Origin: Cohnella kolymensis
Lineage (GTDB): Bacteria; Bacillota; Bacilli; Paenibacillales; Paenibacillaceae
Reading direction: 5' to 3'
DNA length: 64,000 bases
Assembly (NCBI RefSeq): GCF_000829465.1
Contig: NZ_JXAL01000016.1
Span: forward strand, 62,001-126,000
Part shown: piece after piece, positions 1 to 64,000 of the stretch
Layout: every line of letters starts with the position of its first letter
Numbering within the stretch: position 1 is the stretch's first letter
Made by a program: the position numbers and the translations under genes
The notes under the pieces: model-generated
Told to the model about the DNA's origin: nothing
The model's database searches: none
What the model saw: only the letters and a program-made list of their open reading frames with translations

Positions 1-110
1 AGCGTGTCTAATTGCTTATATTCGATCTGCCGGCGTCGATCAGCAATATGAGAATCAGACATATCTTGATGTGATCTTCAGATCTCAGCTGCGTTATCTA
101 CGGCTGGTAA

Positions 111-168
111 GTCAAATTATGATCAGAAGATGATCATTTGATCGAAATATGATACATTATATTCAGAA
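111..168. promoter_or_regulatory. Candidate DeoR operator region upstream of the regulator gene
   Basis: The short element TGATC recurs here (ATTATGATCA, GATGATCATTTGATCG, AATATGATAC) directly ahead of the DeoR-type gene. Similar AT-rich GATC repeats recur at 984-1026 before the kinase operon. Repeated short elements on both sides of a DeoR gene fit autoregulation plus control of the operon; this is inference from position and repetition. Bases 1-110 show no gene. Confidence 0.4.
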
Positions 169-182
169 AGGGGGATTAGTTA

Positions 183-932
183 TTGAATAACGGAAGAGAG
201 AAAGCCATTTTGGACATGCTCCACCAAAAGTCTTCGTTGTCTGTGGAACAGCTGGCGGAGCATTTTAAGATTGCGGAAGTCACTGTGCGGAGAGATCTGG
301 CGGAGATGGTGCAGAAAGGCTTGATCATAAGAAAACGCGGCTGGATTTCACTGCCCGGACTGGGCATCGAGCCTTTGTTCAATCAACGGATGAAGGCGAA
401 CGCTGAACTTAAACATACAATCGCCGCCTACACTGCCGACCAGGTTTGCGAGGGCGAGGTCATTGCCTTGGATGTCGGCACAACGATCGCAGAGCTGGCC
501 AAAGAACTGCTGCGGAAGAAGAATGTCACAGTGTTTACTTACTCTTTTCAAGCTGCAGGCATTTTGGCGCAAAGCAATCTAAACTTATATCTGGTCGGGG
601 GCAATCTCCGGAAAACGGAAATGTCTCTGGTCGGCTCGATCACACGCGATACGATAAGCAAGTTTCACTTCGATCGCTTCTTCATGGGCGTGGCCGGTAT
701 TTCGCCGGATCACGGGCCGACGGATTTCAGCTTGGAAGAAGTGGAAGTAAAGCGAGCCTTCGTCGAAAGATCCAGGCATGTTACGGCATTGGCGGACAGC
801 ACCAAAATAGGCGCCACTTCGCTTGTGAAAATATGCGAGTTCAGTGACATTGATGAGATTGTGACGAACGATGGAGTGGACAAATCATTGATCAAGCAGA
901 TCCCGTTCAGCGGCAGGTGGGTGTTTGTATAG
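183..932 (+). CDS. DeoR-family transcriptional repressor of a sugar operon
   Basis: A 249-residue DeoR/GlpR-type regulator. Residues 1-55 form the winged helix-turn-helix (LAEHFKIAEVTVRRDL is the recognition segment) and residues about 75-230 form the sugar-phosphate sensing domain, with the family markers ALDVGTTIAEL and ADSTKIG. Length is normal for the family. Translation starts at TTG behind a strong AAAGGGGG site. It precedes, on the same strand, a kinase/dehydrogenase/ABC operon, so it most likely represses that operon and responds to the phosphorylated product of the kinase. The family call is secure; the effector is unknown. Confidence 0.93.
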   Translation: MNNGREKAILDMLHQKSSLSVEQLAEHFKIAEVTVRRDLAEMVQKGLIIRKRGWISLPGLGIEPLFNQRMKANAELKHTIAAYTADQVCEGEVIALDVGTTIAELAKELLRKKNVTVFTYSFQAAGILAQSNLNLYLVGGNLRKTEMSLVGSITRDTISKFHFDRFFMGVAGISPDHGPTDFSLEEVEVKRAFVERSRHVTALADSTKIGATSLVKICEFSDIDEIVTNDGVDKSLIKQIPFSGRWVFV

Positions 933-949
933 ATAGGATTGTGACACGA

Positions 950-978
950 AAGAGGCAGCGACAATCTGTCTCTTTTTT
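950..978 (+). terminator. Rho-independent terminator after deoR-type gene
   Basis: AAGAGGCAG pairs with CTGTCTCTT across a short loop, followed by a T run. It separates the regulator transcript from the operon that follows. Confidence 0.65.
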
Positions 979-983
979 ATGTG

Positions 984-1031
984 TATATGATCATATATAG
1001 ATCAATTATTGATAGAAACAAGATCATTATA
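984..1031. promoter_or_regulatory. Palindromic GATC repeats before the kinase operon
   Basis: TATATGATCATATA at 984-997 is a perfect 14-base palindrome, followed by ATAGATCAATTATTGATAG and AAGATCATTATATG. These resemble the repeats before the DeoR gene and lie about 110-150 bases upstream of the kinase start, where an operator would be expected. Confidence 0.45.
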
Positions 1032-1133
1032 TGTTTATTAATTGACCATAATTAAACATCGTGATATATTCAGAAAATAAAGTGCATACATATTTGTATT
1101 GGAACTAAGGGTTCATCCAGGGGGGAATTCGCG

Positions 1134-2633
1134 ATGTCCCGCTACGCACTGGGAATCGATATCGGCACAACTTCGGTTAAAGCCCTTCTGATCAGCCAAG
1201 AAGGCAGAATCATATACGAGACTAACGCACCTCACGACCTTTACTCGGAGAAAATCGGCTGGGCCGAAGAAAATGCCGAGCAGTGGTGGGCGAATACTGT
1301 TTCGGTTATCCGTCAAATTCTCGACAAGGTTCCTGGCGCAGCTTCTCATATCGAAGCGGTCGGAGTAAGCGGAATGGTACCGGCAATTGTCATGCTGGAT
1401 GACCAGGGGCTGCCGCTTCGACGCTCAATCCAACAGAATGACGCCAGGTCGACCAATGAAATTGAAATGTTGAAAAACAAATTGGATCAACAGCGATTAT
1501 ATGAACTCACCGGCGGGTTCACCAATCAACAGCATGTTCTTCCGCGTCTGTTGTGGGTGAAGGCGAACGAACCCGAAGTTTGGTCAAAAACTGCCACCGT
1601 ACTCGGTTCTTACGACTATATCACGTATCTGTTGACCGGCCAAACGTCCATTGAGGTGAACTGGGCGGTCGAGAGCGGTATGTACGACATTCGTCGTGGA
1701 GGCTGGCTCACCGATCAATTGGATGCCTGTGACATCCCGCATTCTATGTTCCCTCAAGTTCACGCATCATCCGAAATTGTCGGAACGATAACAAGTTTGG
1801 CGGCGCAGGCGACCAGTCTTCCGGGGGGCATCCCGGTTATCGCGGGAAGTGCTGACCATGTCGCGTCGACATTGGCTGCAGGCATTGTAGAAGAAGGCGA
1901 CCTGCTGATCAAATTTGGAGGAGCAGGAGACATTCTCTACTGTACCAACCAGATCGTGACCACGCCGGAATTGTTTTTCGATTACCATGTTGTTCCCGAT
2001 CGGTATTTGCTCAATGGCTGCATGGCGGCCAGCGGATCATTGGTCAAATGGTATATCAAAGATATTTTGCGCGAATCGTCCGAGGGGATTTTCGCCGAAC
2101 TGGACGCGGCCGCACTGCAAGTGAAGCCAGGATCGGATGGTCTCATCATTCTTCCTTATTTTCTTGGCGAGAAGACGCCCATCTTCGACCCTGAGGCAAG
2201 AGGCGTGATGTTCGGGCTCACCCTGACACACGGCCGGGGACATATATTCCGAGCGATTCTTGAAGCTGTGATCTATGGATTTCGCCATCATATCGAAGTG
2301 CTTGAGTCTCTCGGCTACCGTCCGAACAAGATTTATGCCACCAACGGAGGGGCCAAAAGTAAGTTTTGGTGCCAAATTGCAGCCGATGTACTGAAAAGCG
2401 ATATTCGTTCGTTCCCATCGCATCCGGGTTCCGCGCTGGGAGTCGCTTTCGTGGCAGGCAAGTCGACGGGGATGTTCACCGATTGGAATAAGATCCACAG
2501 CTTCTTAGACGAGTACCGTGATTTCTCCCCGATTCCGTCCCATTCGGACGTTTACGATAAGAGCTATCGAATCTATCGGGACTTGTACAAGCAATTGCAG
2601 CCGTCTTTTGCAGCCGTTCAAAAACTTTACTAA
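1134..2633 (+). CDS. FGGY-family carbohydrate kinase (xylulokinase-like)
   Basis: A 499-residue sugar or polyol kinase of the actin-like ATPase fold. The N-terminal phosphate-1 motif is GIDIGTTSVKAL; the C-terminal FGGY_C half carries GGAKSKFWCQIAADVL. Length matches xylulokinases and gluconokinases. ATG follows a GGGGG site. It heads an operon with an SDR dehydrogenase, a HAD phosphatase and a sugar ABC transporter, so it probably phosphorylates the imported sugar or polyol after or before oxidation by the SDR. The natural substrate cannot be read from sequence: xylulose, ribulose, erythritol or related polyols are all possible. Confidence 0.9.
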   Translation: MSRYALGIDIGTTSVKALLISQEGRIIYETNAPHDLYSEKIGWAEENAEQWWANTVSVIRQILDKVPGAASHIEAVGVSGMVPAIVMLDDQGLPLRRSIQQNDARSTNEIEMLKNKLDQQRLYELTGGFTNQQHVLPRLLWVKANEPEVWSKTATVLGSYDYITYLLTGQTSIEVNWAVESGMYDIRRGGWLTDQLDACDIPHSMFPQVHASSEIVGTITSLAAQATSLPGGIPVIAGSADHVASTLAAGIVEEGDLLIKFGGAGDILYCTNQIVTTPELFFDYHVVPDRYLLNGCMAASGSLVKWYIKDILRESSEGIFAELDAAALQVKPGSDGLIILPYFLGEKTPIFDPEARGVMFGLTLTHGRGHIFRAILEAVIYGFRHHIEVLESLGYRPNKIYATNGGAKSKFWCQIAADVLKSDIRSFPSHPGSALGVAFVAGKSTGMFTDWNKIHSFLDEYRDFSPIPSHSDVYDKSYRIYRDLYKQLQPSFAAVQKLY

Positions 2634-2648
2634 GGGAGAGAGATTACC

Positions 2649-3430
2649 ATGTCATTGCCTTTAAATCATAAGGTCGCCTTGGTAACGGGCGGCGGCGCCG
2701 GCATCGGTCAGAGCATCGCTCGTAAGCTCGCAGCAATGGGAGCGACAGTAGTCGTAACCGACATGCGTCTGGAAGCGGCGGAAGATACCAAATCCCAATT
2801 GGCTGCGCAGTCGCCGGCCCACGGGGCCAAGAAGCTGGATGTCACCGATCGTGCGGAAGTGGTTCGCGTGTTTGAGGAAGTCGCCGCGGAGTACGGCACC
2901 ATCGATATTCTGATCAACAACGCCGGCGTGTCGACAATGAACACGATCGAGAACCTCACCGAGAAGGAATGGGACTTCAATTTTGATGTGAATATCAAAG
3001 GCGTCTTCTTCTGTACCCAGGCAGTGATTCCTTATATGAGGAAGAACGGCTGCGGGAAGATCGTAAATACGGCCTCAATGGCGGCCAAGAGAGCGGCTCC
3101 GCTGCTCGCCCATTATACAGCTTCGAAGTATGCGGTTCTCGGCTTCACCCAGAGTGCCGCGATTGAGCTCGCACCATTGAACATAACCGTCAACTGCGTG
3201 TGTCCCGGTTTTGTTAAGACGAGCATGCAGGACAGGGAGCTGGAATGGGAAGCCGGATTGCGCGGCATGACGACGGAGGCAGTAAAGGCGGAATACATTA
3301 CGAAACTCCGTTGGCCAGGCTCTGCACGCCCGACGATGTGGCGAAGGCTGTGGGCTTCCTCGCTTCACCGGAAGCGGATTTCATTACCGGCGAGGCGATG
3401 GACATTACCGGCGGAGCGCACATGATGTGA
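2649..3430 (+). CDS. SDR-family oxidoreductase (one frame break)
   Basis: A classical short-chain dehydrogenase of about 260 residues. Visible marks are the NAD(P) motif TGGGAGIG near residue 14, NNAG, the catalytic Ser and YTASK, and the C-terminal [11 protein letters not shown]. The reading frame breaks once near 3300: the sequence reads ACGAAACTCCG where ACGAAAACTCCG would keep the frame, so one A is missing and the last 45 residues continue in the next frame to TGA at 3428-3430. The protein is otherwise full length. It probably oxidises a polyol or sugar for the adjacent kinase. The break is more likely a sequencing error than decay. Confidence 0.85.
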
Positions 3431-4188
3431 CCCAAATACGGGCGGGCAAGGAAATCTTCGACGTTGACGCCGTTGTTTTCGATAAAGACGGATTGCTGTT
3501 CGATTCTCAGTATTTTTGGAAGGCGCTTGCAGAGATTCGAATTGAAACGCTTAGTGAGTACGAGGGGTTTCCCATCGACAAGTGGTGCAGCCTATTCGGC
3601 GTTGAGCGCGAAGACGGCAAGGTCGTAAGCATTCACCCCGCCGGCATCTTCGCGATCGCCTCCCCTTATGAGGAGACGATCGTGACCGCGTCGCTGTTGC
3701 ATGAAGCTACTGGTCAGGAATGGGAAGCATGCCGAAGCATGGCGTCGCAGGCGTTCCATCAGTCGGACATAAGGTTTGACGTTCGCAAAGCGCTGCTTCC
3801 CAAACCCGGGTTTCCCGCCATTTTCCAGCAGCTTAGGGAAGCCGGGATTCCATACGGTATTGCCACCTCGGACGATGCTCATAGAACGCGCGTATCCGTG
3901 GATCAGTTCGATCGTGCAGATGCTCTTCGGTTTATCGTCACTCCAGTGGAGGTGAAACGAGGCAAGCCGAATCCGGATATGCTCATCCTCATCTCTGACT
4001 TACTGGGCATACCGCTGAACAGAATCATGATGATCGGCGACTCCTACGTGGATGTGCAGATGGCGCAAGCGGCCGGCAGCATCGGAGTGGGCATTCCCGA
4101 TGACAACATGATGAGAGAGAAGATGATGGCGTTTGAGTGCACCATTATCGACTCTCTCGAGGAACTCGAAGTGATGCGCGGGAGGTGA
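3427..4188 (+). CDS. HAD-superfamily phosphatase / phosphoglucomutase-like hydrolase
   Basis: A 253-residue haloacid dehalogenase fold enzyme. Motif I is [10 protein letters not shown] with the nucleophile Asp, motif II is IATSDD, Lys is in [10 protein letters not shown], and motif IV is [15 protein letters not shown] start overlaps the stop of the preceding dehydrogenase by four bases (GTGA), showing translational coupling. The cap insert and sequence type resemble the beta-phosphoglucomutase/phosphoglycolate phosphatase group. In this operon it probably removes phosphate from, or isomerises, a sugar phosphate made by the FGGY kinase. Exact substrate unknown. Confidence 0.83.
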
Positions 4189-4194
4189 TAGCCA

Positions 4195-5022
4195 ATGAAT
4201 CTAAGCTTTAGCGACAAGTTGCTCAACCGTATTACCTATATCGCCCTAATCGCATGTTCTCTCATTTTTCTTCTGCCGATCTTGTGGATCATCCGAACAT
4301 CCTTCACAACCAAGGCGGTCGCTTATCAAATACCGCCCCAATGGTTCGTTACGCCGACGCTGGACAATTACCGCGCGATCTTCTCTGATAATCCGTTCGG
4401 CAAGTATTTTTTTAACAGTATGCTCGTCTCGCTTGTATCGACATTGATCGCCGTATTCCTGGGCGCGATGGCGGCTTACTGGATTGCCCGCAGTTCGAAG
4501 GGAGGCAACTTCCTCCGCATTGCCGTATTGGTGACGCAAATGCTGCCGCCGATCGTCATGGTGATTCCGATTTTCCTGATGGTCAAAAGCCTGGACATGC
4601 TCGATTCCTGGGAAACGTTGATCGTCACTTACCTCTCTTTCAATCTGCCGTATATGATTTGGCTGCTTATCGGGTTCTTCGAGACGATCCCCAAAGACTT
4701 GGACGAAGCCTGCGAAATGGATGGCTGTACGAAAATGCAGGCGTTCACGAAAGTCGTCCTTCCGTTAGCCGCACCGGGGATCATGGCGGCCGGCATCCTG
4801 AGTTTTCTGCTCGCATGGAATGAATTCTTGTTCGCACTGGTTCTGACCGGTACGGGGTCCAGGACGCTTCCGGTAGCGATCGCCAACATGGAAACGCAGC
4901 AAGGCGTCATGATCGCCGAGTTGTGCGCCGCGACGGTGATCATCATTCTTCCGGTCGTCATCCTGTCTCTATTCATACAAAAGTACCTGGTAAACGGCAT
5001 GACGACGGGTTCAATCAAATAA
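4195..5022 (+). CDS. CUT1 sugar ABC transporter permease (MalG type)
   Basis: A 275-residue inner-membrane permease with six predicted membrane spans. The conserved EAA loop is seen as DEACEMDGCTKMQAFTKVVLPLAAPG, broken here only by family-typical changes. It pairs with the second permease at 6.4 kb; unusually the binding protein gene lies between the two. No ATPase gene is present in the operon, so a shared MsmX/MsmK-type ATPase must energise it. It starts six bases after the HAD gene stop. Confidence 0.92.
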   Translation: MNLSFSDKLLNRITYIALIACSLIFLLPILWIIRTSFTTKAVAYQIPPQWFVTPTLDNYRAIFSDNPFGKYFFNSMLVSLVSTLIAVFLGAMAAYWIARSSKGGNFLRIAVLVTQMLPPIVMVIPIFLMVKSLDMLDSWETLIVTYLSFNLPYMIWLLIGFFETIPKDLDEACEMDGCTKMQAFTKVVLPLAAPGIMAAGILSFLLAWNEFLFALVLTGTGSRTLPVAIANMETQQGVMIAELCAATVIIILPVVILSLFIQKYLVNGMTTGSIK

Positions 5023-5037
5023 GGGGGAATATTTCGG

Positions 5038-6357
5038 ATGAAAAAGCACTGGCTGTTGGGTATCGTAACGATTCTGATTTTATCGCTTGTCACGGCCTGC
5101 AGTTCCGGTAAAGGCGGCGAGGGGGCAAGTTCTTCCGCGCCTGCGGCCTCGGGTAAAGGTGGCAGCAAGAAAGAGCTTAATATTCTTATGGAAACTGTAC
5201 CTGACACTGAGATGGTGCAGAAAGTCACGGAGAAATTCACCCAAGAGACAGGCATTAAAGTCAATATTGAGGCCGTCAACTACGCTTCAATGCATGAGAA
5301 GCTCGTGCCTCAACTTCTTGGAGCGACTAGCAGCTATGATTTGATTGTCGTAGACAACTATTGGGTCGGCGAGTTCACGGACGCAGGCTGGCTCGAACCG
5401 CTGGATTCCTTTATAAAGAGGGACAAGTTTGATACGAGCGTCTATCTGAAATCGATGTTCGATATGGTCGGCCAAGTAGAAGGAACAACCTATATGCTTC
5501 CTTTCTACAATTATGCGATGGCTCTAATCTATCGTAAGGATGTATTTGAGGATGCCGATCTCAAAAGCAAGTACCAGGCGGAAGCGGGTAAAGAGCTGAA
5601 AATTCCGGACACTTTGGAAGAGTACGTGAACATCAGCAAATTCATCACCAAGCAGAAGGGCGAATCCATGTACGGCTCCGTCATGATGGGACTGCGCCCT
5701 GACCCGATCAGCGTAGAATGGCTCAATTACTTATACAGCTCCGGAGGAGACTTCTACAACGGCGACAATACGTTGAGAATCAATGACGACAAGGCGGTCA
5801 AAGCACTCGAACTGTACGTCGACAATATGAAAAATGCCGCTCCGAAGGGAGCCGCCGGCTTTGGATTTGATGAAGCGTTCAACGTATTCGCGCAAGGCAA
5901 TGCCGCCTCGTTCATTACCTACAACTGGATGCTGCCAAAGCTGCAAAATGCCGCCGAATCGAAAGTGGCGGGCAAGGTCGACATCGCCAGCGTGCCGGGC
6001 GGAACCTCGCTTAACGGCGGATGGGGATGGGCGATTCCGAAAAATGCCGAAGACAAGGAAGCTTCCTGGCAGTATCTCAAATGGATTGAGTCTTTTGATG
6101 CGGCGAAGGAACGCGCTCTGTTGGGCGGATCTCCGACCCGTAAAGATGTGCTTGCCGACAGCGACGTGCTGGGTCAGTTCCCGCACTATGTGAAAGTTCA
6201 GAAGATTCTCGAAGCATCCAAGATGATTCCAATCATTCCTCAAGCGCCGCAACTGATCGAAATTCTCGGTCGCGAGCTGTCCGAAGCGGTATCCGGCGGG
6301 AAATCTCCGAAAGATGCGCTGGACACGGTGGCTAAAGACGTCGGGCAGTTGAAGTAA
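5038..6357 (+). CDS. Sugar ABC transporter solute-binding lipoprotein (family 1)
   Basis: A 439-residue extracellular solute-binding protein. The signal peptide ends in a lipobox, LVTACSSG, so the mature protein is anchored by a lipidated Cys near residue 21. It is followed by a Ser/Ala/Gly-rich linker and then the two-lobe binding fold; FTQETGIKVNIE and GGWGWAIPKNAEDKEASWQYLKWI are typical of the MalE/UgpB family. ATG follows GGGGG. Substrate is inferred only from the neighbouring kinase and dehydrogenase. Confidence 0.92.
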   Translation: MKKHWLLGIVTILILSLVTACSSGKGGEGASSSAPAASGKGGSKKELNILMETVPDTEMVQKVTEKFTQETGIKVNIEAVNYASMHEKLVPQLLGATSSYDLIVVDNYWVGEFTDAGWLEPLDSFIKRDKFDTSVYLKSMFDMVGQVEGTTYMLPFYNYAMALIYRKDVFEDADLKSKYQAEAGKELKIPDTLEEYVNISKFITKQKGESMYGSVMMGLRPDPISVEWLNYLYSSGGDFYNGDNTLRINDDKAVKALELYVDNMKNAAPKGAAGFGFDEAFNVFAQGNAASFITYNWMLPKLQNAAESKVAGKVDIASVPGGTSLNGGWGWAIPKNAEDKEASWQYLKWIESFDAAKERALLGGSPTRKDVLADSDVLGQFPHYVKVQKILEASKMIPIIPQAPQLIEILGRELSEAVSGGKSPKDALDTVAKDVGQLK

Positions 6358-6401
6358 GCGGCAATTCAGATTGATGCGGTGCAGAGAGGGGGTGTGTGCC
6401 G

Positions 6402-7277
6402 ATGCTTTCGGAGAAAAGAAAATCGTTCCTTATTTTCTTCCTTCCGTCGATGATTGTCCTCGCGGCTACGGTGCTCTATCCGCTTATATATGCCCTTTTC
6501 ATGAGTTTCACGGATTCTTCCTTGAAGCGGAGAGGGCTGGGAGACTTCATCGGGCTGGACAACTACATACGGATTTTTCACGATACGCATTTTATCGGCT
6601 CTGTATGGACGACCACTGTGTTTACAGTATTGGTCGTAACGCTTGAGTTTGTGTTTGGATTCATAGTCGCACTGATGCTAAACCGCATTCGATTCGGTAA
6701 AAAAATATTTTTCACGATCATCATCATCCCGATGCTCATCACCCCGGTTGCGGTCGGCCTCATCTGGAGATTGCTTCTTCACCCCGATCTCGGGATCGTA
6801 AATTACATGCTTAGCCTGTTCGGGGTCGAGGGCCATGCTTGGCTGGGGGATTCTAGTCTGGCGATGTTCACCGTGGTTATGATCGATATATGGCATCAGG
6901 TTCCGTTCATGATTTTGCTGCTGCTCGCTGGCCTGGTTTCGATGCCTAGCGAACCGTACGAAGCGGCCAAAATCGACGGAGCGGGCAGGCTGCAGACATT
7001 TTGGACCATAACGGTTCCTCTGATGAAGGAGACGATCATTGTCGCCATCCTGTTCCGGGCGATCACGGCCATCAAAACCTATGACCTGATCTTCGTCCTG
7101 ACCAAAGGCGGTCCCGGCACAACCACAGAAGTGATCAGCTACCACATCTATAAGCAGGCTTACACGTTTCTCGATACAGGGTATGCGTCCGCGATGTCTT
7201 ATCTTTTGCTGCTCGTCATCTTGCTGCTTAGCATCGCGTTCATCCGAGTGAGCAGAGGGAAACCGCAGGCACAATAA
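6402..7277 (+). CDS. CUT1 sugar ABC transporter permease (MalF type)
   Basis: About 291 residues with six membrane spans; the EAA loop reads YEAAKIDGAGRLQTFWTITVPL, split here by family-typical spacing. The ATG at 6402 lies about ten bases after a GAGAGGGGG site; a GTG six bases upstream is also possible. It forms the transmembrane pair with the permease at 4195-5022. No cognate ATPase gene is nearby. Confidence 0.91.
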   Translation: MLSEKRKSFLIFFLPSMIVLAATVLYPLIYALFMSFTDSSLKRRGLGDFIGLDNYIRIFHDTHFIGSVWTTTVFTVLVVTLEFVFGFIVALMLNRIRFGKKIFFTIIIIPMLITPVAVGLIWRLLLHPDLGIVNYMLSLFGVEGHAWLGDSSLAMFTVVMIDIWHQVPFMILLLLAGLVSMPSEPYEAAKIDGAGRLQTFWTITVPLMKETIIVAILFRAITAIKTYDLIFVLTKGGPGTTTEVISYHIYKQAYTFLDTGYASAMSYLLLLVILLLSIAFIRVSRGKPQAQ

Positions 7278-7305
7278 AACCATCAATATATTGGAGTGAG
7301 AAACA

Positions 7306-8127
7306 ATGACCTGGTTAAAAGACGTCATCGGTACGGAAAAAGCCATCATCGCCATGTGTCATTTGCTGCCCCTTCCGGGAGATCCGTCTTACGACCCCGC
7401 CAAAGGCATGGATTATGCGATTGAGATGGCTCGTAAGGATTTTCTCGCCCTGCAAGAAGGCGGCGTCGATGCCGTGATGTTCTCCAACGAGTTCAGCCTG
7501 CCGTATTTGACGGATGTCAAAACCGAAACGGTAGCCGCCATGGCCCGCATTATCGGGGAGCTGATGCCGGTGATCAAAATCCCGTTCGGCGTGAACGTGT
7601 TGTGGGACGCGAAAAAGTCTCTTGACCTGGCTGCCGCGACAGGCGCCAAATTTGTGCGTGAGATCTTCACCGGCGTATATGCGAGCGATTTCGGGCTGTG
7701 GAATACGAACGTAGGCGAAACGATCCGGCACCAGCATCGCGTAGGAGCGAGCAATGTGAAGCTGCTGTTCAATATCGTGCCGGAGGCTGCGAAGTACGTT
7801 GCCGACCGCGATATCGAGAGCATCGTGAAATCCACGGTATTCAATAACAGGCCGGATGCGTTGTGCGTATCGGGATTAACGGCGGGCGCAGAGACGAACG
7901 ACGAGATTCTGCAACGCGTGAAGAACAACGCCGGCAGTACGGTCGTACTCGCGAATACGGGGATCCGGCTGGAAAATGTGGAACGCCAATTGTCCGTCGC
8001 AGACGGCGCAGTGGTAGGTACCACCTTTAAATATGACGGCGTGTTCGAAAACCATGTGGATGTTCAACGAGTGAAAGCGCTGATGGAGAAAGTGAAGGCG
8101 TTCCGCGGTGACAAAATCACCGTGTAA
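7306..8127 (+). CDS. BtpA/SgcQ-family TIM-barrel protein
   Basis: A 273-residue protein of the BtpA/SgcQ family (MCHLLPLPGDPSY near the N-terminus, FGVNVLWDAKKSLDLA, VKLLFNIVPEAAKYV). BtpA was named for photosystem I accumulation in cyanobacteria, but in heterotrophs the family sits in sugar-utilisation operons and is thought to act on a sugar or sugar phosphate. It is the last gene of this operon, 28 bases after the permease, and is followed by a terminator. Its reaction is not established; an isomerase or aldolase step is inference. Confidence 0.85.
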   Translation: MTWLKDVIGTEKAIIAMCHLLPLPGDPSYDPAKGMDYAIEMARKDFLALQEGGVDAVMFSNEFSLPYLTDVKTETVAAMARIIGELMPVIKIPFGVNVLWDAKKSLDLAAATGAKFVREIFTGVYASDFGLWNTNVGETIRHQHRVGASNVKLLFNIVPEAAKYVADRDIESIVKSTVFNNRPDALCVSGLTAGAETNDEILQRVKNNAGSTVVLANTGIRLENVERQLSVADGAVVGTTFKYDGVFENHVDVQRVKALMEKVKAFRGDKITV

Positions 8128-8142
8128 TCTTGTTGGCCATGG

Positions 8143-8177
8143 AAACCGTTCCGAGGTGGGGACCTTGGGGCGGTTTT
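8143..8177 (+). terminator. Terminator closing the sugar operon
   Basis: AAACCGTTCCGAGGT folds on ACCTTGGGGCGGTTT using several G-U pairs, then six T. It lies 15 bases after the BtpA-family stop. Confidence 0.7.
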
Positions 8178-8286
8178 TTGTTTTCATTTCGCAATGCATG
8201 TATTCTCTATAGAACAGTCTTGATGTATTATACCTAGTAAAGGCTTACATTTTTCAAGAAATTTCAATCGGAAGAGGTGTTCTGGC

Positions 8287-9756
8287 ATGACCACGGCAAC
8301 CGCTTTTGAAAGCGCAAACAAAAGTTACTTGAACGGCGTATGGACGGAAGGCAACAGCGGAAGGACCTACGAGATTTTGAACCCTTATGATCAATCGGTA
8401 GTGACGTCGGTGCGGCTCGCGTCGCTCGAACAGGTCAGGGAGTCTTTCGAGATTGCGAAGAAAGCCCAGAAAGAGTGGGCCCGATCCACTGCGGAGCAGA
8501 GAAAGGAAGTTCTTCACAAGGCGGCGGAATATTTAAAAGAAAACCGTGAAAGTATTGTGGATCTAGTCGTACGCGAAACAGGCGGAAGCCAACTGAAAGC
8601 CAACGTGGAAGTCCACCTCACCTTAGAGCTCCTGGAGGAGGCCCTCCACTACGCGGACGAAATCTACAAGGTTCGGGAAGTCCCCGCCCACATTCCGGGC
8701 AAGGTCAACCATATTCATCGGCTTCCTTTGGGCGTTGTGGCTTCCATCTCGCCTTTCAACTTCCCGATGAACCTCTCCATGCGAACGATCGCGCCGGCGA
8801 TTGCGCTGGGCAACAGCGTTGTGCACAAGCCCGACATCCAAGTCGGATTGACGGGCGGCTCCGTTCTGGCCAAAGCGTTCGAGTACGCCGGCCTCCCGCC
8901 GGGAGTTTTCAACGTGGTGTTGACCGACATTTCGGAAATTGGGGACGAGATGCTGACCAACCCGATTCCGAATTTGATCAGCTTCACCGGCTCGACTGCG
9001 GTCGGTCGGCATATTGGCTCTATCGCGGGACAGAATCTAAAGCGGGTCATTCTTGAACTCGGGGGCAACAGCCCGTTCGTCGTGTTGTCGGACGCGGACG
9101 TGGATCGCGCGGTCGACGCCGCGATCTTCGGCAAATTCATCCATCAAGGGCAGATCTGCATGATCATCAACCGTCTCATCGTCCACAAGGACAAATACGA
9201 CGAGTTCGTCGCCAAATTCGTGGAAAGAGCGAAAGCCATTCCATGCGGTGATCCGAGAGATCCGAAAACGATTATCGGACCCATCGTTAACGAACGGCAG
9301 CTCGAAAAGGCGTTGAACGTAATTGAAGAAGCCAAGCTGGACGGCGTGAAAATGGCGCTGGAAGGCAAACGTGAGGGCAGCGTCATCACCCCTTATGTAT
9401 TCGTTGACGTAGACAATGACAGTAAGCTGGCACAGACGGAGCTGTTCGCCCCTATAGCCACCATCATTAAAGCGGAAACCGATGACGATGCCATCCGGAT
9501 GGCGGGGGAGACGCTGTATGGATTAAGTTCCGCCATCTTCACAAGCGATATGGAGAAGGGTGAACGGTATGCTCTCCAAATCGACAGCGGCATGACGCAC
9601 ATTAATGACCAAACGGTCAACGACGCGCCCAACGTTCCGTTCGGCGGCAACAAAGCAAGCGGCAGCGGACGTTTCGGGAATCCGTGGATCGTGGAGGAAT
9701 TCACCATCACCAAATGGGTGTCACTGCAGCATGAATTCCGCAAGTTTCCGTTCTGA
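8287..9756 (+). CDS. Aldehyde dehydrogenase, aromatic-aldehyde type
   Basis: A 489-residue NAD(P)-dependent aldehyde dehydrogenase of full family length. SISPFNFPMN, FTGSTAVG, the general-base ELGGNSPFV and the catalytic Cys in HQGQICMIINR are all present, as is EIFAP-like TELFAPIA. It resembles the B. subtilis AldY/YfmT group, which includes vanillin and benzaldehyde dehydrogenases. ATG follows GGAAGAGG. It stands alone between two terminators. An aromatic aldehyde substrate would suit the ring-degrading genes further on, but there is no direct link. Confidence 0.9.
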   Translation: MTTATAFESANKSYLNGVWTEGNSGRTYEILNPYDQSVVTSVRLASLEQVRESFEIAKKAQKEWARSTAEQRKEVLHKAAEYLKENRESIVDLVVRETGGSQLKANVEVHLTLELLEEALHYADEIYKVREVPAHIPGKVNHIHRLPLGVVASISPFNFPMNLSMRTIAPAIALGNSVVHKPDIQVGLTGGSVLAKAFEYAGLPPGVFNVVLTDISEIGDEMLTNPIPNLISFTGSTAVGRHIGSIAGQNLKRVILELGGNSPFVVLSDADVDRAVDAAIFGKFIHQGQICMIINRLIVHKDKYDEFVAKFVERAKAIPCGDPRDPKTIIGPIVNERQLEKALNVIEEAKLDGVKMALEGKREGSVITPYVFVDVDNDSKLAQTELFAPIATIIKAETDDDAIRMAGETLYGLSSAIFTSDMEKGERYALQIDSGMTHINDQTVNDAPNVPFGGNKASGSGRFGNPWIVEEFTITKWVSLQHEFRKFPF

Positions 9757-9775
9757 GTTCAATAAGATAAATGAA

Positions 9776-9803
9776 GGACCCTTGCGGAGCAAGGGTTCTT
9801 TTT
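9776..9803 (+). terminator. Terminator after aldehyde dehydrogenase
   Basis: GGACCCTTGC pairs with GCAAGGGTTC around GGA, then TTTTT. Confidence 0.85.
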
Positions 9804-9895
9804 GATTTTCAGATTCTACAGTCAAATATCTTAAATAGGTACGGGCAAATTGGAAATAACAACGAATGGGGTAAAAACCGAAAGGGGTGACGAAC

Positions 9896-10246
9896 ATGAA
9901 AAAAGTGGCGATTTTCGTACATGCAGGTGAAAAGGAATTGGGCAGAGCCGTTCACGGTTTATTGTACGCAGAGGAAATCCACTCGGCCGGCAATAAAGTG
10001 AGATTGATATTCGATGGGGAAGGTACGGTGTGGATTCGCCGATTGGAAGACCCTGGGCACACGTTGAACCCATTGTACAAGAAAGTCAAAGCTCTTGGCA
10101 TAATCGAGGCTTGCGAGCATTGCGCCGCGGCTTTTGGCGTTGAGGAAGACGTTCAGAAGGCGAATATCACGCCGTCGAAGGGCAATGAAGGTCATGCCAG
10201 CATAGCCGATCTGATAGCAGAAGACTATATCATTATTACTCTGTAA
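9896..10246 (+). CDS. DsrE/F-like small cytoplasmic protein
   Basis: About 116 residues, resembling DsrE/DsrF/DrsH-like sulfur-relay or peroxiredoxin-like proteins (KKVAIFVHAG at the N-terminus, then GLLYAEEIHSAGNKVRLIFDGEG). The ATG at 9896 has AAAGGGG eight bases upstream and is preferred over a GTG at 9887. A Cys in EACEHCAAAFG is positioned like the DsrE active-site Cys. Function in this location unknown. Confidence 0.7.
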   Translation: MKKVAIFVHAGEKELGRAVHGLLYAEEIHSAGNKVRLIFDGEGTVWIRRLEDPGHTLNPLYKKVKALGIIEACEHCAAAFGVEEDVQKANITPSKGNEGHASIADLIAEDYIIITL

Positions 10247-10318
10247 GACTCTCGAAGCCGTTTCCGGTTTCTGTTCTCTGCAGGAGCGGAAGGAACTGAC
10301 GAGTAAGGGAATGAGAAA

Positions 10319-10862
10319 ATGGCGACAATCGAGCGAGATGAGATAGACCGAATAAAGAAGAGCCTGAACGAGCACAGGGTGAAGCTTCCGGATGGAACTT
10401 TGCTGCCAAGATTGGGTCAAGGGACTTGGTATATCGGAGATAGCGCATCCACCGCCCAAGAAGAAATCTCCACGTTGAGATTCGGGGTGGAGCTCGGAAT
10501 GAACGTGATCGGTACGGCGGAGATGTGCGGGGATGGGCGATCGGAGTCCTTGGTCGGGGAAGCAATCGACGGATCAGGGACCAAGTGTTCTTGGTATCCA
10601 AGGTGTACCCTCATCATGCAGGACAAAGTCAGATCGGCAAAAGCTGTGAGGAAAGCTTAAGAAGGCTGAAAACCGATCGGCTTGATCTTTATTTACTTCA
10701 CTGGCGAGGCAGCGTGCCGCTCAGCGAGACGATCGAAGGCATGGAGAAACTGGTGGAAGAGGGGAAAATACTGAGGTGGGGAGTTTCCAACCTGGACCGC
10801 CATTCCGAAAGCTTCGACGAAGCAGCATGTTCTCGAGAATGCCGCCGTTGGACATTATATGA
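10319..10862 (+). pseudogene. Aldo/keto reductase, decayed
   Basis: The N-terminus (LPDGTLLPRLGQGTWYIGD) and the middle (YLLHWRGSVPLSETIEGMEKL, then GKILRWGVSNLD) are those of aldo/keto reductases. The frame breaks once near 10570, where one base is missing before ATCAGGGACC. After SNLD about 100 expected residues are gone, and the C-terminal tail appears in a third frame as RMPPLDII followed by TGA at 10860-10862, which matches the usual end of this family. An internal deletion plus a frame break means this is a true pseudogene, not just an error. Confidence 0.8.
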
Positions 10863-10872
10863 AGGACTGCGG

Positions 10873-10901
10873 AAAAGCCGACTCTTGCGGTCGGTTTTTT
10901 T
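10873..10901 (+). terminator. Terminator after the aldo/keto reductase remnant
   Basis: CCGAC and GTCGG form a short stem around TCTTGCG, followed by seven T. It lies 11 bases after the relic stop codon. Confidence 0.65.
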
Positions 10902-11032
10902 GTGGTGCCGGTTATTGCAAACTAAATGGTGCATATATAAATAATTTGTAAATTTTTGGACTTTCTTTTCAGGTGGTGTCGAATTATACTACTTTCATAG
11001 GACATATCACCTATTTGAAAAGGGGACAATGG

Positions 11033-11338
11033 ATGTACATCAATCTTCGCAACCAAGTTGGAATGATTAAACAACGGAAAGTCGGGTTTTCATGGACGAC
11101 CTTCTTCTTCGCCTTTTTCCCGGCGCTGTTCCGGGGCGACTGGAAATGGGCCATCATTCAATTCATTTGCAGTTCTCTCACCTTCGGTGTTTCCAACTTG
11201 GTATTCTGCTTTATTTACAACAAGCTGCACATTAACGACCTGCTGGAAAAAGGATACACGCCATCCGATGAAAGCTCCCGTGTCGTACTGGTGACCAAAG
11301 GCTTCATCGCCGAAACCAGAGGCGCAGCGGTCTCCTAA
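11033..11338 (+). CDS. Small membrane protein, HrgC/DUF2628-like
   Basis: About 101 residues from the ATG at 11033, which has AAGGGG upstream. A short N-terminal cytoplasmic stretch is followed by FSWTTFFFAFFPALFRGDWKWA and two membrane helices, interrupted by the charged GDWKW pair typical of HrgC/DUF2628-type proteins. It is a single gene ending in a strong bidirectional terminator shared with the convergent protease gene. Function unknown. Confidence 0.7.
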   Translation: MYINLRNQVGMIKQRKVGFSWTTFFFAFFPALFRGDWKWAIIQFICSSLTFGVSNLVFCFIYNKLHINDLLEKGYTPSDESSRVVLVTKGFIAETRGAAVS

Positions 11339-11350
11339 TTGGAATGTAAA

Positions 11351-11395
11351 CCAAACGCAAAAGGCACCCGAGTTTCGGGTGCCTTTTGCGTTTGG
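11351..11395. terminator. Bidirectional terminator between convergent genes
   Basis: CCAAACGCAAAAGGCACCCGA is mirrored perfectly by TCGGGTGCCTTTTGCGTTTGG with a two-base loop region. It sits between the small membrane protein (+) and the M48 protease (-), so can serve both. Confidence 0.9.
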
Positions 11396-11407
11396 CATGA
11401 GTTCGGA

Positions 11408-12211
11408 TCAAGCGGACAAGTCCCGTTCGAAGGACGTCGTGCGATAACCGTAGTTTTCAGGATAGGACTGCAAATGTTCGATTTTAACTATCCGTTGGGG
11501 GAGCGGAGGATGCGTCGACGTCACTTGGCTTAGCCATACGAAGAAGCCGCCTTCCTTGGCACTTTCCGCGACATATTCGGGAACGTTCAACCTTTTGTGC
11601 AGCGTCCGACCTATCGCCAGAATCGTCAACCCGCGAATGGCCGCATTTGCGTTTCCGGTAAAAACGGCAGCAATGCGGTCACACGTGTATTCACAGCCAC
11701 GGGAGTACGCTTTGCCGATAAACGGGACCCACATGGCCGGAAGGATCAACAGATTTTTGCTCATATGGTTTCGTTTGATATGCGCAAGCTCATGTGCAAG
11801 AACGTATGTGAGCTCCTCCTCTTCCCCGGTTTCGATTAATTCAAACAAGTTCGAATACAGCACGACCATGTTGCGGCCGAAGAATCGGGTAGCGAATGCG
11901 TTGAGCATGCCATCCGACTGCAGAACATACACATCCGGAACTTTCTTAATATCCATCAGGGCACATAATTCGCGCATTTTTCCGTATACCGTGGCAAACT
12001 GCTGAGGGCTCAATTTCACGCCGTTCGAACGGATATGCCCGATCATCAGGCCATGCAGGAAAAAGCTGACCAATAAGCCGATGATAAGATACGGGATACC
12101 TACTATCGACATAATTAGACTGAAATAAATTCCGATACTCATTAATATGCAAACTATAAACAAAGATTTTTCATTCGCATGGATCAAACGCGGGTTCAAA
12201 GAGATCATCAC
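11408..12211 (-). CDS. M48-family zinc metalloprotease (HtpX-like)
   Basis: A 267-residue membrane protease. Two membrane helices lie at residues about 15-55; the zinc site HELAHIKRNH is at about residue 140, and the third ligand Glu is in YSRGCEYTCDRIA. Two further hydrophobic segments surround the active site. These are features of HtpX/Ste24-type proteases that trim or clear membrane proteins. Transcribed leftward as a single gene ending at the shared terminator. Confidence 0.9.
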   Translation of the reverse strand: MMISLNPRLIHANEKSLFIVCILMSIGIYFSLIMSIVGIPYLIIGLLVSFFLHGLMIGHIRSNGVKLSPQQFATVYGKMRELCALMDIKKVPDVYVLQSDGMLNAFATRFFGRNMVVLYSNLFELIETGEEEELTYVLAHELAHIKRNHMSKNLLILPAMWVPFIGKAYSRGCEYTCDRIAAVFTGNANAAIRGLTILAIGRTLHKRLNVPEYVAESAKEGGFFVWLSQVTSTHPPLPQRIVKIEHLQSYPENYGYRTTSFERDLSA

Positions 12212-12334
12212 CTTTTTCTTATCATGTTTGTTTCATTTAATAGTATCTGCAACGAGGTAATTTTGTCTATCAATAAATGTTATCGGTTTATAGTAGAATG
12301 AATTGAACAGCATTAATGAGAGGGAGCGAATCGG

Positions 12335-12457
12335 TTGAGCAGAGTATTCTTCGGGAAGTTCGTGCATGCTTGCCCGGCGACGCGAAATTTGTACAGCCTT
12401 GGGATTTTAAATACGGATTCCAACGGTACGCAGCAAAATAAGCAAAAATGTAATTAA
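12335..12457 (+). CDS. Candidate 40-residue micro-protein
   Basis: A short reading frame starting at TTG with AGGGAG eight bases upstream and ending TAA. The peptide (SRVFFGKFVHACPATRN... then a polar Asn/Gln/Lys-rich tail) contains two Cys and matches nothing I recognise. A strong terminator lies 16 bases downstream, although no other gene precedes it on this strand, which supports a transcript here. The rest of 12212-12597 holds no other recognisable gene. It could instead be a small RNA. Confidence 0.35.
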   Translation: MSRVFFGKFVHACPATRNLYSLGILNTDSNGTQQNKQKCN

Positions 12458-12472
12458 AGGAGTAATTGCGCA

Positions 12473-12513
12473 GAAGACCAAGCGAGCCTGAAAAGGCTCG
12501 CTTGGTCTTCTTG
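12473..12513 (+). terminator. Strong terminator with no large gene upstream
   Basis: GAAGACCAAGCGAGCC and GGCTCGCTTGGTCTTC form a perfect 16-pair stem with loop TGAAAA. The only same-strand gene candidate before it is the micro-ORF at 12335-12457. The T run is short (TT), so function as a terminator in either direction is possible. Confidence 0.7.
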
Positions 12514-12633
12514 TTACCCATGCGTCCCATGCTTGGAACGATTTGTCTTACCAATCACTAAGTTCGACAGGTTTTTTCACTGCTGCATGCTACATTAGTG
12601 GTGCCTTACAAAACTTGTCAAAGGGGTTTCCCG

Positions 12634-14415
12634 GTGAACAGATTGTTGGCTCGCTTGTCATTCAGCAACTCAATATCTATTCGAACGATATTGCTCTCCA
12701 TATTTCTGCTTCTCATGATTTTCCCTTTAGTAGTGATCACTTTCGTGACCTACAAGAAGGAAGCTCAGCTGTCTCAAAAACAGATGAGCCAATATCTGCT
12801 TCAGACCGTTGAACAATCACATCGTGCGCTCGATGCCAATCTCTCTGAGATTGACCGGCTTACATGGGCCTTGGTATATGAACAATCGTTACAGTTTATC
12901 GACGGCACTCAGGAGTCGGCTTATCTATTGTTCGACGCCAATCAGAAATTCAAAGATCTCGTATACTCCAAGTTGTTTCGCGGCAGGCTGGAACACATTC
13001 GCGCCATCTATTTCATCACGCCGGACGGGAATGTTCTTTCTACCGATAACTCCTTCTATTCCATCTCCCAAGTAAACGAGCATAACTATAAAGAAGTGAT
13101 TCAAGAGGTTGATCGGCGTCCTCTAAAAATGAGCTGGTTCACTGAGCAACAAGCGATCTATCGCGCGGAAGTCGGCTTCCAGACTCCCGTCAGAGCTTCG
13201 GTAACAGCGGCAAGGCGTCTGATTGATAGTAATACAGGGCAGCTTAGAGGCTACTTGTTCGTGCAATTCAATGACCTGTTTTTGAAAGAATACCTGGATA
13301 AAGTACAAATCGGCGCAACCGGTTCTATACTGGTATCGGCTAACAATGGTGATGTGCTTTATCAGCAGAATCCTCAATTGTTACATAACGACAAAGTGAA
13401 CGAGGTAATTAAATCTTTGTCATCCGAGAGTCAAGGACTGCAGGTTGTTGACGAAAATTGGCTGCTTGCCTCTGACTCATCCCCAATAAGCGGTTGGAAG
13501 ATGACTGCACTCGTACCATTAGATGAATTACAAGGATCTTCCCAAACGATTTTGCGTTACTTGCTGATCATCGCGATATTCGGCGCCGTTGTTTCTGTCA
13601 TCGTGTCTTTTCTGCTGGCTACGGCCATTTCCAAACCGGTTATTCATTTGGCCAGATTAATGTCCTTTGCTTCAAAAAACAATCTGCATGTGAGGGATGA
13701 GCTCGGTTCCATTCGGGAAATCGGTATGCTGCAAGTGAATTTCAACCTGTTGATGGAGCGGGTCCAGCAGCTGATTCATGAAAACGAGGTGCAGCAGAAG
13801 GAAAAAAGAGAGGCACTGCTCCAAGCTTTACAGATGCAGATTCATCCCCATTTTTTATATAACACATTGGACATGATTTACTGGATGTCAAAGAAACACA
13901 AAGCGGACTCCATCAGCAAGTTGGTTACGGCGTTAGGCCGATTTTTCCGGTTCACTTTAAGCTCCGGACAGGAATGGACGACATTAGGCAAAGAGATTGA
14001 ACATGTCGAGAACTATTTGCAAATTCAATCCTTTCGTTACAGGGATAAACTTTCCTATGACATTAATGTGGATCCCTCTGTTTCTGCTGTCCCTATCATG
14101 CCACTTATTCTGCAGCCCATTATCGAAAACGCTATTGAGCATGGCATATCAAAAAGCCCGGACGGCGGAATTATTACGGTTAGTGCACACCGGGCAGAAG
14201 ACCGAGTGTGTATTTCCGTCGAGAACACAGGCTTACCCATCAATGTGGAATATGCAAATCGACTAATGGATGACCCATCGGCCACTGACCATCTGGGTCT
14301 GCGGAACGTGCAGCAGAGAATCCAAATGGCGTTCGGTGCGGATTACGGCATTTCGCTTTCGCCCGGACGTGAACAGGGGACAATCGTGTTCGTAAGCATT
14401 CCATATGCTCATTAA
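12634..14415 (+). CDS. YesM-type sensor histidine kinase
   Basis: About 593 residues from the GTG at 12634, which has AAAGGGG nine bases upstream; an upstream GTG at 12598 has no such site. Membrane helix at about 15-40, extracellular dCache-like sensor to about 300, second helix, HAMP, then the His_kinase domain with the phospho-acceptor in QMQIHPHFLYNTLDMI and an ATPase domain with IIENAIEHG and GLRNVQQRIQ. It starts a set with a solute-binding protein and an AraC-type response regulator. Such kinases control sugar uptake genes in Paenibacillus, here probably the ABC transporter and mannosidase downstream. Confidence 0.92.
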   Translation: MNRLLARLSFSNSISIRTILLSIFLLLMIFPLVVITFVTYKKEAQLSQKQMSQYLLQTVEQSHRALDANLSEIDRLTWALVYEQSLQFIDGTQESAYLLFDANQKFKDLVYSKLFRGRLEHIRAIYFITPDGNVLSTDNSFYSISQVNEHNYKEVIQEVDRRPLKMSWFTEQQAIYRAEVGFQTPVRASVTAARRLIDSNTGQLRGYLFVQFNDLFLKEYLDKVQIGATGSILVSANNGDVLYQQNPQLLHNDKVNEVIKSLSSESQGLQVVDENWLLASDSSPISGWKMTALVPLDELQGSSQTILRYLLIIAIFGAVVSVIVSFLLATAISKPVIHLARLMSFASKNNLHVRDELGSIREIGMLQVNFNLLMERVQQLIHENEVQQKEKREALLQALQMQIHPHFLYNTLDMIYWMSKKHKADSISKLVTALGRFFRFTLSSGQEWTTLGKEIEHVENYLQIQSFRYRDKLSYDINVDPSVSAVPIMPLILQPIIENAIEHGISKSPDGGIITVSAHRAEDRVCISVENTGLPINVEYANRLMDDPSATDHLGLRNVQQRIQMAFGADYGISLSPGREQGTIVFVSIPYAH

Positions 14416-14451
14416 CGCACTCAGCAAAACAGAGAAAGAGGTGCAGCAGGG

Positions 14452-15783
14452 ATGGGCGTGAAAAACAACCGATTGGTTTTCCTATCTTTCGTGCTTCTCT
14501 TGATATGGGCTGTGAGCAGCCTCATATTGTTGGAGCAAATGCCTCTCGATCCGCCACAGGTGGCGGCCGGCCAGAAGAAGATCAAGGTATTGATCCGAAC
14601 AGGAACCGAGTCAGGCGCGCTGCGGCAAATATCCACAATCTTCGAGAAGGAAACCGGAATCAAAGTGGAATTTACGGAACTTGGCAGAGATGTTTATTTT
14701 ACTTCGGTAGGAACCCAACTGCTTGCCGGCACAGAAGCGTTCGATATCGTCTCAGTACCCAATACGTCTATAGCTCAATTTGCCTCAGCGCGTGCCATAT
14801 TGCCTCTGGATCCTTTTATGCAAGACACAAACTTGACCGATTTGGACGCCCTTGATCTGGATGATTTTCTTGCCGTTTATCGCTATCAAGGAATCACGTA
14901 TGCGCTCCCCACAGATATCAGCACCCATTTTCTTTATTATCGCAGCGATTTGATTCCGCAGCCGCCGGAAACATGGGACGAATTGTACAAGACAGCGTTA
15001 AGATTCACGAAAAGCATCAACTCTGACTCGCCTACAGTCTGGGGTCTGACGATGCCCGCTGTCGCGCCGGAGGAAAGAACAAAAATATTCGCTTCTTTGT
15101 TGTGGTCGCATGGGGGCGATGTGCTGACTGAGAAAGAAGGCAATGTGCAGTTCGACAGCATCGCCTCGATTCAAGCGGGAGAATATCTGGAAAAATTGAT
15201 AAGGCAAAAAATTGTGCCGCAAGACCTGCTCAATTGGGATTTTTCGAGAACGCGGGAAGGTCTTCTCATGGGCGAGGCCGCGATGGCGGCTCCATATTGG
15301 AATGCAGCATATCCCATGATTAAAAACAGCAACAGCCCTTTCAAAGATGCAATCCGAATCGCAATGGTGCCGGGCATCAAAGACGCAAGTGGACGAATCA
15401 CCCGAGTACCTTTTCAGCATGGATGGACCCTTGCCATCAACGCCAGCTCCAACCACCCGCTGGAGGCTTGGGAGTTTATCAAATTTGCAACGGGCAAACG
15501 GGGAGGCGCTGTCTATGCGAGGAACGGAGGCGTACCGGCCAGACGCTCGATTCTGGGAGATGTGTCTTTTCGAGAAACGCGGCCTGATTTCTCCTTGATC
15601 TTGGAAACAATGGGCATTGCCAAGAACGAACCTTCCGTCAGTTACTACCCGGCGATGGTAGATATAGAAGAGAAAGCGTTGGCGAAGATCGTCACCATGT
15701 ATGAGAGTGCTAAAGACAGCTTCTCGGAGGCTGCGCAAGAGCTGCGCCAGCTTACCGGACGGATGAACCGAAATTCTCGATAG
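14452..15783 (+). CDS. Membrane-anchored solute-binding protein, likely sensory
   Basis: A 443-residue family 1 binding protein. Its N-terminus is an uncleaved-looking hydrophobic helix (LVFLSFVLLLIWAV) without any lipobox Cys, unlike the transporter lipoproteins at 5.0 and 16.7 kb. The fold is typical: IFEKETGIKVEFTELG, then VPFQHGWTLAINASSN and AWEFIKFATG. It lies between the histidine kinase and its response regulator, 36 bases after the former. Binding proteins in this position (for example AraP in Geobacillus) present the sugar to the kinase. A sensory rather than transport role is inferred from the anchor and position. Confidence 0.82.
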   Translation: MGVKNNRLVFLSFVLLLIWAVSSLILLEQMPLDPPQVAAGQKKIKVLIRTGTESGALRQISTIFEKETGIKVEFTELGRDVYFTSVGTQLLAGTEAFDIVSVPNTSIAQFASARAILPLDPFMQDTNLTDLDALDLDDFLAVYRYQGITYALPTDISTHFLYYRSDLIPQPPETWDELYKTALRFTKSINSDSPTVWGLTMPAVAPEERTKIFASLLWSHGGDVLTEKEGNVQFDSIASIQAGEYLEKLIRQKIVPQDLLNWDFSRTREGLLMGEAAMAAPYWNAAYPMIKNSNSPFKDAIRIAMVPGIKDASGRITRVPFQHGWTLAINASSNHPLEAWEFIKFATGKRGGAVYARNGGVPARRSILGDVSFRETRPDFSLILETMGIAKNEPSVSYYPAMVDIEEKALAKIVTMYESAKDSFSEAAQELRQLTGRMNRNSR

Positions 15784-15799
15784 GATGGAGGAATTCGAT

Positions 15800-16576
15800 T
15801 TGAACGCCTCAATATGCCGTGCTGTTATTATCGATGATGAGGAATGGATCCGGGAAGGTCTGAGTGAGCATATCAATTGGGGGGCGCTCGGAATCGAGCT
15901 TGTAGAAGTATTTAAGGATGGGCTTGAGGCGGCGGTTTATTTGGAGAGCCATCCGATTGATATTGTAGTATCCGATATTCGCATGCCCAATATGACCGGA
16001 TTGGAGCTCGTTTCAAGGTTGCGCTCACAAGGGGAATCGGGTACCCTGCAGTTCCCTAAGGTCATCTTTCTAAGCGGATATGGTGATTTCAAATATGCTC
16101 AAGAAGCGTTGCGGCTTGGAGCGGTGGACTACTTACTTAAGCCCACAGATGTACAAGAGATTGAAATCGTTCTGCAAAAAGCAAAAAGTTTATGTTCCGC
16201 TGCCCCGCAGTTTTCGAATCATGATTCGGCCGGACTGCTCAATTTGGAGCAACCCGCCTCCTACCTCATTAAAAAGGCGCTCCAAATTATCACTGACCGA
16301 TATACGGAAGACATCCATCTTGCCCAAATCGCAGATCAGTTGTTCGTAACTTCGAATTATTTAAGCCGGTTATTCCGTCAGGAAACCGGGAAGTCATTCA
16401 GTGATTGTCTATCGCAAATGAGAATTGAAAGAGCCTGTCAACTTCTCAGCAACAGTACGCTTAAAATTTACCAGGTCGGTGAATCCGTAGGCTATCCGAA
16501 TGCCCGTTACTTCAGCGAATGGTTCCAAAGACAGACGGGAATGTCACCCGGCGATTACCGTGCGCGTTTTGCTTGA
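15800..16576 (+). CDS. AraC-family response regulator (YesN type)
   Basis: About 258 residues. Receiver domain at 1-125 with acidic pocket (IIDDEE), phospho-acceptor Asp in DIVVSDIRMP and Lys in YLLKPTD; C-terminal AraC DNA-binding domain with two HTH motifs, ending AGESVGYPNARYFSEWFQRQTG-like with FRQETGKSF. It lacks the long linker seen in most 500-residue YesN proteins, so is a compact form. TTG at 15800 has GGAGG eight bases upstream and is preferred over the ATG at 15785. Partner of the kinase at 12.6 kb. Confidence 0.88.
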   Translation: MNASICRAVIIDDEEWIREGLSEHINWGALGIELVEVFKDGLEAAVYLESHPIDIVVSDIRMPNMTGLELVSRLRSQGESGTLQFPKVIFLSGYGDFKYAQEALRLGAVDYLLKPTDVQEIEIVLQKAKSLCSAAPQFSNHDSAGLLNLEQPASYLIKKALQIITDRYTEDIHLAQIADQLFVTSNYLSRLFRQETGKSFSDCLSQMRIERACQLLSNSTLKIYQVGESVGYPNARYFSEWFQRQTGMSPGDYRARFA

Positions 16577-16668
16577 AGGAGCAGCCTAAGCTGATCTGTG
16601 CACAAAATCGGAATAAAAGATAGAATTACCGCATTAAAAAAGATTGGCCGATTGACTATGATTATTGT

Positions 16669-16682
16669 GTAAAACGCTTACA
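16669..16682. promoter_or_regulatory. cre-like site before the mannosidase transporter operon
   Basis: GTAAAACGCTTACA, inside the inverted repeat TGTAA...TTACA, lies about 30 bases upstream of the binding-protein start. It matches the 3' half of the CcpA site well and the 5' end poorly, so catabolite control is possible but not certain. Confidence 0.35.
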
Positions 16683-16711
16683 TTCCAAAAAGGGTGAAAG
16701 GGGAAGTAAAC

Positions 16712-18082
16712 GTGAAACGAAAATTTAGTGTAATTCTGTCGGCTATCTTCCTGCTCAGTATGGTATTGACTGCTTGCGGCGGGAACTCGAATTCAGATGC
16801 GTCGCCGAGCCAGAGCAGCAGCCCTCCGGCATCGACGCCCGCTGAGACGACTCCTGCTTCGACGGAGCCTGCATCACCGGAACCGGCTGAGCAGGGAGAC
16901 AAGAAAGTGGAGATCTTCAGCTGGTGGACGGGAGCCGGCGAAGAGGCGGGACTGCTGGCGCTCATCGATCTCTTTAAGCAAAAGCAGCCTGATATTGAAG
17001 TCATCAACGCTGCAGTAGCCGGAGGCGCCGGTACAAACGCGAAAGCCGTGCTGGCGAGCCGGATGCAGGGCGGAGATCCGCCGTCCGCATTCCAGGTTCA
17101 TGGAGGGGCGGAGCTTAACACCGGCTGGGTTGCCGCGGATAAAGTAAGTCCATTGAATGATTTGTACGATCAGGAAGGGTGGAAAGACAAATTCCCGAAA
17201 GACCTGATTGACATGGTCAGTAAGGACGGCAATATCTATTCTGTGCCGGTCAATATCCATCGTGGAAACGTGATCTTCTACAACAAAAAAATATTCGACG
17301 ACAATGGGCTGAAAGCGCCCACTACCTTTGAAGAGTTCTTCAAAGTTGCGGATGCGCTTCAGGCGAAGGGAATTACACCGCTTGCACTGGGTGACAAAGA
17401 GCCATGGACGGCGACGATGCTGTTTGAGAATGTGCTCCTTGGCGAGCTCGGTGCAGAGGATTACAAAAAACTATGGACCGGTGAGATTGCATTCGATGAC
17501 GCCCGAGTGGTCAAATCACTGGAAACGTTCAAAAAGATGCTCACGTACGTCAACAAAGACCATGCGGCACGGAATTGGCAGGATGCCGCCCAGCTGGTCG
17601 CAAAGGGCGAAGCAGCAATGAACAATATGGGAGACTGGGCAAAAGGTTACTTCACAACCGACTTGAAACTAACTGCGGATAAGGATTTCGGGTGGGTGGC
17701 CTCTCCAGGTTCCACAGGCACATTTATGGTTGTCACGGATACTTTTGCGCTTCCGAAGGAATCCAAGGACCAGGCTACTGCAAAAGAGTTTCTCAAGGTG
17801 CTCGGGTCCGTGGAAGGCCAGGATGTGTTTAACCCGCTAAAAGGCTCTATTCCTGCACGGGTCGATGCGGATGCAAGCAAATACGATGTGTATGGTAAAG
17901 CAACCATAGAGGACTTCAAGAAAAGCAAGCTTACACCAAGCATGGCTCATGGATCGGCAGCTCCGGAAGGCTTTACGACACAGGCGAACCAAGCGATTAA
18001 TATTTTCGTTACGCAAGGAAACGTGGAGCAGACTGCCAAAGCACTGAAACAAGCGCAGGAATCCAACGGCATGAAGAAATAA
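16712..18082 (+). CDS. Sugar ABC transporter solute-binding lipoprotein
   Basis: About 456 residues from GTG at 16712 (GAAAGGGG eight bases upstream). The lipobox is VLTACGGN, followed by a long low-complexity Ser/Pro/Thr/Glu linker of about 45 residues and then a family 1 binding fold (EIFSWWTGAGEEAGLLALI, VNIHRGNVIFYNKKIF). This is the transport binding protein for the two permeases that follow. Linked to the GH92 enzyme, it probably binds mannose-containing oligosaccharides or other glycan fragments. Confidence 0.92.
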   Translation: MKRKFSVILSAIFLLSMVLTACGGNSNSDASPSQSSSPPASTPAETTPASTEPASPEPAEQGDKKVEIFSWWTGAGEEAGLLALIDLFKQKQPDIEVINAAVAGGAGTNAKAVLASRMQGGDPPSAFQVHGGAELNTGWVAADKVSPLNDLYDQEGWKDKFPKDLIDMVSKDGNIYSVPVNIHRGNVIFYNKKIFDDNGLKAPTTFEEFFKVADALQAKGITPLALGDKEPWTATMLFENVLLGELGAEDYKKLWTGEIAFDDARVVKSLETFKKMLTYVNKDHAARNWQDAAQLVAKGEAAMNNMGDWAKGYFTTDLKLTADKDFGWVASPGSTGTFMVVTDTFALPKESKDQATAKEFLKVLGSVEGQDVFNPLKGSIPARVDADASKYDVYGKATIEDFKKSKLTPSMAHGSAAPEGFTTQANQAINIFVTQGNVEQTAKALKQAQESNGMKK

Positions 18083-18093
18083 CCAAAATAACC

Positions 18094-18123
18094 GGGCCGG
18101 ATGGCAAGGCAGGCGTCCGGCCC
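18094..18123 (+). other. Intergenic hairpin between binding protein and permease genes
   Basis: GGGCCGGA and TCCGGCCC can pair; there is no T run. Such hairpins commonly protect the upstream mRNA so that more binding protein than permease is made. Confidence 0.6.
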
Positions 18124-18145
18124 GCCTTACTTGGAGTGTGAACTG

Positions 18146-19132
18146 ATGAATTCACTCCGTTCAACCGAACAATCGAATAAAACTGGTGTTATATCAGCCG
18201 TGACTGTTCACAGCAGCAGGCGGAAGTCGGACAAGCTCGTCCCGCTGCTCATGCTTCTGCCTTCCGTGGCGGCTATCGCGATTTTTGTTTATGGATTTAT
18301 CGCGTGGACCGGTTATGTATCCTTATCCGAGTGGAATACACTTGTCACTGATTTTTCATTCGCAGGCTTGGATAATTACAAATTTCTGTTCCAGGATTTC
18401 CGCTTTCAGTCGGATCTAAGAAACACGCTGATGTTCACCGTTCTCTTCATCTTAGGTGCCATGGTTATCGGATTATTTTTAGCGGTTATGGTTGACCGGA
18501 AGGTGCGCGGTGAAGCATTTTTTCGCAATATATTTATTTTTCCGATGGCCCTGTCTTTTGTTGTAACGGGTGTCGTGTGGCAATGGATCCTCAACCCCAC
18601 AACAGGTATCAATCTGATATTGAAATCCATCGGAGTTAACAACGTTCCGAACTGGTTCGTGAGTACGGATATCGTGCCCAAGATCCATGTGGGTCAAATT
18701 GAATTCGGTCTGCCCGTTGCTATCATTTCAGTAGCCCTTGCCGCCATCTGGCAGATGTCCGGCTTTGCTATGGCCATGTATCTTGCAGGTTTGAGGGGTA
18801 TTCCCGACGATCTTCGGGAAGCGGCCAGAGTGGATGGGGCATCAGAAAGGCAGGTTCTGCAAAAGGTTATTCTCCCTCAGCTCAGACCGATCACGATGAG
18901 CCTTATTATTATTTTGGCTCACATCTCACTCAAGATCTTCGACCTTGTATACGCGATGACCGGGCCCGGAGCAATGTTCGTAACAGACGTGCCCGGCGTC
19001 TACATGTTTGAAACAACTTTCCGCGGCAACCATTACGCACAAGGGGCCGGTATCGCAATCATAATGCTGCTGCTCGTTTCGTTGCTAATAGTGCCGTACC
19101 TCGTCTCCAACATGAGGAAGGGGGAGGGCTAA
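18146..19132 (+). CDS. Sugar ABC transporter permease (MalF type)
   Basis: About 328 residues from ATG at 18146 (TTGGAGTG upstream); an in-frame upstream extension lacks a ribosome site. N-terminal polar 35 residues, then six membrane spans and the EAA loop LREAARVDGASERQVLQKVI. Its stop overlaps the start of the next permease (TAATG). Shares the binding protein at 16.7 kb. Confidence 0.92.
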   Translation: MNSLRSTEQSNKTGVISAVTVHSSRRKSDKLVPLLMLLPSVAAIAIFVYGFIAWTGYVSLSEWNTLVTDFSFAGLDNYKFLFQDFRFQSDLRNTLMFTVLFILGAMVIGLFLAVMVDRKVRGEAFFRNIFIFPMALSFVVTGVVWQWILNPTTGINLILKSIGVNNVPNWFVSTDIVPKIHVGQIEFGLPVAIISVALAAIWQMSGFAMAMYLAGLRGIPDDLREAARVDGASERQVLQKVILPQLRPITMSLIIILAHISLKIFDLVYAMTGPGAMFVTDVPGVYMFETTFRGNHYAQGAGIAIIMLLLVSLLIVPYLVSNMRKGEG

Positions 19133-19953
19133 TGACGATGCAGCGGTTTAACCGTGCGCTGATGTACGTTACATTAGTCATTTTGGCCGTTCTCTTCTTG
19201 GTTCCGGTTTATATCATGCTCGTTACCAGCGTCAAAGGCTTAGATGAGATCACACTGGATCGAATGTGGCAGCTGCCGAACAGCTTCAGTCTGGCCGGTT
19301 ATGAACAAGCATTCACCAAACTGGTGCCCAATCTGACAAATAGCTTTTTGCTTGCAATCCCGGCAACTCTCATCTCTTCCATACTCGGATCGATGAACGG
19401 CTATATATTGGCTAAGTGGCGGTTCAAAGGATCAGATGTTCTGTTCACGATTATGTTGTTCGGAATGTTCATCCCATACCAGAGCGTGCTCATACCATTG
19501 ATCCAGTTCATGCAAAAGATCAATCTGTACAACACCATACCGGGGTTGATCCTCGTTCATGTGGTATATGGACTTCCGATCTGTACTTTGATGTTCCGAA
19601 ATTTCTATGTCGGCGTTCCGACTGAAGTGCTTGAGGCTGCAAAAATAGACGGTGGCGGATTCTTCGGGATTTACCGCTATGTGATGGTGCCGCTGTCGCT
19701 GACGGGTTTCGTGGTAGTCGCTATTTGGCAGTTTACGAGTATATGGAATGAATTCCTTTTTGCTGTGACTCTGACATCGCAGAAGCAGCAGCCGATCATG
19801 GTTGCGCTGCAGAATCTGTCGGGGAGCCAGATCGTGCAGTGGAACGTGCAAATGGCCGGTGCTTTACTGGCTGCTTTACCGACACTGCTCGTTTATGTTT
19901 TTCTTAGCCGTTATTTTATCCGGGGATTGCTTGCTGGCTCTATTAAAGGGTGA
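19132..19953 (+). CDS. Sugar ABC transporter permease (MalG type)
   Basis: 273 residues with six membrane spans. The EAA loop is LEAAKIDGGGFFGIYRYVMVP and the C-terminus LAGSIKG is typical. Translationally coupled to the previous permease by a one-base overlap. No ATPase gene follows; instead a large secreted glycosidase begins 27 bases later, placing uptake and extracellular digestion in one transcript. Confidence 0.92.
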   Translation: MTMQRFNRALMYVTLVILAVLFLVPVYIMLVTSVKGLDEITLDRMWQLPNSFSLAGYEQAFTKLVPNLTNSFLLAIPATLISSILGSMNGYILAKWRFKGSDVLFTIMLFGMFIPYQSVLIPLIQFMQKINLYNTIPGLILVHVVYGLPICTLMFRNFYVGVPTEVLEAAKIDGGGFFGIYRYVMVPLSLTGFVVVAIWQFTSIWNEFLFAVTLTSQKQQPIMVALQNLSGSQIVQWNVQMAGALLAALPTLLVYVFLSRYFIRGLLAGSIKG

Positions 19954-19979
19954 CATCAATCATTGGGAGGTATCATCGA

Positions 19980-22900
19980 ATGTTCTACCGAACAAGCGGC
20001 AAAATTCTTCCTGTTGCAGTGTGCATTGCTCTTATATCAGGTATCCTCTATGTCCCTGCAGATAGAACCGCATCAGCTGCCAACGACGGCAGCGATTTCT
20101 ATTCATCATTTGAAACGGGCGATCCACAAGTCACATGGGAAAGCACTGTTGAAACGGATGCCCAGGGTAACCAATTGAGCTCCGGAGTTGATGGTAATGC
20201 TCCTTTTACAGGTATTCCCGGAAGTATTACGCACAAGGTCGTAGAGGCTAAGGCCAGAGGTGAAAACACAGGAGCCGGTGAGGTTGCCGGAAATCTTGTT
20301 GACTCCGATAGCAATTCAAAGTGGCTGGATTTCAACTCCACCAGCTGGGTTCAATTTAAGCTTTCCGAACCGGCAGCGGTGGTGAAATATGCGCTGACCT
20401 CAGCTAATGATGCCCCAGGAAGAGACCCGAGAAACTGGACGTTCGAGGGTTCTGATGACGGGCAGACATGGACTGTGGTCGACACCCGAACCAATCAGAC
20501 TTCAGCGGGCGCTTCGTCACAAACGTATATGACTTCTCCAATGACAAAGCGTTCCTGTACTACCGTCTTAATATCACACTAAACCATGGTGAGAATATCA
20601 TCCAATTGGCGGAGTTCCAGCTGTCAGATGGCGTAGTTTTGCCTCCTCCGCCGCCTGGTGATATGAAATCATTCGTATCGAACGGGCCTTCCGGCCTCTA
20701 TGCGGCGAAGCCCAATGTCGGTTGGACCGGTCTCAAAGCATTTACGTTCTCAGGAAGCATATTGCCGATGGAAGAGTCTATTCCTATAACAAAATTTACG
20801 ATGTTAATATTCAGGTAACGCCTGATACGGAACTCTCTTATTATATCGCTCCCGAATTTACAGACACGGCGCAAACGGAATATTCCAGTACTTACGCAGC
20901 GGTGGATTTAGCATTTACAGATGGCACATATCTTCATGAGCTCGGTGCAGTTGATCAGCATGGCGTCAAGTTGACTCCGCAAGATCAAGGGAACTCCAAG
21001 ACGCTGTATAACAATCAATGGAACTTCAAAAAAGCTAAAATCGGTGAAGTGGCTTCCGGAAAAACAGTCAAGCGGATACTAATCGGTTACGATAATCCTG
21101 CGGCTGTTAACGGAAGCGCGTTCAAAGGAACCATCGATGACATTAAAATAGAGGGTAAACCTACGGCGAAAAGCTACTCCCGATTATCTGAATATACAGA
21201 TATTCTTAGAGGGACTCAGGCCAACGGGACATTTTCCAGGGGAAATAACATTCCGGCGGTGGCTGTGCCGCATGGGTTTAATTTCTGGATTCCCAAAACA
21301 AATGCGAGCTCAGATTTCGGATACCGGTATCATGAGGCCAATAACGGCAACAATCTCCCGACGATTCAAGCGTTCACCTTAAGTCATGAGCCAAGTCCGT
21401 GGATGGGTGATCGCCAAACGTTCCATCTTATGCCCTCTGGTGCAGAAGGGACGCCAAACATCAGCCGTACTGCACGTGCTTTGCCATTCAAACATGCCAA
21501 CGAAGTGGGCAAACCGTATTACTACGGAGTCACATTTGAGAATGGAATAAAAACGGAGTTTACGCCGACTGATCACGCTGCAATGTTCAGATTCACCTTT
21601 ACCGGTAATACCGGGAACCTTATTTTTGACAATATGGATAACAGCGGCGGGCTCACACTAGACACAGCCACTGGCACTCTAACGGGATATTCGGACCGGA
21701 GAAGCGGCCTGTCGACCGGCGCAACGCGAATGTTTATCTATGCTGAAATCGACAAACCGGTAACAGCCGGCGGTAAGCTGACTGGCGGCGGCGGTGGCGG
21801 AGCTAATGTGCAGGGATATCTTAAATTCGACACATCGGTAGATAAAGTTGTCTCAATGAAAATTGCTACCTCTCTGATCAGCTTGGATCAAGCTAAGAGA
21901 AACTTACAACTGGAGATCTCAACTGGGGACACTTTCGAGACAGTGAAAGAAAGGGCTCAGACGCAGTGGGATCAAATTATGGGATTGATTCAGGTGGAAG
22001 GCGCGACAGAGGATCAGCTGGTCACTTTGTATTCCAACTTGTACCGGCTTTATCTGTACCCGAACTCTGCGTATGAAAATGTAGGTACAAACGCAGAGCC
22101 GGTATACAAGCATGCGGATCAAACACCGATTCAAAGCTGCGGAACAAGCACCGCGACGACTACATGCGCGCGGATCGTTGATGGCAAGACTTATGTGAAC
22201 AACGGCTTCTGGGATACTTACCGTACCACATGGCCGGCATACACTTTGTTAACACCGAACAAGGCCGGTGAATTAATCGACGGATTCGTACAGCATTATC
22301 GTGACGGCGGCTGGATTTCGAGATGGTCTTCACCCGGATACGCCAACCTGATGGTGGGCACGAGCGCCAATGTCGCTTTTGCCGATGCGTATCTAAAAGG
22401 AGTCACCAACTTTGATGTGAAAAGCTTCTACGACTCGGCGTTAAAAGACGCCGCAGTGAATCCTCCTAATGCAAATGTAGGCAGAAAAGGCATTTCCACT
22501 TCCGTGTTCGACGGCTACACGAACACTGACACCGGTGAAGGTTTGTCATGGGCGATGGACGGATATATCAACGACTATGGCATTGCCAACCTGGCAAAGG
22601 CACTGGCGAAGAAAACGGATAAGAAGGATCCTATGAATCGCCAATATACGGACGATTCTGTGTATTACATGAATCGGGCACATAACTATATCAATATGTT
22701 CAACGCTGACGCAGGCTTCTTTATGGGCAGAACCCCAAGCGGAGATTGGAGATCCTCGCCGGCGGATTTCGATCCGAGAGAATGGGGAGGCGACTACACG
22801 GAAACGAATGCTTGGAATATGGCATTCCATGTTCCGCAAGACGGTGAGGGCTTGGCGAAGCTGTATGGCGGTAAAGCCCAGTTGGCTGCCAAATTGGATC

Positions 22901-25197
22901 AGTTCTTCAGCATCCCTGAAACTGCAGCGAATGTCGGTTCTTACGGTGGAGTCATCCACGAAATGAGAGAAGCCAGAGATGTAAGAATGGGGCAGTACGG
23001 ACACAGCAATCAACCGTCTCATCACATCCCTTATATCTACAACTACGCCGATCAACCTTGGAAAACACAAGAAAAGGTACGCGAAGTATTAGACCGTCTT
23101 TATATCGGCAGTGAAATCGGTCAAGGGTATGCGGGCGACGAAGATAACGGCGAGATGTCCGCTGGTATATCTTCAGTTCGCTCGGCTTCTATCCTCTCAA
23201 AATGGGGAGTCCTGAATACACAATCGGTGCGCCATTATTCAAGAAAGCTACGATCAATCTTGACAACGGAAAGAAAATTGTCATCAACGCTCCGAATAAC
23301 AGTAAACAAAACAAATATGTTCGCAGCTTGAAGGTGAACGGAGAGAGCCATGACAGCACGACATTGTCTCATTCTTTGCTGGCCCGGGGCGCCAGACTGG
23401 ACTTTGAAATGGCAGCACAGCCTAGCTCATGGGGCGTTGAAGCTGAGGATGAAACAGAGGATCATGATGATCGTAACAAAGACAATGATGACAGCAGAAA
23501 CAATGATAATAAACGCAAAAAAAGACGGGCCATTCCGGGATGCGACGGATAAATTGATCCCATCGGGAACAGCGGTGGCAACCGACAGCCAGAACAATGC
23601 GAATCTCGGGAATCTTTTCGACAACAACTCCAGAACGACCGTCAACTTCGCCAGCCAGACGCCATGGATCCAATATGAATTCCTAAGCGGCAAACGGGAA
23701 GCTGTTATGTATACATTGACTTCCGGTACAGCCGCCGGAGATCCGAAAAGCTGGGTGCTCCAGGGTTCTAATGACGGCTCCAAGTGGGATCTATTGGATG
23801 AGAGAAGCAATGAAAGCTTCCAGTGGAGATCTTTTACTCGTGCATTCTCAATTAAGAAATCGAAGCCGTACAGTTTCTATCGATTGGAAATTGTCACAAA
23901 CAGCGGTGAAGCTGTTACTTCCTTGGCTGAGTTTGAGTTGATGGCCTACCCATCGGCTCCGCTGACCGACAACCAAGCAGTGGCAGAGACGATTTCAATA
24001 TTATCTCTGGGCGATACCAGTGCCGTTAGAAAAAGTTTGAAGCTGCCTGTCGAGAACTTCGAATTCGGGACCAAGATCAGTTGGCAGAGCTCCGATACGG
24101 CTGTCATGACCCATGACGGCAGAATGGTGAAACGTCCCGCACAAGGAGAGCCGAACGCGCAGTTGACCTTCACTGCAACGGTAACCCGTGGAACTGTAAC
24201 ACAAACCAAGATCTTTGACGTCACAGTATTAGCAATCGATGCTGCCGATCTGGTCTATGAGGAAGGCATCGACTTCGCTACCGGATTGGAAGCGGGCGAT
24301 GTGATGCCGAATTGGAACAACCAGGAAATCATAGCTAAAAACGTAGGAGAATTCTGTTGCGGCATAGGCGGATTAGAATCAATTCCGGGAACACCGGGGC
24401 GGGATAGCAGCACAGCGATACTCTATTCCGGCAGGGCCCTGGACGCGGTAGAGAATTATTCCTACAACGAGATGTTTGACGTGGACTTCGACATTAAGCC
24501 TACTACCGTGTTGTCTTACTGGGTACTTCCTCAAGCTAATTTCAACGGTGCCTTGGCTACAAGTAAGTATGTTTCGGTAGACCTGCATTTTACCGACGGT
24601 ACGTATCTCCACGATCTTGGAGCCACGGATCAACATGGCATCGGACTGCATCCACAGCAGCAAGGAGCTGGCGGCAAGCTCATAGCGGACCAATGGAACT
24701 TGATTACGTCTGAGATAGGGCTGGTCGCTGCAGGGAAAACTGTAGATCGCGTTATGGTCTCTTTTAACGCTACCGGTCAAACCGGTCTGGGACGCGGATT
24801 CTTCGACGATATCAAGATTGAACACGCAAGCAGCAGCACCGCGCCGACATCGACCTTCACGGCTCTGCAAGGGCTGATCGCAGAAGCACAAGCCGTTCAT
24901 GATGCCGCAATCGAAGGAAATCAAGAGGGCCAATATCCATCAGGGTCAAAGGCGGCACTTCAGGCGGAGATCACTCGGGCCGAAGAGATGTTCAACAACA
25001 AATCAGCTGCACAAGCGGATATCGATGTAGCTGCACAAAAGCTGGCCAGCGCCGTCGAAAAGTTCCGTGCAGCAGTAAATACGGGGTCGGTTCTGGAAAC
25101 ACCTCCAGGGGACTCGGCACCTGTGGAACAGGCACCAACAGATTCCGCAACTGGGGATTCGGGGCACGAAGCGCCGGCAACAGCTGACCCAATATGA
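19980..25197 (+). CDS. Secreted multidomain GH92 alpha-mannosidase (four frame breaks)
   Basis: A gene of about 1,740 codons. ATG at 19980 follows GGGAGG. Order: signal peptide (about 1-35), F5/8C-like carbohydrate-binding domain (to about 215), a galactose-binding-like module with FTDGTYLHELGAVDQHG, GH92 catalytic region (about 400-1085) with GQGYAGDEDNGEMSA and SHHIPYIYNYADQPW, a charged Asp/Asn-rich linker, a second F5/8C domain, a bacterial Ig-like domain, a repeat of the FTDGTYLHDLGATDQHG module, a FIVAR-like helical domain and a Pro-rich tail. GH92 enzymes are Ca-dependent exo-alpha-mannosidases acting on N-glycans or yeast mannan. Frame breaks lie near 20510, 20750, 23175 (each one base lost) and 23525 (one A gained in a run of seven). 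No sortase or SLH anchor is seen. Confidence 0.87.
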
Positions 25198-25232
25198 ACT
25201 GACCTAGAGCCAGAGGTTACACAGTAATAAGA

Positions 25233-25346
25233 ATGCGGGAGGACTGGAGGCAAGCCGGGCAATTGTTTGACTCGGTCGGCTACGCGGTCATCAGGGAAGA
25301 TTGGGAGAACAATAAGGTTACACCCATACCTTGGTTGATCGAATAA
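25233..25346 (+). pseudogene. Short C-terminal fragment of an unknown gene
   Basis: A 37-codon stretch containing GYAVIREDWENNKVTPIPWL and ending in a stop. The composition looks like the end of a real globular protein rather than random sequence, and the reading continues a few codons upstream (GYTVIRMREDW) before a TGA. There is no ribosome site. I do not recognise the family; it may be what remains of a deleted gene. Confidence 0.35.
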
Positions 25347-25366
25347 TAGATGGATTAATATCCTGC

Positions 25367-25412
25367 AAAGGCTGCCGAGCTCCACTGATCGGCAGCCTTC
25401 TATGCTTTTTTT
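25367..25412 (+). terminator. Terminator after the GH92 operon
   Basis: AAAGGCTGCCGA pairs with TCGGCAGCCTT around a ten-base loop; a T run follows at 25406. Confidence 0.75.
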
Positions 25413-25414
25413 GA

Positions 25415-25456
25415 GCCGTTCTGCGCCCGCGATCCGCTGGGGCTGCAGACGGTTTT
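25415..25456. terminator. Second terminator, between convergent units
   Basis: CCGTTCTGC pairs imperfectly with GCAGACGG ahead of TTTTTT, immediately downstream of the leftward TetR gene stop. Orientation of the T run favours the rightward transcript. Confidence 0.5.
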
Positions 25457-26227
25457 TTAGTTATCCGACGGCTTGGAGTTGAGGTAATGCTCTATGCCGT
25501 CCAGAATCCGCTCCAGGCCGAAATCAAAGTCGTTTCCGATGGTGAGATCTTCGTCGCTCTCGCCTGTATACGCACCGGACATAAAAACCGGATGCAAATG
25601 CGGAAAACGTTCCGCTGTGACCAGTTGTTTCAACGCGGCGCTGTAATCCGTTCCGCTGACAGCGCCCGGACTGGCGCCCGCCCGAATGGCACGTTCCATA
25701 TCCCGAACCAACATGCCCGTCGCTCGCGCATAACTGCTTAACAGGAGGATTACGGACATTTTCTCACTGTTGTTCAGACAGAGTCCTTCCATCGCGCCAA
25801 GCGCCCAATCCACCATCCGAAGGTTGTTTGGCGTAATGGGGACGCCCATAATCGGTATATCTCCGAACCAAGGATGCTCCCGGAAGACCGTCATAGCTAC
25901 TCGTACATATTTCCGCAGGCTTTCCCGCCAGTGCTCGCCTTCCGCCTTCTCGGGCAAATCTACGTGACTTACGGCTTCCTGCATGAGCAGCAGCAGGTCG
26001 TCCTTGCTGGGAATATACCTGTAAAGAGACATCGTAGTAAAACCCAAGGAAGCCGCAACCCGGTTCATGGAAACGGCGGCGAGCCCTTCCTTGTCAGCGA
26101 TGGAAACCGCGGCATCCACGATTTGTTCTATGCTCATCTCACGCTTCGGCCCCCGCTGAGGCTGTTTGACGATCCCCCAGCTGAGCGCCACTCCGTGCGG
26201 CAGCTTTGCCTCGATTTCGCGATCCAT
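25457..26227 (-). CDS. TetR-family repressor of the adjacent efflux pump
   Basis: 256 residues. The HTH is at about 35-80 (IVDAAVSIADKEGLAAVSMN, then LGFTTMSLYRYIPSKDDLL), followed by a TetR_C ligand-binding domain of about 150 residues. It is divergent from an ABC-2 pump with 130 bases between starts, the classic arrangement for a drug-responsive local repressor. The regulator probably binds the repeats at 26302-26331. Confidence 0.9.
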   Translation of the reverse strand: MDREIEAKLPHGVALSWGIVKQPQRGPKREMSIEQIVDAAVSIADKEGLAAVSMNRVAASLGFTTMSLYRYIPSKDDLLLLMQEAVSHVDLPEKAEGEHWRESLRKYVRVAMTVFREHPWFGDIPIMGVPITPNNLRMVDWALGAMEGLCLNNSEKMSVILLLSSYARATGMLVRDMERAIRAGASPGAVSGTDYSAALKQLVTAERFPHLHPVFMSGAYTGESDEDLTIGNDFDFGLERILDGIEHYLNSKPSDN

Positions 26228-26301
26228 TAGAATGCCCTCCTGTGTTTCCTCTGTCTCCTAATCTTAACCAAAAATAATCGTTGCAAGATAACTGTATACA
26301 T

Positions 26302-26331
26302 AATATACTGTGTATGCAATATACTGTTTAT
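26302..26331. promoter_or_regulatory. Direct-repeat operator in the TetR/ABC divergent promoter
   Basis: AATATACTGTGTAT at 26302-26315 and AATATACTGTTTAT at 26318-26331 repeat with a 16-base period, and a related AACTGTATACAT lies just upstream. They fill the space between divergent starts and end 26 bases before the pump ATPase ATG. Confidence 0.55.
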
Positions 26332-26357
26332 CATATAAGCAGAAAGGGGATTGGAAT

Positions 26358-27245
26358 ATGGTGACTGCAATGATTGAGGTGAAAGGGCTGCGCAAAGCCT
26401 TCGGAGATCATGTCGTGTTGGACGGTATCGACCTGTCGGTTCCATCCGGAGCGATTTTTGCGCTTATTGGTCCGAATGGTGCAGGCAAGACGACGCTCAT
26501 CCACATCCTTTCCACGCTTGTCGCTCCGGATTCGGGAAGCGTTCGCGTAGCAGGGCACGATGTCATAACCGATAAGGAAGGGGTTAAACAGTCCATCAGC
26601 CTGACGGGACAGTTCGCTGCCGTCGATGAGGTGTTAACCGCGGAAGAGAACCTACGCATGATGGGCCGGCTTTGCGGACTTACGGCAGCGGAAGCTCGCA
26701 GAAGAGCGATAGAACTGCTGGCCAGTTTCGACCTTACAGCCGCTGCGCACAAACGGGTGAAGACATATTCGGGGGGCATGCGCCGTCGCTTGGACTTGGC
26801 CCTGAGTCTCGTAGTGACCCGGCCGATCCTGTTCCTTGACGAGCCGACCACGGGTCTCGACACCCAAAGCAGGCGGGCGTTATGGAACGATATCCGGCAG
26901 CTTGCCGCGAAGGGTGTCACTGTTTTTCTAACCACGCAGTATTTAGAGGAAGCGGATCAATTGGCTGATGCTATCGCCGTCATCGCGGGCGGCCGCGTCG
27001 TGGCGCAGGGAACGGCGGATGAGCTCAAGTCGCGCGTCGGTGGAGACGTAGTCGAGCTTCGCGACGAGAATGACGAAATTATACGTGAAGTACCGACAGG
27101 CAGCAGCATCCGAGAAGTGAAAATGACGATCGATGAGTTGGTGCGCGCAGCGCCTGAGGGATCGCGCGTGAATATTCGCAGACCGAGTATGGAAGATGTA
27201 TTCGTTGCCCTCACGACTAAGGAACTGGAGGAATCCGCAATATGA
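26358..27245 (+). CDS. ABC transporter ATPase, DrrA-like efflux
   Basis: About 295 residues. Walker A GPNGAGKTT, signature YSGGMRRRLDLAL, Walker B LFLDEPTTGLD, and a C-terminal DrrA-type extension ending PSMEDVFVALT. ATG at 26358 has AGAAAGGGG upstream. Pairs with the membrane protein that overlaps its end. Daunorubicin-resistance-type pumps export hydrophobic drugs; the real substrate is unknown. Confidence 0.92.
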   Translation: MVTAMIEVKGLRKAFGDHVVLDGIDLSVPSGAIFALIGPNGAGKTTLIHILSTLVAPDSGSVRVAGHDVITDKEGVKQSISLTGQFAAVDEVLTAEENLRMMGRLCGLTAAEARRRAIELLASFDLTAAAHKRVKTYSGGMRRRLDLALSLVVTRPILFLDEPTTGLDTQSRRALWNDIRQLAAKGVTVFLTTQYLEEADQLADAIAVIAGGRVVAQGTADELKSRVGGDVVELRDENDEIIREVPTGSSIREVKMTIDELVRAAPEGSRVNIRRPSMEDVFVALTTKELEESAI

Positions 27246-28030
27246 ACTCTCTCATCAAACCGGCCAAATCGGCATCATTCGCCAGCACAAACGCGGTCTT
27301 CATTGGACGAAGCATACGTCACAGCGTTCGCAACACGGAGGCTTTGGTCATGGCCATCGCACTTCCAATCATGCTTATGCTGCTGTTCACCTACGTGTTT
27401 GGAGGAGCGATTCAGCCGGGCGGGCATTACGTAAACTACGTCGTACCGGGTATTATTCTGCTTTGCGCGGGATTCGGTTCCTCAAGCACCGCGGTGGACG
27501 TGGCTGGAGATATGACTAACGGCATTATCGACCGGTTTCGCACGATGCCAATAAGCAGCATGAGTGTTATAGTAGGCCACGTCATCGCGAGCCTCGTCCG
27601 CAACCTCGTGGCTACCGCCGTTGTAATCGGGGTCGCACTGCTCGTGGGGTTCCGCACAACTGCGGGTATTATGGAGTGGCTCGCTGCAGTCGGCGTGATC
27701 ACCCTGTTCATTCTTACATTTACTTGGCTCTACGCGGCCATCGGCTTAGTGGCGGGGAGTCCGTCGGCCGCGAGCGGTTACGGATTTGCCCTGCTTTTTC
27801 TCCCCTATCTCTCCAGCGCATTCGTTCCGACAGACACGATGCCAACCTGGCTGCGCGGAGTCGCCGATAACCAGCCCATCACGCCGGTCATCGAAACGAT
27901 CCGAGGGTTGCTCACGGGAACCCCAATCTCTGACGTCGCATGGTGGGCGGTCGGATGGTGCATGCTCATTCTTGTTGGATCTTACATTTGGGCATCTTGG
28001 GCTTTCAATAGGAAAGCAGGGCGGCGATAG
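27242..28030 (+). CDS. ABC-2 type efflux permease, DrrB-like
   Basis: 262 residues with six predicted membrane spans and the ABC2_membrane signature around SSSTAVDVAGDMTNGIIDRF and FRTMPISSMSVIVGH. Overlaps the ATPase gene by four bases (ATGA). Forms the channel of the TetR-controlled pump. Confidence 0.91.
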   Translation: MNSLIKPAKSASFASTNAVFIGRSIRHSVRNTEALVMAIALPIMLMLLFTYVFGGAIQPGGHYVNYVVPGIILLCAGFGSSSTAVDVAGDMTNGIIDRFRTMPISSMSVIVGHVIASLVRNLVATAVVIGVALLVGFRTTAGIMEWLAAVGVITLFILTFTWLYAAIGLVAGSPSAASGYGFALLFLPYLSSAFVPTDTMPTWLRGVADNQPITPVIETIRGLLTGTPISDVAWWAVGWCMLILVGSYIWASWAFNRKAGRR

Positions 28031-28114
28031 CACCGGGTTTGTATAAATTTGCAATTATTACCTTACCATAATGAAGATCAATCCAATCTTTGTTATGGAG
28101 GAGGAAACGCAACG

Positions 28115-28270
28115 ATGGATCAAGAAACTCAGACAGGTAAAATAAATGCTGAAAACGTACAAAAACAGCTTGATCAACTCGAACAGCAGAATGGTACGGA
28201 TGAGAAGTACAAAAAAGGCAGTACGAATGAAGTTCAGCCGATTGCAAATGATGAAGGGATAACGCAATAG
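28115..28270 (+). CDS. Small hydrophilic protein, unknown
   Basis: 51 residues, rich in Gln, Asn, Glu and Lys (LDQLEQQNGTDEKYKKGS), with no hydrophobic segment. A textbook ribosome site (GGAGGAGG) lies before the ATG, and a terminator follows 30 bases after the stop, so it looks like a real small gene. Composition resembles small spore or stress proteins of bacilli, but I do not recognise it. Confidence 0.6.
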   Translation: MDQETQTGKINAENVQKQLDQLEQQNGTDEKYKKGSTNEVQPIANDEGITQ

Positions 28271-28299
28271 TCACCCCGCAGCATTTAAAAAAACGATCA

Positions 28300-28325
28300 G
28301 ACCTGCCCATACGGCGGGTCTTTTT
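28300..28325 (+). terminator. Terminator after the small hydrophilic protein gene
   Basis: GACCTGCC pairs with GGCGGGTC around CATAC, followed by TTTTT. Confidence 0.75.
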
Positions 28326-28501
28326 CGTGACGAGTCGCTGTATATGTACCGTTGCTTGGCAACCAGTTTCTCACGCGTATCCACTTCACATTTGCACTTT
28401 CCTCTGCCGCATATTCGAAGGGGGTCGTTTCTATTTATTGTAAAACGGGGTATTACATACACAAAGAAATTTCAAAAAACATTGACAGGGGTGGTGGATT
28501 C

Positions 28502-29179
28502 ATGCTTATCACAAAAATCACAGACCAGATTTCCGCAGAGACACAAACATTACTCCGGAATTTAGGACTGATCCCCGAAGACATCACTGTCTCGTTAGAT
28601 GAGCGATGCCTGACCATACAGTTACATCATTTATTTACATCCGCTCAAGAGACAATGGTCAGATTGGACCAACATGATATGCGTGCAACTCGGGATTTGA
28701 TCGTCGATTACGTTATTCCGGACTTGGGCGATTTCATTAACAAAGTAAGCGGCATTAAGTTTGAAAGTATGTACTACGATTGGAACGACAGTGATTCATC
28801 CGGGCTTATAATCGGGTTGCCGCAAGGCAGCCGCTACCGCGAGCATGAAGACTATTATCCCGGCAAAGACGAAATTCACCGACAGGTTGCCAAGATTACT
28901 TACGATGTACAAAAAGTCCCGGACAGCATTTATTCATTCTGGACGGGAGACAATATGCTGGTAATTGTTCGGGAAGGACTCTTCATCAAGCTTGAGAAAG
29001 AGCTGATCAAGCTCGGGTTTACGGACGGTTTATGGACGGCCAAACGTACCCTCGAAAGACAAAGCTTCCTTTCGGAAGCCCAGGCCACGGCTATCCTGAA
29101 GCGAAAACATCGTGCCCTATATGTGGATTGGCAATTTGAATTAGACAAAAGTGCATTGGTCTATGCTTTTGATGGGTGA
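28502..29179 (+). CDS. Tandem MpsC (DUF2294)-domain protein
   Basis: 225 residues holding two copies of the DUF2294/MpsC fold: one at about 1-110 (ITDQISAETQTLLRNLGLIP) and one at about 125-225 (IHRQVAKITYDVQKVPDSIY). The domain is named from the staphylococcal MpsABC system linked to sodium/bicarbonate flux and membrane potential; most family members have one copy. ATG at 28502 follows AGGGGTGGTGG. A sodium:amino-acid symporter follows. Role here unknown. Confidence 0.72.
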   Translation: MLITKITDQISAETQTLLRNLGLIPEDITVSLDERCLTIQLHHLFTSAQETMVRLDQHDMRATRDLIVDYVIPDLGDFINKVSGIKFESMYYDWNDSDSSGLIIGLPQGSRYREHEDYYPGKDEIHRQVAKITYDVQKVPDSIYSFWTGDNMLVIVREGLFIKLEKELIKLGFTDGLWTAKRTLERQSFLSEAQATAILKRKHRALYVDWQFELDKSALVYAFDG

Positions 29180-29271
29180 GTGTTTGCAACACGTCCTCAT
29201 CAGGTAAAGATAATAAGGGCAGCTTCTTTTCTCCATTGCTGCAAAAAATCACATCAGCGAGGATCTCTTAC

Positions 29272-30675
29272 ATGACTGAATCACTTCAGGTAGCGATTAG
29301 CGGAATAAACGATTTTCTTTGGTCCAATTTGTTAATTGTGCTGCTTATCGCTCTCGGCTTTTATTTCACATCCAGATCGAAATTTTTACAAATTCGGATG
29401 TTCAGAGAAATGTTCAGACTTCTTATGGAGTCCAGAGGCGGCGCGCGCAATGACATCTCTCCATTCCAAGCATTCTGTATAAGTATGGCCGCCCGAGTGG
29501 GCACAGGTAATATAACGGGGGTTGCAATCGCTATTGGATTAGGCGGACCCGGGGCTGTATTCTGGATGTGGCTGATCGCCTTAATCGGTTCAGCTTCCAG
29601 CTATATAGAAAGCACGCTTGCGCAAATATATAAAGTTAGGGATGAGACGGGTTTTCGCGGAGGTCCTGCATATTATATGCAGTTCGGCTTGAATGCACGT
29701 TGGATGGGCGCATTGTTCGCGGTTCTGATCACGCTATCCTTCGGTCTTGTGTTTAACGCCGTGCAATCCAATACGATTACAATTGCTTTTCAAAATTCTT
29801 TCGGTACAAACCGTTTGACTGTCGGCTTGATCATGGCCGCGATATTCGCGGCTATTATCTTCGGCGGTGTAAAGCGTATTGCGAGAATTTCCGAATATAT
29901 GGTCATTTTTATGGCCGCGCTCTACATTGGCGTTTCGTTATTTATTGTGCTGGCAAATATTACTGAAGTTCCTGGGATGTTCATGACGATCTTCAAACAT
30001 GCGTTCGGCATTGAACAAGTGGCGGGCGGAACGCTTGGAGCCGCCATTCTGCAAGGAATCAAACGAGGCCTTTTCTCCAATGAAGCGGGTATGGGGAGCG
30101 CACCCAACGCCGCAGCAACCGCAACAACAAGCCATCCGGCCAAACAGGGACTAATTCAGGCTCTGGCTGTGCTCATAGATACGTTCGTGATTTGCAGCTG
30201 TACGGCTTTTATTATCCTGCTTTCCGATGCTTACGGCAGCACCGCCGCCGGCATCGAGCTTACACAATCGGCGCTGAGCACACATATCGGTTCTTGGGCA
30301 TCCGGTTTTCTGGCGATCATGATTTTTCTGTTCGCGTTTAGTACGTTGATCGGGAATTACTATTATGGGGAGACCAATATTGATTTTCTAAAGTCCAATC
30401 GAACTTGGCTGTGGCTTTACCGATTCAGCGTTGTCGCTATGGTTATATTCGGATCCGTGGCAAAGGTACAGCTGGTGTGGGATTTGGCAGACGTGTTCAT
30501 GGGCTTCATGGTTATCGTAAACCTGATTGCCATCACGTTGCTGTCAAAGATCGCCTTCGCTGCTCTCAATGACTATAACAAACAGAAAAAAGCAGGCAAA
30601 GACCCTGTGTTCACTAAACATAGCATCGAAGGCGTGCGTAACATTCAATGCTGGGACGACATCGAGCAAAAGTAA
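29272..30675 (+). CDS. Sodium:alanine/glycine symporter (AGCS family)
   Basis: 467 residues from ATG at 29272 with GAGG nine bases upstream; about 10-11 membrane spans. Family signature seen as GTGNITGVAIAIGLGGPGAVFW and FSNEAGMGSAPNAAATA. Moves alanine or glycine inward with sodium. Preceded by the MpsC-like gene with 92 bases between, possibly one transcript. Ends in a clear terminator. Confidence 0.92.
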   Translation: MTESLQVAISGINDFLWSNLLIVLLIALGFYFTSRSKFLQIRMFREMFRLLMESRGGARNDISPFQAFCISMAARVGTGNITGVAIAIGLGGPGAVFWMWLIALIGSASSYIESTLAQIYKVRDETGFRGGPAYYMQFGLNARWMGALFAVLITLSFGLVFNAVQSNTITIAFQNSFGTNRLTVGLIMAAIFAAIIFGGVKRIARISEYMVIFMAALYIGVSLFIVLANITEVPGMFMTIFKHAFGIEQVAGGTLGAAILQGIKRGLFSNEAGMGSAPNAAATATTSHPAKQGLIQALAVLIDTFVICSCTAFIILLSDAYGSTAAGIELTQSALSTHIGSWASGFLAIMIFLFAFSTLIGNYYYGETNIDFLKSNRTWLWLYRFSVVAMVIFGSVAKVQLVWDLADVFMGFMVIVNLIAITLLSKIAFAALNDYNKQKKAGKDPVFTKHSIEGVRNIQCWDDIEQK

Positions 30676-30696
30676 AAATTGAGCAGGAAAAGCTTC

Positions 30697-30728
30697 CGCT
30701 TAGCCTATATGGCTAGGCGTTTTTTTTT
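30697..30728 (+). terminator. Terminator after the AGCS symporter
   Basis: CGCTTAGCC pairs with GGCTAGGCG around TATAT and is followed by nine T. Confidence 0.88.
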
Positions 30729-30904
30729 GTGTCTCATTTAAACTCCATTTTACGTACCTCCTATGCTCGGTTTATTTGGTGTCATAGCTGTCGCTCGGCT
30801 ACATATGTATTTTAATACAATGCACCAATCGACAGATGGCTTCGGATTACGACAGCTTGACCAAAGTAATCGTTGCAGACTGAACTCTGAAGGAGGAGTG
30901 TAAT

Positions 30905-31714
30905 GTGTCTGAACAAGACGCGAAACCGCAGAACGCTGCAAGGCGCACGTTTCTCAAACAGTCTGGTATTGCATTAGGAGGTGTTGTGGTCGGGGGAGTT
31001 GTCGGAGGCGTCCTGCTTAGGCCAAAGCCGCAGGTGAAAGTGGAAACGAAGGTTGAAACCAAAGTGGAAGAAAAAGTCGTTGAAAAAGTGGTTGAGAAAG
31101 AAGTGGAAAAGATTGTCCCGCAACCGGTTTACTACCATCAGGCTCTCATGTTTTTCAGCTTGGAGCAGTTCGCGATCGCGGAAGCGGCTGCCGAACGCAT
31201 TTTCCCGCAAGACGATTCGGGTCCCGGAGCCAAAGAGCTGGGAGCTGCTTTTTACATCGATCATCAACTGGCCGGGCCTTGGGGAAATAATTCCAGGGAT
31301 TATATGATGGGGCCGTTCCCCAAGGCAGAGCCAACTCAAGGCATGCAGACGCGGCTCACGCGCAAGGAGATTTTCGCCATTGGCCTGCAAGGTCTGCAAG
31401 ATTACAGCATGCAGAAATATAAGAAAGGGTTCGCAGATTTATCCGCGGCGGAGCAGGATGAGGTGTTAAAAGTTTTCGAAGCCGGTGAAGCGGTACAGCT
31501 GGAGGGAACATCGACGTCCGCGTTCTTTGGCCTGCTGCGCACTGGAACCCTGGAAGGCATATATTCCGATCCGCTTTACGGCGGCAACAAAGATATGCAG
31601 GGCTGGAAAATGAAACGATACCCCGGCAACCAACCGAGCTATTTCAACGACATTGAGAAAGACGGCTTCATCGTAATAGAGCCCAAAAGTCTTCACGATC
31701 ATCTGAATCATTGA
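30905..31714 (+). CDS. Tat-exported gluconate 2-dehydrogenase subunit 3-like protein
   Basis: 269 residues. The N-terminus carries a twin-arginine signal, RRTFLKQSG, then a Gly/Val-rich hydrophobic core and a long Val/Glu/Lys coiled repeat (residues about 45-75). The rest is the gluconate dehydrogenase subunit 3 fold. GTG follows AAGGAGGAG. The large flavoprotein encoded next has no signal of its own, so the two are probably exported as a folded complex using this signal. Starts an operon that includes its own Tat translocase. Confidence 0.88.
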   Translation: MSEQDAKPQNAARRTFLKQSGIALGGVVVGGVVGGVLLRPKPQVKVETKVETKVEEKVVEKVVEKEVEKIVPQPVYYHQALMFFSLEQFAIAEAAAERIFPQDDSGPGAKELGAAFYIDHQLAGPWGNNSRDYMMGPFPKAEPTQGMQTRLTRKEIFAIGLQGLQDYSMQKYKKGFADLSAAEQDEVLKVFEAGEAVQLEGTSTSAFFGLLRTGTLEGIYSDPLYGGNKDMQGWKMKRYPGNQPSYFNDIEKDGFIVIEPKSLHDHLNH

Positions 31715-31733
31715 TAATGGGGGCGATCTGAAT

Positions 31734-33452
31734 ATGGCGACCAAACTGCCGAAAGTACCCGTACTTATTGTGGGCCTGGGCTGGGCCGGCGGCATCATTG
31801 CCTCAGAGTTGACGAAAGCCGGTCACAAAGTCGTTGCTTTGGAGCGGGGTAAACGGGCGAAGTTAGAAGATTACTATGCCATGCATGATGAAGTACGTTA
31901 CGCCTTGCGGCATGATATGATGCAGGATTTATCCAAAGAGACGATCACGTTCCGGAATAACGATAAAATGACGGCGCTGCCAATGCGGACATACGGTTCA
32001 TTTTTACCTGGGGACGGCGTGGGAGGAGCGGGGAAACACTGGAACGGCGTATCCGTTCGCTTTCTTCCGTACGATTTTGAAATTTACTCCAAAACGGTGG
32101 AACGCTACGGAAAAAAGAAAATACCGGCCGGAATGACCATTCAAGATTGGGGTATTAAATGGGAAGAAATAGAACCGTATTTCGATAAATATGAGAAAAT
32201 GGCGGGAATCTCGGGAGATGCCGAACAGAATCCGATGATCGGAAAACGCTCGAATCCTTACCCGACACCGCCGATGAAACAAACACCCAGCATGAAATTG
32301 TTTATGGAGGCGGCAAAAAAGCTAGGCTACAACCCGTATAACGGTCCCTCCGCCAATCTGTCCCAGCCGTATAAAAATCCGGACGGAATTGAACGTGCCG
32401 CATGCCAATATTGTGCGTACTGCGAACGTTTCGGCTGCGAATACGGTGCTAAAGCAGATCCCGTCGTAACGGTAATCCCCGTAGCCGAAAAGACCGGAAA
32501 GCTCGAAACCCGTACCCATTCTAACGTGCTTAGAGTGCTTCACAAAGGCAAGAAGGCAACCGGCGTCGTGTATCTAAACACCTTAACCGGTGAAGAATTC
32601 GAACAGCCGGCAGACCTTGTCATCATGACGAGCTATGTACTCAACAACGTGAAACTTTTGCTGATCTCCCAAATGGGGAAACCCTACGATCCTGCGACCG
32701 GCACCGGTGTCATCGGCAAAAATTACGCTTATCAAACCGGCGGAGGAGCGACCGGATTCTTCGAAGATAAGGAGTTTAACAGCTACATGGGTGCCGGTGC
32801 GCTCGGTGTATGCCTGGATGACTTTAACGGTGATAACTTTGACCACTCGGATCTGAAGTTTATTCATGGCGGCAATATCCGTCACGCCCAAAGCGGCAGC
32901 CGGCCGATCGCTAACAACACGGTGCCGTCCGGAACGCCTTCTTGGGGGGCGGAGTTTAAAAAAGCTTCATTAAAATACAGCTATCGTACCCTTTCGGTCA
33001 GCGGCCAAGGCTCCAATATGCCATGGCGGCATCACTATCTCGACTTGGATCCGACATACAAAGACGTATATGGACTGCCGCTTCTTCGCATGACATATGA
33101 TTTCGAAGAGCAGGATCGCGAGATGGGTAAGTTTTTGGCGGCAAAGAGTTCAGAAATACTTAAGGAAATGGGTGCCACCAGTACTGTCCCTGGCCGGGAC
33201 TTAACATCGTATAATATCACCCCTTATCAGTCCACACACAATACCGGCGGAGTTATCATGGGAGCAGATCCTAAATCTTCAGCGGTCAACAACTATTTGC
33301 AAATGTGGGATTATGAGAATATGTTCGTCGTCGGGGCATCGGCATTCGCTCATAACAGCGGCTACAATCCAACGGCTACGGTCGGTGCGCTGGCCTACAG
33401 AGCTGCCGAAGGAGCTTTGAAATATTTAAAACAAGGCGGATCACTGGTGTGA
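31734..33452 (+). CDS. GMC-family flavoprotein dehydrogenase
   Basis: 572 residues. FAD-binding motif GLGWAGGIIASEL near residue 14, AKHWNGVSVRF-like GGAGKHWNGVS, and the C-terminal GMC motif TGGVIMG with active-site His/Asn in FAHNSGYNPTATVGALAYRAAEG. A CxxC-rich stretch, CQYCAYCERFGCEYGAK, is typical of the membrane-linked gluconate/sorbitol dehydrogenase branch. It oxidises a sugar or polyol outside the membrane and passes electrons on; no cytochrome c subunit is encoded here, so the CuA lipoprotein at 34.5 kb is a candidate acceptor. Confidence 0.9.
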   Translation: MATKLPKVPVLIVGLGWAGGIIASELTKAGHKVVALERGKRAKLEDYYAMHDEVRYALRHDMMQDLSKETITFRNNDKMTALPMRTYGSFLPGDGVGGAGKHWNGVSVRFLPYDFEIYSKTVERYGKKKIPAGMTIQDWGIKWEEIEPYFDKYEKMAGISGDAEQNPMIGKRSNPYPTPPMKQTPSMKLFMEAAKKLGYNPYNGPSANLSQPYKNPDGIERAACQYCAYCERFGCEYGAKADPVVTVIPVAEKTGKLETRTHSNVLRVLHKGKKATGVVYLNTLTGEEFEQPADLVIMTSYVLNNVKLLLISQMGKPYDPATGTGVIGKNYAYQTGGGATGFFEDKEFNSYMGAGALGVCLDDFNGDNFDHSDLKFIHGGNIRHAQSGSRPIANNTVPSGTPSWGAEFKKASLKYSYRTLSVSGQGSNMPWRHHYLDLDPTYKDVYGLPLLRMTYDFEEQDREMGKFLAAKSSEILKEMGATSTVPGRDLTSYNITPYQSTHNTGGVIMGADPKSSAVNNYLQMWDYENMFVVGASAFAHNSGYNPTATVGALAYRAAEGALKYLKQGGSLV

Positions 33453-33459
33453 GGTAATT

Positions 33460-34191
33460 ATGGAGTCCCCTATCGATTCCTTAGAGCATCTGACGGAGTT
33501 AAGAAAACGGATCATTATCGTCCTTGTTATTTTTGTTCTTTCCTTGGCTGTCGGCTTCTACTTGTCGCCTAAAATTCTTCTGATCATTAAGGAGCAGCCC
33601 GCAGCCGTCAACATTGTGTGGAATGTCTTTTCGTTAACAGACGGTATATTTCTTTACTTAAAATGTGCCCTGATTATTGCCCTTTTGGTTACTTTACCGG
33701 TCATGCTCCTCCAGATTTGGATATTTGTCAGACCTGGTCTTACAGAATTCGAGGCTAAAGGTTTGGTTTGGTTTGTGCCAATGTCTTTTGGGCTTGTTTT
33801 AATGGGTGTTTCCTTCGGTTACTTCGTCGTCTTTCCCATGATGGTGAAATTCATGAGCACGATAAACGAAAGCATCGGAGCGGTTGAAACTTATGGAATA
33901 GACCGATTTTTTTCCTTACTGTTCAATGTACTGCTGCCGCTTAGCATCGCGTTTCAAATGCCGGTCGTCACTTTGTTTCTGACGAAACTCGGGATCATCA
34001 ATCCGCTGAGGCTGAAGAAATTTAGAAAGAAGACATACTTCATTCTTGTGATCGCAGGTACAATGATATCCCCGCCCGATTACATCTCTCACATCTTGGT
34101 CACCATTCCGCTTATCTTGCTCTATGAAGTCAGCATTTTCTTTTCCGGCTGGTACTTGCGAAAAAAAGCGAAGCTCGCGTTGCAGGCCTGA
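33460..34191 (+). CDS. tatC: Sec-independent translocase TatC
   Basis: 243 residues with six membrane spans. The N-terminal HLTELRKRI and the FxxPGLTEFE-type first periplasmic motif (RPGLTEFEAKGL) are conserved, as is the late SPPDYISH. It follows the GMC gene by seven bases and precedes tatA, which makes a cargo-dedicated Tat system. Confidence 0.95.
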   Translation: MESPIDSLEHLTELRKRIIIVLVIFVLSLAVGFYLSPKILLIIKEQPAAVNIVWNVFSLTDGIFLYLKCALIIALLVTLPVMLLQIWIFVRPGLTEFEAKGLVWFVPMSFGLVLMGVSFGYFVVFPMMVKFMSTINESIGAVETYGIDRFFSLLFNVLLPLSIAFQMPVVTLFLTKLGIINPLRLKKFRKKTYFILVIAGTMISPPDYISHILVTIPLILLYEVSIFFSGWYLRKKAKLALQA

Positions 34192-34233
34192 TTACATTGG
34201 GGATACAACGCAAGTCACGGGGAGGTAAGCCGC

Positions 34234-34449
34234 ATGTTCAGCAATATCGGAGTTTCCGGCTTAGTCATTATTCTGATTATAGCTTTGGTGCTGTTTGGTC
34301 CATCTAAACTTCCGCAATTGGGGAGAGCCGTCGGTGATACTTTGCGTGAGTTTCGGAATTCCACTAAAACGGTTATGGAGGATCATTCAGATAGTGACAA
34401 CGCCGAGAAAAAGCTTATTGACAACAAAAATGTCGAGGAACGTGCTTAG
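34234..34449 (+). CDS. tatA: Tat translocase subunit TatA/E
   Basis: 71 residues. One N-terminal membrane helix, then the hinge [20 protein letters not shown] and an acidic amphipathic tail, the standard TatA layout. GGGGAGG precedes the ATG. Works with TatC directly upstream; no separate TatB, as usual in Gram-positives. Confidence 0.94.
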
Positions 34450-34461
34450 GAGGCTTTTCAA

Positions 34462-34887
34462 ATGAAACGGATAACGGCTTTGGTGTTATTTCTCTCGCTT
34501 TTATTGTCAGGCTGTGGAGGCAGCAACGAGAATTCTTCAAATCCTACGCAGGGTGCTTCGGAAGCTGACTCACCGTCTTCTTCGCAGCCCGCCTCTCAGG
34601 CTTCGCCTCAGCCGGCCGATAATGGAGTGAGGGAAATCAAAGTAACGGCGTCGAATTTCGAGTTTGATCAAAAGGAAATACGTGTGAAGAAGGGAGAAAA
34701 GATAAAGCTGACATTTGAAAGTAAGGAAGGAGCTCACGGCTTTTCGATTCCTGATTTAAACATCGACTTAAAAGAGCCGGGAAGTGTTGAATTCATAGCA
34801 GATCAAGCCGGAGAGTTTCCGTTCGCATGCTCGGTCATATGCGGTGCCGGCCATTCTAAAATGACGGGGACATTCATTGTAGAATAG
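34462..34887 (+). CDS. CuA-type cupredoxin lipoprotein
   Basis: 141 residues. Lipobox LLLSGCGG, a Ser/Pro-rich linker, then a cupredoxin domain with the full CuA ligand set: His in EGAHGFSIP, then CSVICGAGHSKM (Cys-x3-Cys-x3-His-x2-Met). This is the electron-entry site of cytochrome oxidase subunit II and N2O reductase, here as a free lipoprotein with no membrane helices of a COX subunit. It ends the dehydrogenase-Tat operon, so an electron-carrier role for the GMC enzyme is a reasonable inference. Confidence 0.85.
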   Translation: MKRITALVLFLSLLLSGCGGSNENSSNPTQGASEADSPSSSQPASQASPQPADNGVREIKVTASNFEFDQKEIRVKKGEKIKLTFESKEGAHGFSIPDLNIDLKEPGSVEFIADQAGEFPFACSVICGAGHSKMTGTFIVE

Positions 34888-35028
34888 ACCTTAAGGTAAC
34901 TTTGGTTTCAGAGCAGTTCGTGGCGTTTCCGCCATGACTGTACTTATTTTTTCAGCTGGAGCATCCCGCATCTCCGTTAGCCAGCTATGTTATAGTAAAG
35001 GGAAATACAAGCAGAAGCTGGAGGACAC

Positions 35029-35802
35029 ATGACGGGAAAACTGATTTTTTTCGATATTGACGGTACTCTGCTCGACCATGACAAACAATTGCCCGAATCG
35101 ACGATAGACGCCGTTCACCAGCTAAAGCAAAAGGGCCACCAAGTAGCCATTGCTACCGGCAGAGCTCCATTCATGTTCAAAGAAATTCGAGAGCGGCTAG
35201 GTATTGACTCTTACGTAAGCTATAACGGTCAATATGTGGAGTGGGAAAATAAAACGATCTACAGAAATCCCATTGACACCGATCTGCTTGAGAAACTGAC
35301 CGATTATGCCGATCAGCATGGACATCCCCTGGTGTACATGGACCTTGAGACGATGAAAAGCAGCGCTGAGTTTCATGTTCATATTCAAGAGAGCATCGCT
35401 ACGCTTAAGGCGCCTCATCCGGCGTATGATCCAGATTACTTCCGGGGCAGGGATATTTTCCAAGGGTTAGTTTTCTGTACGATCGGGGAGGAGCCTCTTT
35501 ACCGTGAGCGGTTCCCGAATTTGGACTTCATTCGGTGGCATCAGTTTTCCATGGATGTGCTGCCGCTTGGAGGGTCCAAAGCAAAAGGCATTGAAGTGGC
35601 GCTGAATAAACTAGGCATTGCTAAAGAAGATATCTACGCGTTCGGCGATTATTTGAATGACATCGAGATGCTTCAATATGCCGGCACCAGCGTTGCCATG
35701 GGGAATGCGCCGGACATCGTTAAGCGTGCGGCCACACATGTTACCAAGGACGTCAGTGAAGACGGCATCCTTCATGGTTTGCGTATGGTGGGATTGTTGT
35801 AG
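35029..35802 (+). CDS. Cof-type HAD hydrolase
   Basis: 257 residues of HAD subfamily IIB. Motif I FFDIDGTLLD, motif II AIATGR, Lys in GGSKAKGIEVALNKLGI, motif IV FGDYLNDIEMLQYAG. ATG follows GGAGGACAC. Such enzymes dephosphorylate sugar phosphates or flavin/PLP intermediates. Single gene ended by a terminator. Confidence 0.9.
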   Translation: MTGKLIFFDIDGTLLDHDKQLPESTIDAVHQLKQKGHQVAIATGRAPFMFKEIRERLGIDSYVSYNGQYVEWENKTIYRNPIDTDLLEKLTDYADQHGHPLVYMDLETMKSSAEFHVHIQESIATLKAPHPAYDPDYFRGRDIFQGLVFCTIGEEPLYRERFPNLDFIRWHQFSMDVLPLGGSKAKGIEVALNKLGIAKEDIYAFGDYLNDIEMLQYAGTSVAMGNAPDIVKRAATHVTKDVSEDGILHGLRMVGLL

Positions 35803-35822
35803 GTCAAGGTGCTTGGTTATTC

Positions 35823-35851
35823 AAGAGGAGCGCTATAGGCTCCTCTTTTTT
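35823..35851 (+). terminator. Terminator after the Cof-type hydrolase
   Basis: AAGAGGAGC pairs with GCTCCTCTT, followed by a T run. Confidence 0.85.
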
Positions 35852-35929
35852 GCTTTTCCAGCATTCATTTCCCGTATAGAGGAAAAACCGTCTTGAATAT
35901 AAAAAGGCGGGGGCTTACTATAAAATAAG

Positions 35930-35963
35930 AGCGCTTACATCAATGATATTGCAAGCGTTGCAA
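35930..35963. promoter_or_regulatory. Palindrome upstream of the Rieske oxygenase genes
   Basis: TTGCAAGCGTTGCAA (35949-35963) is a near-perfect 15-base palindrome with the central CG typical of LacI/GalR-type sites; a weaker AGCGCTTACA element lies just before it. It is 65 bases upstream of the oxygenase start and differs from the TTAGATCGATCTAA sites further on, so a different regulator is likely. Confidence 0.4.
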
Positions 35964-36027
35964 CTATACTTAATAAACCCGTTTATAGGTTCCCAACGAT
36001 CCACTTTATTGATGAGGGGTGCTCGCT

Positions 36028-37379
36028 ATGATAAAAAGACATCTTGATGAAGCCGCCGTACAAACCTTGAAGGAAAAGATGAGTCAAGGACTATTCCCGC
36101 AATGGGTGCTGACGGATCCCGACGTGTATCTGATGGAGCTTGAACAAATATTCGGCAAGACCTGGCAGTTTTTAGCTCATGAAACCGAACTTAAGGAGAC
36201 TGGGGATTATATTACAAGATGGCTTGTTAACGATCCCGTCTTGCTGATCAAAAACGGTGAGGGCAAGATTAAGGCCTTTTTAAATTCATGTACACATCGC
36301 GGAACGCAGCTATGTACTGCAGACCGCGGTAATAAGAAAACATTCACATGCCCTTATCATGGCTGGAGCTACAACCGTGACGGGCAGCTGATCGGCATCG
36401 TTGCCGGGGATAAGGTTTACGGTGAGGAAATGACCAAATCGGAATGGGGATTGAAAGAAATTCCGAAGGTCGCTTCGTATCAGGGGATGATTTTCGGTAA
36501 CCTCGATCCCAATGCGGAATCTCTCGAAGATTATTTGGGAGATATGAATGGTATTTCGATATTCTTCTCGGCAGAGGCGACGGGGGCATGGAGGTCATCG
36601 GCCTTCCTCAACGCTGGGTCGCCAAGGCCAACTGGAAAGCGACACAGGAGAATTTCTCAGCCGACCCCTATCATGTTCAAACCACCCACCGCTCAACCGT
36701 TGAAATGGGCATCAGCCCGGAAGATCCGTTATATGCCGGTTATGGCCACCAGGTGGTCATGCAGAACGGGCACGGACTGAATGTCATCACATCTAAAACG
36801 GGCCGTTCCAGAGCGCCTTACCAGGGTATGCCCGAATCAATGTGGCCGATGTTTCAGCGTAATTTGAAGCCGGAGCAGGATGATATTTTATCGAGGACCA
36901 CTGTATTCGTTGGCGGAGTGTATCCGAACTTATCGTTTGTCAGCCCGATTCATGGTACGGAGGGGCATTTGCATAATTATTTGAATTTTCGGGTATGGCG
37001 CCCTTTGGCTCCTGATAAGGTTGAAGTATGGTGCTGGTTTATGATCGATAAAGCGGCTCCGGAGGAATACAAAAAGGCAGCCTACAAAGGGTACTTGGGC
37101 TCATTCGGTGTTTCCGGCACGCTGGAACAGGACGATACCGAAACTTGGGCGCGCATCGTCGAGGTAAGCGGCGGGCTGATGATGCGGGACAAACAGCTGA
37201 ACTACAATAATGTGAGCAATTACCTGATGGGCTTCAGTCATGTTGAGCCCGATCCGACATTCGCAGGCCCGGGTACGGCCTACCCCACCACGTATATTGA
37301 TGCTCTCTCTAGAAGCATTCATGAACGCTGGCTCGAATTATTAACGAAGGATTTGATAATCGAGGGGGCGAGCAAATGA
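36028..37379 (+). CDS. Rieske ring-hydroxylating oxygenase alpha subunit (one frame break)
   Basis: About 450 residues. The Rieske cluster ligands are in SCTHRGTQLC (Cys-x-His) and CPYHGWSYN (Cys-x2-His); the mononuclear iron site is NFSADPYHVQTTH. The frame breaks near 36552: one base is missing before TATTTCGATATTC, after which GRGDGGMEVIG continues to the end. ATG at 36028 follows GAGGGG. With its beta subunit it inserts oxygen into an aromatic acid; electron-donor ferredoxin and reductase genes are not seen in this window. Substrate unknown (benzoate, phenylpropionate or similar). Confidence 0.88.
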
Positions 37380-37900
37380 GTTCGGAAACGAAAACACGAA
37401 TTCTTCCTGAGATCCAAATAGAGATTGCGGATTTTCTCTATCGGGAAGCATATCTGTTGGACCATCGGATGTATAAGGAATGGCTTGATTTACTATCGGA
37501 AGACATCGTCTATCGGATGCCGATGCGGGAAACGGTTGAGGGCGTGGGAGTAGATAACGTTGCATCTGATTCCGCTTTTTTCGATGAATCCAAGGCCGCT
37601 CTTACAACACGGGTGAATAGATATTATACCAAATCCGCATGGGTGGAAAATCCGGCAACACGGCAGCGGCACTTCATCAGTAACATCCGAGTAGAGTCCG
37701 GGTCAGGGCCCGACGAGTACAAGGTTGTGAGTTATTTCCTATATAAACGCAGTAGAGGATCCCATCCAGAGATCGAAGAGATGCTCGGCGAACGTCACGA
37801 CACGATCAAGCGGGTCAACGGGGATTGGAAGATTGCATCGCGAATCATCATCCCGGATCAAACGGTAATCACAACGATGAACATGAGTATGTTTCTATAA
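37376..37900 (+). CDS. Ring-hydroxylating oxygenase beta subunit
   Basis: 174 residues of the NTF2-like small-subunit family (FLYREAYLLDHRMYKEWLDL near the N-terminus, VNGDWKIASRIIIPDQTV near the end), most like 3-phenylpropionate/benzoate-type beta subunits. Overlaps the alpha gene by four bases. Structural partner giving an alpha3beta3 enzyme. Confidence 0.9.
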   Translation: MSSETKTRILPEIQIEIADFLYREAYLLDHRMYKEWLDLLSEDIVYRMPMRETVEGVGVDNVASDSAFFDESKAALTTRVNRYYTKSAWVENPATRQRHFISNIRVESGSGPDEYKVVSYFLYKRSRGSHPEIEEMLGERHDTIKRVNGDWKIASRIIIPDQTVITTMNMSMFL

Positions 37901-37910
37901 TACCGAAACG

Positions 37911-37938
37911 AAAAGAACCCTCGATCGAGGGTTCTTTT
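37911..37938 (+). terminator. Terminator after the Rieske oxygenase
   Basis: AAAAGAACCCTCGA and TCGAGGGTTCTTTT form a perfect palindrome-type hairpin. The rest of 37939-38205 holds a promoter but no gene. Confidence 0.85.
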
Positions 37939-38058
37939 CAATCTTTTTGACCACTCACGCAGGAGATGCAGGCAGTAGTGGTGTAATATTTGAAGGTGCT
38001 ATTTACCCAATACAAGTTTCATTGAAACGCATATTGGTAAAATTTCTGAAAAAAATTG

Positions 38059-38087
38059 TTGACGTCCGACAACGGGCATTCTATAAT
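38059..38087 (+). promoter_or_regulatory. Sigma-A-type promoter of the HTH/DUF5317/peptide unit
   Basis: TTGACG (38059-38064) and TATAAT (38082-38087) with an exact 17-base spacer. GTTG and CAAC in GTTGACGTCCGACAAC give an inverted repeat over the -35 box, a possible operator for the HTH protein encoded 120 bases downstream. Confidence 0.75.
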
Positions 38088-38205
38088 ATGGACAAGGAAG
38101 AAATTATTACATAATAGAACAAGGATTTGAAAAAGCTTTGCAATTGACCTGCACTTCACTCTCTTTGACAGAGGAGGAGAGAGGATAAACCCGCTGAACC
38201 AGATT

Positions 38206-38358
38206 ATGTCAACTGAAGAGGCGTCCAAGATTTGGGGTGTTCATCAAGATCATGTTAAGCGCTTGTGCCGGGAAGGGAAGGTAGTCTGCCGAAAATTCGG
38301 TAAGACCTATATTCTCCCTAAGAATCAACCGAAGCCAGGCAGCAGGACGCTCGTTTAA
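38206..38358 (+). CDS. 50-residue HTH (excisionase/MerR-like) DNA-binding protein
   Basis: The peptide is almost only a helix-turn-helix: MSTEEASKIWGVHQDHVKRL then REGKVVCRKFGKTYILPK, the layout of HTH_17 excisionase-type domains. A GGAGGAGAGAGG site lies 20-30 bases upstream, so an upstream CTG at 38194 could be the real start. It has no partner integrase nearby and begins the unit with DUF5317 and the twin peptides, 36 bases before DUF5317. Confidence 0.7.
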   Translation: MSTEEASKIWGVHQDHVKRLCREGKVVCRKFGKTYILPKNQPKPGSRTLV

Positions 38359-38393
38359 ATCCACTCCATGACAGAACGAAGGGATCTAAGTAC

Positions 38394-38975
38394 ATGGTTT
38401 ACGATGGCATCATAATTGGGTTAATAGCCGGTTTCATTAGGGCTGGATGGAAGAACGGCCTGGCGGCTTTATCCCAGATTCGAATTCGAGGCGGCTTGAT
38501 TTTTCCGGTATTGCTGTTGATCCAATTCTTGATGTACTTCCTGCATGACAAAGTGCCATTCATAGCCCTGTATAACGGATACTTTTTTATGGTGGTGTAT
38601 GTAGTCGGTCTCTATGTACTTTGGCTCAACCGAGAGCAAAAAGGATTTATGTTCATCTTTGCCGGCGTTGCATTAAATTTTCTCGTCATGTTGCTCAATG
38701 GTGGTAAGATGCCGGTCTCTTTAGAAGCAGCTTCGGTGCTTGACCCCATTTACGTTGAAATGTTGCAAGACGGTACAGCTGTATCCAAACATGCAGTTTT
38801 AACTGAATCAACACTGCTACCTTTTTTAGGCGATATCATTCCCCTTACGTCACCCTATCCTAGAGATCAAGCCATTAGTATTGGGGATGTCATCATGAAC
38901 TTTGGAATGTTTATATATCTACAAAATGTCATGCTGCTCCACAAACTCCGAACTTCCATTGTTGAGACAAAATAA
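38394..38975 (+). CDS. DUF5317-family membrane protein
   Basis: 193 residues with five or six predicted membrane spans and the conserved LNFLVMLLNGGKMPVS segment (family-typical Asn-Gly-Gly-x-Met-Pro). The family occurs in Firmicutes, Chloroflexi and others near HD-GYP and signalling genes, and has no known function. Here it is followed by the two 33-residue peptide genes and the GGDEF/HD-GYP gene, suggesting it works with them at the membrane. Confidence 0.8.
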   Translation: MVYDGIIIGLIAGFIRAGWKNGLAALSQIRIRGGLIFPVLLLIQFLMYFLHDKVPFIALYNGYFFMVVYVVGLYVLWLNREQKGFMFIFAGVALNFLVMLLNGGKMPVSLEAASVLDPIYVEMLQDGTAVSKHAVLTESTLLPFLGDIIPLTSPYPRDQAISIGDVIMNFGMFIYLQNVMLLHKLRTSIVETK

Positions 38976-39036
38976 CATAGATCGTCAAACTAATTAGCAG
39001 AACGAAACTACCAATCTGAGAGGAGATAAATTCAAT

Positions 39037-39138
39037 ATGAAAAAATTAGAGGGAATTAAAATCACTCGCATTCTGGTAAATGCCCTGATCGTAGCTTCTG
39101 TAGTTATCGCATTAACATCCGGTTTTAAAGTAAACTAA
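39037..39138 (+). CDS. 33-residue hydrophobic peptide, copy 1
   Basis: Basic N-terminus (MKKLEGIKITR), one hydrophobic stretch (ILVNALIVASVVIAL) and a short tail (TSGFKVN). GAGAGGAG lies nine bases before the ATG. The peptide is identical in all 33 residues to copy 2, yet 11 codons differ, all silently, which is strong evidence that it is translated and conserved. It could be a membrane micro-protein or a precursor of a secreted signal; I do not recognise it. Confidence 0.8.
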   Translation: MKKLEGIKITRILVNALIVASVVIALTSGFKVN

Positions 39139-39166
39139 ACCGCAAATAATTGGAGGATACATACAA

Positions 39167-39268
39167 ATGAAGAAATTAGAAGGAATCAAAATCACCCGCA
39201 TTCTGGTGAATGCATTGATCGTTGCTTCAGTAGTTATCGCATTAACTTCGGGTTTTAAAGTAAACTAA
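39167..39268 (+). CDS. 33-residue hydrophobic peptide, copy 2
   Basis: Same peptide as copy 1 with a different set of synonymous codons (positions 2, 5, 7, 10, 14, 16, 17, 19, 21, 27 and 28). Its own TTGGAGG site lies before the ATG, 28 bases after copy 1. Tandem duplication with separate ribosome sites suggests a need for dose, as for signal peptides or small membrane regulators. Confidence 0.8.
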   Translation: MKKLEGIKITRILVNALIVASVVIALTSGFKVN

Positions 39269-39298
39269 TCGGCCAACTTAGCCGATATATATCATATA

Positions 39299-39386
39299 AG
39301 AATTAAACATCACACATATTGTGATAAATGCTATAATTGTAGCATTAGTAATCAGGGATCTCACATCGGGTTTGAAAGTTAATTAA
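39299..39386 (+). pseudogene. Decayed third copy of the 33-residue peptide gene
   Basis: The reading ITHIVINAIIVALVI...LTSGLKVN, ending TAA, aligns with the last 26 residues of the two intact copies, but the start codon and ribosome site are gone, one base is inserted near 39308 and RD interrupts the hydrophobic core. It shows that the array was once longer. Confidence 0.7.
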
Positions 39387-39464
39387 GAATCTCTAATAGG
39401 GAAACAAGGTCTCCTTGTTTCCCTAATTATTATTTTACTTCGAACATGAAAGGTCGGAACAATA

Positions 39465-41321
39465 ATGGGGGCGACAGAAAGATTTTATTCACAGATACGT
39501 CAACCCGGGTTCTGTTATTCATTATTAGTATTCTTGGCTGGTGCGATCCTATGTATTGCCAATAATAAAAGTTTGTTTCGTTCCTATTCGCTTTCCGAGT
39601 GGGTAATGATTTACGCGATGGTCGGGGCTGTCCTTATTTTAGAGTATTTCATGTTTCAGCTTCCGCCGGAAGGAAATCGTCAGTCTATGGACTCATCAGT
39701 CTATCTGGCTGCTACCTTTGCGTATGGTGGGAATTTTGCTCTTATAATATTAATATTGGGAACGTTTGTATTATTGCTATATAAAAGACAAGTTGAATGG
39801 TGGAAACATCTGCTTAATTTTTCTACATACACACTCATGATCTATGGTGCAAACTTCACTTTTCATTTGTTGGGGGGCACAACAGGTGCTTTTGACATCA
39901 GGCATCTACATGCATATATTTTCGCATTAGCGGTCTATTTTTTTTGTGAATTGTCTTCTCGTTGGCTATTACTATTACCTACTGTATAAAGGCGTACTAT
40001 ATGAAATTATCAAAACGATTTTAACAGATGCCATTTTTGCTTATTTCAGTACTTTGCTGCTTTCTGTTGTTTTACTGATTCTGATCATAAATACCGGTAC
40101 ATTCGGACTTTTTTTATTTTTGGCTGTCGGCATGCTGCTATCCCATGGTTTTCGGCAATTATTTAAGATGTACAACGAAGTCAGCGACAAAGCGAACACA
40201 GACCAGCGAACAGGGCTCTATAGCCATAGTTATTTCGAGGAAAAGCTGGATGATTATATAAGTCAATCCCGGCTTGGTGGTACTCCATTGTGCTTAGCAA
40301 TGCTCGACCTGGACGATTTCAAGAAATATAATGACGCTTTCGGCCATCCGCAAGGTGATCGACTGCTTGGTTTCTTTGGTAAAATCGTCAAGGAAGAATG
40401 CGAACCCCACAACCTGTTCGCCGCTCGTTATGGCGGAGAGGAATTTGCTATCATCATGCCGGGCTTTACGAAGGTTAGAGCCAAGGAGTTTGTGGACGGT
40501 CTCCGAAAAAAAAGTGAATGATTCTCCTTTCGAAGGGGTAGACGTGTTTCCTCACGGCTGTGTTTCATTTTCGGCAGGCCTTCTTGAAGTAAATAAGGAA
40601 AGTTACGACAAGTCCCAATTGGTTGATTGGGCAGACCGCGCACTTTATGTAGCCAAGTCCAAAGGAAAGAATACCGTTTCCATCCATGGCGAAGACAACA
40701 AGCTGCCTCAACGGCTGGAACATGATATCAACGAAATTGAACAGCAGCTCAAATTTTTCTTATCCAAAGACGTCTATACGTTTAAACACTCCAAGAGGGT
40801 CTTCTCTTACGCAGTCGATATGGCCGAGATTCTGCATTTGAACAAGGAAGATCGGCGGCTGCTGGTATTGGGCGCATTGATTCATGATATAGGCAAGTTG
40901 GAGGTTCCGCGTGATATTCTGAATAAAAAAAACAAAGCTTACGAACGAAGAGTGGGAAATCGTCAAGAAGCATGTCATTTGGGGCAAAGAAATCGTAATG
41001 GTAAGAGATAAATATAAAGATTTGGCCCCGCTGGTTGAACTGCACCACGAACGGTTTGACGGCAAGGGTTATCCGCACGGGCTAAAGGAGCATGAAATTC
41101 CACGGCTTGCGAGAATGTTATGTGTCATTGACTCTTTTGACGCGATGACAACGGAGCGTCCATATCAGGAAACAAAATCATTTGACGAAGCTCTTTTGGA
41201 AATCAGGAGATGTTCGGGTACGCAATTTGATCCCGAGCTCGCCGAGCTCTTTATTGCCTATATTGAGGCCAAGATGGCTTCGAGCAACTCCTATGTTGCC
41301 GCGGACTTGGAGCAACAGTGA
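39465..41321 (+). CDS. Membrane GGDEF/HD-GYP protein (three frame breaks)
   Basis: About 618 codons. Residues 1-210 hold six or seven membrane spans; then a GGDEF domain with the active site intact (RYGGEEFAII); then an HD-GYP domain with LIHDIGKLEVP and HHERFDGKGYPHGL. Both cyclic-di-GMP synthesis and breakdown motifs are kept. Frame breaks lie near 39940 (extra T in a run of eight), 40511 (extra A in a run of eight) and 40928 (extra A in a run of eight). Follows the peptide genes by about 80 bases and ends the unit. Confidence 0.85.
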
Positions 41322-41340
41322 ACGAATATGCTTCATTTCT

Positions 41341-41366
41341 AAACCCTTATTCGATAAGGGTTTTTT
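41341..41366 (+). terminator. Terminator after the GGDEF/HD-GYP gene
   Basis: AAACCCTTAT pairs with ATAAGGGTTT around TCG, followed by T. Confidence 0.85.
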
Positions 41367-41389
41367 ATTTTCACCGCCTATTAAGTTCA

Positions 41390-41437
41390 TTGACACCGCT
41401 TTCATACCTTGTTATTATAAATTTAGATCGATCTAAA
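41390..41437 (+). promoter_or_regulatory. Promoter with LacI operator, start of the dehydroquinase operon
   Basis: TTGACA (41390-41395), 17 bases, TATTAT (41413-41418), then the palindrome TTTAGATCGATCTAAA at 41422-41437, over the expected transcription start. The same palindrome recurs at 44668, 47660, 47689 and 54365. Confidence 0.82.
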
Positions 41438-41461
41438 ATTGCCTATATCTTATGAAAAGAG

Positions 41462-41935
41462 ATGAGATCCTTGGCTGAACCCTATCTAATCGTTGTGAAT
41501 GGACCAAACTTAAACCGTTTAGGTCTCCGAGTGCCCGAGTTATATGGGAATAAGACTCTTCCCGATGTCATTGAGCTTGTTCGCTCTGTCGCAGCGCCGC
41601 AGGGAGTTGGCGTATTAGATATACAGTCCAATTATGAAGGTGAATTGATTGATTACTTGCAGGAACATGGCCCAGGTGCTGCGGGAATTATCATTAATCC
41701 AGGGGCATTCGGCCATTACAGCATTGCGCTGCGGGACTGCTTGGAGGACATCAGTCGGCCGACCATAGAAGTACATATAACAAACGTGCATAAGCGGGAG
41801 GAATTCCGCCACCATCTAGTATTATCTGCAGTAGTCACAGGCCAAATCGTCGGTCTCGGCATTGATGTGTATCTCTATGCTGCTGAAGCGCTTTGCAGCC
41901 GAATCAGACAGGAAAGAGACGGAGGTTCCACATAA
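41462..41935 (+). CDS. aroQ: Type II 3-dehydroquinate dehydratase
   Basis: 157 residues, normal for the dodecameric type II enzyme. VNGPNLNRLGLRVPELYG holds the catalytic Arg and Tyr; IINPGAFGHYSIALRD and EVHITNVHKREEF carry the substrate-binding and general-acid residues. It converts 3-dehydroquinate to 3-dehydroshikimate. Position behind a LacI operator and beside ring-cleavage genes suggests catabolic use (quinate or shikimate breakdown) rather than housekeeping biosynthesis. Confidence 0.92.
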   Translation: MRSLAEPYLIVVNGPNLNRLGLRVPELYGNKTLPDVIELVRSVAAPQGVGVLDIQSNYEGELIDYLQEHGPGAAGIIINPGAFGHYSIALRDCLEDISRPTIEVHITNVHKREEFRHHLVLSAVVTGQIVGLGIDVYLYAAEALCSRIRQERDGGST

Positions 41936-42845
41936 TGCGGGAAAGTCTTCACGATTTCATGCGGCTAGGCATTGTCCAGTTCATGGCGTTCCCTCAGTCT
42001 AAATCCAGCGAGCATTACTTGCGTACCATATCCGCAATTATTGAAGATGAATTTTTCGACTTGATTGAGATAACGTCCGCTCCTGATCAACAGACCGCTG
42101 AGCAGGTTCGGGCATTACTCCAAAGCTCAGGGGTTACGGTTGGTTTCAGTGCTCATCCGGTTCTGCTTGGAAATCAGGCCAATCTTAATGCGATGGAGGA
42201 AGAGGAGAGGCACAGAGCGGTTAATCTTGTGAAAGGTTCGATCGATGACGCCTATCATTTCGGCGCCGCTAACCTAGCTTTCATGTCAGGGAAAGATCCG
42301 GGACTGAGCTCAGGGAGCGGGCGCTGGGTTATCTAATCGAATCCATTCAGGAGATCTGCAGATATGCCCGATCCAAAGGCGACTTGGAGATTCTGTTGGA
42401 ACCGTTCGACCATGACACGGATTTTCGTTGTTTAATAGGACCTTCCGAACTGGCTGTCCAGGTTGCACAAGAGGTTCGAAAAGTCGACCCTACTTTTGGT
42501 CTAATGGTTGATTTGAGCCATTTGCCCATGCTCCGTGAATCGCCGGCGCAAGCATTAACTGCAACAAAGGATTATTTGAAGCATGCACATATAGGGAATT
42601 GTCTGATTCGTGATAAGAATGACCCTGTATATGGCGACAAGCATCCTCGTTTCGGTTACCCGGGAAGTGAGATTGGTGTGCCCGAATTAGCGGAATATTT
42701 GCGGACATTGATTGACATTGGCTACTTGGAAAAGGGAAAACGCCGAACACTGTCATTTGAAATCAAACCGGCTCCCGGGGAGTCCTCGGAAGTCGTGATC
42801 GCACAAGCCAAAAGGACACTGAGAGCTGCGTGGCAGCGAATATAG
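41935..42845 (+). CDS. Sugar phosphate isomerase/epimerase-type TIM barrel (one frame break)
   Basis: About 303 residues of the AP endonuclease 2/xylose isomerase-like family. ILLEPFDHDTD, GLMVDLSHLPM, KHAHIGNC and SFEIKPAPG mark the metal-binding strands. The ATG overlaps the aroQ stop (TAATG). One base is missing near 42308, after which LRERALGYLIE continues. The family includes isomerases and 3-dehydroshikimate dehydratases; this one could serve either as a hydroxyacid isomerase or in dehydroshikimate conversion. Exact role not clear. Confidence 0.78.
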
Positions 42846-42890
42846 CTCACAATATAGCTCATCCTCTGAGCTCACGGAAGGAGCAAGACG

Positions 42891-43523
42891 TTGGAAAACC
42901 CAAATGTCCGGAACATTTACTGCGTCGGTCGTAACTATTCTTCATTTGCGAAAGAGATGGGCAATAAAGTCTCTGAGACACCTATTATTTTCTTGAAACC
43001 TACACATTCATTGGTAAGTATGACCGGCAACGTCATTGAGCTGGCGGGATCCGTCGGTGAGGTGAATTGCGAAGCGGAAATTGTACTTCATATCGGACGC
43101 GATTTTCAGCCTGGAATTCAGATTGACGATCTGGTAAATCAATTCACTGTCGGTCTGGATTTTACCTATCGGGAACTATTGAACGACGTCAAAAAGAAGG
43201 GGCAGCCTTGGATGCCTGCGAAAGGCTTTCGAAATTCCTCATTAATAGGAAAGTTCCACACTTTCAAAAGCGAATCGGTAAAGGCGAATGATTTTAAACT
43301 TTTACAAAATGGCGAAGTCCTGCAGGTTGGCAATGTGCGGGATATGGTTTTTTCGCTGCAAACATTGGTTGACTTCATTGGGGAGCGCTATGGTCTGGGC
43401 CAAGGTGACCTGATCTACACCGGCACGCCGGAAGGGATAGCCAAACTACAGCATCAGGATACGCTCGAAATTCAGTGGGGGGCTGAGAATATAGGCTCCT
43501 GCAGAGTCAGTTTGAAATCATAA
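42891..43523 (+). CDS. Fumarylacetoacetate hydrolase-family protein
   Basis: 210 residues of the FAH fold. The metal site is formed by Glu residues in NCEAEIVLHIG and Asp in GLDFTYREL, with GKGFxxSS-like AKGFRNSSLIG and YTGTPEGIAKL. Family members hydrolyse, isomerise or decarboxylate 2-oxo-enoic products of ring cleavage. TTG start follows GGAAGGAG. Next to an extradiol dioxygenase, so it probably processes a ring-fission product. Confidence 0.85.
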   Translation: MENPNVRNIYCVGRNYSSFAKEMGNKVSETPIIFLKPTHSLVSMTGNVIELAGSVGEVNCEAEIVLHIGRDFQPGIQIDDLVNQFTVGLDFTYRELLNDVKKKGQPWMPAKGFRNSSLIGKFHTFKSESVKANDFKLLQNGEVLQVGNVRDMVFSLQTLVDFIGERYGLGQGDLIYTGTPEGIAKLQHQDTLEIQWGAENIGSCRVSLKS

Positions 43524-43542
43524 TAGAGAGGCGGGCATCATT

Positions 43543-44346
43543 ATGTCACTTGAGTTAGCTCTTCTGAGTTCGCATGCGCCTTCCCTTCTGCATGAGGATC
43601 AGGTGCCTGATTTTCAGCAGTCTATCGTGAAGGCCTTTCATCAGCAGCGGGAAAAAATAAAACAAGTAAAGCCGGATGTCCTTATCATGATTTCCAGTCA
43701 CTTTCTGACGAATTGGAATCACTATGTTGATGCTACACCACGGCATGAAGGCTATTTAACGGCGCGTGAACACCCTGATATGATCGCGAATATTCCCTTT
43801 AACTATCCTGGAGACGAAGAATTGGGCTATCAGCTGGCGCAAGCCGGCAAAGACGCCGGCATACCGGCCGTTGCCTTTAAGGAGCCGACATATATTTGGG
43901 ACTATGGTGTTCTTGTGCCGCTTCGGTACTTTGTTCCGGATGGAGATATTGCTGTCATTGACTTGTCATGTAACATGTCGGCTTCGCTTGAAGAGACTTA
44001 CCGTTGGGGTCAGCAAATCGGAAAAGTACTGAGAGAAAGCAACAAGCGGGCAGTTCTGGCCAGCAGCGGAGCTTTGTCTCATCATCTTACCCGCGGCCGC
44101 GCGAATATGCCTTCCCTAGCAGAAAAAGCATTGGACGACAAATTCATAGAGTTTCTCGTAGAGGGCAAATATGATTCCGCTTGGGATATTCTCCCTCAGT
44201 TTTCTGCGGCGGCCGATGTTGAGTCCGGAGGGAGACACGTGGCAGCGCTTTTAGGAGCACTCGGCAATGATTTTAATGCTTCATACTTGGGTTATGCGCA
44301 ATCTTCCGGCAGCGGCAACCCTCACTTCTCGTTCCAACCTAAATAA
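43543..44346 (+). CDS. LigB-type extradiol ring-cleavage dioxygenase, candidate protocatechuate 2,3-dioxygenase
   Basis: 267 residues of the class III (LigB) extradiol family. Candidate iron ligands are His in LSSHAPS and MISSHFL and a late Glu (ADVESGG); catalytic His lies in GALSHHL. It opens catechol-type rings with O2. The downstream praBEGFDCH-type cluster needs a protocatechuate 2,3-dioxygenase (PraA) and none lies beside it, so this gene is the natural candidate. That assignment is inference from pathway logic. Confidence 0.82.
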   Translation: MSLELALLSSHAPSLLHEDQVPDFQQSIVKAFHQQREKIKQVKPDVLIMISSHFLTNWNHYVDATPRHEGYLTAREHPDMIANIPFNYPGDEELGYQLAQAGKDAGIPAVAFKEPTYIWDYGVLVPLRYFVPDGDIAVIDLSCNMSASLEETYRWGQQIGKVLRESNKRAVLASSGALSHHLTRGRANMPSLAEKALDDKFIEFLVEGKYDSAWDILPQFSAAADVESGGRHVAALLGALGNDFNASYLGYAQSSGSGNPHFSFQPK

Positions 44347-44362
44347 GGAGAGATTCGATACA

Positions 44363-44632
44363 ATGAAGTATTTTGCAGTCATTACGACAATGCTCAGTCT
44401 GGAACTGAACAAGCAGTACCGCGAGGAACATCTGGATTATTTGAAGGGGCTTTCCAAAGAGGGCAAGGTTTTTGCTAAAGGCAGATTTTCTGACGGAACC
44501 GGTGGTTTAGTGATCTATAAGGCTGATGCTATAGAAGATGTAAGATCAATGGTTGAAAATGATCCGTTTATTTTTCAGGGTGCGCGCAGTTATGAAATTC
44601 ACGAATGGGAAATGACGCTGATCCAACAATAG
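44363..44632 (+). CDS. YciI-family small protein
   Basis: 89 residues with the ferredoxin-like YCII fold (MKYFAVITTMLS, EEHLDYLKGLSKEGKVFAKG, VENDPFIFQGARSYEIHEW). Relatives include muconolactone isomerase-like proteins and chloroquinol-converting enzymes, so a tautomerase or isomerase step on a ring-fission product is possible. GGAG lies before the ATG; last gene of this sub-operon. Confidence 0.8.
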   Translation: MKYFAVITTMLSLELNKQYREEHLDYLKGLSKEGKVFAKGRFSDGTGGLVIYKADAIEDVRSMVENDPFIFQGARSYEIHEWEMTLIQQ

Positions 44633-44667
44633 TATAGCGTTTGATAGGCTTACAATTATGAAATCCA

Positions 44668-44683
44668 TTTAGATCGATCCAAA
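44668..44683. promoter_or_regulatory. LacI-type operator before the MDR dehydrogenase
   Basis: TTTAGATCGATCCAAA, one base off the perfect palindrome, ends 15 bases before the dehydrogenase ATG. Confidence 0.75.
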
Positions 44684-44698
44684 TGACGGAGGGATTAC

Positions 44699-45679
44699 AT
44701 GCTGGAATTATTTCTGACAAATCCGACGGAGCTGCAATTGAGAACCGTTGACGCTCTACCCTCGCCAAAAGGGGATGAAATCAAGATAAAAACATCGTAT
44801 GGAGGAATTTGCGGATCCGATGTCTCTGTCTATAGAGGTAAACTTCCGCATGCAACTTATCCTCTGCGCCCCGGACATGAATTGGTAGGAACGGTGATCG
44901 AGGCAGGCCCGCAGGCGTCGTACCCTGTCGGTACGCGCGTGGTAATCCTCCCCAACACTTTTTGCGGTGAATGCGATTTGTGCTTGAAGGGACATACGAA
45001 TATCTGCCGTCACAAAAAATCGCTGGGAGTTAATTCGAACGGCGGCTTTTCGGAGGAGTTTGTTATTTCCTCCAAGTTTGCCCTTTCGCTTCCGGATGAC
45101 CTGCCGGATGAAAAAGCGGTATTAATCGAGCCGCTTGCGGTTGTCGTTCATGCTTTTAAAAAGGTTAACATAACAAAGGGCACGTCGGTGGCAATTGTAG
45201 GGAGCGGAAATGAGGGTATGCTGGCTTCTGCATTGGCCTACTATTTAGGAGCTCATGTGACTGCCATTGATATCAACCCAAAGAAACTTGAAATCATTAA
45301 AAGCATCGGAGATATTAATGCCGTTTATCCTTCGGACATACACGATGAGACATTCGATGTTGTGATCGAGGCTGCGGGTGTCAGAAGTTCCGTGGAACAG
45401 GGCATCGAATTGGTCAAGCCGGGAGGTGCGATGGTTTTAATCGGAATGACGCCGGAAGCCAATATTCCGGTTATTCAACTGGTCCGGAAGGAATTGACCT
45501 TACTCGGAACGATCATCTATAACTTCCCGTCAGACTATCAGCAGACAATCGAATATTTGCAAGACCCGAATTTGAATATTTCTCCTATCGTTTCGAAAAT
45601 TGTCCCATTAACGGAATATCAAAGCGCATATGAGAGTGCTCTATCCGGAGATTACGGCAAGATTGTTTTCAAGTTCTAA
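44699..45679 (+). CDS. Zinc-dependent MDR alcohol/polyol dehydrogenase
   Basis: 326 residues. Catalytic zinc ligands: Cys in GGICGSDVS, His-Glu in GHELVG; structural zinc Cys cluster in CGECDLCLKGHTNIC; NAD fold around GSGNEGML. Resembles sorbitol/threonine-type dehydrogenases. In this regulon it may oxidise a ring hydroxyl such as that of quinate or shikimate, but that is a guess from context. Confidence 0.88.
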   Translation: MLELFLTNPTELQLRTVDALPSPKGDEIKIKTSYGGICGSDVSVYRGKLPHATYPLRPGHELVGTVIEAGPQASYPVGTRVVILPNTFCGECDLCLKGHTNICRHKKSLGVNSNGGFSEEFVISSKFALSLPDDLPDEKAVLIEPLAVVVHAFKKVNITKGTSVAIVGSGNEGMLASALAYYLGAHVTAIDINPKKLEIIKSIGDINAVYPSDIHDETFDVVIEAAGVRSSVEQGIELVKPGGAMVLIGMTPEANIPVIQLVRKELTLLGTIIYNFPSDYQQTIEYLQDPNLNISPIVSKIVPLTEYQSAYESALSGDYGKIVFKF

Positions 45680-45725
45680 CTGGGGCGGCTTACTTAAATG
45701 GCGAATCATTTCTTCAAAAGAGAGG

Positions 45726-46532
45726 ATGAACGGTCAATTGAGATTCGGATGTTGTGTGAAAGATGCGCGGGAAGCGCGGGTCGCCGAGCATGCCGGCTAC
45801 GATTTTGTAGAGTGTTCAGTACTGTCCCTGCATCCTGAAGGAGAAGAAGCCGTTTTTCTAGAGGTGCTGCGCAGCTATCAAATGCTTTCCATTCCTGTGG
45901 AGGCGTGCAATCTCTTCCTCCCGAAAGATCTTCACCTGGTTGGTGAGTCTTTAGATCACGTTCGCATCAAACGGTATGTCGCAGCAGCCTTGAAACGCGT
46001 AAAAACAATAGGCGCAGACACCATCGTATTCGGCAGCGGTTACGCACGAAATGTACCGAGTGGCTTTGCTCGAATCAAAGCCGAGGAACAAATCGTAGAG
46101 TTTCTCAAAATCGCTGCAGACCATGCGGAAAGGCTTGGTCTCACAATTGTTATTGAACCGCTAAATAGGAAAGAATCCAACATCATTAACAATGTAGCCG
46201 AGGGTGTGTATTTTGCGCGCAAGGTGAACAGCCGTTCTATCCAGGTACTTGCGGATTTCTACCATATGGATGAAGAGTATGAACCTCTGAGTGAGATTGT
46301 AAAGCATAAGGATTACTTGAAACATATCCATCTTGCGGACACTTTTCGTCAGCAACCGGGCACGGGGAAGTATCCCTATGCTGAATTCTCTCAATGCTTA
46401 AAAGATGCAAATTATAACGGCCGGATATGTATCGAAGCAATATGGACTACCTTTGATACGAGCGCTTTGACAGATTCTCTGCATTATCTAAAAAGTCTGT
46501 TTCGGTTGGAATTTGACAAAAAGCCTGTATAA
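45726..46532 (+). CDS. Sugar phosphate isomerase/epimerase-type TIM barrel
   Basis: About 268 residues. Metal-site motifs: IVIEPLNRKESN, VLADFYHMDEE, KHIHLADTFRQQPG and ICIEAIW, close to the hydroxypyruvate isomerase/tagatose 3-epimerase group. The ATG at 45726 directly abuts a purine-rich AGAGAGG; a TTG at 45738 is a possible alternative. Second of three TIM barrels of this superfamily in the cluster. Confidence 0.8.
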   Translation: MNGQLRFGCCVKDAREARVAEHAGYDFVECSVLSLHPEGEEAVFLEVLRSYQMLSIPVEACNLFLPKDLHLVGESLDHVRIKRYVAAALKRVKTIGADTIVFGSGYARNVPSGFARIKAEEQIVEFLKIAADHAERLGLTIVIEPLNRKESNIINNVAEGVYFARKVNSRSIQVLADFYHMDEEYEPLSEIVKHKDYLKHIHLADTFRQQPGTGKYPYAEFSQCLKDANYNGRICIEAIWTTFDTSALTDSLHYLKSLFRLEFDKKPV

Positions 46533-46568
46533 TTGTTTTAGACCGAAAGAGAAAAAAGGTGAGAAACA

Positions 46569-47588
46569 GTGAATCAGGAAAAAGGATCACGCGTTACTCT
46601 GCAGCAGGTGGCGGATCATGCCGGTGTTTCGAGGGCAACTGCCTCGCTGATCGTCCGGGGAAGCAAGCTGGTCGCCGATTCTACACGCAAGAAAGTTCAG
46701 GAGTCCATGAATCAGTTGGGATATGTCTACGACCGCGTGGCCGCCAATTTGCGATCACGTAATTCCTCGACGGTTGGACTTATTATAACGGAAATTGGAA
46801 ACCCTTTCTTTTCCGAGCTTTTAGTAGGTGTACATCAGGTGCTGGACGAGGAAGGATATACGGTCATACTCGGTACAACCTTTGAATCTGCGGAAAAGCA
46901 AGATCAACTGATTTCCACGATGCTTGAATACAGGGTGGGGGGCGCAATTGTAAGTCCGGCATCAGGAAGTGCAGCGGATACGCTAAACCGGCTCAGGCAA
47001 TGGGATATTCCAGTCGTTCTTGTCACTAAAGAACCGCCTCATGCGAATACCGATTATGTCGGTATCGATAACGTGTTGGGAGGAAAGATAGCGGCCGAAC
47101 ATCTCATTGCGAAGGGACATCGCAGAATCGCTTTTTTGGGCGGTCCCTCGGAATCTTCCGCTAGACTGGACCGGCAGCAAGGCTATATGGATGCCCTGCA
47201 ACAGGCCGGGATCGGGTATGACGAGTCGTTGATCCTAACAAGCGCGGCTTCCCGCCAGGGCGGAAGAGAGGTTGTGCAACAAATACTCAAGCATACTAAT
47301 CCGCCAACTGCGGCGTTCTGTTATAACGATATCGTAGCATTCGGCGTCATGCTTGGATTAAAAGAAGCAGGCCTCGTTCCGGGACGGGATTTTGCGGTTG
47401 TCGGCTATGACAATATTGAAGAATCGGCGTTCACGGATCCCGGTTTAACGACAGTAATGGCATCGCCGATGCTTGTGGGGACCAATGCAGCGAATCTTCT
47501 CCACCATCGAATCACTTCAAAGACGGTAGATGAGGAACCGCAGCGGATCATTTTAAAGCCGGAGCTCGTCATCCGGGGATCCAGCTAA
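46569..47588 (+). CDS. LacI-family repressor of the aromatic cluster
   Basis: 339 residues. HTH at 8-30 (VTLQQVADHAGVSRATASLI), hinge, then a periplasmic-binding-like effector domain (VGLIITEIGNPFFSELLVG, GYDNIEESAFTDPGLTTV). GTG follows AAAAGGTGAG. It sits in the middle of genes carrying five copies of TTAGATCGATCTAA, a palindrome with the even, CG-centred form of LacI sites, so it is the likely binder. Inducer unknown; a shikimate-pathway or protocatechuate-type compound would fit. Confidence 0.9.
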   Translation: MNQEKGSRVTLQQVADHAGVSRATASLIVRGSKLVADSTRKKVQESMNQLGYVYDRVAANLRSRNSSTVGLIITEIGNPFFSELLVGVHQVLDEEGYTVILGTTFESAEKQDQLISTMLEYRVGGAIVSPASGSAADTLNRLRQWDIPVVLVTKEPPHANTDYVGIDNVLGGKIAAEHLIAKGHRRIAFLGGPSESSARLDRQQGYMDALQQAGIGYDESLILTSAASRQGGREVVQQILKHTNPPTAAFCYNDIVAFGVMLGLKEAGLVPGRDFAVVGYDNIEESAFTDPGLTTVMASPMLVGTNAANLLHHRITSKTVDEEPQRIILKPELVIRGSS

Positions 47589-47617
47589 CCTTTTCGTATC
47601 CAACAAGAAGAAAATGA

Positions 47618-47647
47618 TTGACAACGCTTACAACAAGGCTTTACAAT
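47618..47647 (+). promoter_or_regulatory. TRAP operon promoter overlapped by a cre site
   Basis: TTGACA (47618-47623), 18 bases, TACAAT (47642-47647). The -35 box lies in TGACAACGCTTACA (47619-47632), which matches the CcpA consensus at all but one position. Confidence 0.72.
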
Positions 47648-47659
47648 AACCATAAATCC

Positions 47660-47702
47660 TTAGATCGATCTAAAACCTCAGTATTTTATTAGATCGATCT
47701 AA
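47660..47702. promoter_or_regulatory. Two LacI operators before the TRAP transporter
   Basis: Two perfect copies of TTAGATCGATCTAA at 47660-47673 and 47689-47702, 29 bases centre to centre, just after the promoter. The pair would allow cooperative repression. Confidence 0.82.
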
Positions 47703-47708
47703 TATTAG

Positions 47709-47722
47709 TGAAAGCGCTTATA
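47709..47722. promoter_or_regulatory. Second cre site before the TRAP transporter
   Basis: TGAAAGCGCTTATA is one base from an optimal cre. It lies downstream of the promoter, a roadblock position. The remaining bases to 47919 hold only a small hairpin (GTGTTTC/GAAACAC) and no gene. Confidence 0.6.
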
Positions 47723-47919
47723 AAAATGGTTCTGCCGTTCGTTGATTACGTACATATCCTGCAGCCGTTTGAGATTCTTATAGGAGGTGTTTCAAAAAAG
47801 GTGAAACACTGAAGCCCACGCTACATAGCGAGTTCTATCATGCTTGCCGATTTTGATTCATTCTTCATGGAAGATTAATTCAAGGGGTTACTCTATACTA
47901 AACAGTGAGGTGTGTTTCT

Positions 47920-48978
47920 TTGAAAAAGTTGTTGACGGTACTTGTAATGTTCTGTGTGATTTTCGTAGTAGGCTGCGGCAGTAAGAACACGACGAGCGGA
48001 TCTTCTTCTTCGCCGGCCGGCACTACTGCTGCTTCAGCTTCTTCCGAAGCTCCAAAAGGTGAAGTTAAGGTCATGAAAATGGCAACTGCCAATGCTAAAG
48101 ATCGCTCTTTAACCAGAGGACTGGTGAAGTTCGGCGAACTCGTGGAAAAAGAAACGAACGGCTCCATTAAAGTGGAGGTTTATCCTGACGGACAGCTTGG
48201 CGGAGATATTCAAGTGTTTGAGGCCATGAAGATCGGTTCCGTTCAAGGGTCCACAATGTCTACCGGTCCGATCGCGTCTTTCTCGAAGCGCTTCAATATC
48301 TTTGACCTGCCTTTCCTGTTTAAGGATGCCGAGACAGCTTACAAAGTTCTTGATGGGGATATCGGACAGGAATTGTTAAGCGAACTGCCGGCTGCCGGCG
48401 TTGTGGGTCTCGGCTACATGGAGAACGGTTTCCGGGATCTTACGAATAACAAAAGAGAAGTGAAATCACCCGATGATGTCAAAGGCCTGAAAATCAGAAC
48501 TTTGGAGAATGAGCTGCATATCGAGTTGTGGAAGACGCTAGGCGCCACTCCGACTCCAATGGCTATTACCGAACTGTTCACCGCATTGGAACAAAAAGTT
48601 GTAGACGGTCAGGAAAATCCGTCGGGGAACATTAAATTAAACAAGTTCTACGAGGTTCAGAAGTACGTTACCAAAACGGGTCACGTCTATAACGCCAGCC
48701 CGCTGATCATCAGCAATAAGTTCTGGGAACAGCTCTCCGATCAAGAGAAGGAAGCGATCAAGAAAGCTGCCGCTGAATCCATCACTTGGCAGCGTGCGGA
48801 GAACCAGAAGGAAAGTAAAGAGGCGTATGACTTCTTAGCCCAGAACGGTATGACGGTTACTGAATTAACACCGGAAGAGAAACAAAAATTTGTTGACGCT
48901 CTGAAGCCGGTTTATGATAAATTCAAACCGACTATTGGAGAAGATTTGGTTAATAAGCTGTTAGAAGCTGTAAAATAA
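47920..48978 (+). CDS. dctP: TRAP transporter solute-binding lipoprotein DctP
   Basis: About 352 residues from TTG at 47920 (GAGGTG eight bases upstream). Lipobox FVVGCGS, a Ser/Thr/Ala linker, then a DctP fold with the carboxylate-binding Arg in GLKIRTLENELH and VVDGQENPSGNI. Lipidation is usual for Gram-positive TRAP binding proteins. With DctQ and DctM it forms a sodium-driven importer for an organic acid; its promoter carries both LacI and CcpA sites, pointing to an aromatic or shikimate-type acid. Confidence 0.92.
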   Translation: MKKLLTVLVMFCVIFVVGCGSKNTTSGSSSSPAGTTAASASSEAPKGEVKVMKMATANAKDRSLTRGLVKFGELVEKETNGSIKVEVYPDGQLGGDIQVFEAMKIGSVQGSTMSTGPIASFSKRFNIFDLPFLFKDAETAYKVLDGDIGQELLSELPAAGVVGLGYMENGFRDLTNNKREVKSPDDVKGLKIRTLENELHIELWKTLGATPTPMAITELFTALEQKVVDGQENPSGNIKLNKFYEVQKYVTKTGHVYNASPLIISNKFWEQLSDQEKEAIKKAAAESITWQRAENQKESKEAYDFLAQNGMTVTELTPEEKQKFVDALKPVYDKFKPTIGEDLVNKLLEAVK

Positions 48979-48992
48979 TTCGGAAATGCAGG

Positions 48993-49023
48993 GCTCTTAA
49001 GGGGAGACCATCCCCTTAAGAGC
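48993..49023 (+). other. Hairpin between dctP and dctQ
   Basis: GCTCTTAAGGGG pairs perfectly with CCCCTTAAGAGC around AGACCAT; no T run. It probably stabilises dctP mRNA and weakens read-through, giving more binding protein than membrane subunits. Confidence 0.75.
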
Positions 49024-49058
49024 ATCCATTAGCCAATGGGTCCTGGGCAGGAGGAAGC

Positions 49059-49667
49059 ATGGAAAAGATATATTCGATTATGAAACACATCATCAATGTC
49101 CTGATGGCTTTTTGCTTAGCGGCCATGGCTCTGTTCGTGTTCGGTAACGTGGTGTTACGATATTTCTTCGATTCCGGGATTACATGGTCGGAGGAAATGT
49201 CCCGCTATCTTTTCGTTTATCTCGTTTTCTTTGGTGCAATTGCAGCATTGAAAGACAACGAACATTTGGGTGTGGATATTTTGGTTAGAAGACTTCCTCT
49301 CACGCTCAGAAGAATCGTATATGTGATTAGTAACGGTATTGTACTTTATACCTTGTACTTGCTTGGGCAAGGCAGCTGGAAGATGACCATTCTTAGCGGC
49401 GATACACACGCACCCGCAACAGGTCTCCCTTTCTCTTTCGTATATGTAGTCGGCGTTATTACAAGTGCCTGCATGGCAATCATCCTTATTGTCAACATCA
49501 TCCGTGTCATTATTGACAAGGATTCTATCCATAAACTTTCCAGAACCGTTGAATCGGAAGAAGAGATTATCGATCATCATGTTCCGGCTGAAACGCAATC
49601 AACAGAGACAGTCACCAAGCTTGATCAACATCAATTGCGTGCAGCGGAAGGAGCGGATCGTTCATGA
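49059..49667 (+). CDS. dctQ: TRAP transporter small permease DctQ
   Basis: 202 residues with four membrane spans and the family motif around SGITWSEEMSRYLFVYLVFFG, divided by family-usual spacing. Polar 40-residue C-terminus. Its stop overlaps the dctM start (ATGA). Confidence 0.9.
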   Translation: MEKIYSIMKHIINVLMAFCLAAMALFVFGNVVLRYFFDSGITWSEEMSRYLFVYLVFFGAIAALKDNEHLGVDILVRRLPLTLRRIVYVISNGIVLYTLYLLGQGSWKMTILSGDTHAPATGLPFSFVYVVGVITSACMAIILIVNIIRVIIDKDSIHKLSRTVESEEEIIDHHVPAETQSTETVTKLDQHQLRAAEGADRS

Positions 49668-50944
49668 CTTCTGTCGTCTTTCTCGGATCTTTATTGGGAG
49701 CAATGGCATTGGGCATGCCGATCGCATTTGCCCTGCTGTTAAGCGGCGTCATTCTTATGTTTTCTATGGGAGTGTTCGACAGTCAAATCATTGCACAGAA
49801 CCTGATCAACGGAGCCAACAGCTTCCCGTTGCTCGCTGTTCCGTTCTTTATCCTTGCCGGTGAATTCATGAATGCGGGCGGCATTTCCAGGAAGATCATT
49901 AATTTTGCTTTGACTTTAGTCGGCCAAGTTCGCGGCGGTCTAGGTTACGTAGCCATTATCGCTGCCGTCATCTTTGCGGGATTATCGGGTTCAGCCGTAG
50001 CAGATACGGCGGCTCTAGGAGCCATTCTCATACCCATGATGGTGAAAGCGGGTTACGATCGGGATCGAGCAGCCGGGTTGATTGCCGCCGGCGGCATTAT
50101 AGCCCCCGTTATACCTCCGAGCATCGCGTTCATCATATTCGGCGTAACGGCAGATGTCTCTATCACCAAATTGTTTCTGGCCGGCATTGTGCCCGGTCTC
50201 ATGATGGGAATTGCATTAGTCGCTGTGTGGTGGTGGTATTCCCGCAAAGCAACCGTTGAAGTCATGCCGCGCAAAACATTCAAGGAAGTTCTTTTTGCAA
50301 TCAAAGATGCGGCTTGGGCGCTGCTGCTGCCGGTTATTATTCTCGGCGGATTACGCGGCGGAATGTTTACCCCGACGGAAGCTGCGGTAGTAGCCGCTTT
50401 CTACGCCTTATTCGTTGGCGCTGTCATCAATCGTTCACTTTCGCTTAAAGTGATATATCAATGCCTGGTCGGAGCAGCCAAAACAACAAGCGTTGTCATG
50501 TTCCTCGCTGCCGCCGCAATGGTATCCTCATGGCTCATCACTCTTGCGAATGTTCCGGCGCAAATCACGGAGTGGCTTGGACCGCTGATTGATAGTCCAT
50601 TACTGCTTGTGCTGATGATGAACGTGCTGCTCGTCCTCGTAGGAACGGCGCTCGACATGACACCAACCATCCTCATTATGGCGCCGGTTTTAATGCCGAT
50701 CGTCGTACAGGCAGGGATCGACCCGGTTTATTTCGGAGTGCTGTTCGTTCTTAACTGCAGTATCGGCTTATTGACTCCGCCTGTCGGCACTGTGCTCAAT
50801 GTTGCGGCAGGAGTAGGCCGAACGACAATGGAAGGAATCATGAAAGGCGTTATGCCGTTCCTGATCGTGCAATGTATCGTGATGCTACTACTGATACTCT
50901 TCCCGAGTATCGTCACAGTACCGCTTGAATGGTTCAGCAGGTAA
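49664..50944 (+). CDS. dctM: TRAP transporter large permease DctM
   Basis: 426 residues with about 12 membrane spans; GLSGSAVADTAALGAILIP and GIIAPVIPPSIAFI are the conserved DctM motifs. Couples substrate entry to sodium. A terminator lies 25 bases downstream. Confidence 0.94.
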   Translation: MTSVVFLGSLLGAMALGMPIAFALLLSGVILMFSMGVFDSQIIAQNLINGANSFPLLAVPFFILAGEFMNAGGISRKIINFALTLVGQVRGGLGYVAIIAAVIFAGLSGSAVADTAALGAILIPMMVKAGYDRDRAAGLIAAGGIIAPVIPPSIAFIIFGVTADVSITKLFLAGIVPGLMMGIALVAVWWWYSRKATVEVMPRKTFKEVLFAIKDAAWALLLPVIILGGLRGGMFTPTEAAVVAAFYALFVGAVINRSLSLKVIYQCLVGAAKTTSVVMFLAAAAMVSSWLITLANVPAQITEWLGPLIDSPLLLVLMMNVLLVLVGTALDMTPTILIMAPVLMPIVVQAGIDPVYFGVLFVLNCSIGLLTPPVGTVLNVAAGVGRTTMEGIMKGVMPFLIVQCIVMLLLILFPSIVTVPLEWFSR

Positions 50945-50968
50945 GAGGATTTTATGGTTCACAAATAA

Positions 50969-51013
50969 AGGGAATTCAAGCTCCTGCATCCGGGAGGGGC
51001 TGGAATTCCTTTT
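50969..51013 (+). terminator. Terminator after dctM
   Basis: GGGAATTCAAGCTCCT pairs with AGGGGCTGGAATTCC (one bulge), then TTTTC. Confidence 0.65.
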
Positions 51014-51042
51014 CTTTTGCCATAGAAACGAGGTGGAGAGCG

Positions 51043-52409
51043 GTGAAGAAATCTATGTACGCCTTTGTTTATCCCATTCTGATCGTACTCTATCTAACTT
51101 CAATTTTCGCCCCCATTCCGATCTTGAATTATATTGTCGGTGCGCTCGCTGTTGTTGCGCTGCTTCTCTCGTCCATATATGCAAAAGGGCTTTATTTTTA
51201 TACCGGGTTAGTCTTTTTGCTGATCGGCGTTTACCTTTTTATTTACAACGGGATCCCCTGGCAGCAATTCTTTTTTACAGTTCCAGTCGATGTTAGCGCT
51301 GCTTAGCTTTTTTTATCGTGCTGCCTTTCATTAACACCATTATTTATATCGAGAGATTTGATAAGACCATTGAAAGCTTTCTCAAGCAGAAGATCAGCTA
51401 CTGGGACCAATTGTACAAGCGTTCCACCTTCGCCAACCAAGTGATCGCGAACTTTTTGAATGTCGCTGCCATTCCATTGATCGCCAGATCCTTGAAGCCA
51501 ACCCTGGGCGAATTTCCTAAATCAAAAAAACATTCGTTCAGCAGCAAAATGATTTTGCGTTCTTATGCCCTTGCTTTAACTTGGAGCCCTCTGGATGCCA
51601 CTGTTACGAGCAGTATCGATTTTACAGGCGTCAACTACTTGATTGTCGCTCCCATTATGCTTTCAATAGCTATAGCGGCTATCTATGCAGACGTAGGCAT
51701 ATCCTTTTTACGCTACCGCAAGATCAAGTTCACACCGACAGTCGGACTTCAGCACGCAGGCACGGTAACAATCAAAAAGAAATTGCTTAAGCTGGGGATT
51801 TTTATATCCGTTTTCGTGGGACTCGCTTCCCTTGTTCAATCCTGTTTGAATCAAAGCTTTCTGATTTCCATCGTAATCGTTCTTCCTGTCTATTCACTGA
51901 TATGGTCATTGGCCGTTAGGAAACCAAAGAGGTATATGTCTCTTATCGCGGGGAACTGGAACAATCATACACGAGGATTATCGAAGTACTTCTTCATGTT
52001 CTTGAGCGCGGGGCTATTCGTCAAAATGGCGGTGGCAAGCGGTGCGATGGAGCTGCTGCAAAATTTTTACGAACCTTTTGTAGATGTACCCGTCTACTTT
52101 TATCTGCTGACAGCAGCATTTTTCCTGATCACATCTCTGGTCGGATTTCATCCGTTAATAGCGCTGGCCGTGTATGCCGCAAGCCTTGAGCCTGTCATCG
52201 CTGAGTTGTCCATCGTTCCGTTCACGGTTGTCCTGATCGCATGCAGCATAGCAAGCGTGATGTACAGTCCGTTTAACTTGTCTGTATCTGTGTTGGCGAA
52301 TGAACTGAAAATCAATCCGTATAGAATAACTTCCTGGAATCTTGCATTTGCAATGTTGTATGTCGGATTCAGTATCACGGTAGCTGTAGTGCTTAATTCG
52401 GTTATCTAG
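51043..52409 (+). CDS. Multi-pass membrane protein, unknown (two frame breaks)
   Basis: About 455 codons from GTG at 51043 (AGGTGGAG upstream). Ten or more membrane spans. The frame changes near 51284 (an extra base before ATGTTAGCG) and near 51310 (extra T in a run of seven), after which IVLPFINTIIYIERFD continues. Motifs TWSPLDATVTSSIDFTG and SVMYSPFNLSVSVLANEL, with paired Ser-Pro turns in both halves, look like an inverted-repeat ion-transporter fold. It follows the TRAP genes and may be another transporter of this regulon. I do not recognise the family. Confidence 0.6.
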
Positions 52410-52415
52410 ACTGGA

Positions 52416-52994
52416 CTAAAAGCTCTGAGAGAAAGGAGAGCGGTCATTCATCTCCCAGCCGAGTTTTAATGTCCGGACAATATAATCGGCGACCTCTTCC
52501 GGGTCCGAGTCGTCCGTGCTTATTTTCGAATTGTTTATTTCATACACATGCTGGCGGGCAGCAAACAAGCTCTCGATGTCATCCAAGGATTTGTTCTGCA
52601 GAACCGGCCTGCTGTCCACAATAAGATGCAGCCTGTCTTTCCAAGACGACCAGGATAGATCAAGGAAAAACACGATGGACGTTGAAAGGCAAGCGGCTCT
52701 TATTTCTTCCTGCATGAACGCGCCGCCACCTAGAGAGACAATCTTCAATCGGGAGTTATAGCATAGATCGACGATATAATCCTTTTCCATTTGACGAAAA
52801 TTCTTTTCGCCCATCGACTTGAAGATTTCGGTTACCGGCATGTTATGTTGCTTCTCGATCTCTTGGTCGACGTCAATAAAATCGCGGTACAGTTTGTTGG
52901 CGATTAGTTGGCCGATCGTTGTTTTGCCTACGCCCATAAATCCGGTTAAAATGATATTTCGTTCCTTAAGCGGGATAACTTTATTCGTAGTAAT
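52416..52994 (-). CDS. aroK: Shikimate kinase (start codon unusual)
   Basis: About 190 residues. P-loop GFMGVGKTTIGQ, FIDVDQEIE, FRQMEKD, GGGAF and SRPVL are all present, and the protein is close to the B. subtilis shikimate kinase type. The P-loop needs residues upstream of the first ATG (52937), and KVIPLKERNIILTGF is indeed encoded there, but no ATG/GTG/TTG is in frame: an ATT at 52994 or a one-base loss after GTGATCAGCCATTAC are the options. Makes shikimate 3-phosphate. Divergent from the DAHP synthase gene. Confidence 0.82.
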   Translation of the reverse strand: MTTNKVIPLKERNIILTGFMGVGKTTIGQLIANKLYRDFIDVDQEIEKQHNMPVTEIFKSMGEKNFRQMEKDYIVDLCYNSRLKIVSLGGGAFMQEEIRAACLSTSIVFFLDLSWSSWKDRLHLIVDSRPVLQNKSLDDIESLFAARQHVYEINNSKISTDDSDPEEVADYIVRTLKLGWEMNDRSPFSQSF

Positions 52995-53063
52995 GGCTGA
53001 TCACTCTTTCCTGGTGATGACTTTAAGCACCGTCTCAATGAATTACACACATTATAAAGGTAA

Positions 53064-53091
53064 TTGGAATACGTATCAATTCGGTTATAAT
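53064..53091 (+). promoter_or_regulatory. Promoter of the DAHP synthase/chorismate mutase gene
   Basis: TTGGAA (53064-53069), 16 bases, TATAAT (53086-53091), 35 bases before the start codon. No LacI operator is seen here. Confidence 0.6.
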
Positions 53092-53126
53092 GAACTGAGG
53101 AAGAGCTTGGAAAAGGAGTTGCAGGC

Positions 53127-54200
53127 ATGAGCAATTCGGAGTTGGAATCACTTCGCAAATCTTTGGATGAGATCAATTATCAAATCCTTGAATTAATATC
53201 AAAGCGGGCAGAGATCGTCGAGAAAATCGGGGCCCAGAAGCAAAAACACGGACTTCCCCGGTTTGATCCCGTTCGAGAGAGCACAATGCTGGAGAACTTG
53301 GTCTCCCGAAATAAAGGACCGTTCGACGATGCGACGGTGAGGCATTTGTTCAAGCAAATTTTCAAGGCGTCTCTTGAAATGCTTGAAGAAGAGCACAAAA
53401 ACCATCTGCTCGTCACCCGTAAGCGCAAAAATGAAGATACGGTGATCGAGGTAAAAGGAGTTAAAATAGGCGGCGAGCACAAGATCGTGATGGCGGGACC
53501 TTGCACCGTTGAGAGCTATGGTCAGCTAAGAGAAACGGCTGAGGCGTTAAAGACGTTAGGTGTCGATGTGCTAAGAGCTGGAGCGTATAAGTCCCGTACT
53601 TCTCCTTATGATTTTCAAGGCTTGGGTCAAGAAGGTCTGGAAATATTAAAGCGGGTCGGAGACGAATTCGGGATGGTAACGATGAGTGAAATCATGGATT
53701 CCTCGGAGCTTCGGGCAGCTGCAGATTATATTGACATCGTGGAGATCGGCGCAAAGAATATGCAGAACTTCTCCTTGCTGAAAGCGGCAGGCGACGCCAA
53801 GCTTCCGGTGGTATTAAGAAGAGGGAGATCCGCAACGCTGGAGGAATTGCTTCTATCCGCCGAGTATATTCTCGACCGCGGCAACTCTCAGGTCATGTTA
53901 ATGGAGAGAGGCATTCGTACCTATGAGACTTGGACGAGAAGCACACTTGATATATCCGCCATCCCTATTTTAAAGAAGGAAAGCCATCTGCCGGTTTTAG
54001 TAGATGTAAGCAACTCTACAGGGCGGAGAGATATTTTGCTGCCTTGCGCCAAAGCTTCGCTTGCAGCCGGATCCCATGGCATACTCGTGGAGGTGCATCC
54101 GGACCCTGCTCTTAGTTTAACCGATGCGCAGCAGCAGCTCGATGTGAATCAATTTGTTGAGTTTTTCCGCGAGTTAAAAAGTTCGGGATTTTTGAATTGA
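53127..54200 (+). CDS. aroG: Fused chorismate mutase / DAHP synthase-like protein with altered active site
   Basis: 357 residues, the B. subtilis AroA(G) layout: AroQ-class chorismate mutase at 1-90 and KDPG-aldolase-like DAHP synthase at 110-350. GPCTVES keeps the metal Cys and EVHPDP the Glu and Asp. However, the canonical DVTHSTG reads DVSNSTG, replacing the metal-ligand His by Asn; the PEP-contact LLKRG reads VLRRG; and FKPRTSPYDFQG reads YKSRTSPYDFQG. The housekeeping enzyme keeps all three. This paralogue may be metal-altered, regulatory or changed in substrate. ATG follows AAAAGGAG. Confidence 0.85.
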   Translation: MSNSELESLRKSLDEINYQILELISKRAEIVEKIGAQKQKHGLPRFDPVRESTMLENLVSRNKGPFDDATVRHLFKQIFKASLEMLEEEHKNHLLVTRKRKNEDTVIEVKGVKIGGEHKIVMAGPCTVESYGQLRETAEALKTLGVDVLRAGAYKSRTSPYDFQGLGQEGLEILKRVGDEFGMVTMSEIMDSSELRAAADYIDIVEIGAKNMQNFSLLKAAGDAKLPVVLRRGRSATLEELLLSAEYILDRGNSQVMLMERGIRTYETWTRSTLDISAIPILKKESHLPVLVDVSNSTGRRDILLPCAKASLAAGSHGILVEVHPDPALSLTDAQQQLDVNQFVEFFRELKSSGFLN

Positions 54201-54217
54201 CGAATGACATGCAGTTG

Positions 54218-54260
54218 CGGGAAATGCGGCCACATCGGGCGGACCGCTTTTCCCGTTTTT
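54218..54260 (+). terminator. Terminator after the DAHP synthase-like gene
   Basis: CGGGAAATGCGG pairs with CCGCTTTTCCCG around a 14-base loop, followed by TTTTT. Confidence 0.75.
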
Positions 54261-54340
54261 GCTGCTTTGGCCGTTTGATGTTCCGCAGAAGTGAACAAAC
54301 GTGTTTTCTTGCCGGTTAAAATGTAATATGATATAGATAT

Positions 54341-54379
54341 TGTAAGCGATTTCTTAAACCTTTATTAGATCGATCTAAT
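54341..54379. promoter_or_regulatory. cre site and LacI operator before the protocatechuate operon
   Basis: TGTAAGCGATTTCT (54341-54354) is one base from the CcpA consensus; ATTAGATCGATCTAAT (54364-54379) is the perfect regulon palindrome. The operator ends 14 bases before the first gene. Confidence 0.8.
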
Positions 54380-54393
54380 AGCGGAGGGTGCGG

Positions 54394-55217
54394 ATGAAAA
54401 AGAGTTTATGTACATCGGGTTTCAAAGATTGGCCGATCGAAAAGGTGCTGGAATGGGCATCGCCGCTTGGTATTGACGGCGTAGAATTGTGGATGGGTCA
54501 TATTGAGAGGTTTCAAGAGGAACAAGGACCCCTGGACAAGCTCGCTGGAACATTGCGAAAGTATGGATTTGCGGTGCCTGTGATCAGCGGATACACGACT
54601 TTCTCAGGAGGGTTCTCGGGTGAAAAAGATTTAAAGCAGGACTATAAGAGCATGAATCGGTTGTTAGATGTAGCCAGGCAGTTGAAGTGTCCGCTGATCC
54701 GCTCCTTCGTAGGCCATGTCTCTTCGCGCCGCGCTTCTCCGGAACAATGGGGCCAAATTATGAGCGACATGAAGAACGTAATGAAAATGGCGGATCAATA
54801 TGAAGTGAACATTGCCGTGGAAGTTCACTACGATACTTTTATCGACAATACGGAATCGGTACTGCTGCTTCTCGAACAAGTCGATCATCCTCGTCTTAAG
54901 CTGGTATTTGACGGCGCCAACTTAAATGTGGAACGCATCGATCAAATGGAGGCTTTGCCGGCCCTCTATCCTTTGGTGGAACATGTACATATCAAAAACT
55001 ACAACTGGGATCATGAGAACTGGTATAAGAGCAAGCCCGTTCTATCTTCTCCGGCGACATTGATAACCGGGTTCTCCTTGAGGAACTCAAGACACGGAAT
55101 TACAGCGGTTACGTGTCATTGGAATATTTCGGAGAGAAGAAAGAGGCGAATATTAAAAGCTCCATTGAGGAGTGGCATAAATTCGATACTGAAAGGGATG
55201 CGCTCACCATTTATTAG
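54394..55217 (+). CDS. AsbF-like TIM barrel, candidate 3-dehydroshikimate dehydratase (one frame break)
   Basis: About 275 codons. The layout follows Bacillus AsbF: MKKSLCTSGF at the start, GIDGVELWMGH, IRSFVG, Glu and His in AVEVHYDTF, Asp in LVFDGAN, His pair in HVHIKN, and final Glu in SLEYFGEKK. These are the metal and substrate ligands of 3-dehydroshikimate dehydratase; one His of AsbF appears as Asn here. The frame breaks near 55045 (one base lost before TCCGGCGAC) and continues to TAG at 55215. It would supply protocatechuate to the pra-type genes that follow. Confidence 0.75.
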
Positions 55218-55246
55218 AAAGGTTTCATCCATTTATTTTTGTCATG

Positions 55247-55283
55247 GTTCCGTATACAGGAAAATACCGGTTCAATACGGAAC
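55247..55283 (+). other. Intergenic hairpin before the semialdehyde dehydrogenase
   Basis: GTTCCGTAT pairs with ATACGGAAC across a 19-base loop that holds a small internal pairing. No T run; likely a processing or stability element within the operon. Confidence 0.5.
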
Positions 55284-55365
55284 ATCGGATCATTAAGATG
55301 GGGTTAGAAGATGGAAAAAACTCCGCACCAGAGGAGTAACAAAACAGGCAAAAAGGAGAATGGAT

Positions 55366-56850
55366 ATGACACAAACGGTTAAAGCGCCGGCGACAAAAGA
55401 AACGGTTAAGGGATTCGATTGTTTGCATTTCATAGACGGAAAATTCGTTCCTTCCAAGAACGGAAAAGTGTTCGACAACATCAATCCGGCCACGGAAGAG
55501 GTAATTGGGACGGTAGCGGAGGGCGGTGCTGCGGAAATTGATCTCGCGGTAGCGGCTGCCAAGAGAGCGTTGAACGGCCCTTGGAAAAAAATGAACGCCA
55601 ATGAGCGGGTCGCTATTCTGCGCCGCATTGCAGATTTGATTATCGAAAGAAAAGATGAAATGTCCATTCTGGAATCTCTCGATACGGGTAAGCCGACTTG
55701 GCTTTCCGGGAGCATCGACGTCCCTCGTGCGGCTTACAATTTCCAGTTCTTCGCGGATTACATCCGCACGCTCACTGCGGAATCGACGCAGCATGACGAT
55801 ATCGCGATCAACTATGCGGTTCGCCGTCCTGTCGGTGTGGTAGCGTTGATCAATCCTTGGAATCTCCCGCTGCTGCTCATGACATGGAAGCTGGCTCCGG
55901 CTCTTGCTGCTGGAAACACGGTTGTCATGAAGCCGGCTGAGTTAACGCCGATGACGGCGACAGTACTGGCAGAAATTTGTCGTGACGCCGGAATGCCGGA
56001 TGGAGTAGTCAACCTGGTCCACGGCTTCGGTCCGGATTCTGCAGGCGCCGCGCTGGTCGAACATCCGGATGTGAACGCGATCAGCTTCACGGGTGAAACG
56101 ACTACAGGAAAAATCATCATGAAGTCCGCTGCCAACAGCTTGAAACGTCTTTCCTACGAATTGGGCGGTAAAAACCCGAACCTCATTTTCGCAGATGCGG
56201 ATTTGGATGAAGTGATTGAAACGACTCTCAAGTCCAGCTTTATTAACCAAGGCGAAGTTTGCCTCTGCGGTTCGAGAATTTATGTCGAGCGCCCGGCGTA
56301 CGAGAAATTCTTGGAGAAATTCGTAGCCAAGACCAAAGAACTCGTGGTCGGCGATCCGTTCGACGCGAAGACCAAAGTCGGCGCTCTTATCAGTGAAGAG
56401 CATTACGATAGAGTTACAAGCTATATCAAGCTTGCGAAAGAAGAAGGCGGAACGATTGTGACCGGCGGCAAGCGTCCGGAAGGATTCGATAAGGGCTACT
56501 TCCTGGAGCCGACGATCATCACCGGGCTTGACCGCAAATGCCGTGTCGTGAACGAGGAGATTTTCGGGCCGGTTGTTACTGTCATTCCGTTCGATACGGA
56601 AGAGGAAGTACTTGATCAAGTGAACGATACTCACTACGGATTGAGCGCGTCGGTCTGGACGAACGACCTTCGCCGTGCACACCGTGTCGCAGGCAGCATT
56701 GAAGCCGGTATCGTTTGGGTTAACACTTGGTTCCTGCGTGATTTGCGGACTCCGTTCGGCGGGATGAAGCAAAGCGGAGTCGGACGCGAAGGCGGCGTGC
56801 ACAGCTTCGAGTTCTACTCTGAGCTGACGAATATTTGTATCAAGCTGTAA
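55366..56850 (+). CDS. praB: 2-hydroxymuconate semialdehyde dehydrogenase (PraB-like)
   Basis: About 494 residues. NAD-dependent aldehyde dehydrogenase with WNLPLLLMTWKLAPAL, FTGETTTGK, general-base Glu in ELGGKNPN and catalytic Cys in NQGEVCLCGSR, all typical of DmpC/XylG/PraB. ATG at 55366 has AAGGAG seven bases upstream. Oxidises 2-hydroxymuconate-6-semialdehyde to 2-hydroxymuconate (4-oxalocrotonate enol). First of seven genes in the order B-E-G-F-D-C-H, as in the Paenibacillus JJ-1b pra cluster. Confidence 0.9.
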   Translation: MTQTVKAPATKETVKGFDCLHFIDGKFVPSKNGKVFDNINPATEEVIGTVAEGGAAEIDLAVAAAKRALNGPWKKMNANERVAILRRIADLIIERKDEMSILESLDTGKPTWLSGSIDVPRAAYNFQFFADYIRTLTAESTQHDDIAINYAVRRPVGVVALINPWNLPLLLMTWKLAPALAAGNTVVMKPAELTPMTATVLAEICRDAGMPDGVVNLVHGFGPDSAGAALVEHPDVNAISFTGETTTGKIIMKSAANSLKRLSYELGGKNPNLIFADADLDEVIETTLKSSFINQGEVCLCGSRIYVERPAYEKFLEKFVAKTKELVVGDPFDAKTKVGALISEEHYDRVTSYIKLAKEEGGTIVTGGKRPEGFDKGYFLEPTIITGLDRKCRVVNEEIFGPVVTVIPFDTEEEVLDQVNDTHYGLSASVWTNDLRRAHRVAGSIEAGIVWVNTWFLRDLRTPFGGMKQSGVGREGGVHSFEFYSELTNICIKL

Positions 56851-56869
56851 TTGGGGGGGCGGAAATTTT

Positions 56870-57649
56870 ATGACAGACAAAGCGGCACAATTCGCTGAAC
56901 ATCTGGAGAAAGCGGTTGTCAGCGGCAAGGGCGTAGAGCCCTTGACCGCGCTTGATCCCGAATTAACCATTCAAGATGCTTATCAAGTGCAATTGCATAC
57001 GATCGACAAGAAGGTGCAAGCGGGCAGCAAAATTGTCGGCAAGAAAATCGGTCTGACCTCTTTGGCGATGCAGAAGTTGCTCGGCGTCGACCAGCCGGAC
57101 TATGGCCATCTGCTTGATGACATGGTGGTTCACAACGGCGGAGAAGTTCCTTTTCACCGCGTACTTCAGCCAAAAGTGGAAGCCGAAATTGCCTTTGTTT
57201 TGAAAAAAGATTTGATCGGCCCTCGTGTATCTGCTCTAGATGTCTTGCTTGCCACAGACTATGTGGTCGCTGCTTTGGAGATTGTCGACAGCCGGGTGGC
57301 CGATTGGAAGATCAAGCTTCAGGATACGGTTGCCGATAACGCTTCTTCCGGCTTATATGTATTGGGAGACAAGCGGGTGAAGCCGGATGCCGTGGACTTG
57401 TCCATGGTCGGCAGCGTTCTATATAAGAATGGCGAGATGATGAATACGGGTGTCGGAGCAGCCGCTCTGGGCCATCCGGCAACATGTGTCGCTTGGCTGG
57501 CTAATAAGCTGTTCGAGTTCGGCATAACCCTGAAGGCCGGTGAAGTCATATTGTCCGGGGCATTGTCGGCAGCGGTAAACGCTGAGCCCGGCGATCGTTT
57601 TAGCGCCAGATTGGCGCATTTAGGCGAAGTCAGCGTCAGCTTCAAATAA
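56870..57649 (+). CDS. praE: 2-hydroxypenta-2,4-dienoate hydratase (PraE/DmpE-like)
   Basis: 259 residues of the MhpD/DmpE family (KIGLTSLAMQKLLGVDQPDYG, EAEIAFVLKKDL, DNASSGLYVLG). Adds water to 2-hydroxypentadienoate to give 4-hydroxy-2-oxovalerate. GGGGGG lies before the ATG, 20 bases after praB. Distinguished from the related decarboxylase at 59.6 kb by gene order; the two are paralogues and assignments could be exchanged, but both activities are needed. Confidence 0.87.
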   Translation: MTDKAAQFAEHLEKAVVSGKGVEPLTALDPELTIQDAYQVQLHTIDKKVQAGSKIVGKKIGLTSLAMQKLLGVDQPDYGHLLDDMVVHNGGEVPFHRVLQPKVEAEIAFVLKKDLIGPRVSALDVLLATDYVVAALEIVDSRVADWKIKLQDTVADNASSGLYVLGDKRVKPDAVDLSMVGSVLYKNGEMMNTGVGAAALGHPATCVAWLANKLFEFGITLKAGEVILSGALSAAVNAEPGDRFSARLAHLGEVSVSFK

Positions 57650-57694
57650 AGGATAGCCCATAAGGGTGACAGCAGATAAAAGGAGGATCAGAGT

Positions 57695-58579
57695 ATGTCC
57701 AAGGTTAAAGTGGCAGTGCTGGGTTCAGGCAATATCGGCACCGATTTAATGTATAAGCTTGCCCGATCCAACGTTCTGGAGCTTACGACGATGATCGGAA
57801 TCGATCCGGAGTCCGATGGATTGGCTCGCGCAAGAGGCTTGGGTTATGAGACGATCGACAACGGGCTTCCGGGTTTTCTCGAAAGACCTGAACTTGCCGA
57901 CATCGTGTTCGATGCGACATCGGCTAAGGCTCATGTCCGCCACGCGAAAGCTTTGAGAGAAGCGGGCAAGATGGCTGTAGATTTAACACCTGCCGCTGTT
58001 GGCGCGCTGGTGGTTCCAACAGTAAATATCCGTGAGCATCTCGAAAAGGACAATATCAATCTGATTACTTGCGGCGGTCAAGCGACCATACCGATCGTTC
58101 ATGCGGTTTCTCGTGTGAGTCCCGTTCAGTATGCGGAGATCGTGGCTACGATTTCGAGCAAAAGCGCGGGTCCTGGAACGCGCGCCAACATTGACGAGTT
58201 CACGGTAACGACAGCTCACGGTATTGAGAAGATAGGCGGAGCGGCAAAAGGAAGAGCCATCATTATTCTTAACCCTGCCGAACCTCCGATTCTGATGAGA
58301 GATACCGTGTACACACTTGTCGATCCTGAGCGTATGGATGAGCAAGCGATTCGTAAGTCCATCTCCGACATGGCAAAAGATATTCAAACGTATGTACCGG
58401 GCTATCGCTTGAGGACAGAGCCTATCATTGAAGGCAACAAAGTAACCGTTTTCGTAGAGGTCGAAGGCGCCGGGGATTATTTGCCGAAATACTCAGGAAA
58501 CCTGGACATCATGACAGCGGCGGCAGTCAAGGTGGCCGAAGAGTTCGCACTTCATAAACTTTCTCAAACGGTGAAATAA
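57695..58579 (+). CDS. praG: Acylating acetaldehyde dehydrogenase (PraG/DmpF-like)
   Basis: 294 residues. N-terminal NAD motif [13 protein letters not shown], catalytic Cys in [16 protein letters not shown], and C-terminal [24 protein letters not shown] split by family-usual spacing. Converts acetaldehyde, CoA and NAD to acetyl-CoA. It forms a channelling complex with the aldolase encoded 13 bases downstream. Confidence 0.94.
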
Positions 58580-58592
58580 GGAGGTCGTTACG

Positions 58593-59612
58593 ATGAGTAC
58601 CGAACGCGATATTTTGATTACGGAAGTAGCTCTGCGCGATGGAAGCCATGCCATTGCTCATCAATATACCGTAGAACAAGTAAAGAAAGTCGCCAAGGCT
58701 TTGGGTGAGGCGAACGTTCCCTATATTGAAGTTGCGCATGGAGACGGTTTGGGCGGCTCTACCCTTCAATATGGCCTGTCCCGCACGAACGAAATGGAAC
58801 TGATCGAAGCTGCGGTATCCGTATGCGGCGACTCCAAAGTGGCGGTTCTGGTTTTACCGGGAATCGGTACGATCACCGATCTCAAACAGGCTGTCAGCAT
58901 CGGAGCGAAAATGGCCCGAGTCGCGACGCACGTGACGGAGGCGGATGTTTCGGCCCAGCACTTGAGTAAAGCGAAGGAAATGGGACTCGAAACTGTCGGC
59001 TTCTTGATGATGTCCCATATGGCGCCTGTGGAGAAGCTGGTCGAGCAGGCGAAGCTGATGGAAAGCTATGGAGCCGACACGGTATACATGGTAGACTCGG
59101 CCGGGGCACTCCTTCCGCATCAAGTAAAAGAGCGGGTGCGTGCGCTGCGTCAGAATCTTCAAGTAAATGTCGGCTTCCATGGACATAACAATCTCTCCTT
59201 AGCCATGGCCAATACATTGGCAGCGATCGAAGAAGGCGCGCAAAGAATCGACGGCAGCATCCGCTGTCTCGGCGCAGGAGCGGGCAATACGCAGACGGAA
59301 GTGCTGATCGCCGTTCTGGAGAATATGGGCATCAAGACAGGAATCGACCTGTACAAACTGATGGATACCGCAGAAGAAGTCATTGCTCCGCTTCTGCAAT
59401 CTCCTCAAGAGATTACAAGAGATAACCTGGTGCTTGGCTATGCAGGAGTTTACTCCAGCTTCTTGCTGCATGCGCAACGCGCATCCAAGAAGTACGGAAT
59501 CGACTCGCGTGATATTCTGATCGAGCTTGGAAGACGCAAAGTGGTCGGCGGCCAAGAAGACATGATCGTAGATGTCGCTGACGAATTGGCAAGACAGAGA
59601 AAGGCCAACTGA
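58593..59612 (+). CDS. praF: 4-hydroxy-2-oxovalerate aldolase (PraF/DmpG-like)
   Basis: 339 residues of the HMGL-like/DmpG family: EVALRDGSHAIAHQYT holds the catalytic Arg, Asp and His; VGFHGHNNLSLAMANTLAAI carries the metal His ligands; YMVDSAGALLP is also typical. Splits 4-hydroxy-2-oxovalerate into pyruvate and acetaldehyde, handed to the preceding dehydrogenase. GGAGG lies before the ATG. Confidence 0.94.
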   Translation: MSTERDILITEVALRDGSHAIAHQYTVEQVKKVAKALGEANVPYIEVAHGDGLGGSTLQYGLSRTNEMELIEAAVSVCGDSKVAVLVLPGIGTITDLKQAVSIGAKMARVATHVTEADVSAQHLSKAKEMGLETVGFLMMSHMAPVEKLVEQAKLMESYGADTVYMVDSAGALLPHQVKERVRALRQNLQVNVGFHGHNNLSLAMANTLAAIEEGAQRIDGSIRCLGAGAGNTQTEVLIAVLENMGIKTGIDLYKLMDTAEEVIAPLLQSPQEITRDNLVLGYAGVYSSFLLHAQRASKKYGIDSRDILIELGRRKVVGGQEDMIVDVADELARQRKAN

Positions 59613-59637
59613 GCTCAGCTTCACAAGGAGGCGTACC

Positions 59638-60420
59638 ATGGATAAAGCAACGATTAAATCGATCGCTCAATTTCTAAATTCCGCCGAGCTGGAAAAGCGG
59701 GAAGTCGTGAAAATAACGAAGGAACATACAGATCTGGATGTCGAGACGGCTTACGAGGTCCAAGAACAATTGGTATTGATGAAGCTGGAAGCGGGCAATG
59801 AAATCATCGGACCGAAAATGGGCTTGACCAGCCAGGCTAAAATGAAACAGATGGGCGTTGAAGAGCCCATTTACGGCTATGTGTTCGATTACATGGTGGT
59901 AAATGGCGACCAACTGTCCATGAGCGAACTGATCCATCCGAAAGTGGAAGCGGAAGTCGCCTTTATTATGGGCAGAGATGTGCAAGGGCCCAATATAACG
60001 GCGGAAGACATTTTGGCAGCAACCGAATATATCATTCCGGCCTTGGAGATTATCGACAGCCGGTATGAGAATTTTAACTTTACCCTCCCGGACGTCATTG
60101 CCGACAATGCTTCCTCATCGAGAGTGTTCTTAGGCACGACGCTTAGACGGCCGCAGGAACTTGAGTTGGATCTGCTTGGCGTAACTCTGAGCATCAATGG
60201 GGAAATCCGCGAGCTTGGCGCAGGCGCGGCGATTCTGGGACATCCTGCTAATGCCATTGCAATGCTGGCCAATATGCTTGCGAGAAAAGGCTTGAAAATC
60301 AAAGCGGGGCAGACGATCCTGGCCGGTGCGATTACAGGAGCCGTTATGCTTCAAGCTGGAGACACCGTTTCGGCCAAATTTGACGGCTTGGGAACGATCG
60401 ATTTTAAAGTAAAGGAATAA
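59638..60420 (+). CDS. praD: 4-oxalocrotonate decarboxylase (PraD/DmpH-like)
   Basis: 260 residues from ATG at 59638 (AAGGAGG upstream). Same fold as the hydratase: GPKMGLTSQAKMKQMGVEEPIYG, EAEVAFIMGRDV, DNASSSRVFLG, each split by normal spacing. MgII-dependent decarboxylation of the 2-oxo-3-hexenedioate form yields 2-hydroxypentadienoate for the hydratase. Position D between aldolase and tautomerase matches the JJ-1b order. Confidence 0.87.
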   Translation: MDKATIKSIAQFLNSAELEKREVVKITKEHTDLDVETAYEVQEQLVLMKLEAGNEIIGPKMGLTSQAKMKQMGVEEPIYGYVFDYMVVNGDQLSMSELIHPKVEAEVAFIMGRDVQGPNITAEDILAATEYIIPALEIIDSRYENFNFTLPDVIADNASSSRVFLGTTLRRPQELELDLLGVTLSINGEIRELGAGAAILGHPANAIAMLANMLARKGLKIKAGQTILAGAITGAVMLQAGDTVSAKFDGLGTIDFKVKE

Positions 60421-60447
60421 ATTGTCGACATATAAGGAGCTGGACAC

Positions 60448-60642
60448 ATGCCGATCATCAACATTCAAATCTTGGAAGGCAGACCGCCGGAAAAAATCAA
60501 ATCCTTGATCGCCAGCGTAACGGAAACAGTCTCTGCCGAGCTGGATGCACCGAAAGAGCGCATCCGCGTGCTGGTCACTGAAGTACCCAAGACGCACTGG
60601 GGTATCGGCGGCGTCGCCACTTCGGATATTCCGAATCGCTGA
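60448..60642 (+). CDS. praC: 4-oxalocrotonate tautomerase (PraC-like)
   Basis: 64 residues. After Met removal the catalytic Pro-1 leads PIINIQILEGRPPEKIKSLI, and Arg in KERIRVLV is in place. Length is exact for the hexameric 4-OT family. Converts the dienol form to the oxo form ahead of the decarboxylase. Confidence 0.92.
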   Translation: MPIINIQILEGRPPEKIKSLIASVTETVSAELDAPKERIRVLVTEVPKTHWGIGGVATSDIPNR

Positions 60643-60674
60643 CAATCTAAACCGTTCCGCTCGGAGGTATCCAT

Positions 60675-61676
60675 ATGCATGACGTACACACGCACTTTAT
60701 TCCATCCGATGTGATGGATTGGTTGAAAGAGAATCAGAATTCCATTCAAGCAAAATGGTTAAAGAAGGATCCCACCAAGGCGGAATTTCTGAGTATCAAC
60801 GGGAAGTGGGACTTTGAACTGAAGGAAGCGTTCATTAACGCGGATCTTTATCTCGATGAACAGGCAGGGGCGGAAATCAGCCACTCCCTGGTCTCCCCTA
60901 TTCCTCAGCTCTTTCTCTATGAGTTTCCTGTGGAGATTACTTCCGAACTGTCAGCTGTATATAACAACAGCCTTTCCAAGTGGGTCAATGCTCATGGAGA
61001 GCGGCTGTCGGCCTTAGCGACAGTGCCGCTCAATGCTCCGGAACAGGCGGCGGTTGAGCTGGAAAGGGCAATGGACCAGGGCTTGAAGGGTGCAATTGTT
61101 GCCTCCTCATGGTCGGGCAACCTGCTGAGCGAAAGCCGGTTCACCCCGTTCTGGGAGACGGCTAATCGCCGGAAGGCAGTTATTTTTATTCACCCGTTGT
61201 TAAACACAGACCCGCGCCTCAGTTCCCGTATGATGCCGAACTTGATCGGTGTTCCTTGGGAAACAACTGTGGCAGCAGCGGATATTCTTTTAAGCGGTAT
61301 GCTGGATACCTATCCGGACGTCAAATTCCTGCTGGCTCACGGCGGCGGGTTTCTCCCTTACCAGATCGGACGTTTAAATAAGGGCTACGAGAAATGGAAG
61401 GCTGTGTCCGGTCCGCTTTCGCAAGCACCCGAGGAGTACCTCAAGCGATTCTGGTACGATACGGTGCTGTGGAACCCGGCAGCCCTGGATTATCTGATCG
61501 AACTGGTCGGAGCGGATCGTGTCGTGCAGGGGACTGACTATCCGTTCGACTTATGTGAATGGCCTGCGGGGTTTGTCGGCTCCAAAGGCTTTCATTCACT
61601 TTTGGAAAATAATGTTTCACGGGCACAGAACCAAAAACACCCTTACGCTTCGAGCGCAAGGGTGTTTTTTTGCTAG
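60675..61676 (+). CDS. praH: Amidohydrolase-type decarboxylase (PraH-like); C-terminus runs into the terminator
   Basis: 333 residues of the ACMSD/amidohydrolase-2 family: metal His pair in HDVHTHFIP, His in FIHPLL, His in LLAHGGGFLPYQIGR and Asp in QGTDYPFDL. By order and family it matches 5-carboxy-2-hydroxymuconate-6-semialdehyde decarboxylase, the step after protocatechuate 2,3-cleavage. The last 18 codons (QNQKHPYASSARVFFC region) lie inside the terminator hairpin and do not resemble the usual family ending, so the 3' end seems replaced. The praI hydroxylase expected next is absent. Confidence 0.85.
   Translation: MHDVHTHFIPSDVMDWLKENQNSIQAKWLKKDPTKAEFLSINGKWDFELKEAFINADLYLDEQAGAEISHSLVSPIPQLFLYEFPVEITSELSAVYNNSLSKWVNAHGERLSALATVPLNAPEQAAVELERAMDQGLKGAIVASSWSGNLLSESRFTPFWETANRRKAVIFIHPLLNTDPRLSSRMMPNLIGVPWETTVAAADILLSGMLDTYPDVKFLLAHGGGFLPYQIGRLNKGYEKWKAVSGPLSQAPEEYLKRFWYDTVLWNPAALDYLIELVGADRVVQGTDYPFDLCEWPAGFVGSKGFHSLLENNVSRAQNQKHPYASSARVFFC
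61634..61671 (+). terminator. Terminator overlapping the end of praH
   Basis: AACACCCTTACGC pairs with GCGCAAGGGTGTT (one A-C mismatch) around TTCGA, then seven T. The stop codon of praH lies just past it. Confidence 0.85.
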
Positions 61677-61794
61677 AGCGAACTCATTTTGATAGCAGAT
61701 TGCCCGAACGCATTGCTTCACTTTTTCTATTATGAAAGAACACAAGAAGGTTCGGTTCTCGTGATCAGGGTAAGTCGATTAAGAAAGGCGGGCG

Positions 61795-62514
61795 ATGGAA
61801 GTGGCTCCGAATTTTGTGCGTTATTCCTTGCGCGATTATACTGAGCAAATACTCAAGCCGGCGGTGGGACAAGTTCGCTTCTCCGAAGTTCACGTTCATC
61901 ATACATGGAGTCCGACGATTGCAGATTTCCGAACGAGGCCGGGGGATTATTACGTACGCGCGATGTGGCGCTTTCACACCGGTACTCGGGGCTGGAGCGA
62001 TATTGCCCAGCATGCGACGATCGATCCTGACGGTTTCATATGGTCGGGCAGGAGCTTGCTCGTTCCACCGGCATCTGCCTCAGGCTATAACGATACCGAC
62101 AACGACGGAGTCCATCCCTTTATGTTCGAGATGATCGGTAACTTCGACAAAGGTGAGGAGAAGCTTGAGGGCGCACAGCTCGCGGCCGCAGCAGGCTTGT
62201 GCCTGGCGATCATGAAGCTGTGGCATCGAGGGCTCGACATGATCCGGTTTCATCGGGAATTTACAACGCTAAAAACATGTCCGGGCTCCGGAATCGATAA
62301 AGCGTGGTTTGTCGAGCAAGTATTGGCTGCCGGGAAGGAGGATGACACCTTGGAACTGACTAACGCTCAACGAAAAATGCTGGTAGATGTGTTGAAGGCA
62401 TTGCTCCGGGAGAAAGTGATCACCGACCCGTCCTGGGTACAAAAAGCTGAACAAGGGACGTTAACGGTCTCGGAACTTACCTGGCTCAATACGATCATTT
62501 TGGCACGCAAATAA
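61795..62514 (+). CDS. N-acetylmuramoyl-L-alanine amidase (Amidase_2/PGRP fold)
   Basis: 239 residues without a signal peptide. Zinc site residues: VHHTWSPT at the start and His, Cys in FHREFTTLKTCPGSGI. Central SDIAQHATIDPDGFIWSGR is typical. Cleaves the bond between muramic acid and the peptide stem. C-terminal 70 residues are helical and may bind wall or a partner. Lack of a signal suggests a phage-derived or lysis-released enzyme. Confidence 0.85.
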   Translation: MEVAPNFVRYSLRDYTEQILKPAVGQVRFSEVHVHHTWSPTIADFRTRPGDYYVRAMWRFHTGTRGWSDIAQHATIDPDGFIWSGRSLLVPPASASGYNDTDNDGVHPFMFEMIGNFDKGEEKLEGAQLAAAAGLCLAIMKLWHRGLDMIRFHREFTTLKTCPGSGIDKAWFVEQVLAAGKEDDTLELTNAQRKMLVDVLKALLREKVITDPSWVQKAEQGTLTVSELTWLNTIILARK

Positions 62515-62535
62515 CGAGTTCTTAATCATTTTCCT

Positions 62536-62727
62536 CTACCATCTTTGTCTATATGAATTCTTCGTTTCCTCGGCATCGCTCCGTGCGACAACCACACTGA
62601 CACATGCTAAAAGCAGACCGGCGACGATCATCGTCGGGGCCAGACCGGCCGAGAATCCGGTGATCCAGAAAAGGAAGGCCGCGCTTATATCCATCACAAC
62701 GAGAACAGCCAAAAGAGCAAAAAGCAT
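62536..62727 (-). CDS. Small two-span membrane protein, unknown
   Basis: 63 residues, two hydrophobic helices (LFALLAVLVVMDISAAFLF and PTMIVAGLLLACVSVVVA) and a charged tail. The minus-strand ATG has a strong GGAGG nine bases upstream, which favours a real gene. Not recognised. Confidence 0.6.
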   Translation of the reverse strand: MLFALLAVLVVMDISAAFLFWITGFSAGLAPTMIVAGLLLACVSVVVARSDAEETKNSYRQRW

Positions 62728-62914
62728 TAAATAACCTCCTGTCGCTTGCTTCTAATACCTTTTACCCAGCAACCGAAAGTATGCAATCCTCAGTATGAAT
62801 TAAGCCTTCCAATCATTAATCAGATCTATAAAAATTTAGCAAAAATGATATGTACGCCCTGATAAAAATCCTTTATATTTGGTGTAAAGTGGTATTTATC
62901 AGGGGGCCTATAAA

Positions 62915-63456
62915 ATGAGAAAATGGTTTAAAGTGCCTTTAATTGCCACACTTACACTAGCTTTACTCAGCGCTTGTACGGGCGGCGGGGGCACGAAAGA
63001 AGGGGAACACCTGTGAATTGGGGTATCGTTACGGCCCCGGTCGATCCGAATAACCGGAATCAAAGCAGCTATTTAGACGTGAGCTTGATTTTTAGCGTCA
63101 ATGCGGCTTCTCAATTCGCTAAAATCAACGGCAAATCACAGGGCTTTAATTTGTCGTCATGGACGGCTTACAATGCGGATCAGGACGGCAGGAAAATGGA
63201 TGCATTCTATAAGCTGGAACCGAAAAGAAATAATTCTTCGGAATTCGACAAAGCTCCAGCCGGCTTTTTCTTCGCTTATTGAGAAATTGTAAAATCGGAA
63301 ATAGAGCAGCTTGTCACAGATAAAAAGACGATTGATGAGGCGCTGAAGTCGATTCAAGACAGGGCGCAAGCGGAATTGACCAAACAGAAGAATGCTGAGA
63401 AAGCGGCGAGCGCTTCTCCATCCGAATCGGCATCGCCTTCGGCTGCTAAGCCGTAA
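62915..63456 (+). pseudogene. Solute-binding lipoprotein, decayed
   Basis: Begins with a good signal peptide and lipobox (LLSACTGG) after AGGGGG, but the frame breaks near 63000, roughly the first two-thirds of the mature protein is missing, and the C-terminal part (WGIVTAPVDPNNRNQ, NLSSWTAYNADQDGRKMDAF) is interrupted by an in-frame TGA near 63280 before EIVKSEIEQLVTDKKTIDEA. The C-terminus matches MsmE-type sugar-binding proteins. Deletion, frame break and nonsense codon together make this a true pseudogene. Confidence 0.75.
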
Positions 63457-63463
63457 TAGCCAT

Positions 63464-63505
63464 AAAAGGCTCTCCCAAGTTTGATGCTGGGAGAGCCTTT
63501 TATTT
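63464..63505 (+). terminator. Terminator after the lipoprotein relic
   Basis: AAAAGGCTCTCCCA pairs perfectly with TGGGAGAGCCTTTT, then a T-rich tail. Confidence 0.88.
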
Positions 63506-63568
63506 TAAAGACATGAACACGCTTAAAAAATCGTAAATATGAGTAGTGGGGAGAGGAGGCGCAGCGGC

Positions 63569-64000
63569 ATGGAGTGGTGGGCGATATGGCTGATCGTAGG
63601 TGGTGTTCTGTTTATCGCCGAGATGCTCACTTTCACTTTTTATTTATTGTGGCTGGGTATCGGTGCGATTGTTGCTGCGGCAGTTGCGTTGGCCGCGCCT
63701 GAAACATTTGTGTGGCAAGCGCTGGCCGGAGGAGCTGCGGCTCTTATACTTACCGTATTTACGAAACCGCTGACGCGAAGAATCCGGGAGGCAAGGGGTT
63801 ACAGCGATGCGATCGATGAGCTGGTCGGAAAGCCGGGCATCGTGATTGAAGATATCATTGACGGTAAAGCCGGTATCGTCAGAGTCGGCAGCGAAACCTG
63901 GAGTGCTGTCTCACAACAGCAGTTGCTTAAGAATGAGAAGGTAATGGTCATCCGCCGGGGCACGACCGTTCTTGAAGTCCAAAGATGGGGAGGTTCTTTT
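63569..64000 (+). CDS. nfeD: NfeD-family membrane protein (partial, cut by window end)
   Basis: The first 144 residues are visible. Two to three membrane helices (IWLIVGGVLFIAEMLTFTFY region), then the OB-fold NfeD domain (LVGKPGIVIEDIIDGKAGIV, then VRVGSETWSAVS). ATG follows GAGAGGAGG. The short form of NfeD usually precedes a stomatin/flotillin gene, expected just beyond the window. Confidence 0.85.
   Translation, partial: MEWWAIWLIVGGVLFIAEMLTFTFYLLWLGIGAIVAAAVALAAPETFVWQALAGGAAALILTVFTKPLTRRIREARGYSDAIDELVGKPGIVIEDIIDGKAGIVRVGSETWSAVSQQQLLKNEKVMVIRRGTTVLEVQRWGGSF

Follow-up and report, generated by a model that had tools for sequence, protein, structure and literature searches.

The locus lies on the plus strand of the window, the 64,000-nucleotide stretch of Cohnella kolymensis DNA that was analysed, and starts with a promoter of the form TTGACG-17-TATAAT (38059-38087), identified by a pattern scan and by alignment of relatives. 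The original prediction described this promoter as perfect, which overstates its consensus score of 11/12, and matches this good turn up in the region no less often than expected by chance (10, versus 8.1 +/- 2.4 in shuffled sequences). What makes it credible is its conservation in nine aligned Cohnella-type relatives. In these nine, the spacer carries a near-palindrome, GTCCGnnGTCGGAC, the second half of which is degenerate in the window, with three mismatches. Elsewhere in the genus, weaker matches to the promoter pattern (1-2 mismatches) were found, and some match was present in 23 of 37 genomes, the reversed control of the pattern giving single matches too. Downstream of the promoter lies the ORF of a 50-aa HTH_17/excisionase-like protein (38206-38358, HTH_17 E-value 1e-6), which is the sole DNA-binding neighbour of the peptide genes in the window. 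Among the loci fetched, such a gene was located 5' of DUF5317 only in Cohnella-type loci. An Rfam scan of positions 36000-43000 revealed no c-di-GMP riboswitch, the two matches obtained being far below the gathering score.

The next gene (38394-38975) encodes a membrane protein of the DUF5317 family (PF17248, E-value 4e-47, 160.3 bits for a cut-off of 25), and both the HTH and the DUF5317 assignments made originally hold. None of the open-licence PMC papers searched mentions this family by name, and its link to a micropeptide array is an addition of this study. We read five long helices in the DUF5317 model, in which a conserved polar stretch (residues 102-160) would face the outside. A fold search of the PDB with this model returned no significant match, a result that does not imply a novel fold. 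Among 72,556 plasmids, a single partial DUF5317 match was detected.

DUF5317 is followed by two tandem genes for one identical 33-residue peptide with the tail FKVN (39037-39138 for copy 1 and 39167-39268 for copy 2), each an ORF preceded by its own Shine-Dalgarno motif. As predicted, the copies differ at 11 of 34 codons (stop counted), by 11 nucleotides and without any amino-acid change. Since copy 1 allows 297 single changes, of which 75 are silent, 11 silent changes out of 11 would arise by chance with a probability of about 3e-7. A third copy (39303-39386), reading LNITHIVINAIIVALVIRDLTSGLKVN and carrying the tail LKVN, is decayed: it has no start codon, and a stop codon stands immediately 5' of it. 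The strong selection on the peptide that had been claimed is supported within genomes and, as described below, between them; by these comparisons, the peptide genes are real and under selection. The array is closed by a 13-bp terminator-like hairpin (39397-39425, AAACAAGG), located between the peptide genes and the enzyme gene.

No curated family in Pfam or NCBIfam was found above threshold for the window peptide and 31 relatives, and NCBIfam gave no match to the window peptide at E <= 1. Pfam matches among the 31 peptides were weak, the best being DUF6366 (3/31, E-value 0.0049), which we attributed to chance through hydrophobic composition. The NCBIfam model MgtU (NF040924) weakly matched four of the 31 relatives (best E-value 0.0021) and left the window peptide unmatched. 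Prli42 is a miniprotein of the Listeria stressosome; no model of that name was among the NCBIfam matches obtained for the peptides.

The GGDEF/HD-GYP enzyme and its membrane part

The last gene of the locus (39465-41321) encodes a GGDEF/HD-GYP protein. Of the membrane protein originally predicted here, the domains and motifs were recovered; the single open frame was not, as three frameshifts break the gene into four pieces. Alignment to a relative places these pieces collinearly (39465-39944, 40003-40512, 40508-40936 and 40926-41291), with frameshifts at about 39938, 40506 and 40925, in homopolymers of 8 T, 8 A and 8 A, respectively. Because two adjoining genes are likewise split between frames, sequencing error is a likelier cause of the breaks than decay. 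The window pieces contain the HD-GYP motifs HDIGK and HHERFDGKGYP, as well as YGGEEF within a GGDEF domain (E-value 8e-24). Two pieces match HD_5 (24.9 and 72.1 bits, cut-off 27.2), and the same two match HD (37.6 and 23.2 bits, cut-off 22). By these motifs, a diguanylate cyclase and an HD-GYP phosphodiesterase are predicted. A pattern search of all forward frames of the locus finds the three motifs together, GG(D/E)EF included, in 42 of 63 relatives.

The window gene being broken, the N-terminal 240 residues of the enzyme were modelled from a relative (L064, pLDDT 87.5). In the model, this membrane part adopts the ECF S-component fold: in a fold comparison, 21 entries reached Z scores of 10.3-15.7 and the next entry 5.9, the 21 being S-components by title save for 4m5b, 4m58 and 4huq, which we take to be S-components. 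Foldseek alone gave a best E-value of 1.3e-3 with a probability of 1.00, and no match at E <= 0.001. The MASE9 domain was considered and set aside, since of five enzymes a single one gave a weak match to it (E-value 0.0025). The one paper found to contain the word MASE9 deals with colorectal cancer. PMC11109136 describes 5TMR-LYT sensor kinases as a leading helix and a six-helix S-component core followed by cytosolic signalling domains, and names GGDEF as one of the cytosolic domains that accompany 5TMR. The enzyme model likewise matches S-components. It differs from these receptors in giving no match to the Pfam 5TMR-LYT domain (PF07694, five enzymes tested at E <= 0.5), in its combination of cytosolic GGDEF and HD-GYP domains, and in the micropeptide encoded next to it.

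Conservation of the neighbourhood

The genes are found in the order DUF5317, peptide (one to five copies, often two to five in tandem) and membrane GGDEF/HD-GYP protein, with flanks that vary from genus to genus. Of 63 Bacillales loci, 62 have a peptide relative 3' of DUF5317, and the remaining one stops at a contig edge; as these loci also served to build the peptide model used in this search, the E-values it gave are not independent. A single-sequence search, which is independent of that model, detected the peptide (E <= 1.3e-7) in 15 of 60 relatives, all among the 18 carrying DUF5317. The three DUF5317 relatives with no peptide match comprise one at a contig edge (G024) and two with a divergent DUF5317 (G048 and G056). 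Class-wide, the peptide was detected in 30 of 398 genomes (E <= 1e-5), each of which belongs to the 95 that carry DUF5317, and it is present in 128 of the 392 genomes of the order. Across 72 loci, DUF5317 was found in 69, the enzyme in 66 and the next family in 16. The association of the peptide with both partners, on which the original prediction depended, is widely conserved among relatives, and linkage to DUF5317 is at least as strict as linkage to the enzyme. Several distant DUF5317/enzyme pairs leave no room for a peptide between them, so a peptide is not a general component of the module. A fusion was also found: DUF5317, an HD domain and a histidine-kinase-like ATPase domain are united in a single protein of 860 aa.

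A clear ribosome site precedes 44 of the 45 peptide copies examined, and an N, an S and an L of the membrane core are invariant in the 31 relatives. The N-terminal charge exceeds the tail charge in 29 of 31 peptides. With charge as the sole basis of the call, the peptide is probably a single span with its N terminus inside and its C-terminal tail outside. Type I toxins such as Ldr and Ibs are also short hydrophobic peptides encoded in tandem with antisense RNAs. An array of such toxins, or a leaderless bacteriocin with DUF5317 as its immunity protein, would account for the hydrophobicity and the tandem copies, and three weak minus-strand terminator-like matches do lie in or beside copy 2. However, neither intact copy contained a minus-strand promoter-like site in the scan; the closest such site (39364-39336, 9/12) is in the decayed copy, and both the regular ribosome sites and the strict linkage to DUF5317 and the enzyme speak against this explanation, which we consider very improbable.

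Within the first 80 nt 3' of the array (a few of these pieces extend to the enzyme start), a hairpin with a T run was found in 43 of 63 loci versus 18 of 1,260 mononucleotide shuffles, and a hairpin of any kind, with no T run demanded, in 53 of 63 versus 74 of 1,260. A wider scan of 260 nt detected hairpins in 49 of 63 loci versus 70 of 630 shuffles, some of them inside the enzyme gene. The form AAACAGG..CCTGTTT, not found in the window, was present at 20 of the 63 loci, roughly half of which come from close relatives, always 3' of the peptide genes only. A separate peptide transcript is possible. The succession of last copy and hairpin at most loci could also point to attenuator leader peptides, translation of the array controlling the hairpin before the enzyme gene. 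We give this scheme hardly any credence, as amino acids rather than codons are conserved in the peptide, which has a full membrane span and a species-specific tail.

The peptide tail within and between genomes

The tail was defined as the four residues after TSG, and 36 copies from 14 genomes with tandem copies were compared. Amino-acid changes in the tail numbered 0 within and 14 between genomes, versus 53 and 28 elsewhere in the peptide (Fisher p = 2.6e-6, for few sites and a boundary picked after inspection of the data). Per site, the tail changes faster than the core between species and not at all within a genome. Silent variation affects 30 of 123 same-residue codon pairs in the tail and 228 of 599 in the N-terminus and membrane core, and is thus somewhat rarer in the tail (0.24 versus 0.38-0.40). 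Gene conversion limited to the tail is not supported, as silent differences remain there, though fewer. With L108 left out, 28 of 33 within-genome pairs have an identity below 0.65 in the spacer 3' of the stop codon. Since tail codons vary silently and spacers have diverged, recent duplication or conversion is no general explanation, and the tail looks like a species-specific recognition element. When co-change of the tail with DUF5317 or sensor residues was evaluated, the best raw p value was 5.6e-6 of 1,176 tests; once branch length was taken into account, the lowest p value among 278 columns was 0.0025, and nothing survived.

CydX and KdpF are small structural subunits of their complexes. 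The strict position of the peptide after DUF5317 and before the hairpin, together with its conserved membrane core, would suit a structural subunit or chaperone of DUF5317 alone, with no signalling role and with tandem copies that only raise dosage. Such a subunit, however, predicts no tail that outpaces the core between species yet stays constant within a genome, and we regard it as quite unlikely.

Short-peptide pheromones are known in Firmicutes from SHP/Rgg and other RRNPP systems, which the present locus resembles in having a tiny hydrophobic precursor, with a species-specific C terminus, beside a supposed receptor. In a pheromone precursor, the core would be a leader and the C-terminal residues would be cut near the conserved LTSG, released and sensed by DUF5317 or the S-component-type domain of the enzyme, so that cell density sets c-di-GMP. 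Several features are consistent with this: the tail is constant among the copies of a genome yet differs from species to species, as a pherotype would; the peptide genes are in tandem; and the hairpin could yield more peptide than enzyme. On the other hand, the core, with its invariant residues, is better conserved than a leader requires. Position two of the tail is restricted to K, R or Q across the 69 loci compared, and many Paenibacillus share the tail YKLGG. No third gene family, for instance of a protease or an exporter, is common to the neighbourhoods, although one could be encoded elsewhere. Unlike in SHP/RRNPP systems, the supposed receptor is a membrane c-di-GMP module: an adjoining cytoplasmic peptide-binding regulator was not found at the locus, the neighbours being the HTH_17 protein (50 aa), DUF5317 and the GGDEF/HD-GYP protein. 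A released pheromone is in our opinion unlikely.

A putative micro-subunit of a c-di-GMP signalling module

The original prediction had suggested a membrane micro-regulator or a signal read by the c-di-GMP protein. We favour, with a probability of about 0.5, a peptide that acts as a membrane micro-subunit of a c-di-GMP signalling module, its outward tail docking on the sensor. The peptide would be made in excess over the enzyme, and its core would pack against DUF5317 and/or the S-component-type sensor domain of the enzyme. The tail would dock on the extracellular face of DUF5317 or the sensor and set or gate the latter, and the gated sensor would shift the balance between c-di-GMP synthesis (GGDEF) and breakdown (HD-GYP). 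Tails would change together within a genome because a single partner has to accommodate every copy. The palindrome in the promoter of Cohnella-type genomes may be the site through which the 50-aa HTH protein acts.

MgrB, SafA, AcrZ, CydX, KdpF and MgtU are small membrane proteins, each with a larger membrane protein as its target. Like them, the peptide is short with one span, and in several of those cases the gene adjoins its target. To our knowledge, no small membrane protein has tandem copies whose tails agree within species and differ between them. More tentatively, and with rather low confidence, the tail could be a ligand, tethered or released, of an S-component-type receptor that both makes and breaks c-di-GMP. 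The locus would then be a peptide-keyed c-di-GMP receptor module of Bacillales, with selection holding the tandem ligand genes to one pherotype.

For DUF5317, a family of unknown function, these results supply a partner, a conserved setting and a starting point for tests. Should the tail be a recognition element, exchanging its four residues would give direct access to the so far unknown input of a c-di-GMP enzyme that is widespread in Bacillales.

Peptide and enzyme genes in the window

The module consists of a gene for a DUF5317 membrane protein, one to five copies of a small peptide gene (33 residues in the window) and a gene for a membrane GGDEF/HD-GYP enzyme. The ORFs listed in the original prediction are present in the window, whose genome measures 4.34 Mb in 34 contigs. 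The twin 33-residue ORFs (39037-39138 and 39167-39268) encode an identical peptide, and a codon comparison gave the 11 differences expected, every one of them silent. The third copy is indeed decayed: its start is lost and its sequence has drifted, and its end still reads LKVN. The enzyme gene (from 39465) is not a single open frame; it lies in four collinear pieces, broken at runs of 8 T, 8 A and 8 A, with its catalytic motifs intact.

The surrounding stretch is rich in frameshifts. Two more genes are split between frames: one for the alpha subunit of a ring-hydroxylating dioxygenase (36019-37379), with its split close to 5 consecutive G, and one for a xylose-isomerase-like TIM barrel (41893-42845), where no long run occurs. 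Because these two adjoining genes are split too, sequencing error is the favoured explanation for the breaks. Real decay of the module locus in this strain is possible, since the window's copy of the promoter palindrome is degenerate, with three mismatches, while 11 other genomes have the exact form. The module sits inside a cluster that resembles an aromatic-degradation cluster (36019-45679), with dioxygenase alpha and beta subunits, a type II dehydroquinase, an FAA hydrolase, a LigB-type ring-opening dioxygenase, a YCII protein and a zinc dehydrogenase.

Distribution and copy number of the peptide genes

The peptide had been expected to be conserved next to DUF5317, and a search detected it in 62 of 63 Bacillales DUF5317 loci, the only exception (L035) being a sequence cut 50 bases past DUF5317. 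These loci belong to a named-genome set of 71 (63 Bacillales and 8 distant), and none of the 8 distant DUF5317 loci yielded the peptide. In a single-sequence search (E <= 1.3e-7), 15 of 60 relatives carried it, all among the 18 having DUF5317; the three others have DUF5317 at a contig edge (G024) or in a divergent form (G048 and G056). Within the window's genus, the peptide was found in 11 of 37 genomes and DUF5317 in 12, G024 being the twelfth. Among 398 genomes of the class, DUF5317 occurred in 95 and the peptide in 30 (E <= 1e-5), in each case on the same strand and directly downstream of a DUF5317 gene, as judged by eye from the listed positions. At the level of the order, the peptide is present in 128 of 392 genomes.

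Of 25 divergent loci, two of which (L118 and L120) allowed no call, three have a diverged version. L105 and L106 have one copy each; L108, from a distant family, encodes five tandem 25-residue peptides ending in SATSGWYYY between DUF5317 and the enzyme (2020-2533, minus strand), apparently an independent amplification. At four loci (L095, L110, L111 and L117) the DUF5317 gene runs into the enzyme gene, so that no peptide gene would fit between them. Given such divergent and distant pairs without peptide, the DUF5317-enzyme pair looks older, and the peptide would be a later addition in one large lineage.

Geobacillus and Anoxybacillus loci, and most of those labelled Paenibacillus, have a single copy. 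In the window's genus, 9 of the 11 genomes with the peptide have two to five copies; in a further genus, g7, each of six genomes has two or three. In Geobacillus thermocatenulatus (L080, 5711-9931), the peptide gene and the enzyme gene lie about 4 kb apart, with other sequence in between.

Selection on the peptide and variation of its tail between species

Selection on the peptide, proposed from the silent divergence of the twin copies, was borne out by a dN/dS-type check: pS was 0.42 and pN 0.047 for within-genome pairs (14 genomes, L108 included), and 0.68 and 0.139 between nine Cohnella-type genomes. We then compared tails, i.e., the four C-terminal residues after the conserved TSG on which tandem copies were aligned, in 36 copies from 14 genomes (nine Cohnella-type and five g7). 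L108, whose five copies all end in WYYY, was left out because most of them are young. Parsimony counts on a DUF5317 and enzyme tree, which assume that the copies of one genome form one group and use a tail boundary set after the data were seen, gave 0 within-genome and 14 between-genome changes at tail positions +1 to +4, against 53 and 28 at other positions (Fisher p = 2.6e-6). For the block from -4 to +4, the counts were 0 and 16 versus 53 and 26 elsewhere (p = 3e-7). In the nine Cohnella-type genomes alone, tail pair-sites differed in 0/104 cases within and 460/1096 between genomes; the corresponding values were 24/208 and 507/2192 for the N-terminus, and 51/468 and 929/4932 for the core.

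Silent differences affect 30 of 123 same-residue codon pairs in within-genome tails, fewer than elsewhere (228/599; ALTSG 66/165), and the tail DNA of the window's two intact copies is identical. Past the stop codons, 28 of the 33 spacer pairs not from L108 fall below 0.65 identity; in L108 most are nearly identical. Some copies at three loci (L033, L034 and L064) have the same tail although their silent divergence is at or close to saturation. Beyond the tested range, the three copies in L037 disagree at position +6, where one departs from the other two (FKIGGN, FKIGGL, FKIGGN). As the tail is constant within genomes and changes between them, we read it as a putative recognition element, kept to one form per genome by selection, whose partner would vary between species. 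A released pheromone stays the main rival, because the tail pattern alone cannot separate it from a membrane micro-subunit. The micro-subunit, whose outward tail would dock on DUF5317 or the enzyme's sensor part, is the best supported reading; co-change analysis named no partner of the tail.

Topology, candidate partner proteins and expression signals

The N-terminus is more positively charged than the tail in 29 of 31 peptides, a difference that predicts an N-in, C-out orientation. N15, S21 and L26 are invariant, and A25, T27, S28 and G29 nearly so. Of 45 copies inspected for an SD motif, 44 have a clear one in front, L032 being the exception; under a lax definition, 77 of the 78 peptide genes in the named loci have such a motif. 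We read the DUF5317 model (pLDDT 80) as having five membrane helices. Conservation in this protein is highest in the stretches NGG.MPVS, KH, FLGDIIP and S.GD, which lie in or just past region 102-160, a part that the positive-inside rule would place outside the cell.

The N-terminal 240 residues of the enzyme, taken from L064, gave a model with pLDDT 87.5. With VIA-align, 21 ECF S-component entries scored Z 10.3-15.7 and the next entry 5.9; the gap counts for more than the value, since helical bundles can reach Z 13-14 through arrangement alone. The identity of these entries comes from their titles, save three that we take to be S-components. The best Foldseek E value was 1.3e-3. A published study already ties the S-component fold to receptors with GGDEF domains (PMC11109136), and on that ground the modelled enzyme would be a variant of a known receptor type. 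One natural protein of 860 residues (L123, 273-2852) combines DUF5317 with a membrane region, an HD domain and a histidine-kinase-like ATPase domain; such a fusion supports a probable functional connection of DUF5317 with HD proteins.

Within 80 nt after the peptide genes, a hairpin with a T run was found in 43 of 63 cases (the window, at 39397-39425, and 62 loci) versus 18 of 1260 mononucleotide shuffles; with no T run demanded, the counts were 53 and 74. The form AAACAGG..CCTGTTT occurs in 20 of the 63 loci (e.g., L033 5990, L045 5749 and L052 5758) and is absent elsewhere in them; sequence is thus kept besides pairing, perhaps beyond the needs of a plain terminator. The hairpin may be bound by a regulator. 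Another possible role is to terminate or stabilise the transcript of DUF5317 and peptide, in which case peptide would exceed enzyme in amount.

A near-palindrome lies inside the spacer of the promoter (window 38059-38087). An exact match to its pattern, TTGACGTCCGnnGTCGGACA, is present in 11 of the 37 genus genomes (G003, G013, G018, G021, G024-G026 and G028-G031), each of which has a single such site, upstream of the module. All 11 belong to the 12 genomes with DUF5317, and the other 25 have no exact match; looser matches, with one or two mismatches, also occur elsewhere. The 50-residue HTH protein, confined to Cohnella-type loci among those fetched, would be a natural candidate to bind it.

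No mention of DUF5317 was found in the open-licence PMC literature searched, and no such module is described, by title or start of abstract, among the literature matches listed. In kind, the peptide can be grouped with small membrane proteins acting on a larger partner; two features set it apart as a variant, the tandem array in which each genome has one tail, and the link to c-di-GMP.
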